DNA of 35,065 bases, from positions 1-35,065 of the forward strand of contig JAOXFI010000036.1 in assembly GCA_029232285.1 (NCBI GenBank). The letters are read 5' to 3'. Within the stretch, counting starts at the first letter, position 1. Every line of letters starts with the position of its first letter. Both the position numbers and the translations under genes were made by a program. The notes under the pieces are model-generated. The model was not told the DNA's origin. It worked only from the letters and a program-made list of their open reading frames with translations, and ran no database searches. This DNA comes from Agmasoma carcini (nom. nud.). Its lineage: Eukaryota > Microsporidia > Thelohaniidae. Below, in pieces: positions 1 through 35,065 of the stretch.

Positions 1-847
1 TTTATCCTTCATCTAAGCCAAAATTATCAAATGTGCAAATCATTAACAGATTTAGAATTGCAAAAATGTGGCTATTTAAAGGCAAAGACTACTTTAGCGA
101 TGTTATTTTTTTAACATTTATAATGACTCTAAGAGGCAAAAGGTGTGGGTTGAAGAAGGAAAATCTACGCCTATAAATGAAACTGTCAAATTTGGTAAGA
201 AGAAAATATTTGTTTGGGGTTGTATGAGTAGAAATAAGGTTGAGAATTTGGTGTTTTAGATGGAACCTTAAATGCACTATATTATACTCAAATATTAAGC
301 AATAATTTAAATGAAAGTGCACAAAAATTCCAATTTTCAAAATATAAATTTTAACAAGATAATGATCCAAAGCATAAAAGTAAAATGGCATCAAAGTTTT
401 TTGAATATATGAATATTGAGTAGTTAGAATAGTATTCACAGGGCTTATATATAACCATATAGAACATCTATGGGTTTATTTAAAGAAAAAACTGAGAAAT
501 GTTGTTTTTGAAAACGAGGTGCATTTAATATCAAAAATTAGTGAATTGTAGTCTGATATCGATATTTATATTGTAGAGCACTAGTATTTTTTATAAATGA
601 CAGAATAAAAAGAGTCATCGTGGCAAAAGGCGGTTGTTTTCATATTAAATAAAGGTAACTAATTTTTTTATTAGTTTTTAATTAAAAATTTCATCAAAAT
701 TATCAAAAGAGTTTATATAAAATGCGTGATTTAAAAAAATAAAAATATTATAGATATACTTATACTTTTAACTCAAATTATTTTTTATTTATAAATTTAC
801 ACTTTTTATATAATCTTTTTGGAGTGTCCGATTTTTTCGGAGTTCTG
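1..847 (+). mobile_element. Degenerate Tc1/mariner-like transposon, left end cut by the window
   Basis: Forward translation in shifting frames gives Tc1-family DDE transposase landmarks: a KVWVEEGK-like stretch near 150, KIFVWGCMS near 210, QDNDPKHKSK (second catalytic Asp) near 355-385, and a decayed version of the NPIEHLW block near 440-480. Stops and frameshifts interrupt it throughout, so it is not functional. The right end is probably at 847, where CTG is followed by TA, the target dinucleotide of this superfamily, after a candidate terminal repeat (about 818-847). The left end lies outside the window. The opposite-strand reading frame at 89-439 is a shadow of this remnant. Confidence 0.72.
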
Positions 848-871
848 TAAGCCAATATTAATATAATTTAT

Positions 872-1041
872 TTACGGTTCTGTTGTGTTAACAGCCAGAT
901 GAATTAACAAGGGCAATCTGAATACTACCGAGCCTTATTTGTATTCATTATTTAAAATTTAATCCTTTGGAGAGCTAAAATTACGCAGCTCAAAATGGTA
1001 TAACAGATTGCGCTAACACAGTTCACGCAAAACATTTACAT
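872..1041. other. GC-richer island with potential hairpins
   Basis: This stretch is visibly richer in G and C than its flanks and holds short perfect stems: CTGTT/AACAG around 880-894 and GAGCT/AGCTC around 972-991. A possible closing pairing joins GTGTTA near 885 with TAACAC near 1014. It shares ordered motifs with the island at 9382-9690: TTACGGTTCTG (872-882) versus TTATGGCTCTG, AGCTAAAATTACGC (973-986) versus AGCTAATTACGC, and TATAACAGA (999-1007) in both. It may be a repeat family or a structured RNA. No gene is seen in the remainder of 848-1292. Confidence 0.35.
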
Positions 1042-1292
1042 TAAACACCATAATACATGATGGGTCAGAAAACAAAAAAAAACATACGAGAGCTGATACA
1101 AAATATAAATAGTGAAATTTTTACTACTCTTAGTGGTATTGGAAGGTTTGTCAGAAAAGCGTAACCTCGCTCATCAATGTTGCAAACCTTAAATGAAACT
1201 TTTAACACATTTTTATTAAATGTCTCTATGATTCTAATTACACCTTTTACCGTCACAAGCAATACAAAAAATTATGAAAAAAAATTTTATTA

Positions 1293-2243
1293 TCAAATAC
1301 TAAATTCTTTATCTAATCCACATAATTTTATAAATTTATGCAAATCCTTGATTTTTATAATTTTATTAATACTAATAATACTAAAAGAATTTGATAAAGA
1401 TTTTTCTTTTAGTAAAAGCTTAAATTTACACCCATTATTAAAAAGGTCTATTATTCTGTATTTCGTATCAATTATATTTTTTACGTTATAATTTCTGAAA
1501 TTTCTAACAAGAGCCTCGAATTCATTTTTATTTGAAATAATCTCATTATCAGTCTTTAAAACTTTAAGTTTTTTTGTATTTTTTTTAGCATGAAATTTGT
1601 AAAAAACGGTGACAATTGTATTAGAATCAACCAAATCAACTGTTTTATCTTCTATACCAATAGAATTATTATTCTTACTTTTATAAGCGAGCTTTAAAAT
1701 ATTATTAGATCCATCATTTGCTATACCAACAACAAAATAAGGTAAATTAAAAACATCACTAACCTTATAACGTTTATCAATATTATTTTCTTTTTCCGAT
1801 GCCAAGCATAATTCAACGTTTGATAATTTGTAAATTGCACTCCCTTTAAATCTTATAGCGATTTTATTATCAAATTTTTTTTCATAGAAACATATTACGC
1901 ATTTCATAGAATTATGTGATCCTTCCTTTAATATTTTATTACACATATACAAAGACCCTTGAACCCAAGCCTTTTCAAATTCATTTTTTGTTTTAATATT
2001 AGATTCAATTGGTCGAAAATAATATTGGAATGTAGATTTAAAATTTAGCTCTTCTGCATTCTTTAAAAAAAATCTATTAATTTCTTGACCTGGTTTAAGG
2101 GTTGATAAAATAGAACCAAGTTCACATCCGTTTACAGACTTAATACAGTTTTCAAAGAAAAGAAATATCATCATTAAGTAAAATATATTAGTTAAGATAC
2201 AAATAGAGCCTTTCTTAGGATAGGCTTCACGGCAGAGAAACAT
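1293..2243 (-). CDS. Putative secreted protein, unrecognised
   Basis: A 316-residue protein that I do not recognise. The N-terminus has a short basic stretch (PKK, residues 9-11) followed by a hydrophobic run (about 13-31) and a polar segment ending near NGCELG, which looks like a signal peptide or membrane anchor. The rest is mostly polar, with several cysteines, and no recognisable domain. An internal start at 2174 (MMIFLFF) is preceded by ATATATTTTACTTA, which resembles the box before other starts here, but it would leave a very short hydrophobic core, so the longer form is preferred. AATAAA (1286-1291) follows the TGA stop by one base. The gene sits alone between transposon remnants. Secretion is inferred; a diverged or lineage-specific microsporidian secreted protein is the most likely reading. 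Confidence 0.62.
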   Translation of the reverse strand: MFLCREAYPKKGSICILTNIFYLMMIFLFFENCIKSVNGCELGSILSTLKPGQEINRFFLKNAEELNFKSTFQYYFRPIESNIKTKNEFEKAWVQGSLYMCNKILKEGSHNSMKCVICFYEKKFDNKIAIRFKGSAIYKLSNVELCLASEKENNIDKRYKVSDVFNLPYFVVGIANDGSNNILKLAYKSKNNNSIGIEDKTVDLVDSNTIVTVFYKFHAKKNTKKLKVLKTDNEIISNKNEFEALVRNFRNYNVKNIIDTKYRIIDLFNNGCKFKLLLKEKSLSNSFSIISINKIIKIKDLHKFIKLCGLDKEFSI

Positions 2244-3299
2244 ACTTTTATGGGTATAATTTATTTATTTATTTATGATCTCACAAGAAATTATTATAAT
2301 AATTGATTAAGAACAGTATTACTACATAAACAGAGCAAAATATTGCTTTATTGTTTTAATTATATATTAATACTTTGTTGATATTGATAATAAATATACT
2401 TGAATAAAGAGTTTTATATCTTATAAATCATGTTGATTTAAAATGATATTTATCTTTATTATATTTTTTATTATTTTTTATTTATTTTTAAATTACAAAC
2501 ATGTACAAGAAAAAAAATTATAAAACTCTGGCCAGTGCCTTACATAAATATAGAATAGTATATAATATTAATCAATAAAAATAATGTTTAATGATTTATA
2601 AATTGAAAAAAGAGCAACCAAACAATTTCATAAAGATATCAGTAGTAATAACACTTACAACATCTTTTCTAAAAGGAAATGATACAAAGATTTGGTGTCT
2701 TGTTCAATTTCACCCCAGAAGATACTAAACAAAAAATAGAACAATCAATGTTTATCATTTTAGTTTTCTTACCTTCTCAGTGCATCCACTGATTCATAAA
2801 AAGGTAGAAATCTATTATTGTTATGACAAATATACTTGCAACAACATTATAATCTCCTCACCAAGGGCTACATATTATAGCATCTTTAACAATAAAAAAT
2901 CAAAACTGCATACTAACCGCTTTTAACAAACAATCCTACCGGTGTATACTGTGTAGTCTATGGATACTTTGATAGCTTTTTCTTGAAATATCAAAAAAGT
3001 TTTGAGATCGCAAATCCAAACAGTACCAAAAATCAGTATTTAAAGAAATATTTAAAGATATTAAAAATAAAATATACTAGCTTTGGGTTCAAACTCTTAT
3101 ACGTTATGAAATATAAATAAAAACAACACAAGATTCAATCTCTTATACTTATAAATATAATGATAATATTTCATGAATTGTCATATTTAGTTTAAAAATA
3201 AATTCTTAAATATTCAACATTGTCAATTTAATATAATGTTTCTCGAACTAAATGAGCGGTGAGGCAATATTAAAATAAATTCAAAACCTTTTTATTTAA
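2244..3299. other. Long AT-rich intergenic stretch, no gene seen
   Basis: No open frame of convincing length and no tRNA. 2640-3120 is slightly less AT-rich and could be old transposon sequence, but no protein family could be recognised in any frame. Confidence 0.4.
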
Positions 3300-4275
3300 A
3301 CATAAATGATTTCTCTTGAACTCCAAAGATTAAGAAAATTTAATCATCTTTCGAAAATTTCCCTCATAAATTAGAGTTGGTACTTGAAAACCCATCATAT
3401 TTCAAACATTTTAATTCAGTCTCGTTTCTAGCAATATCTCTCACTACCAGATTCTTCTATTTAGAAAAACAATTCTCGATAGGATTCAAAAATGGTTAAT
3501 ATGGTGGGAGATATAACAAATTAAAACAACCATTTCAGCCAAATTTTAAACATCATAATATGATGAATTCTAGCATTATCTAAAATAAAACCAGATTAGA
3601 ATTTAAATTCCTTCACAATGTTGTTTCATTTTAACCAAACAAGATTTAAAAGCGTCACCATCAAACGGGCACAATAAATTTTACTGTATAGCATACAGTA
3701 TGTGTTCATCGCAGCAAAAAAAACAGAAACGCTTCTTGTCTTTAGAGCAGGAGCATTTGCTGTTGCTGGACTACCGACTAATTAACGCCTCTAGATGTTT
3801 TTGTCTTCTAGGGCTTACTCCAGTTTCTTATATTTCCTTGTATATATCTCCTTCGGATTTATTGTATTGTTACAATTTTGTCTCTCGAGAACTATTAAAA
3901 GCCGTTTTAAAAAATGATGAAATTTATTTAGGCACCCATCAATAGTGCATGTAGAAATACGGATGTAATAATTTTCAATAAGCTGATTTAACATATAATT
4001 AGGTATTAATGTACAACACTCGTTAATTTAGCCACATATTGCTTCTTTGGCTCTAAGCGTATTTTAGAACGTCTATCACCACCCCTGCTTTTTGATTGAA
4101 CAGATCCAATATCAAGATAATATCTTATAATTCTTGATACTGTTTTATAAGAGGTTCTAGACCCCTTGCAATTCTCATTATCGATTATTCAGCATCAGCG
4201 TTTACTATAATTTTCACCTTTTCTTCTTGTGAGATTTGTTTTTGCCAGACATTAGGGCAAAGCAAAAGAAAAAAT
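3300..4275 (-). mobile_element. Degenerate Tc1/IS630-like transposon
   Basis: Reading the minus strand from about 4270 downwards gives, in order: an HTH-like N-terminus (YKTVSRIIRYY, then SKSRGGDRRSK) near 4150-4060; the segment GSPATANAPALKTRSVSV with AAMNTYCMLYSK near 3770-3680, which precedes the DDE core in such transposases; FDGDAFKSCL near 3650; a decayed LDNARIHH-like block near 3560; and a decayed NPIENCF-like block near 3470. All are split by frameshifts and stops. The open frame on the other strand at 3700-3945 is a shadow of this coding region. It resembles the element at 33930-34960 in the last block. Confidence 0.7.
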
Positions 4276-4559
4276 AAAATATATTTTAAAAATTCATTAT
4301 AATTGTATTCTCATATTGATTGCATCACCACTCATAAAGATAGAAAACCCCTGAAAATACAAAAATAAATGTAAATATTCAAGTTTCCAAAAAATATATA
4401 TAATTTTTGATGCTGTTTAGGCATGTGATCTCAAAATAAAAATTTTGAATAAAAAACAGCTATACTATAAGCTTTCGATTGAATTTATTGTGTATTTAAC
4501 ATTTGATAAATAAAATAGTTTTAAAATCAAATTCTTATTAGTTTAATTCCTTTATATCC

Positions 4560-5290
4560 TAAAAAGGCAATAAAATATCACTATCTGCTTTTGAATCCTT
4601 TTCAACATATAAAATTTAGATGGTATTGAAATGCACTATGTTTTTTCACTCACATTTTTTAAGTATTTTGATTTTACTATCTAATCAAGATCTTTCTATG
4701 GCCTACATATATGCATCATTCAGAGGATCGACATAGTTAGATTGATTATTGACGGTGTAATACACATAATTAAGACCATTTGGATTTGAATGACTTTGTT
4801 ATTTATCTGAAAATATTACTGAGCCTTTTTCCATTTTTTGTATAATAGGTATTAATGTTGATCTATCCCTATTTTAAACATAAAAAACATACATTCATTA
4901 TCTTTCATTAAGCCAAAAACTCAAGCCCATCGATTCTATTGCCAAGTTATTATTATTTATCATGTTTGCTTTAGGATCAATCAAGCCTGCTAGATCATCA
5001 CTCTGTAATAAGCGATCCTTATTACCTTTTCTTCTTCCTACAAACTCAGATTCGTCTATTTGAACACGGTGTTCTAGAGTGTCTAACATCTTATTTCTAT
5101 TTTTAATTTTTACTATTTCTGAACAAAAGCTAAGAAAAAAATTGAACAAATTACAATGGTGCACTATTTCTACTAGTTAATTGTTGTATTGTTCTATAGA
5201 AATTTCTATAGAAAAAGAAAAAACAAATTCCATTATTTGACAAATTGTCAATTTTGATGTTATTATTTCATATATATTTAAAAATTTATT
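4560..5290 (-). mobile_element. Degenerate ISXO2-like transposase remnant
   Basis: The minus frame 5164-4898 encodes VQIDESEFVGRRKGN, the first catalytic Asp region of ISXO2/IS1595-type transposases, followed by an LSFWLNER stretch (family WVFG..ER). Further on, broken frames continue with GSVIFSD (about 4820), YVYYTVNNQSNYVDP (about 4770-4730) and an IERSWLDSK-like block (about 4700), matching the family's HSD..Y, HxxxNFVDP and IESxWxxxK order. Stops and shifts show that it is dead. About 300 bases on either side (4276-4559, 5291-5699) show nothing recognisable. Confidence 0.72.
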
Positions 5291-5699
5291 AAGTTAATAA
5301 TTTTGGTAATTAACATTTCTACACCTTAAAGTAACATTAATATTTCCGTTTTTTTAACTTCTTATAAATCACCCCCACAGCGATAAAAAATTCTTACTTT
5401 GTCTATTTCATCTTTTAAACTATGTCTCTTTAATCAATTGCTTTGATTTTTCACTAATAATATCATGAATTTCGTTTGCTTTCGTGAATTGCTTATATAA
5501 AAATGTTTATAATCAATGTTTGTTATTATTTACTCATAATATACATATAATATTTGGATACTTTTAATCTGTACAGAAATATTAAAAAACGATTAAACTA
5601 TAAATTATTTATTCAAATTTATTATAATTGTTTGTAAAAATAAACATTATATTGTAAACATATACACAAAAATATTAAAAGGCTATTCATTATCATATA

Positions 5700-6600
5700 A
5701 AAAATTACCATTTTTTATTATTATAGAAATATTATTATAAAATCTTTTTAATAATTTTTAAAAATAATTTATCACAATAAGATTAATTTTTTGTTTCCTG
5801 ACGATATTCATCAATTCATATTCTTTTCAAAAATACTTAAATTATCATACGACACACCTCTTCTTGATTTCAGTTTAATCTTAAAACGTGACCATACACT
5901 TTCTATAGTATGAGTATGTTCTCTTCTCTAGTGTCTTACACCTTTATTGTGGTTAATTATACTATGTCGACATCCAAAGTTTTCAACAGCTGCAGGATAA
6001 GATAGAAATCATCTGTTTTGATAAAGTGTCAATTCATTGTGTTATTTTTAATAAACATTTCAAAGTTTTAATTGATCTGTCAGGTAAAATTTCAAATCTT
6101 ATTTCTTTTGTGATTTCACATATTGCACCAAAAATTCATCAAGTACCCCGTTTTTCAGTCTTTATAGTTATGGGTTTGAAAATAAACTTTCTAGACAAAC
6201 ATTCTGTTTCATCGATTTTTATTGACCTCCCAATTTCTCCAATTTTATCTCTCTGACCAACAATATCACTAATTGCTTTAATAAAAATGTTTTTGAGTTA
6301 TATATAAGTTTTTTTCGTTTATGTTTAATTGCGCAACAGCTGACAATTTGGTTTTTTGTATACATATAAATATGCGGACAATACAATTTTGTTGATTTTT
6401 ATTCTTGAGAAATTGATGTTCAAAATTCATTTATCTTATATTCTTTAAGATATATATTGCATCTTAATACCATACCAATTTTGTGTTTTTTGACTCTAAC
6501 TTCTTACACTCTCTCAAACAATACATTTCTCGACAAACATATTGACTTTTATCAGTTATTTTAAAAATAAAAAGTGTTCTTTCACAATCAATTAATTAAA
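5700..6600 (-). mobile_element. Degenerate ISXO2-like element, inverted copy of 32690-33610
   Basis: Minus-strand frames give a YIDETECLSRK-like block near 6220-6190 (first catalytic Asp), SYPAAVENFGCRHS and INHNKG near 6000-5950, then EHTHTIESVWSRFKIKLK near 5930-5880 and RRGVSYDNLS near 5860. These are the ISXO2 landmarks in order. The nucleotide sequence matches the plus-strand element at 32690-33610 in reverse complement over about 900 bases, including non-coding parts (TTGTCCGCAT near 6375 and a GAAAGAACAC-type block near 6570). The plus-strand frame at 6026-6256 is a shadow. Confidence 0.75.
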
Positions 6601-6639
6601 TAATATTAAGATCCCATCTTCTAGCCCAATGGGCTGAAA

Positions 6640-7600
6640 CATGTGTACCAAAAATTATATCCGAGATCACATATCCAAACAGCACCGGAATTTCACTATT
6701 AAATTTTTGCAATTTGACCTGTATATTAAAAAAGTTTATTATATCTAATAATTCATCAGCTTTTTTTGTTATTCTAAAACTAACAAAATTCTTAAAGAAA
6801 CAAAGCCTCGGTGTTGTTTTAACAGCTTTATTTCTTTTTAACTTAACCTCATTGTTAAATGATTCAACACTTTGGGTGTTGACACCATTGTCAGTCTTTA
6901 TAAAGTGATATTTATGACAAAAGTTTTTATATATGAAATTGTATTTGTTTAGATTAAAATAAACTTAATGCTCATCCGTCTATATAACACTAACGGAATA
7001 AAACTGAAACTAAATTTGGGGTATTATGGTCTCATATTTCTTGTTTGGTAGTATACTAGCATAAGCCTTTTCAATGGCATCATTACACATAACAACACAG
7101 ATGGCATTAGTATTATTTAATTGAGAACTTCACCTGTGACTTTTAACCTTATTTTACATGGTTTTACTTACCTGAACAAAAAAACAGCCCCATCTCTATC
7201 TACAAGCTTTAAAATCAGAATTTGGCATATTTTCAATAAATTTATATACATTTTTTTATTATCAACTAATGTTTAATAAAGTTTTATTTAATGCAATATA
7301 TTGGGTATTTTACCAGGAATCTTATACGAATTGTCAATATAATCCTTATATCACATACAAATTCTATTTCTAATTGAAAAATATTTGGCGTGATTTTTGC
7401 AATAAAGTTCGTAACATCTCAACGAAACCTGTCGATATTTCTATTATATGGTTTTAGAATTATTACAGAAAGACAATTCTTTTAATTCTTGTTATAATTA
7501 ATAATTATTTTATTAATTCATATTGTCACATAACCCTTATACACCTTTCTAAGTTCTTCTTGACTTTACCAACCAGAACCTTTTTTACAAGAAAATAATT
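6640..7600 (-). mobile_element. Degenerate ISXO2-like transposase of a second subfamily
   Basis: Minus-strand frames contain NNTNAICVVMCNDAIEKAY-like sequence near 7110-7060, an IYTDEH block near 6970, then KNFCHKYHFI (about 6910) and GVNTQSVESFNNEVKLKR (about 6890-6840), which are ISXO2/IS1595 family hallmarks (HSD, H..HF.D, TQ.IES). The sequence differs from the neighbour at 5700-6600, so it is a separate subfamily. Frames are broken in several places. The plus-strand frame at 6714-6908 is a shadow. The upstream (N-terminal) limit is uncertain. Confidence 0.62.
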
Positions 7601-7829
7601 TGCAATGTTAAGAAGTGCAAAATAAGTTTAAAATTAAAATTATTAAAAATTTTATAAATATTTCTGTTTTTTATTTGTGACACATCTTCTCTTAAAATAT
7701 ATTAATCAATCTATTGTTCAATATTTGATCACATTGCACAATTTTTTCTATTAGAATATTTGAGATGCACCAAGAAACCTTTCATATTATTAGTGTGTGT
7801 TACATCGGGACTCTTAAATCCTTGCGGTG

Positions 7830-8800
7830 ATAAATTATAGAATTCAACAGTTTATAATGACAAGATAGCTTGTTGAATTGCAACCATGTTTAAAAAGACG
7901 AAGCGCTTTTTATTTTACAGTATTATCAATTCAAAATTCTGGATTAGAGAATTTTTTTATTAATATCATGCCACTTAATTATTTTTTAAGAAATATTGAG
8001 TTATTGTTAAATAGTAACGATAATTTAATTACATTTCTACAGGATTTGGGTATATTAAAAAGGAACTATTTATGCCCAATCTGTTGTTTACCCTGTATAA
8101 TATCAAATTATACAAGCAACGTAGATAAGAATGTTTTTAAGTGTTTTAATAAACCCCGCGCCAATTTTAAAAATACTTAACTTTTGGTTAAATAATACAA
8201 CAGTTATTAAAATTGTCAATTTAACTGGATTATCCAAGAAAACGATAATTAAATTTTATAAAAGTTAAATTCAAGGTGTATGGATTATTTTGATGCGCAT
8301 TCTGATGATGTTGGGAGAAACGGGTATTGTTTGTCAGTTTGATAAAAGTCAATTTAAACAATAAAAGAAAAATCAAATTGTATGTAACAGAATAATGATC
8401 TATGGGTGTTCGGTATCGCTGTACTTCATCAATATCTTCCAAAGTATACACGGAACATATTACTGATAGAAGTGCGCTGAGTTTATTACCTATTATTAGA
8501 TGAGTCTATAGAGAGGGTACAGTGATCCATTCTGATAAATGGTGATCATATTCTTGAATATACTCTCGTCTTGGCTTGATTCATTGCACAGTTAATCATG
8601 GTGTTATTTTATTGATCTTTTAACCTCCACACATACTCAGAATATTTAGTCATATTGGGAAAAGGTCAAGACACGCATAAAAGCAAAATAGTGCTTAAAA
8701 CTACCAGAATAAGAGTTTTATAGCGAAAATGAAGACAAAAGGCAACATTATTAAAGGTGATTTTGAAAAATTGATTATATTAAAAAAATTTTTTGTTAAG
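7830..8800 (+). mobile_element. Degenerate ISXO2-like transposase
   Basis: An open frame at 7878-8180 (100 aa) carries the N-terminal part, ending with a zinc-ribbon-like LCPICCLPC and CFNKPRANF. Downstream, in broken frames: FWLNNTTVIKIVNLTGLSKK (HTH region, 8185-8245), VCQFDKSQF (8325-8355, first catalytic Asp kept, the usual Glu replaced by Lys), a VIHSDKW-like block near 8525, the HCTVNHG block near 8590, and a THTQNIESYWEKVK-like block near 8630-8690. The order is that of full ISXO2 transposases, so this is a nearly full-length dead copy. The minus-strand frame at 8230-8451 is a shadow. Confidence 0.75.
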
Positions 8801-9381
8801 AGGGGTGAATTTTACACCTGATCCAAAAAAATAGTATTTATATATTTGCTACCTATTAAGACCAGATTACTAACTCTATTGAATGAAAAACATCTTACAA
8901 CATAATTTTATTGCCTGTATTTAATTGTTGGCACAGAGTGTTTGTAATCATAAACCACATCTTTTTTTGGCAAAAACATAGTATTTCTTTGTTCATAAAT
9001 AATTCAAAAGATAATTTATTATTTTACAATATTCTGTCCCATATGTTATTATTGTAATAAATAAACTTTTGTGCCAATTTCAAACCATCCAAAAATATTA
9101 CGGAGAAGATTTACGTATAACAACACATATGCTTAAACCTTCACGATTAAATCAATTTCGAAAAGTACGTGGGCTAGCATACACGTTTAAATCGTTATTC
9201 GCTATTTTTGATTTATATTTGATGTAATTAGCGAAACCCTTTCGATAAATTACTTCCTTTTTTAATCATTAATAAAGCAAGTCTTCCAAATCATTTCTTA
9301 TTTTATTTTATCATGTATATTATATCTTTACATATATTATGTACTGTATTGATATATAGATTTACCCATATATAAGTGTTT
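8801..9381. other. AT-rich intergenic stretch, nothing recognised
   Basis: No supported gene, tRNA or transposase motif in any frame. It may contain the decayed 3' flank of the preceding element. Confidence 0.35.
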
Positions 9382-9690
9382 TTATGGCTCTGCAATGAGT
9401 CCAGACCACCACGTGCTGCAAAGTGGTAACGTTTGAAACAACAGCTAATTACGCTATAACAGACCATGGCCTAAAGCCGGGCCGTGGGGATATGGATAAC
9501 CTTGTTCACTCTGGGAAACTGGTTTGCGGTAAATAGACAGACAACTCTTCTCCTTTGGCAGGGAAGTGCTACTTGGGGATTTCGAAGATATAAGCTGGTT
9601 GGTGTGCATAATAGCACTAAGCCCAGCTTACAATATAAAATGGTGTCTTTAAAGTCTTATTATAAGATGGTTAAGGTGACATGACAATTA
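9382..9690 (+). other. GC-rich, hairpin-rich island, possible structured RNA or repeat
   Basis: Base composition jumps sharply against the AT-rich surroundings. Visible stems: CCATGGCC (9464-9471) with GGCCGTGG (9480-9487), eight pairs with one G-U and an 8-base loop; TAAGCTGG (9591-9598) with CCAGCTTA (9623-9630), eight perfect pairs enclosing GTGC (9604-9607)/GCAC (9614-9617); and ACCAC (9405-9409)/GTGGT (9423-9427). The 66-aa plus frame at 9484-9684 has no recognisable domain and is probably incidental. Motifs are shared in order with 872-1041. It could be a structured non-coding RNA, part of a retroelement, or a diverged repeat; strand is not established. Confidence 0.42.
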
Positions 9691-10004
9691 ATTTTTTTTA
9701 CTGCCTTTTACAAAGCACGAATATTGTAGAGTCATTATCACCGCAATTCTGTCCATTTTATCATTGTTGTTTGATTTAGAAATTTTTACTTGCTGGTTCA
9801 GCTTTTCTCCTATGGTAAGTTTATTGATAATTAAGATTCCTTGTAAAAAACGTGAATATTAGCGGAGAGGTTTCCAATCGATACTATTTTATGTTTTTTC
9901 ATATTTTTGCCTAGACAAGCATATTCGACAAATAAACTATTATTAAGGTATTTTTATGTAATAAATACAATTTAATCAATGTTATTTACTTTTACAGTTC
10001 TTTG

Positions 10005-10163
10005 ACACATTATTTGGTATTTTTAATGAATATACGTCATTATAAATATAAAAATAATAAAATTTCTTGTATAAAGTTATGTATTTTATTTTAAAAGACA
10101 TTTACTCATGATATAATCTGGTGTGGTCATAATAGCTTTTCCGTTTTTTTTTTGCCAATTCTG
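10005..10163 (+). mobile_element. Right-end fragment of a Tc1-like element
   Basis: This segment matches the right end of the complete element at 30944-32262. It has the shared run TTATAAATATAAAAATAATA, then GGTCATAATAGCTTTT and the terminal CCAATTCTG followed by TA at 10164-10165. No intact left end or transposase could be seen upstream, so it is a truncated copy. A further decayed end of the same kind may lie at 9728-9758 (TAGAGTCATTATC, then CAATTCTG). Confidence 0.65.
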
Positions 10164-10165
10164 TA

Positions 10166-10802
10166 TGTCTGATATTTGATATAGAGTATAATTTGGCAGT
10201 TAAATGAGAAAATCTCATAATATTTAAAAACGAAACTATCATAAAATTATAATAAATTGTTAACAATACTTAATATATTTACTATATTTCCTCAACATCA
10301 TGGTTTAGAACAGATAAAAGATAAATAACAGAAATATAATCAGACAAATTTTACAACAAATTATATATTCTTATTTGATTGATATATAATGAGCAAAAAC
10401 TTGCTATTTAAAAACCACACACATTTGTTTATACAACTTTAGCGACATTTTAGCATTTAAAACCTTTTTAAATACATTTTTGAAAATTCTCAGTAAAATG
10501 TTTATTTTTATTTATTTTTTTCTTAGACAAGATTCCAATCGTCACATCTTATCTTAATATAAAATATAAATCATTTATTATATAATTTACGCTCGAAATG
10601 ACATGTTATTGACTTCCTTTTGTTTACACATCATAATTAAAACAAATCATATCTTAAAACACGTAACTTTCACCTTTTTAATATTACATTCACCATGAAA
10701 CATTCTAAATCTATTCTTTTTATATTTTTACGCTTCCAACAACAAAAAATCTTTGATTTCCAGAATAGATAGCCAAGAACAAAACATATGAAATCTATCA
10801 AG
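10166..10802. other. AT-rich upstream region of the Not1 gene, no gene seen
   Basis: No open frame or RNA gene is supported. An ATG at 10788 opens a short frame that is out of phase with the Not1 frame. It lies upstream of the box at 10803-10811, so it would be absent from a transcript starting just after that box. Confidence 0.4.
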
Positions 10803-10811
10803 AAAAATTTT
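10803..10811 (+). promoter_or_regulatory. AAAAATTTT box before Not1 start
   Basis: AAAAATTTT followed by CCCC and then ATG at 10817, five bases after the box. The same box precedes nine genes in this window. Confidence 0.6.
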
Positions 10812-10816
10812 CCCCA

Positions 10817-13800
10817 ATGGAAACAGATTCTAAACAAACCCTTAAATCTGCTATAAACAAGTTGTTTCCTCCTTCAAAGACATCAGTTGATTCAGTTTTT
10901 GCAAGGATCAAAGAGGAAAGAACCATTTCTAATTCAGAAGTCGCAGATCTGCTTCTATTCATGGCAGACACCTCTGATCGCCAATGGGACATCTCAATTG
11001 TTTTAAAATCACTAAACGCCCATTTCAACTTGGCTTGGAGAGATATTTACCATTGTTTGACACAGAAGGACTTCTTATGGACCATCGACTCACTTTATCT
11101 AATCATCGATGCTTGGGTGTCTCTAAGTGGAATAATCACAGTGCCGTATGACATTCTTTTCACAAAATGGCCAAATCGGGATCATCAAATACAATTTATC
11201 AAATCTTTAATTGAATGTGATCAGTATAGAGTTCAAATTTTCTCAAATATTTACTGCAACAAACTTGTTTCTAAAGAGGAGCTTAGAAATAATAAATTCA
11301 AGAAAACTTTGGAGTACGAATCTAACTTTAACACAATACAATTGTTTAAAACCATAGAAATGATAGATTCAAGAGAACTTATAGAGTATATCAAACAGAA
11401 ATCACCAGAGTATTGTATTTTAGGATTATTGGAGGTTTATCCATCATTTGAAGACACTTTTAAGCAATTACTTAAGCACTTTGGTGAAGGCACAAGTTCA
11501 CATTTCATATTTTATACAATGTTCAATAGAAAATCTGATGTAGTACTCTCATCTTTGTCTGAAATCTCATTACCAATCACCAAAGTACTTGATATTCTAT
11601 TAGAGAATAAAATGTTAAATCTGGTGACTGATTCTCATCAGCCCACCGATTTTTGTTTTGATCTGATAATACTTAGCTCTAGGAGAGACAGTCTTAATCT
11701 TTTGGTCTGGCTTGATCATCTACCCTTATCAAACATTGGGCCTTTCGTTTCATACCTGGAAAATAGAATATACAGTGAATCTGAATTGACACCTGGTGAT
11801 AATGGACAGGCTGATAAGATTCAAAGAACCAGAGAAAATACGATGTTCCCACTTACTCCAGAAATTTTACTAACCATTATGAACAAAATTGAAAAGATAA
11901 TAGAAGTTGGGAGAAAAGAGCAAGAGGGAGATAGTCCAAGAATCGAAGTTTTAGAAGATATTTATTTAGAAATGGAAAGAAAACTAATAAAATTAAAAAA
12001 TACGTTTACACCTCCAAAACACACAACCTATGATCAAGCATCACAGCTTATCAATGAAATTATCAACACAAAGACAGACACAGACATTTCTATTTATAAG
12101 ATTGAAAAATTGACTGCAAATTCACCTAAAATGCTTAAGAAGGTCTTTACTATATTAACAGAGAGCTTCCCTAGTCTTCACAGACTACCTAATTCAGATT
12201 ATTTATCACAATTTTTTGGTGAATTGATTAAGAAAGGAATTTATCCAAAGCCATATTTAGGAATTATTTTAAATCAAATTAAGAAAAGCTTGAAATCACC
12301 ATCGTCTGAGCGAGAATATTCATTTCACTTTTCTCTTTGCACCGCTTTCGTTTCTGAAATGCCATCCTTTTTGAACGATATAGAAGGAATAGAATCTGTG
12401 AGAAATGGTTTAATTAAGAAAAATCTTATACTTGTTGATGAAGACAGTCAAAACCAAATAAAACTAGAATCTTTATTAGACATCGTACTTGATAGTAGTG
12501 ATGGAAACGAAACCTGTATTGATATGGTAGATACATTTATCGAAGCCAATAACTCTAACAACAACAAGTATAATACTTCTATTCGGGCATTGTTGCTGAA
12601 GCTAATATCAAACACTGATGATGATGGGTTGGATGGTATTTTTGCATACGCGCTTGCTCAGAATGACATCTTTATTGATTTGCTGATTGAAAAAATTTCT
12701 TTAATTGCTCGTCTAATGTTCTCATATAAGGTAGACAATGAAATATTCTTTGTTAAACAGTTGGGAAGCTTATTTGGAACTATAACATTAGGACAAAACA
12801 AGACAATTCCATTGTCTGTCTTTGACATCAAATCTTACCTTCTGAAAGCCATCGAATATAGGAGAATTACAGTTGCTGTATTTTTCTGTGCTTCAATCCT
12901 AGAGCAGAGCTTGAAAGGAATAATTTTTATACCTAAAAACCCTTGGCTAATGGATATTTTAAAAATATTTGGTGAACTCAGTACATGCACTCCGATACAG
13001 AATAGGGAGAGGATCACAACTTTATACAAAACATTTAATTTAAAGTTGGTACCTCGACCATTTAAGATGAAAGATAATCTGTTAAGATATAAAATAGAAT
13101 TTGATGGCAGTCTTAGACAGGTAATTGCTTCTGCCCTTGATTATTCTATTAGAGAGGTTTGTTCACATGTCTTGAGTAAAACCTTTGAATCAATATCACC
13201 GACGGCTAGAATAATTGTTCAGAATCTTAAATTGACTGATTTAGACTCCTTCAGAACTGTTTTTATAAACCTAGTCCAATTCTCTGTACGATATGCTTCT
13301 CATTACCCTCTTAGAGTGGCAATGGTGACTAACCTTAACTATTTCTTAAGATTATCTGCTAATGATCTCAATACTGAGCAAAAGAATAATATTATTGCTG
13401 TAAACCTATCCATTTGCATACAGTTGATAGAAAAGGTTGGTGCTTCACAAGCATTTGATTTGGCCACAGAATTATTTTATAGAGATAGAACAAGTCAGTA
13501 TAGATCTACAGATGGCACTTCTTTCACACATAAGTTTTCACTTTTCTCCATTTCTGGATCAAATTATGTAGCAGACAGGAAGCAAAACCCAGAACTTGAT
13601 TATAAGACGCCTAGTGATCCAGTTGTTATACAATTATTTAATGATAACTTTCAATCACTCAAATTACTTCGTAAGCCAACTCATCTAGAGAAGATTACAA
13701 TTAGGGTGATCGAGAACTATGAATTACAGGAGATTAAGTCTTTCCTATTACAACTTGGTAGAAGTGTTAGCATATCAAAGAGAGATTTCATCTCAGAACA

Positions 13801-15268
13801 TTGGAAGGGGTTGCTTACAGATTCAAAGTACGCTGTATTTAATCAGATAATGGACTTTTTAAAGAAAAGTAATGATATAGATGATCAATGTACCATACTT
13901 TGTAAATATCTTGTAGGCCAAATTTTGAAAACAAAATCACCTCCAAAGTTTATTTTTTCCGTGATTTCAAGAGTTTTAGATTTATCCCAAAAAGCTAAAT
14001 CAGATGTAGTTGGATGGATTGTCTATTCAGATGATCCTAAAAAGTTTAATCTTAGCCTAGTAGAAGGTTTTATAGAAGTAAATCTGCTAAATGTGAGAGA
14101 ATATGACCAGAGTCTAGCTCGTTCTTTAAGAAAAGATGAAAATAAGAACATTCCGTTTGCGTTAGACTTACTCAGTAATCTTTTGCTAGATGATCTAAAG
14201 TCTTGTTCTGTTTTTGACTTTATACATACAATAGAAACGTTGAACAAACATACAAATAATCATAAAATACAAAATTTCTTTGGAAAAGTTGAATCTTTAA
14301 TGATAAAATTTCCACCAGTACGACAAGTTGACTTTGATTTATTGATACAGTACCCTAATTATAACTTTATAGACATTTTTAAACATTGTTGGTCACATTT
14401 CACTAGAAACACCGGTGTATATAGTTATTACAAGATTGATGCTATGTCTTCGTATATTTACAACATACATTCTGCTCTAGAGGAGTCTCTTCCTATATTT
14501 TTACAAGCATATGAAAAATCAAATTATTTATTTTTTCCTTTCTACCTTAGATTCCTTAAAAATTGTTTAGATGGATTAGAGCGGTCACACACAAATATAG
14601 AAATAATTATTGGCCTTATTTCCTTGCTTTTACCTTCTAGAATGCCTGCTTTCTTCATCGAATTCTTAGAAATAATTGATCACAAATTCTTATATGAAAC
14701 ACTACGACAGTACGGAATGAAGTGGGCTCGTGATTGCTTGAGTGTTCTAAGTCATAATCATCGTCTTGAACCTTTTGTGGTCAGGTTTTTCCTAAAGCAC
14801 AAAAATCTTTTTGAAACCCACTATTTGTATTTAAGTTTTCTAACACCAGAAGCCTGTGTATCTCTTAAAAATTTATTTAATTCTGTTAGACCTAAATTAT
14901 TGTCAAGTGGACTCAATGATCTTAACGAAGGAAAGTTCTATAACTGTGATGCCTTGAAGTCATCATATGATAAGAATATTAATAGATATTTTAATACCTT
15001 TTTATTTTTATCTAAGGGTATTAATTATCTTGGAAATTACCATTATGTTGTAGATCATATGGCTGAGAATCCCCATGCTAGGGAAGTGTTTCTTTATTAT
15101 GTAAAAAATAAGATGTTTGATAGAGAAATTATATTACTTCTAATGATACGTAGACATGCTCCTCTTTGTCCGTCTTCGTTAGAGTCCCTCTTTAAGGAAA
15201 TTGAAAAGAACCCAAGCGTTAGAGAGATCATAGACCACTACATGTCAAGATTTTTTAATAAATTGTAG
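10817..15268 (+). CDS. NOT1: CCR4-NOT complex scaffold subunit Not1 (CNOT1)
   Basis: Scaffold of the CCR4-NOT deadenylase complex, which shortens mRNA poly(A) tails and represses translation. This intronless 1483-residue protein carries the CNOT1 landmarks in order. The N-terminal region has FNLAWRDIYHCL (about 69-80) and the conserved FDLIILSSRRDSL (about 281-293). The Caf1-binding MIF4G-like region ends with LGSLFGTITLGQNKTIP and NPWLMDIL (about 645-710). The DUF3819/CAF40-binding segment has ALDYSIREV (about 765-775). The C-terminal Not1 domain has MPAFFIEFLEIIDHKF (about 1275) and FETHYLYLSFLTP (about 1331). It is much shorter than human or yeast Not1 (over 2000 aa), with linkers trimmed. 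The start is set by the box at 10803 and homology from about residue 60. AATAAA (15257-15262) lies inside the last codons. PDCD5 starts only 39 bases downstream. Confidence 0.92.
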   Translation: METDSKQTLKSAINKLFPPSKTSVDSVFARIKEERTISNSEVADLLLFMADTSDRQWDISIVLKSLNAHFNLAWRDIYHCLTQKDFLWTIDSLYLIIDAWVSLSGIITVPYDILFTKWPNRDHQIQFIKSLIECDQYRVQIFSNIYCNKLVSKEELRNNKFKKTLEYESNFNTIQLFKTIEMIDSRELIEYIKQKSPEYCILGLLEVYPSFEDTFKQLLKHFGEGTSSHFIFYTMFNRKSDVVLSSLSEISLPITKVLDILLENKMLNLVTDSHQPTDFCFDLIILSSRRDSLNLLVWLDHLPLSNIGPFVSYLENRIYSESELTPGDNGQADKIQRTRENTMFPLTPEILLTIMNKIEKIIEVGRKEQEGDSPRIEVLEDIYLEMERKLIKLKNTFTPPKHTTYDQASQLINEIINTKTDTDISIYKIEKLTANSPKMLKKVFTILTESFPSLHRLPNSDYLSQFFGELIKKGIYPKPYLGIILNQIKKSLKSPSSEREYSFHFSLCTAFVSEMPSFLNDIEGIESVRNGLIKKNLILVDEDSQNQIKLESLLDIVLDSSDGNETCIDMVDTFIEANNSNNNKYNTSIRALLLKLISNTDDDGLDGIFAYALAQNDIFIDLLIEKISLIARLMFSYKVDNEIFFVKQLGSLFGTITLGQNKTIPLSVFDIKSYLLKAIEYRRITVAVFFCASILEQSLKGIIFIPKNPWLMDILKIFGELSTCTPIQNRERITTLYKTFNLKLVPRPFKMKDNLLRYKIEFDGSLRQVIASALDYSIREVCSHVLSKTFESISPTARIIVQNLKLTDLDSFRTVFINLVQFSVRYASHYPLRVAMVTNLNYFLRLSANDLNTEQKNNIIAVNLSICIQLIEKVGASQAFDLATELFYRDRTSQYRSTDGTSFTHKFSLFSISGSNYVADRKQNPELDYKTPSDPVVIQLFNDNFQSLKLLRKPTHLEKITIRVIENYELQEIKSFLLQLGRSVSISKRDFISEHWKGLLTDSKYAVFNQIMDFLKKSNDIDDQCTILCKYLVGQILKTKSPPKFIFSVISRVLDLSQKAKSDVVGWIVYSDDPKKFNLSLVEGFIEVNLLNVREYDQSLARSLRKDENKNIPFALDLLSNLLLDDLKSCSVFDFIHTIETLNKHTNNHKIQNFFGKVESLMIKFPPVRQVDFDLLIQYPNYNFIDIFKHCWSHFTRNTGVYSYYKIDAMSSYIYNIHSALEESLPIFLQAYEKSNYLFFPFYLRFLKNCLDGLERSHTNIEIIIGLISLLLPSRMPAFFIEFLEIIDHKFLYETLRQYGMKWARDCLSVLSHNHRLEPFVVRFFLKHKNLFETHYLYLSFLTPEACVSLKNLFNSVRPKLLSSGLNDLNEGKFYNCDALKSSYDKNINRYFNTFLFLSKGINYLGNYHYVVDHMAENPHAREVFLYYVKNKMFDREIILLLMIRRHAPLCPSSLESLFKEIEKNPSVREIIDHYMSRFFNKL

Positions 15269-15294
15269 AAAATCCAATCCTTTTTTTTTTACTC

Positions 15295-15304
15295 AAAATT
15301 TTTT
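15295..15304 (+). promoter_or_regulatory. AAAATTTTTT box before PDCD5 start
   Basis: The box ends three bases before the ATG at 15308. It lies in the 39-base gap after Not1, preceded by a T-run, so this gene probably has its own promoter despite the tight spacing. Confidence 0.55.
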
Positions 15305-15307
15305 CTT

Positions 15308-15586
15308 ATGTCACAGGAGAATGAAGCAGCTAAAGAAGCACAAGAGAATGAGATGTTGCGCAGAATAACAGATTCTAGAACTTATAATGCATTGAGCTTG
15401 TTATTAAGTGTTAACGAGCCCAAACACAAAAAGCTTAAGAGTCAAATATTTGATTTGTTCAATAAAACGAAGAGAATTGTTACTTTTGATATGTACAAGT
15501 CATTGGTCGAGAATGCAAGTGAAAATGTCTCTGTTGTTGTATGTAGAAGGGATGATGATTTTGGACTTGATGATATTGAAGATTAG
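15308..15586 (+). CDS. PDCD5: PDCD5-family (TFAR19) DNA-binding-like protein
   Basis: A 92-residue protein matching the PDCD5/TFAR19 family, a small helical-bundle protein conserved in archaea and eukaryotes and linked in animals to apoptosis and to chaperonin/prefoldin function. An acidic, Ala-Glu-rich N-terminal helix leads into NEMLRRITDSRTYNALSLL (about 14-32), which parallels the family's ILxQxLxxxARxRLxxL segment, then a helical KLKSQIFDLFNKTK stretch and the family-type final segment VVVCRRDDDFGLDD (family KFNRRKxxDSDEDD). The usual length is about 110-125 residues, so the N-terminus is shortened. It follows Not1 by 39 bases. AATAAA (15589-15594) starts two bases after the TAG stop. 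An overlapping 61-aa frame at 15408-15593 is a shadow. Confidence 0.82.
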   Translation: MSQENEAAKEAQENEMLRRITDSRTYNALSLLLSVNEPKHKKLKSQIFDLFNKTKRIVTFDMYKSLVENASENVSVVVCRRDDDFGLDDIED

Positions 15587-15758
15587 AAAATAAAAAATTA
15601 TTTCAAATGTATTTCTTTTTATTTATAGCATATACCATACATAAGATAGTAAAACATAAATATCTGTAGAAACATTGATCTGATATGAAAATGAAGGCTT
15701 AAAAGTAATTTATAAAAATATCATAAAAAAAATAATTAACAAACTTAAACCCTAATCT

Positions 15759-18700
15759 TTATTTTCTAAATATCTGGACTTCAACTTCTTTTCCCTCAAA
15801 AAGATGCTTACCTTCAGTAATCATATTTCCTTCTTTACCAAGTATAACCTGCGGATAGTGTTTATTGGTTATTTCTTTCAAATAATTGTCTCCAATATCA
15901 ATCATAACTTCATCATCAGGAAGTAAACCACAGCTCTTCCTTAATCTTTGTATAAAAGAAAACATCTCTCGTGCGTTTTTGAGTTCAATAATGACTTCAT
16001 CTGTAGTTTTATCAATTATCACACCATAATTGTCAAAGTAACCGGAGTCTTCAATACCAACAAATTTTTTGTTAATTATAACATCAGCCTTAGTAAATAC
16101 AAAGCCATCTTTCTCAACACATCCGTCTCGGAATAATCCTTTGCACTCCTGTTCAGTGAAAGAATTAATTATACTACTCTTCTTCTTAATTGTTGACTTA
16201 TTTTCCCTTAAAGACATATAATTTGGCTTTGAATCAAATGTGTAAGCATACTTAGATTCATTTTCAAAAAGAATGTTAAGAAGGTTACACTCTGATTTGA
16301 TAACATTGACATATTCCTTTAATAGCTCCATTGTATCAGCATCGCAGACAACTGTTGCTAATTTCAAAGGCGTTTTAAGACTTATTTGGTGACTTTCACG
16401 CAACTGCCTTATACTTTCAATAACCTTCTTGGTAGTATCAAATGGATGGATCACTGGCGTACCTTTGATGATTTCCTCAAAATGGACTGATTCCAATTTC
16501 TTAGAGACACTTTGATAACAATACTCAGAAAAGAATGGACAGAACGATGCCATTATTATAGAGAATTGCTCCAGTATATAATACAAATGGCCACCATTCT
16601 TCTTAAGTGCAGCTCTGTTGATTCTTATGTACCAATTGCTTAAATCATCTATAAACTTCAAAGCAAGATTCAATATGCCATTCAGACGATAATTCTCCAT
16701 TTGAGTTACAACATTATAGGTTAAGTTGCTTAACCTAGAATCTATCCAACTATCCATCTCAAGTCTGGATTCAGATTTGGAGCAATCCATAGTAAAAACC
16801 AGAGAATTATACCAAGGAATCAAAAGATTTTTTAACATACCATGCACACCCGATTCACTAAACCTCAAATTTTCAGATTCTACAACAGGTGAATTCAATA
16901 AGTACATTCTTAGCGAATCAGCACCATATTTATCAAATATCAGGTTTGGATCAGGATAATTCTTTAGTCTTTTAGACATCTTCTTACCATCTTCAGCTAA
17001 TACAATACCATTCACAATTACATTCTTAAAGGCTGGCTTATCGAAAAGAAGCGTTGAAATAACATGTAAAGTATAAAACCATCCACGTGTTTGATCAATA
17101 CCTTCACCAATAAAGTCACCCGGAAAATTATCCATTTTAAGATATTTCTCCCCTAAATCAAGATTCTTAACCTGTTCATCTAAATCAGAATCAAAAGGAT
17201 AGTGATCTTGAGCGTAAGGCATAGATCCACTCTCAAACCAACAGTCAAAGACTTCATCTATTCTTCGGTACTCTTTACCATCCTTTTTAATAACTATATG
17301 ATCAACAAACTGACGGTGAATATCTGTAACCTTTACACCACTATATTCTTCCAACTCAGCAATTGATCCTATACAGATATAATCGTTATCTTCATTAACC
17401 CAAATAGGCATAGGAGTACCCCAAAATCTATTCCTTGATACTAACCAGTCTCGGGCATTTGCAAGCCAATTACCAAACCTTCTAGTTTTGATATCTGCAG
17501 GAACCCATGTAGTTTGATCATTTGTTCTTAACAGGTCTTCTCTGTGATCACTAACTTTGATAAACCAACTAGGAACCAACCTATACATAAGTGGGGTGTC
17601 ACTTCTCCAACAAAATGGATAAGAATGCACAACTCTTGAATTTATGAGAACTTTAGATTTGATATCATTCAATATAAATTTATCCATATCTTTAAAGTAT
17701 ACGCCTTTGTATTTTCCAATTGTAAACTTTCCATTTTCATCAACAGGGCATGGCACATCGTCTTTTTCAGTGATCAATCCTTTTTCAATGAACATATTAT
17801 AATCATCTTCACCAAATGCAGGTGCACAATGAACAATTGCTGTACCATTAGAATCAGAAACAAATTTTGCACTTTGTACTTTAAAAAAGCCTCTTGATCG
17901 ATCAGATTCAAAATAATCAAAAGGTTGTTCATAATCAAGTCCAACCAATTCGGCACCCTTTAATTGACCAACAACTTTATATCCTTTTAGATAAGAAGAT
18001 ATCCTATCAGTATGCATGATATAATAAAAACCTTTATAAAGGAAAATATCATAAGTAAAATCTCGATTAACTGCAAGTGCACAATTTGAAGGTAAAGTCC
18101 AAGGCGTTGTGGTCCAGGCCACAAGTGATACTTCAAAGTTTTTAAACTTTTCTTTTAAAGGGAAGGCTATTAAAACGGAAGGATCACTAACATCCTTGTA
18201 ATTTTGATTAGCTTCAAAGTTACTCAAAGGTGTTTTACATGCGGTAGAAAAAGGCATGATTTTATAACCTTTATAGACCTTGTCTCTAGTGAAGAGTTGC
18301 TTGAAAACATACCATACTGATTCCATAAAGTTGGGATCCATTGTTTTATATCCATTTTTAAAGTCAACCCATCTTCCCATTCTTAAAACAGTGCTTTCCC
18401 ACTCAGATGAATACTTCATAACAATACTTTTACATTCATCGTTATATTTTGCAATACCCATATCGAGTACTTGCTTTCTATCGGTTATACCCAATTGTTT
18501 ATCAATTTCATATTCAACTGGAAGGCCATGGCAATCCCAACCAAATCTCCTAGGAACATCAAACCCAAGCTGATGGTAGAACCTACCGATGGTATCTTTG
18601 ATAGTCCCTGACAAAATGTGGCCGTAGTGTGGTAGACCTGTAGCAAAAGGAGGCCCATCATAGAAAACGAAACGTTTTTTGTTCTTATTACGTTCTAAAG

Positions 18701-18782
18701 ACGATTTGAAGGTGTTATTCTTCTTCCAAAAACCCAAAACCTCAAGTTCAGCTTCTGTGAAAGTAATATTCTTCCTAAACAT
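15759..18782 (-). CDS. ILS1: Isoleucyl-tRNA synthetase, cytosolic
   Basis: Class I synthetase that charges tRNA-Ile with isoleucine in the cytosol. The 1007-residue protein shows the HIGH signature as HYGH (52-55) after PPFATGLP, and the second signature KMSKR (601-605). Between them lies the CP1 editing domain with TTTPWTLPSN (224-233) and HCAPAFGEDDY (318-328); the IleRS/ValRS-type VFDCWFESGSMPYA (511-524) precedes KMSKR. An anticodon-binding region and the eukaryotic-type C-terminal extension follow. Length is close to yeast Ils1 (1072). The AAAATTTTT box (18788-18796) is five bases before the start, and AATAAA (15758-15763, minus) overlaps the TAA stop. It is convergent with PDCD5, 172 bases apart. 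Confidence 0.96.
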   Translation of the reverse strand: MFRKNITFTEAELEVLGFWKKNNTFKSSLERNKNKKRFVFYDGPPFATGLPHYGHILSGTIKDTIGRFYHQLGFDVPRRFGWDCHGLPVEYEIDKQLGITDRKQVLDMGIAKYNDECKSIVMKYSSEWESTVLRMGRWVDFKNGYKTMDPNFMESVWYVFKQLFTRDKVYKGYKIMPFSTACKTPLSNFEANQNYKDVSDPSVLIAFPLKEKFKNFEVSLVAWTTTPWTLPSNCALAVNRDFTYDIFLYKGFYYIMHTDRISSYLKGYKVVGQLKGAELVGLDYEQPFDYFESDRSRGFFKVQSAKFVSDSNGTAIVHCAPAFGEDDYNMFIEKGLITEKDDVPCPVDENGKFTIGKYKGVYFKDMDKFILNDIKSKVLINSRVVHSYPFCWRSDTPLMYRLVPSWFIKVSDHREDLLRTNDQTTWVPADIKTRRFGNWLANARDWLVSRNRFWGTPMPIWVNEDNDYICIGSIAELEEYSGVKVTDIHRQFVDHIVIKKDGKEYRRIDEVFDCWFESGSMPYAQDHYPFDSDLDEQVKNLDLGEKYLKMDNFPGDFIGEGIDQTRGWFYTLHVISTLLFDKPAFKNVIVNGIVLAEDGKKMSKRLKNYPDPNLIFDKYGADSLRMYLLNSPVVESENLRFSESGVHGMLKNLLIPWYNSLVFTMDCSKSESRLEMDSWIDSRLSNLTYNVVTQMENYRLNGILNLALKFIDDLSNWYIRINRAALKKNGGHLYYILEQFSIIMASFCPFFSEYCYQSVSKKLESVHFEEIIKGTPVIHPFDTTKKVIESIRQLRESHQISLKTPLKLATVVCDADTMELLKEYVNVIKSECNLLNILFENESKYAYTFDSKPNYMSLRENKSTIKKKSSIINSFTEQECKGLFRDGCVEKDGFVFTKADVIINKKFVGIEDSGYFDNYGVIIDKTTDEVIIELKNAREMFSFIQRLRKSCGLLPDDEVMIDIGDNYLKEITNKHYPQVILGKEGNMITEGKHLFEGKEVEVQIFRK

Positions 18783-18787
18783 GGAGT

Positions 18788-18796
18788 AAAATTTTT
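18788..18796 (-). promoter_or_regulatory. AAATTTT-type box before IleRS start
   Basis: On the minus strand the sequence is AAAAATTTTACTCC directly before ATG; the box ends five bases from the start codon. Confidence 0.55.
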
Positions 18797-18863
18797 CAAA
18801 GATTTTTATAATCCATCTGAAACGTATGATAATTTAATAATTTGATAGGATGATTAATAGTTT

Positions 18864-19085
18864 ATGTTTAGAGTCGATTTCGAATCGTATTGGGCTGTTT
18901 ATATACACAAAGTTTTAGAAAATATCCAATATTTTTGTATTATAAATTTAATTTTAGTGTTAATTAAAATCATATTGTTTTTTGATAGTTATAGATTTCT
19001 ATATGTGACTAAGGACTCTGTTATAACTATTAATTGTTTTTTTTTAATATTAATAAATATTGTATTATTAAATCAAGTGCTGTAA
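18864..19085 (+). CDS. Possible small membrane protein, doubtful
   Basis: A 73-residue frame divergent from IleRS, starting 81 bases from it. It has two hydrophobic segments, roughly residues 24-41 and 53-73, and a charged first twenty residues (MFRVDFESYW). I do not recognise a family. No AAATTTT box lies directly before the ATG, and AATAAA occurs inside the frame about 30 bases before the stop. In sequence this AT-rich, hydrophobic frames arise by chance, so it may be spurious. Confidence 0.22.
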   Translation: MFRVDFESYWAVYIHKVLENIQYFCIINLILVLIKIILFFDSYRFLYVTKDSVITINCFFLILINIVLLNQVL

Positions 19086-19600
19086 CTATTATTTTATCTA
19101 CAGCTAAAAGTCAATGATTCTAATATATTGTGATAAGCCTATAAGATTGATGTATTTATTAATTAATAGATGTTGTTTATAATATAAATCAATCTTATAT
19201 AAAATTAATATATCAATTTTAAAATCTATAAATAATTTACTTAAAATATTTCAATTTGAGAATTTGCTTAATTCTAATAGTAGAAAGTAAAATCATCGGA
19301 ACATAAAAACATATCCAGCATTCGATGATGAAATATGACACAATCAACAATTAATTAGCTGATTACGCTTATCATATGATATATTTGTTAGTTAGTAACA
19401 ATTTGATATTTATATCAATTCGTAATGATATACATGCTTTCACCTATTTTACCACATTTAGACTTAATATGTACATATTTTATAAAATAATTTATCATAT
19501 TTAATCAACTCGGTTTTATTACTCTCCACCTCATAATTGCCCCCCTTAACATAAATGTTCATCTTTATTGATGACAAATTACTTAAATACAATAAAATAT
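19086..19600. other. Intergenic, no gene seen
   Basis: AT-rich spacer upstream of IleRS and downstream of the coiled-coil gene. No supported frame, RNA gene or transposon motif. Confidence 0.4.
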
Positions 19601-19601
19601 T

Positions 19602-20813
19602 TTATTTCTTATTTATATCCAAAAAATCAGATAATCTTCTGTCACAGTCACTCATTTCCTTTTCAAGCAACTGCTTCTTCAGCATGTCCTTCTCAACCTC
19701 TAATCTTATTCGAATCTCATCCTTCTTACGTTTCAGATCTTCTATTGGATAATTTCTACCCCTAGAAAACTTGTTCTGAAGCATTTCAATAAGAGTTTTT
19801 TGTCTTGATATAGTCTCCGACTTCCTCTTAATAACATCAACTGACTTTTTCAACTCATTATGGCAAGAATTTAGATCCTTCTTAAGCTTAACATTCTTTT
19901 CACTGAGCTTCTGTATCGCATCACTAAACCCTAAATTTTCTTCTTGTAATTTATCCTGAGTGGACTTAAGACTATCAATCTGCGAACTTAGAAATCCAAT
20001 TTCATCTTTCTTAATTCTCTTGTTAAGAGCTTCAATCTGGAAATTCTTATCAAATATCGCCTTTTCCATATCATTAATTTTATTGTCAAACCCTTCCAAT
20101 ATATTACCACAGTTTTCAATCATATCCATCGCAAGGCACGACTTAAGCTGATCATTATCCCCATATCTTTTAATATACTCATGCACCTTGTCCTTGATAT
20201 TTGTGTTTTCGGATGTTAGTGATGATATCTGTGACATACTCTCTTTATTTTGTTGATAAATAGCATCCTTTAATAACTTAGATTCATTCGCCCTTTTTTC
20301 ATAAGCATTTTCTAGCCTTATATGATGTTCTTTGATCTTCAAAACGTTATCTTGAATCTGTATACACTCATTAGTACAAAAATTAGATATCTCTGGCCAC
20401 TTAAGTTCAAAGAAACTCTGTAAAAAGTCTGCCTGCTTTACTTCATACTTAGGAATGTGTGAATTGATAAGTTTTCTAGCTTCAATCACATTACCAATCA
20501 CTAAATGTTTCTGAACATCTTCTAATACCTTTCTATCATTAGACTTCTCTTTATATATACGGTCAATATTCATATTAACACTTTCAATTTGATCTATTAT
20601 TGAAGACATATAAACATTCACAGGATCATCATCCAAATTATGTCTTTCAAATACTTTAGCTTCATCTGAAATTACTAAATTATTATCTGTAAAATCCTCA
20701 ATAAATGACTTTGATTCACCTTCTATAATATTAGAGTCATTTAATATGCTTGGAATATTTAACTCAGATTCATTCTCACTAGATTTCTCCTCTACAATTT
20801 TATATTCAGTCAT
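19602..20813 (-). CDS. Coiled-coil protein, unrecognised
   Basis: A 403-residue, highly charged protein. The first 75 residues are acidic and serine-rich, probably disordered. A short mixed segment follows (about 75-150, including LQSFFELKWPEISNF), then long heptad-rich coiled coil from about 155 to 395, with a break near residue 350 (SRGRNYPIEDL). This layout is common to spindle-pole, kinetochore, tethering and septin-associated proteins, but no family can be assigned by eye. The start is set by the AAAAAATTTT box (20818-20827) four bases upstream. AATAAA (19601-19606, minus) overlaps the TAA stop. Plus-strand frames across it are shadows. It lies between IleRS and tRNA-Ser, both on the same strand. 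Confidence 0.8.
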   Translation of the reverse strand: MTEYKIVEEKSSENESELNIPSILNDSNIIEGESKSFIEDFTDNNLVISDEAKVFERHNLDDDPVNVYMSSIIDQIESVNMNIDRIYKEKSNDRKVLEDVQKHLVIGNVIEARKLINSHIPKYEVKQADFLQSFFELKWPEISNFCTNECIQIQDNVLKIKEHHIRLENAYEKRANESKLLKDAIYQQNKESMSQISSLTSENTNIKDKVHEYIKRYGDNDQLKSCLAMDMIENCGNILEGFDNKINDMEKAIFDKNFQIEALNKRIKKDEIGFLSSQIDSLKSTQDKLQEENLGFSDAIQKLSEKNVKLKKDLNSCHNELKKSVDVIKRKSETISRQKTLIEMLQNKFSRGRNYPIEDLKRKKDEIRIRLEVEKDMLKKQLLEKEMSDCDRRLSDFLDINKK

Positions 20814-20817
20814 AGAT

Positions 20818-20827
20818 AAAAAATTTT
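20818..20827 (-). promoter_or_regulatory. AAATTTT-type box before the coiled-coil gene
   Basis: Minus strand AAAATTTTTT ends four bases before the ATG at 20813. Confidence 0.55.
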
Positions 20828-20911
20828 CATGATAAAAAAATATTATAATAAAAAGTATTTACAGTGAAAAATTTGAGTTGTATGTAGTTTTTAATTTTTT
20901 AAAAAAAGAAC

Positions 20912-20917
20912 AAAAAA
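20912..20917 (-). terminator. RNA polymerase III T-run after tRNA-Ser
   Basis: Six T residues on the minus strand begin one base after the discriminator of tRNA-Ser, the standard pol III stop signal. A second T-run follows at 20901-20907. Confidence 0.7.
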
Positions 20918-20918
20918 C

Positions 20919-21000
20919 CGACAGCGGCGGGATTCGAACCCGCGCATCCAAAGGAAAGAAGATTAGCAATCTACCGCCATAACCACTAGGCGACGCTGTC
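20919..21000 (-). tRNA. tRNA-Ser (anticodon GCU)
   Basis: The minus strand folds as a type II tRNA. Acceptor GACAGCG pairs with CGCTGTC. The D arm is GCC...GGC with TAGTGGTTAT between. The anticodon loop is TTGCTAA, giving GCU, which reads AGC/AGU serine codons. A long variable arm (TCC...GGA) marks serine, and the T arm is GCGGG-TTCGAAT-CCCGC. The discriminator is G, as serine tRNAs require. CCA is not encoded, as expected for a nuclear gene, and no intron is present. The second anticodon-stem pair is U-U (GTAGA against TCTTC), a mild irregularity. A pol III T-run follows at once. Confidence 0.95.
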
Positions 21001-21058
21001 TTGTAATAGAATTACTAAGTCAACTAATACTTATAATAAGAATTTTAAACAACAATCC

Positions 21059-21067
21059 AAATTTTTT
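21059..21067 (+). promoter_or_regulatory. AAATTTTTT box before EFL1 start
   Basis: The box ends eight bases before the ATG at 21076. Confidence 0.5.
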
Positions 21068-21075
21068 ACATAGTC

Positions 21076-23055
21076 ATGAAAAAAATAACTTGCGTTATTG
21101 CACATATAGACCATGGCAAAACAACTTTGATCGATAGCCTGATTGCTTCAGATGGTTATATCTCTAAATCTCTTGCCGGTGAGCTAAGATATCTTGATAG
21201 CCGTAAGGATGAACAAGTCAGAGGAATTACGCTTAAGCTAACACCAATTGAGCTGTCAGATGATCATATCATATTGGACACCCCAGGCCATGTTGATTTT
21301 GAGCATTTGATTTTTTGTTCTTCCATCTATTCTGATAATTTTGTTATACTTATTGATGTTAACGAAGGTATAACACCAAGAACTTACAGTTTGATAAAAT
21401 TTGTTAATAAGAAAAGGTGTATATTGGTACTAAATAAGATCGAAAAGGTTGTTGACGATTGCTCTCTTGAGTCTATTCTTTATGAAATGAATCATTTAAT
21501 GGGTGATGATGTATTTTCATGGGATAGGAACAATGTTATATTGAGTTCGGCTTCGTTGTGTGCAGGTATTTGCTATTCAACAAATACCTTTTCAAAAATA
21601 AATACGATAACAAGTGCCTTCAAGGCATTCTCAACTCTTAGATATAAAATTCGGCAAAATGATGTTGAAAATTTAATTAAAAAATATAAAATTGCTGTTC
21701 CAAGTGAAAAGGCAATCTTGAGATCAGTCTTTCCTCTCCACAAGATTATATTTTATTGTATAAATAAATTAAATATCACGATAGATAATCAAACACCCAA
21801 TCAAGGGCTTGATTATCATAAGTTTTTAAATATATATGGGGACATTAAACCTTCTTTTGTTGGTATATGCGTTTACTCTCTCCTTAAGGATAAAAATATG
21901 CACACTATTGATGGTTTACTGCATATTGTTAGAATATTTGAAGGAAAATTATCAAAACGAGAATATTTTGCTATATCAAAGAATGGAATTAAGAAAATAA
22001 ATATAAAATGTATTAGAAGGTTTAGAGTTGATGGGTTTGATGAGATAGAAGAAGCATTTGGGCCTGATTTGGTGTGCATAGAAGCAGATATTGATAAGAA
22101 TACTCTTATTTGTGATGTTCCTGTAGATTTTAAACTTCATAACACACTCTCTCCATTTTTTAAGTCCAAAATAGTAGTAGATGATTTGGAAGATGTCGAA
22201 AATATTAAAGATAGTTTTCGTTGTATGTCATACACGGAACAAACATTGAGGGTTGTTATGAATAAGTATTGTGAGTTTGAGGTGAGCTGTGCTGGTAAGG
22301 TACAATATGAGAAAATTTTGAATGATCTTTGTGATATGGGGTATGCTTTGAAGAGTATGGATATAAATCTTCTTTTTAGAGAGTTTTCTACTTTATCAGC
22401 TGAGAAGAGACATAGATCTGAAGATTTAGATGTATATGTTAAGATATTACCATTGTCTGAAGCGTTTGATCATGATGGGTACTCATGTATAGATACTCCT
22501 TACTGCAATCAGTTCTGTATAAAGAGTGAAACTGATTTTGAATTGATAGAAAGTGTTCTTGAGATTTTTACTGAGAGTGGTATTCTTATTAATGAGAGGG
22601 TTATGTTTAGTAGGTTTGTAGTTGAACTAAGGAGTACATCTAGTGTTAATATATTCAATATTCTTAAGAATATAGTACAATCAGTTTATAAAAGTTCATC
22701 TCCTGCTGTATGTCCACTTTTTTATGAAATTTGTATATCAATTGAAGAAAAATATTTAGGATTGTTATATATTTTGCTACAGAAGTATATGTTTGAGATG
22801 GTGGATGAGAATTATGATGAGAATCTATCTTTCTTTGTGGTTAGGTGTTTGGTTCCACAATTTTTGTTTAATGATTTTGTGGATGAATTAAGGATAAATA
22901 CTAAAGGGACGGCATATCTTACGGTTACTGGTTCTAAATTCCTTAGGGTTGATAAATTTAGGTTATATGTTGATAAGATTAGAAAACAAAAGGGGTTGCT
23001 TATTGAGGAGGTGATTATTGATAATCCTAATAAGCAGAGAACACTAAAAAAATAG
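21076..23055 (+). CDS. RIA1: Elongation factor-like GTPase 1 (EFL1/Ria1), 60S maturation
   Basis: EF-2-like GTPase that, with SBDS/Sdo1, releases the anti-association factor eIF6/Tif6 from cytoplasmic pre-60S subunits. The G domain has AHIDHGKTT (9-17), RGIT (49-52) and DTPGH (68-72). The EFL1-specific stretch LAGELRYLDSRKDEQVRGIT (33-52) separates it from EF-2. The guanine-specificity motif reads NKIE (120-123), not NKxD. The C-terminus has EF-2 domain V features (FFVVRCLVPQF; TKGTAYLTVTGSKF) and ends KGLLIEEVIIDNPNKQRTLKK-like, the typical EFL1 tail with EKQRTL. At 659 residues it is far shorter than yeast Ria1 (1110), with insertions lost. AATAAA (23058-23063) starts two bases after TAG. 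It is divergent from tRNA-Ser, 75 bases apart. Confidence 0.9.
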   Translation: MKKITCVIAHIDHGKTTLIDSLIASDGYISKSLAGELRYLDSRKDEQVRGITLKLTPIELSDDHIILDTPGHVDFEHLIFCSSIYSDNFVILIDVNEGITPRTYSLIKFVNKKRCILVLNKIEKVVDDCSLESILYEMNHLMGDDVFSWDRNNVILSSASLCAGICYSTNTFSKINTITSAFKAFSTLRYKIRQNDVENLIKKYKIAVPSEKAILRSVFPLHKIIFYCINKLNITIDNQTPNQGLDYHKFLNIYGDIKPSFVGICVYSLLKDKNMHTIDGLLHIVRIFEGKLSKREYFAISKNGIKKINIKCIRRFRVDGFDEIEEAFGPDLVCIEADIDKNTLICDVPVDFKLHNTLSPFFKSKIVVDDLEDVENIKDSFRCMSYTEQTLRVVMNKYCEFEVSCAGKVQYEKILNDLCDMGYALKSMDINLLFREFSTLSAEKRHRSEDLDVYVKILPLSEAFDHDGYSCIDTPYCNQFCIKSETDFELIESVLEIFTESGILINERVMFSRFVVELRSTSSVNIFNILKNIVQSVYKSSSPAVCPLFYEICISIEEKYLGLLYILLQKYMFEMVDENYDENLSFFVVRCLVPQFLFNDFVDELRINTKGTAYLTVTGSKFLRVDKFRLYVDKIRKQKGLLIEEVIIDNPNKQRTLKK

Positions 23056-24391
23056 AGAATAAAGAGATTTAGAAAATCAAATTGTATTGTTTGTAAGCTT
23101 TAAAGTAAATATTGATCACTTTAAGTATGTTTCTATTAATATGTTTTGTGTGTGTTTAAGATAACGGTATTAATTAAAGTTGGTTGTATTAAAAGCTATT
23201 GGAGGGAGGGATCTTAAATCTTTGAAAATAATAAAATTGGATATTTTTTATAGCCTAAAAATTATGGCAGATAGCAATTATTGATAAAATATCAATATAG
23301 ACAATTTTATATGAGTAAAAAACCGCGTACGCCACAATATTTAATAAAAAATTGATTCATAGGCAGTCGAGCCCTTCTTTGAAAACATGTTACAAAGTAA
23401 AGGTCGTAGTTGTTGAAGTTGATTATTTTATGTTGTTTATGATCAACTGAATTTATTCTTTTGTAGTAATATGGACTTTCTCCATCCAATTGCAACTTTA
23501 CACATCAACCGGTAAATATATATTTTAATATTAGTTATTTAGTCTCTATTTGCATACTTTTATACCAAATAATAAATTAAGATTGCACCTAGGTATGAAA
23601 ATTTACATTTTGATGGAGAACCCTATATTAAAAAAGCTTATTGATCCAATATAAAAAGGATGATAATAATGATTGAAAAAATCCTCACTTTTTTACATTT
23701 CATATAGAAAGACCAAGGAGAGAGCCCGACAGCATGTAAAAACCTCAAAAAATTGTAACACATCAATAGAGAATATACTAAAGATAAAAATAATAGCAAA
23801 ATTAGACTTTCATATATAAACCGTTTTATAAGGTGGTAATAAAAACTTAAAGGTATCTACTATAGGATAGGGTTGAAGTTGGTTTGGTGATCTACGCATA
23901 CAGACCAGCTTATATATTTGAGATTATAATTAATCTTCTTTATTAGTAAAAAGAGTGTCTAGCTATTGTTAGTTTGAATAACAGGGTTACAATATTCCAT
24001 CAACCTAATTATTTATAACTTAAGTATTGTATTTCCACTCTGTAATACGTGAAGGTCTGTACTCTTCTAAGATCAACTAAACCATTTATTTGCCTCTTAT
24101 ATGAGATAAAAAAGTTAACATATTTAATAGTAAATCAAATTTTTAATATTTTGTGGTATTGGAAATAACCAATACTTTATAATTATCAAGTATTGTACAA
24201 TTAGCTTTATTAATTTTCTTAATTTCGATATTTTTCAATATCTTGATTTTTTTAAAAAAATATAGATATATAAACAATTAGCTATGATATCAGTACTATT
24301 ATTAGTTAAATTTCATGCTTATTCGAATATTAAGCCTTCTTTCATTAATTTTAAGATTTATTATAAATTTGTATTAAATCTTTTTATTTTT
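23056..24391. other. Long intergenic region without a supported gene
   Basis: AT-rich, holding a dispersed repeat at 23478-23604. A minus-strand frame at 23307-23495 overlaps the repeat and has no recognisable family. Nothing else is identified. Confidence 0.4.
23478..23604 (+). repeat. Dispersed repeat, inverted partner at 30513-30648
   Basis: This segment and 30513-30648 are imperfect reverse complements. They share ATCCAATTGCAA, GGTAAATATATATTT (first base varies) and a 33-base identical core containing GCATACTTTTATACC. Family unknown; probably a fragment of a non-autonomous or decayed transposon. Confidence 0.65.
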
Positions 24392-24400
24392 AAAAATTTT
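24392..24400 (+). promoter_or_regulatory. AAAAATTTT box deciding the start of the 106-aa gene
   Basis: AAAAATTTT lies nine bases before the ATG at 24410, inside the longer frame that opens at 24284. By analogy with the neighbouring genes it supports the inner start. Confidence 0.5.
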
Positions 24401-24409
24401 CTTTATCTT

Positions 24410-24730
24410 ATGATTTACTTTGGTAAGCCAGGAATATCCTTCAAGTGTAAAAATTACACTTGCATGTTAAATGAACAATTCAATATTGTGTTATACTCTT
24501 GTCAAACTGGTATTTATGACTCAAAGGCTCATAAGATTGGTTATATCATACCTACTGATTATCTTTGCTTTATTAAGACCATGAGCAGTGGCTATAGCCT
24601 GTCAAGTGATTTAAATATGATATTTACTTTCAAAAACAAAACAGATCTCAAGCAAATGGAAAAATATGTTAGAAAGATAAAATATAGAAGGTTTAAGAAG
24701 ATTCAATACCTACCAGTTTTGAAAAAATGA
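24410..24730 (+). CDS. Small conserved-looking hypothetical protein
   Basis: A 106-residue protein that I do not recognise. It begins MIYFGKPGISFKC and has a mixed, apparently globular composition with alternating hydrophobic stretches (FNIVLYSC, HKIGYIIPTDYLCFIK, LNMIFTFKN). A basic helical C-terminus follows (MEKYVRKIKYRRFKKIQY). The pattern of beta strands followed by one helix would suit a small PH-like fold, but that is a guess. The frame opens at 24284, but the extra 42 residues are AT-rich and hydrophobic, and the AAATTTT box sits before the inner ATG, so 24410 is chosen. AATAAA (24730-24735) overlaps the TGA stop, which supports a real gene. Confidence 0.55.
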   Translation: MIYFGKPGISFKCKNYTCMLNEQFNIVLYSCQTGIYDSKAHKIGYIIPTDYLCFIKTMSSGYSLSSDLNMIFTFKNKTDLKQMEKYVRKIKYRRFKKIQYLPVLKK

Positions 24731-24735
24731 ATAAA

Positions 24736-25699
24736 ATATTTTGTAATTTATTTTTAAGTACAAATGAACTTAAATTGTGTAGAGTTGATGATTTATGTAT
24801 TAAATGTTTGTTGTTGAAATAATTTATGGTGTAGATGGATTGGGATTTGATCTATAGAAATTTAATAGTATAAAAAAATAATGTTTTGAATGCAATAAAT
24901 AAAATAATATTGCCATAGGGGCATGGTGGGTCAAGTCGTAGTAATTATTTGACGTAAATCGACTTGATTTTAACTGATTTATTTAAACTTTGGTGGCTTT
25001 CCTTGGGTTACCATTGGGGGGTAGTGATTTTTTTACTATTTATAGTTGTGCTGTTGCAAGCATAGTCACTGCCCTTATATGATGTGAGTATCACTATATT
25101 TTATATTAATATATAAAAACTTAACATTTTTTACAAAATATGATTTTTTAATTAAATATAATCATAAATAAGCAATATACACTTAATTTGAATAATTTTT
25201 TGTATTTATGTTAAATATACAAGGTTGGAATCCAAAATAGACTATAAGTGTATATGAATGCATTATAATTTTGTGGAAAATCAACAATTTTATCGTATAT
25301 ACATGTATCAGAGTTATTAAAGAGTAATTTACTTCAATCAGATATCAAAATATAAATCTTAAGTATATGTCATCATTTATCTATCAGTATTGCGTTAGAT
25401 AAATGTAGAAAGTATACAGACAAGGTCATAGTCAGTAGAAAACAAGATTCGGAGTTTTTTCAGCATCAGGAAAGATCATAAAATTTCATTGATAAAGTTA
25501 TTAAAATATAACCATTTGAAAACGTGTCAATTTGTGTTTTTTGATATAAAATAGTTTCTTTCTGCTCATAAATGCCTACTTAACAAGAAATATATTTTGA
25601 TTCAGATAATGTTTATAGAATGATTGATATATTATAATAATAACACCGGGATAAAATATTTTTATAAAATTAACGTTGTTTATAAATAATAAACGATAT
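24736..25699. other. Intergenic, no gene; contains a GC-richer hairpin segment
   Basis: No supported frame. 24915-25085 is less AT-rich and includes the inverted repeat TCAAGTCG (24931-24938)/CGACTTGA (24960-24967) and a G-run near 25015. The remainder is AT-rich and featureless. Confidence 0.35.
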
Positions 25700-26080
25700 T
25701 TTATGTTGATTTTAGTGCTATACAGGAAAAGTTATGGGTTGGGGTGTTTCAGTTCAAATCATATTGATAAGTTGATGTTTTGATTGATAATATTGTCATT
25801 TATACGAAAGGGATAAATTTAAGTTTTAGTAAGATAACAATCCTAAATATATTTCTAACAAAGACATGATATTTTTGATGATAGAACATAAATGACCAAA
25901 TATATAGCACAATCACCTGATTTAAACTCAATTATACATATTATTTTAGAAATTCAAGCTCTAAATGAAAAATTATAAAAATAATTTTGATATTGAACGT
26001 CTAAAGTCTTGTTAAAATAATTATAGTGTACAAACTGTAGGGGTATCTTTACAGGATGTAATAAGTAAATTGTTTTAAAG
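25700..26080 (+). mobile_element. Tc1/mariner-like transposase remnant
   Basis: Short plus-strand fragments in different frames match the second half of a Tc1 DDE domain: VMGWGVS (about 25732; family VWGCxS), QDNNPKYIS-like (about 25836-25862; family QDNDPKH), and IAQSPDLNSIIHIILE-like (about 25905-25955; family QSPDLNPIEHLW). The frames are heavily broken and the element is truncated. From 26081 to the TFIIE-beta gene nothing is recognised. Confidence 0.5.
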
Positions 26081-26374
26081 CATGTTCTTATATTGAATTT
26101 GTTTATTATGTAAATTATCTCTTTTGTTGTAATCCTTTGTATGATGAGCGATAGATAAAATTTTATTATTTCTTAAATAAATTGAACATAAAATCTGCTA
26201 GATAGGTAATTGTATCGTAGCTAAGCTATATTAAGTCTCAATAATAAATATATTCAAATTATAACAAATATTTATATTACTTAAAATTAATAATTATTTT
26301 ATTCTAAATTAAGTACATCAACCCTCGTCTTTAATCATATACACAATTATTATCAATCAATAAATTTTATTATA

Positions 26375-26989
26375 TCAGTCAGAATCATTCATATTCTCAA
26401 GATCTAAATTCTTAACATGTGTATTCGTTATTTTAATCTTTCGCCTTCTTCTTTTAGCCTTTTTAGGCTTAACTGCAACTTTTCTCTTCTGTGTTTCTTG
26501 ATTCTCACTCTTAAGACCAGCCCTCTTTAATTCTTCTATCAAATCCAAATAATTTGGTATTTTAATATCAGTATACATTTTCTTAATCTCATCATCAATA
26601 TCCAAACCTTCAATTTCATTATAATAAACAATCTCTGAACCATCCATATCTTTAAGAATTATTTTGTTCTTTAATTCTTCTAAAAATTTACTACCAAGTA
26701 TACATTCAAGTATTTTAGACTTTTCTAGTCCTCCATTGCGTTTTTTAAGTATATCTTCAAGATCTTCTTTACTATTTATTATAAAAGTAGGTTGAAACTT
26801 TAAATATCCATCTTTTATATCTATTTTTGAATTGGATTTTAGACTACGTAAAATAATGTGATTATTGAGAATATCAACACCCGTCTTGCTCTTTATCTCA
26901 GAGTAAGAGTGGTATTGATTATCAGACTTTAAGAATTCCATTACTTTGTATATGTAATTGTTCAAATGAAAGTTTGGATCATTTCTCAT
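26375..26989 (-). CDS. TFA2: Transcription factor IIE beta subunit (Tfa2/GTF2E2-like)
   Basis: The small subunit of TFIIE, which with TFIIE-alpha bridges RNA polymerase II, promoter DNA and TFIIH at initiation. The 204-residue protein starts with a winged helix (about 10-68: YIYKVMEFLKSDNQYHSYSE... then KIDIKDGYLKFQPTF, corresponding to the family's IEVIDGKYAFKPKY). A second winged-helix segment follows (about 70-135) with ILKDMDGSEIVYYN, then DDEIKKMYTDIKIP (family VDEEFQKLWRSVTV). The basic tail KPKKAKRRRRKIKITNTHVKNL matches the KKRRFKTHNEHL end of GTF2E2. It is shorter than human (291) or yeast Tfa2 (328), lacking the N-terminal serine-rich part. The AAATTTTTT box is ten bases upstream; AATAAA (26366-26371, minus) lies three bases after the TGA. 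Confidence 0.85.
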   Translation of the reverse strand: MRNDPNFHLNNYIYKVMEFLKSDNQYHSYSEIKSKTGVDILNNHIILRSLKSNSKIDIKDGYLKFQPTFIINSKEDLEDILKKRNGGLEKSKILECILGSKFLEELKNKIILKDMDGSEIVYYNEIEGLDIDDEIKKMYTDIKIPNYLDLIEELKRAGLKSENQETQKRKVAVKPKKAKRRRRKIKITNTHVKNLDLENMNDSD

Positions 26990-27712
26990 GACTTTGTGTA
27001 AATTTTTTATAAAAATTTTATAAAACCATGTTTCAAATTATAGATTGATAATTTATATGTTTTTGTTATTTTAAATGTTAAAATTAAAACAAGTCTTATA
27101 TATTGGAGTTCTATTCCCGTCAAGCATATTTTTTTGATTTGATCAATAAAATTATTTCATAGTCATACTTATTATAATATTAAATTTCAAAACAAAGTTA
27201 ACAAATATGGCTTTATATCAATTAAAGTATTCATTTCTGTTATACTATTAAGTTTTGTTAAAATATAATTAATCATTTTTGTAATTTCAATATCATAATT
27301 GACTAACTAACCAAAAATATTTTAATTATAATGATAAAAATATAATATTATAGAACTGTTTAAAAGTAATAAATATAAATAATAAAAGTTTATTTCTGTT
27401 GAAAGTTGATCAATTAAGATTATATGACAGATATTAGAATAAAAATATAAAATGATGTGATATGAATAATAGTCTGATATATTTTTAAGAATGAGATGCC
27501 CTGTGTGTATGATAAACATGTAAAATATGACATCCTGATAACTTTTATATTGTTATTTATTATAATAGGAAATAAAAAACTGTAAATTCCAGATAAAATA
27601 ATATTTTCACTTCAAAATTTATTTATTTGTGATTATAAAATATCACAATTTTCAACTCTTAAGTATATAACTAAATAAATAAACAATCAAATTTCTTTGA
27701 TTCAATATCTAA
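26990..27712. other. Intergenic spacer between two co-oriented genes
   Basis: Strongly AT-rich. No gene or RNA is supported apart from the box at 27000-27008. The minus frame at 27322-27519 is tyrosine/isoleucine-rich and probably random. Confidence 0.4.
27000..27008 (-). promoter_or_regulatory. AAATTTTTT-type box before TFIIE-beta
   Basis: The box lies ten bases before the ATG (plus-strand AAATTTTTT). A second AAAAATTTT lies about ten bases further upstream. Confidence 0.5.
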
Positions 27713-27713
27713 T

Positions 27714-28877
27714 TTATTCGTCAGATGAAATGATAAATACACTAGAATCACCTTTTTCATCATTGCTAGAACTATCTTCAGCGTACTTCTGTAACGATGA
27801 GAAATTATTGATATTTTGTTTTTGAAAACTTTCGGCTCTATTACGCATTACAAGCAAAAAATCGTTAACATGTAATCTTAAAAGAGGCGACATCCTCTCA
27901 AAAAGCATATCAAACTCATCAATAGTCACAGGCGTATTCTCAAGCAACATTAACACCTGTGAATCTGTCATTATATAATAAACACTCTCATCATTTTGCT
28001 TAGCTATATGTTCCCTAAGTTGTAATATTTCTGATAAAAAAGGACAGTTGGTGGGTAAAATATTTCTTTTCCTAAAAGCTTCCTCGGGATCAACAATATC
28101 ACTAGGCACAAAAATTTCTGAAGATGTGCAAGAATTAGAAAGATCAATGGTTAGCTGCAGTCCTTCTACCATCATAGACACTAAAATATCATTCAATGGA
28201 CGAATCCTCCAGTCCACATACGTATGCTCATCTTCTTCAATATCAAAATTCTTATAACAACAAATCTGACCAAAGTCAGAGTACAATCTTGATACGCACT
28301 CCCTGCAATGTATCAATTTAACCACATCACACGTAAGAAGTCTAAGCTTAGGTATTAACTTCCTAAATCTAATTGCATCTATTAAATAAATGGTACCATC
28401 CATGTTATATATTGATATATAACAGCTAAAGCCTCTATAGGAGCGATAGGAGTGATCAAGGACCATTAAAGCTACTTGGTTTAAGGTTTGATCAACCTTA
28501 AGAAGGTCATATTTATTTTTTAGCTCGTAGTATCCTTTAATATTTTGAAAACTTTGAAATTTTATGTCTGTAGAGTGGCATGCTTCTGTTAATTTTTCTA
28601 CTAATTTAATTTCTGGTTTTGGAATGTCTCTAGATATGATGGCTCGTATTATTTTTTCTTTTCTTATGTATAAAATATCACTTGTGTTGGGATCTTCGGG
28701 CTTTTTTAAAAGCTCTTGTAAGTTTGATTCAGCATTTGCCAGCTTAGACAATAGATGATTGATCTGGTCTTTAAGTAATTCTATGGCATCTGAGGCATCA
28801 ATTTCTTTTTTATTTACATCTTTTATAAACATATTTAACTCTTTGATAAATTTGGAGCTTAGTTCAACAATTTTCAT
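27714..28877 (-). CDS. RRP6: Rrp6/EXOSC10-like protein with degenerate exonuclease site
   Basis: Related to the nuclear exosome DEDDy 3'-5' exonuclease Rrp6. The family match rests on DHSYRSYRGFSCYISIY (141-157), the family diagnostic VDWRIRPLND (221-230) and a C-terminal HRDC domain (about 282-345: LREHIAKQNDESVYYIMTD ... SPLLRLHVNDFLL). The catalytic residues are gone. Motif I D-x-E reads M138/L140; motif II has no Asp in HCRECVSRL (190-198); motif III Y...D reads M235/G239. About 25-30 residues between FDI and VDWR are also missing. The N-terminal PMC2NT domain appears reduced to a helical segment, and the tail is acidic and serine-rich. It is 387 aa against 733 in yeast. Probably a structural or RNA-binding exosome cofactor, not a nuclease. 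AATAAA (27713-27718, minus) overlaps the TAA stop. Confidence 0.8.
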   Translation of the reverse strand: MKIVELSSKFIKELNMFIKDVNKKEIDASDAIELLKDQINHLLSKLANAESNLQELLKKPEDPNTSDILYIRKEKIIRAIISRDIPKPEIKLVEKLTEACHSTDIKFQSFQNIKGYYELKNKYDLLKVDQTLNQVALMVLDHSYRSYRGFSCYISIYNMDGTIYLIDAIRFRKLIPKLRLLTCDVVKLIHCRECVSRLYSDFGQICCYKNFDIEEDEHTYVDWRIRPLNDILVSMMVEGLQLTIDLSNSCTSSEIFVPSDIVDPEEAFRKRNILPTNCPFLSEILQLREHIAKQNDESVYYIMTDSQVLMLLENTPVTIDEFDMLFERMSPLLRLHVNDFLLVMRNRAESFQKQNINNFSSLQKYAEDSSSNDEKGDSSVFIISSDE

Positions 28878-29915
28878 ATGGCCAACTAATTTTAAAAAAT
28901 TTAGTTCTAAAAAAATTACCGGCTTTTTCTAGTTCTAAAACTAAAAATTTTACTTATCAATGTAAATGTAATGATTATACACGTGTTATATCATTATATA
29001 GTAGCTATAACAATACTATCCTATGTGTATCAACCAATAAATATACTATACGTGCCTATCAAGCAACTAATCATCATAATTATAAAAATTCTATTCTATT
29101 TTCAACCACAAAATAAATATTGTAGGTTTTTAGAACAAAATATTTATATAAACTCCCTAATGGCGATTATTTACCAAAACTGTGATTACTATTATATTAT
29201 TTGTTTATTATAAACCATTTGTATGATATTCTCTAATATGTATCATTATGACACATAGTGCTTGGCCTAAATCATACAAAATTATTACTATGTCCGAATC
29301 TAAGCATTGACCTCATCATTGTGTATAATATTCAATTATTTGCCACCAAAACATACAAATAAACTCGTTTGGTAATTGAAAAGTGATACTTTAATGCTAA
29401 ATGTATTATATTATCATTTGATAAGATCAAATATAAGTACTGATCATAATATATTTTATAAACAATCAAGTTTAATTTTCAAGGCTTAAATATGGTATGA
29501 AATAAGCCTATTTAGAGGTATAAATAATGTATTGATGTATATTTGAATATTAATAGAACCCTTGTGTCTTATATTAATTATATATTATGGCTATTAAGTG
29601 TTAACAATCACATTATATTTATATTTTACATCATTAGCTAAAAATTCATCAATTTTCTATAATTACAATATTTATACGTAATCACATTTAATAAATATGT
29701 AAAATATTTTATTCTTACTATCAAGCCCTTACAAATAGTTTTATTTACGTTAATACTCACCACAATCAATTTTGGTATTAATTAAGCAATTTATAAGGTT
29801 AATTTTTGGTATTCCAATTAAAAATGAGTTATTTATCACATCATTAATCAATCACTTATTTGCATTCTTTACTTATGTTTTATTTTAACACTTTTCTTTT
29901 TAATATTTTATTTAT
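28878..29915. other. Intergenic between the divergent Rrp6-like and RING genes
   Basis: AT-rich. The plus frame at 28971-29213 (80 aa, rich in Ile and Tyr) has neither a box nor a recognisable family and is thought random. Nothing else is identified. Confidence 0.4.
28894..28902 (-). promoter_or_regulatory. AAATTTT-type box before the Rrp6-like gene
   Basis: AAAAAATTT on the plus strand, in a near-palindromic AATTTTAAAAAATTT context, sixteen bases before the ATG. This is the widest spacing in the set. Confidence 0.45.
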
Positions 29916-29924
29916 AAAAATTTT
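29916..29924 (+). promoter_or_regulatory. AAAAATTTT box deciding the start of the RING gene
   Basis: The box ends four bases before the ATG at 29929 and supports this start over the upstream ATG at 29860. Confidence 0.55.
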
Positions 29925-29928
29925 AGCC

Positions 29929-30402
29929 ATGAGTTTTTCCAATGATAACTACATTCGATTACGAGATAACGATGATAAAAACCTAACAAATGTCTATCAA
30001 GATGCATCAAACGAAGGCTATCTGTGTCTTATATGCATGAATACAGCACAAAGACCACGTATATCTCCATGCGGCCATCTTTTCTGCACTAACTGCATAT
30101 ACGTATGGACTAGAAAACACTGTGGCATCAATAAGGTATCATGTCCAGTTTGCAGGAAATTATTTGAGTTTGGCGAATCGACTGTCATATTTGCCTCTCA
30201 CTCTTCGAAAAATAACCCAAGATATAGAATTCACAAAAGCCCTAATGTTTACGTTTTAAGACCAGGTTTATCACATAATGGTGATGTTGTTGGAAATAAT
30301 TTGGTCTTTCATGAGGGTTTCGATTGTATGTCGTGTAAGGCTTATATATTTACCTTGTTATTTTTCGGATTGACTACGGTTTTCTGCAAAATTATGATTT
30401 AA
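29929..30402 (+). CDS. RING-finger E3 ubiquitin ligase, membrane-anchored, RNF5/RNF185-like
   Basis: A 157-residue protein with a C3HC4 RING (C33, C36, C48, H50, C53, C56, C72, C75; CLIC, CGHLFC, CPVC), a short linker and one C-terminal hydrophobic segment (about 139-153) that should tail-anchor it. The layout (N-terminal RING, C-terminal membrane anchor, CGHLFC..C followed by W) resembles the RMA1/RNF5/RNF185 ligases, which ubiquitinate proteins at the ER for degradation. Those usually have two membrane segments, so the assignment beyond membrane RING ligase is tentative. The frame opens at 29860, but the preceding 23 residues are AT-rich and hydrophobic, and the AAATTTT box sits directly before 29929. 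Unlike its neighbours it has no AATAAA near the stop. Confidence 0.85.
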   Translation: MSFSNDNYIRLRDNDDKNLTNVYQDASNEGYLCLICMNTAQRPRISPCGHLFCTNCIYVWTRKHCGINKVSCPVCRKLFEFGESTVIFASHSSKNNPRYRIHKSPNVYVLRPGLSHNGDVVGNNLVFHEGFDCMSCKAYIFTLLFFGLTTVFCKIMI

Positions 30403-30941
30403 TGATTCTTTTCATTGAATTAGTTTGCTCTTTTATAAATTTTTTATTCTTAAATTATTTTTATTTTTTATGCTGAAATTATATTATAAGGTTTCTCTAA
30501 CCAATTATAAATAATTCATACCTATGTGTAAAATTTTAATTTATTATTTGGTATAAAAGTATGCAAATCGATACGAAATAATGGAAAAAGCATAAAATTA
30601 AATATATATTTACCAATTGATGTCTAAAGATTGCAATTGGATAGAGAACCCTTATATTTGTATTTTTTATACTAAAGTATTTTACTCCTACGAATAAAAT
30701 TTTATTATATAGGTAATATTGAATGACATATACTAGTTCTACCATTCTAAATACTTATAAATAATGCCTATATTGTTATATGACTTTATTTTATAACTGA
30801 TTCAGTAATGTAAAAACAAAAATCACAAAAACTGTACATAAAATGCACTGTAAATAAGTTATTATTTTATATTTATAAACGTTTTGACCAATAATACATT
30901 TATTTATATTTTATTTATTTCTAAATATTTGTATTCACATA
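30403..30941. other. Intergenic, contains a dispersed repeat
   Basis: AT-rich. The repeat at 30513-30648 is inverted relative to 23478-23604. The minus frame at 30536-30745 overlaps it and has no recognisable family. Confidence 0.4.
30513..30648 (-). repeat. Dispersed repeat, inverted partner of 23478-23604
   Basis: Reverse complement similarity to 23478-23604 with a 33-base identical core. Similarity may continue weakly towards 30700. Confidence 0.65.
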
Positions 30942-30943
30942 TA

Positions 30944-32262
30944 CAGGGTTGGCAAAAAAAAACGCAAAAGCTATTATGACTCTACCAGTGCATGTTGATG
31001 TTGGGTTTTTTTTAAATAAACACAATAACATTTATAGCATGATTTACTATTTTTATAACAATGTGAATGAATTAAAAAATACCAAAACATCAAATAATGT
31101 GGCAAAAAATCTAGAAAATTAAATCCTTCTGAATTTACGATGTTATTTTTATATAAGTAAACATATATATGATTTTATTAAAGGGCAAGTTTTAGCATTA
31201 AAAGATTGAAATTACAAACTTAAAGAAATCTCTGAAAAGGTTACCATATCTATCAGTACATAATATATGTAAAAAGCAAATAATAAATGATTGAAATAAG
31301 AAGAAATTGATCAAAATTGTTGAAAAGGTTCCACTAATTACATCAAAAAATAGTGGGTAAAAATTTAATATAGATGTTAGTTTGTTTGATGTTGGATATT
31401 GGTTGAATTGTGAATGTTTAAGAGGTTGTGTTGCCATACGTAAGCCTCTTCTTTGGGAAATATATTTTGGATTGGTTTAAATTGACCGAAAAGTGGATTT
31501 ATTACAATAATAGTATATGAGATGGTGTGATGAATTATCATTTGAATTAATTTAACAAAGAAAGACAGTATTGTTGGCAAAGAGAATATACGATTTATGA
31601 TCACAAACATCTTGTGCCAAAAATAAAACAGGGAGGAGGTAAAATTATGGTGTGGGCATTTTTTATCTGCAAGAGTTGAAAATTTACTTTAAATAGGAGG
31701 AAAAATACATAAATACAAATATGTTTATTTTCAATTAGAAAACTTGAAACTCTTTGAATAAATTAAACCATGAAAATCATGTTTTACAACAATATAAGAT
31801 CCTAAACATACATCAAAGCATACTCATGAATTCTTTAGGTCGAATAGGGTTTAAAAGCTGGAACGACGAGCTCATTCTTTAAATATAATTGAGCATCTTG
31901 GGGCTTATTCTGGATCAAAAATACAGGTTTTTAAAGCTAAAAATACGGTTGATTTTTAATGAATTAAAGCGTATTTGGTATATCATACCACGTGATTTTT
32001 GCAAAAAACTTGTTAGGTGCATGAAAAGAGGGTTAGAAAGTTGTGATTTGACATGATGTGGTCATATTGATTAGTAAAAATATTTTCTAGTTTTTTTGCT
32101 GCTTTTATTTAATGTTTTCGTATTTTTTAAATAAATTTATATTATTATAAATATAAAAATAATAAATTGTGTTATATAATGTTTTTGTGTTTATTTAAAA
32201 GAAAACTAGCTCGAAATGCACTGGTAGAGTCATAATAGCTTTTGTGTTTTTTTCCAATCCTG
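30944..32262 (+). mobile_element. Tc1/mariner-like transposon with both termini, transposase dead
   Basis: A 1319-bp element bounded by inverted repeats of about 50 bases: left CAGGGTTGG at 30944 with GCAAAAGCTATTATGACTC and CTACCAGTGCAT further in; right the same in reverse, ending CCAATCCTG at 32262. TA flanks both ends (30942-30943 and 32263-32264), as expected for target-site duplication. Inside, plus-strand frames show GGGKIMVWG-like (about 31633), GGKIHKYKYV (about 31700), DPKHTSKHTHEFF (about 31800) and SLNIIEHLG (about 31877-31905), the Tc1 DDE domain in order but split by stops and shifts. The size is normal for a full Tc1 element. The right end recurs at 10005-10163. Confidence 0.88.
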
Positions 32263-32655
32263 TATGCAAACAAATTTCATTATTTTGCGAAGAATATTGG
32301 AATTATTATAAAATTTTCGAAAAATTACAGTTTTTAATAGATACAAATATTAATGAATGAATATATTTAGAGGTTCTAAAGAACCATATTTTTACTTTTA
32401 AAGATCAAAATTTAACAAAGAAAAATGATTTAATTAGTTAGTTAACTTGCCAATAGTATATCAAAAATATATACAGTATATAGTAATGATAATTTGGAAT
32501 TACTTTTTAATTTTAATTAATCCGAAAAGTGTTTTGTTTATTATAATTGAAATAAGTTTAATAAATTAATCAAAAATGCATTTAATATTTTACTTGACCT
32601 GCATTAGATAATGATATCAACACTATCTGTTTATTTAATATTCTATATAATTCAG
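32263..32655. other. AT-rich spacer between two transposons
   Basis: No gene, RNA or transposase motif recognised. Confidence 0.35.
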
Positions 32656-32690
32656 GGTATAATTTTTTTACCGGAGTTCTATACAGGAAA
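32656..32690. repeat. Direct repeat flanking the ISXO2-like copy, left
   Basis: Similar in the same orientation to 33600-33632. Both read GGTA, a T-run, ACCG, then a variable AT part and TATACAGGA. Confidence 0.45.
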
Positions 32691-33610
32691 GCACATGTTT
32701 TAGACCATGGAAAAAGAAGATCTTCTTAAACTTTATAAATGAATTGATTGTGAAAGAACACATTTTTTATTTTTAAAATAAGTGGTAAAAGTCAATATTT
32801 CTGTCAAAAAATGTATTGTTTGGGGGAATGTAAGATGTTAAAGTCGAAAAACACTTAAATGACGTAAAATTAAGATGAAATATGTACTTAAAGAATATAA
32901 GATAAATGAATATATAAACATTAATTTCCCAAGAATAAAAATTAACAAAATAATATTGTCCGCATGTTTATATGCATATAAAACACCAAATTAGTCAGTT
33001 GTTGTGCAATTAAACATAAACGAAAAAATTGAAAACATTTTTATTAAGGCAATTAGTGATATTGTTGGACAGAAAATAAAATTGGAGGGATTAAAAGGTC
33101 AGTACAAATCGATGAAACGGCATGCTGCCGTAGAAAGCTTATTTTAATCCCACAACAATAAAGACTGAAATACGGGGTACTAAATTTATTATTGGTGCAA
33201 TATGTGAAATCACAAAGAAAATAATCTTGAAGTTTTAACAGCAGATCAATTAAGATTTTTTAAATGTATATTAAAAATAACATAATGAATGGTATCTTAA
33301 TCAAAACAAATAGATTTCTTCTTATCCTGCAGCTGTTGAAAACTCTTGATATCGACATAGTATAATTAACCACAATAAGGGTTTTAGGAACAATAAAAGA
33401 CAACAAAAGAATACTATAGAAAGTGTATGGTCGGGTATTAAGATCGAACTGAAACCAAGAAGAGGTGTGTCGTATGATAATCTAAGTAATTTTGTAAAGG
33501 AATATGAATTAAAAAATATCATGAGGAAACAAAAAATCAATCTTATAGTGATAAGTTTTTTAAAAAGGTTTATAATTATTTATATAATAATTAAAAAATG
33601 GTAAAATTTT
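32690..33610 (+). mobile_element. Degenerate ISXO2-like element, inverted copy of 5700-6600
   Basis: Plus-strand frames show FLSKNVLFGGM near 32810, VQIDETACCRRK near 33090-33125 (first catalytic Asp, frame broken soon after), KTEIRGTKFIIGAICEITKK (about 33163-33222), SYPAAVENS (about 33323), NHNKGF near 33380, and NTIESVWSGIKIELKPRRG with VSYDNLS near 33410-33480. About 900 bases match 5700-6600 in reverse complement. Stops and frameshifts show that it is inactive. The minus frame at 33322-33540 is a shadow. Confidence 0.75.
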
Positions 33611-33632
33611 TACCGAAATTTTATACAGGAGT
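33600..33632. repeat. Direct repeat flanking the ISXO2-like copy, right
   Basis: Similar in the same orientation to 32656-32690. The palindromic GGTAAAATTTTTACC at 33600-33614 may mark the element end. Confidence 0.45.
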
Positions 33633-33807
33633 CCCCACAAATCTATTATTTATTCTGCAAGAAACCAATATATAACATTCTTGTTATTTGACAAAACTTT
33701 ATATACTAAAGAAACCCCAATTTATCTTATATTTATGGATAAAAATCTAACCCTGATTAATACAACCGAGTTTAAGATTCCTTGTAAAAAAGGTATATAT
33801 AGTGTTT

Positions 33808-33843
33808 CAAAAAGTTAGGAGATTTTACAAAAAGTTAAGAGAT
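33808..33843. repeat. Short tandem repeat, two units
   Basis: CAAAAAGTTAGGAGAT (33808-33823) and CAAAAAGTTAAGAGAT (33828-33843) differ at one base and are separated by four bases. They lie just outside the transposase remnant at 33930 and could be part of its end. Confidence 0.5.
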
Positions 33844-33929
33844 GAAAACCGTGTTTTCAAGAAAATGATTTATAAATAAACATAATAAAATTACAAATAT
33901 GTAATCGATTATCGTTTCACCATGCTCAA

Positions 33930-34960
33930 ATCCTTCCAAATATGTTAGCATGTGCCTCCGATATCTGATAAATCGTTATTACTTATTAAATCAACCCGCT
34001 CTTTAATTTTTAAAAGTATATTTGTTTCCGTTCTTGAGTTTGATCTTATCACATATTTTTTTCACTTAGAAAAGCAATTCTCAGTTGGGTTTAAAAACGG
34101 GGAATATGTAGGTAAAAATAATCATTCGTGTTAGCTGGTGTTGATTTTCTAAAGGACTCTGGATGTTTTATAGATTTGAGTATTATCCAAAATTAAAAGA
34201 TATGGTTCTGAATTAACCTTTTCAAACAAACACTCAATAAAGTCACAAAACTTAAAACTATCATGTGTGTCTATATTGTGCTCAAAATGAATTAAGCCAT
34301 TTTGACTGTAAGCTGCACATATACTGATATTTCGTGATATTATCGTTAGATCTCTGGTAACTGGTGCTGTACTTTGCAAAGAGATGCCTCTATTAACCTT
34401 CAAGAATAGGCTAAAAATAACTTCATCTAGAAAAGCAACATTGTTATCTGAGTATTCAAGTGTTTTATCCTTAAACTCTCTGGCATAATCAAATCTTTCC
34501 CGGATGGGTTCTTCTGAATTCTTACTTATAGCAACTTCTACTATATTCTTCAGTTTGTAGTGTAATCTTTTTAAAATTCGGTGAATAGTGATATCCGATA
34601 CTAAAATACCAAATTGGCTATTTAATCTAACCCTAACCCCTCTCGGCGTGATTTCTGCATTATTTTTAACACAACACCCGATAAATTCAATTTGCTGCTC
34701 GAACAAAATCTTTCTCCGACCACAGTTTTTATAACTTGATTCTACCTATCCGGTATTCTTGTTCCTTTTTATTATATTATACACTGTATTGTAATGGATT
34801 GAAAAAGAATGTGCGATGTCAGCTATCAATATATCAGCCTTGTATTTTTGAATAATCAAGCACCTGGTCTCAGGTAAAATTACTTTCCTCGTTATGGTTT
34901 TAAATTTTAGGCGGGACAATAAAAACAATTTATAGGTTAAAAATATTTTTTTCAATATTT
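33930..34960 (-). mobile_element. Tc1/IS630-like transposon, least decayed transposase of the window
   Basis: Minus strand. An HTH segment (34955-34746: ILIADIAHSFSIHYNTVYNIIKR) is followed by the DDE domain (34706-34149), and the last catalytic block NPTENCF lies near 34080 in another frame. Related to the remnant at 3300-4275. Element ends were not found; the right part of the window (34961-35065) is AT-rich and featureless. Confidence 0.72.
34149..34955 (-). pseudogene. Broken Tc1/IS630-like DDE transposase
   Basis: Two frames make up one transposase. 34955-34746 encodes the N-terminal helix-turn-helix and ends TG-stop. 34706-34149 encodes 185 residues with the second HTH (SDITIHRILKRLHYKL), the first catalytic Asp in AFLDEVIF (D94), THDSFKFCDFIECL, and the second Asp in LILDNTQIY (D174), where the family has LDNAxxH. 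The third acidic residue (in NPTENCF) is downstream, beyond the stop at 34149 and in another frame. The 185-residue frame is long for this window, which suggests more recent insertion than the other copies, but the protein cannot be made whole. Confidence 0.72.
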
Positions 34961-35065
34961 ATATTTTCATTTTATAAATAGTTTCTTTATATTATCGTAT
35001 ACAAGTTATTAAGTAAAATTTATTTTAAAATTATTATTTTATTTTAATTTGTTAAGAATTATATT

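Follow-up and report, generated by a model that had tools for sequence, protein, structure and literature searches.

The gene analysed here lies on the reverse strand of a 35,065-nucleotide stretch of the Agmasoma carcini genome (hereafter the window, meaning the whole stretch under analysis) and encodes a descendant of the exosome nuclease Rrp6/EXOSC10 without the DEDDy two-metal residues. Its features are listed in Table 1. The frame is open for 387 codons, as the preliminary description had claimed; across 60 mononucleotide-shuffled versions of the window, the longest ATG-initiated frame averaged 86 aa and reached at most 128 aa. The upstream box and the AATAAA assigned to the gene at that stage were both found, with the reservation that AAATTTT, present upstream of six of the eight ORFs examined in the window, was counted by eye in AT-rich DNA without a chance control.

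Table 1. Features of the Rrp6-derived gene in window coordinates, with residue numbers of the window protein; catalytic residues follow yeast numbering.
Feature	Position	Strand	Basis or remark
Gene for a putative Rrp6-derived pseudonuclease	27714..28877	(-)	387 codons + stop
AATAAA overlapping the stop codon	27713..27718	(-)	sequence: GAATAAATT
AAATTTTTT box, 17-25 nt 5' of ATG	28894..28902	(-)	sequence; several other window genes alike
Pseudo-EXO (former DEDDy) domain, residues 111-250	28128..28547	(-)	
Former motif I, D238>M138, E240>L140	28458..28466	(-)	alignment + hhalign
Former motif II region HCREC, residues 190-194; Asp absent, CxxC in the family	28296..28310	(-)	alignment
Site where 25 residues of canonical Rrp6 are missing, residues 203/204	28268..28269	(-)	alignment; in all 7 family rows
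DWRIRPL, residues 222-228, kept Rrp6 signature	28194..28214	(-)	alignment with canonical rows
Former motif III, Y361>M235, D365>G239 (or deleted)	28161..28175	(-)	alignment; inside model helix 230-248
HRDC domain, residues 282-341	27855..28034	(-)	Pfam PF00570 E=2.7e-7, over cut-off
Short C-terminal tail beyond the final HRDC helix of the model, residues 346-387	27717..27842	(-)	model confidence low

Elsewhere in the window, a CNOT1/Not1 homologue of 1483 aa is encoded at 10817-15268 (+), and a CAF1 homologue was found elsewhere in the same genome (C24), which means that the deadenylase core is retained in part. An EF-G-like GTPase of 659 aa at 21076-23055 (+), with GTP_EFTU over the cut-off and EFG_C below it, may be a shortened EFL1. 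The longest stop-to-stop frame in positions 2265-10768 (about 8.5 kb) was 122 aa, and six fragments of that region gave no Pfam match over the cut-off. Positions 6599-6964 bear what we take to be a resemblance to transposase, for which Pfam gave no support.

Domain make-up and loss of the active site

The descent from Rrp6 proposed in the preliminary description was borne out by the predicted fold, by an HRDC domain over the cut-off and by the retained DWRIRP. The HRDC domain scored 30.9 bits against a Pfam cut-off of 23.8 and was matched at E<=1 in all six family members scanned; PF01612, the other profile that had been suggested, gave no match in the Pfam scan of the window protein. In the structure model (37-row alignment, pLDDT 81), the EXO domain has an RNase D-like fold with its closest likeness in Rrp6, and RRP6 was also first among the fold matches of the superseded six-row model (pLDDT 66).

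The order of domains, an RNase D-like EXO fold and then HRDC, is that of canonical Rrp6/EXOSC10 (yeast, human, T. brucei), from which H142, R145, C152, D167, K187, the HRDC residues R288 and E297, and DWRIRP (W replaced by Y in P0003/P0004) are also kept. Unlike the canonical proteins, the window protein is without the five catalytic residues, 25 further residues and a tail of EAR/lasso size, and PMC2NT is not demonstrable. For the N-terminus there was no Pfam match to PMC2NT and an hhalign probability of only 7%, and the whole-chain structural alignment of the model to 5c0w_K extended to model residue 2 with an rmsd of 21. A C-terminal EAR plus RNA lasso of yeast size is not accommodated by the 42-residue tail (a shorter substitute is possible); as a yardstick, the EXO-HRDC fragment of yeast Rrp6 ends by residue 528 of 733. 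In the 37-row alignment, P0001 stops 16 residues beyond the final column of the HRDC match. An FS(I/M)xxLK motif follows HRDC at 27798-27830 (-), clear in four of the seven family rows (P0002-P0005) and weaker elsewhere, with P0001 ending there; it is possibly a docking peptide.

The active site was read from an alignment of seven family rows (the window protein and its relatives P0001-P0006) with 30 canonical Rrp6 rows. We take D238, E240, D296, Y361 and D365 (yeast numbering) to be the catalytic positions of Rrp6; they read D/E/D/Y/D in 121/121 canonical rows, these being yeast and the top 120 of 871 matches, hence a set selected by similarity. Listed from the window protein through P0001 to P0006, the D238 column reads M/A/A/E/E/E/Q, the E240 column L/F/F/F/F/F/L and the Y361 column M/I/I/L/L/V/I. 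D296 falls in a gap in the seven family rows and by hhalign corresponds to the C194 column (C/C/D/C/C/C/C), and D365 likewise falls in a gap, or reads G/Y/T/S/S/G/G without one. At four positions none of the seven rows has the canonical residue, three of them carrying a conservative Glu at D238, and the motif II Asp is possibly retained in one (P0002). None of the five positions carries an acidic residue conserved across the family.

The replacement of the motif I Asp and Glu by M138 and L140, first aligned by eye, was the same in the alignment with 30 canonical rows and in hhalign. The motif II Asp is missing from HCRECVSRL as described, its counterpart being a gap or C194 according to the aligner; the motif III Tyr is M235 and its Asp is gone, with G239 in place of a gap only if read ungapped. 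The Asp residues of motifs II and III thus count as substituted or deleted depending on the aligner, and both are absent from the window protein under either. The possibility that acidic residues were displaced but present, raised earlier against the claim, found no example at the five positions of the window protein by either aligner. Placement of the deletion by MAFFT with yeast alone proved wrong; the alignment with 30 canonical rows and hhalign settled it, apart from where precisely the gaps fall at motifs II and III.

The 25 missing columns, a length at the lower end of the 25-30 residues first estimated, lie between DFG (203) and QICCY, ahead of VDWRIRPL, in 7/7 family rows. They include the canonical FDT..HSLAYLL segment, which comes after the motif II helix and before DWRIRP.

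Cysteines were gained around the former active site, at 28257-28580 (-), in the window protein and in P0001-P0006. The EXO region holds 36 Cys in 837 residues over six family rows, against 78 in 5,728 over the 30 canonical rows. C100, C183 and C207 occur in 7/7 family rows and are not typical of canonical Rrp6 (C183 is P in 27/30); C191 and C194 form a CxxC at former motif II in 6/7, and C102 is found in 6/7 (CxC 100/102), with Ser in the window protein. P0002 is without C191/C194 and has a CxxC at 204-207 (CIGC) instead. Our guess is that the conserved set could be a zinc site.

Conservation among relatives

Over most of its length the window protein shares 30-40% identity with the six predicted relatives, the closest named ones being two Hepatospora eriocheir proteins. 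P0003 and P0004 are near-identical, so the family was counted as six independent rows. The profile search that defined it scored only the 7994 candidates with most shared words, and distant members may be missed. No microsporidian name was seen among the named rows in the best 120 of 871 yeast Rrp6 matches, and a search of the viral library gave only distant nucleases and polymerases as top matches.

In a tree of the 37 rows, a 100/100 branch separates the seven family rows from the others; given the length of this branch and the unusual composition of several rows, placement within eukaryotes was not read from it. Loss of the active site is common to the relatives, in 7/7 rows at four positions and within one clade. 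Mean pairwise identity (15 pairs, six rows) is 44% for EXO residues 111-250, 36% for HRDC residues 275-345, 28% for the linker, 26% for residues 1-60 and 17% for the tail, and of 42 residues invariant in the family, 17 depart from the canonical majority. The dead EXO domain is thus the best-conserved part, which argues against decay. The protein has a nuclease fold without catalytic residues and is itself conserved, as expected of an exonuclease-fold pseudonuclease.

P0005, from a JGI metagenome, is labelled 'exosome complex exonuclease RRP6' by its source, yet lacks the catalytic residues. Automatic naming can call such proteins exonucleases and so overstate their function.

Exosome partners and a role without cutting

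Exosome partners were searched for in the organism's own assembly (4,263,419 bases, 69 contigs). A Dis3 homologue has RRP44 as its best match (E=5e-74), and its RNB domain reads DPPNCTDIDD, fitting the signature DPxxxxDIDD (PMC8097288), so the nuclease to which cutting had been assigned is present with its RNB signature intact. The gene (C8, L002:385-2778) encodes 797 aa, with RNB, from residue 362, as the sole Pfam domain over the cut-off; no PIN domain was found in it by Pfam at E<=0.1, and its endonuclease site may be missing too. Mtr4 (match to MTR4 at 2e-122, to Ski2 at 3e-83) and Rrp4 (PF21266, E=4e-31) are also present. A ring protein was found with a yeast Rrp41 query (E=1.4e-7) and not with PF01138, a miss that reflects lack of sensitivity.

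With the EXO/HRDC module kept and its known chemistry lost, the likeliest role is non-catalytic help for Dis3 and Mtr4. We consider it reasonably probable that this gene, the only Rrp6-like one found in the assembly, became a pseudonuclease before the clade diversified and now assists the exosome without cutting. The module would still sit on the S1/KH cap; Mtr4 would deliver RNA, which the module would help into the channel to Dis3, and Dis3 alone would carry out 3'-5' degradation. In yeast, EXO/HRDC is reported to occupy the S1/KH cap, decay in cells without Rrp6 is restored in part by an inert version, and the Rrp6 protein stimulates Dis3 (PMC5322736); the role suggested here is the one put forward for inert Rrp6 in yeast. 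Giardia offers a comparable exosome without an active Rrp6 (here judged by sequence), its Rrp44/Dis3 having been proposed as possibly the only nuclease; unlike the microsporidian clade, which kept a non-catalytic Rrp6, it is reported to have none that could be found (PMC3282835). A bolder version, in which the clade has a nuclear exosome with one active site, the Dis3 RNB cutting alone on a non-cutting Rrp6 platform whose Cys/zinc core possibly replaces the catalytic metals, is put forward tentatively and seems to us rather doubtful.

A simple transfer from yeast meets the difficulty that activation of Dis3 there also needs the C-terminal RNA lasso, and tethering the EAR (PMC5322736), whereas the tail beyond the final HRDC helix has just 42 residues here. 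Inactive Rrp6 mutants are described as dominant negatives in Drosophila (PMC4577213), which shows that a non-cutting Rrp6 can do harm in some organisms. Together with a tail too short for EAR or lasso and an N-terminus not recognisable as PMC2NT, this leaves room for the protein having left the exosome, its dead EXO and HRDC now binding RNA or protein as part of a different complex. The new cysteine set and the family-invariant residues off the canonical majority (17/42) fit such a departure, and pseudonucleases of this kind are listed in PMC8097288: EXD1, Maelstrom, Exuperantia and Ssd1 (from Dis3L2) have nuclease folds without catalytic residues and RNA-binding or scaffold roles. These belong to other families; here it is the sole Rrp6 found in the assembly that is hit. 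As the genome encodes Dis3, Mtr4 and Rrp4, and the retained DWRIRP and HRDC favour the old partner, we regard a move to another complex as unlikely.

Residual activity, copy number and wider meaning

That the protein still cuts through an altered site, using other residues, another metal or a relocated acid, appears improbable. Plasmodium is the relevant precedent: DEDD is reported missing from Rrp6 in every species, with MKIE instead, and recombinant Rrp6 is reported to degrade RNA, an activity not abolished by mutation of MKIE, for which the authors want further experiments (PMC7267889). Loss of DEDD in an Rrp6 is therefore not a first, an idea we gave up on the strength of that report, and inactivity has to be measured. 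The Glu at the motif I Asp in three of seven rows, the Asp of P0002 at motif II and conserved cysteines that could bind metal point the same way. Against this stand the want of any family-wide acidic residue at the five positions, the change of the motif I Glu to L or F in 7/7 and the deletion of the adjoining 25 residues. Compared by description, both are parasite Rrp6 proteins without DEDD; the lineages are unrelated, and the window protein differs from the Plasmodium one, with its MKIE and reported in vitro activity, in lacking all four acids and the Tyr, in its extra deletion and in still having EXO as its best-conserved domain.

A second, intact Rrp6, raised earlier as an objection, was not found in the assembly with three protein queries: the window protein, yeast Rrp6 (E=0.03) and the canonical P0121 (4e-4) each matched the window gene only. 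The family profiles were insensitive here. PF01612 found nothing and missed the window gene itself, and PF04000 (Rrp47) was silent in this genome and in every control genome; neither these blanks nor that of PF01138 were read as absence. An intact gene could have been missed through an assembly gap, introns or high divergence, making the window gene a paralogue; the assembly may be incomplete, and family searches are blind to divergent genes, as PF01138 and PF01612 illustrate. Since the yeast Rrp6 and P0121 queries reach the diverged window gene, an intact and less diverged Rrp6 should have shown, and a canonical EXO domain was not found with PF01612 either, so we give this reading little credence. 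A decaying pseudogene or chance ORF, for which nothing speaks beyond the lost site, was rejected as extremely improbable on the shuffles (387 open codons against a maximum of 128), six relatives at 30-40% identity with EXO most conserved, and the AATAAA at the stop with the upstream box.

No report on Rrp6 from a microsporidian was recognised in the openly licensed literature. According to PMC8481954, 56 ribosome-biogenesis factors of yeast are missing from microsporidia; Rrp6 is not mentioned in the main text of that paper or of PMC8097288, and a study of Vittaforma hypothetical proteins (PMC9960886) mentions neither exosome, HRDC nor Rrp6.

The preferred reading remains an exosome helper that, judging from the lost cutting site and the well-kept former enzyme domain, probably works without cutting. 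Engineered point mutants have been used to ask whether Rrp6 matters for its cutting activity or for its place on the exosome. In several diverged species of this clade the cutting site seems to have been lost in the course of evolution while the rest of the protein was retained, so that a role without catalysis can be tested directly.
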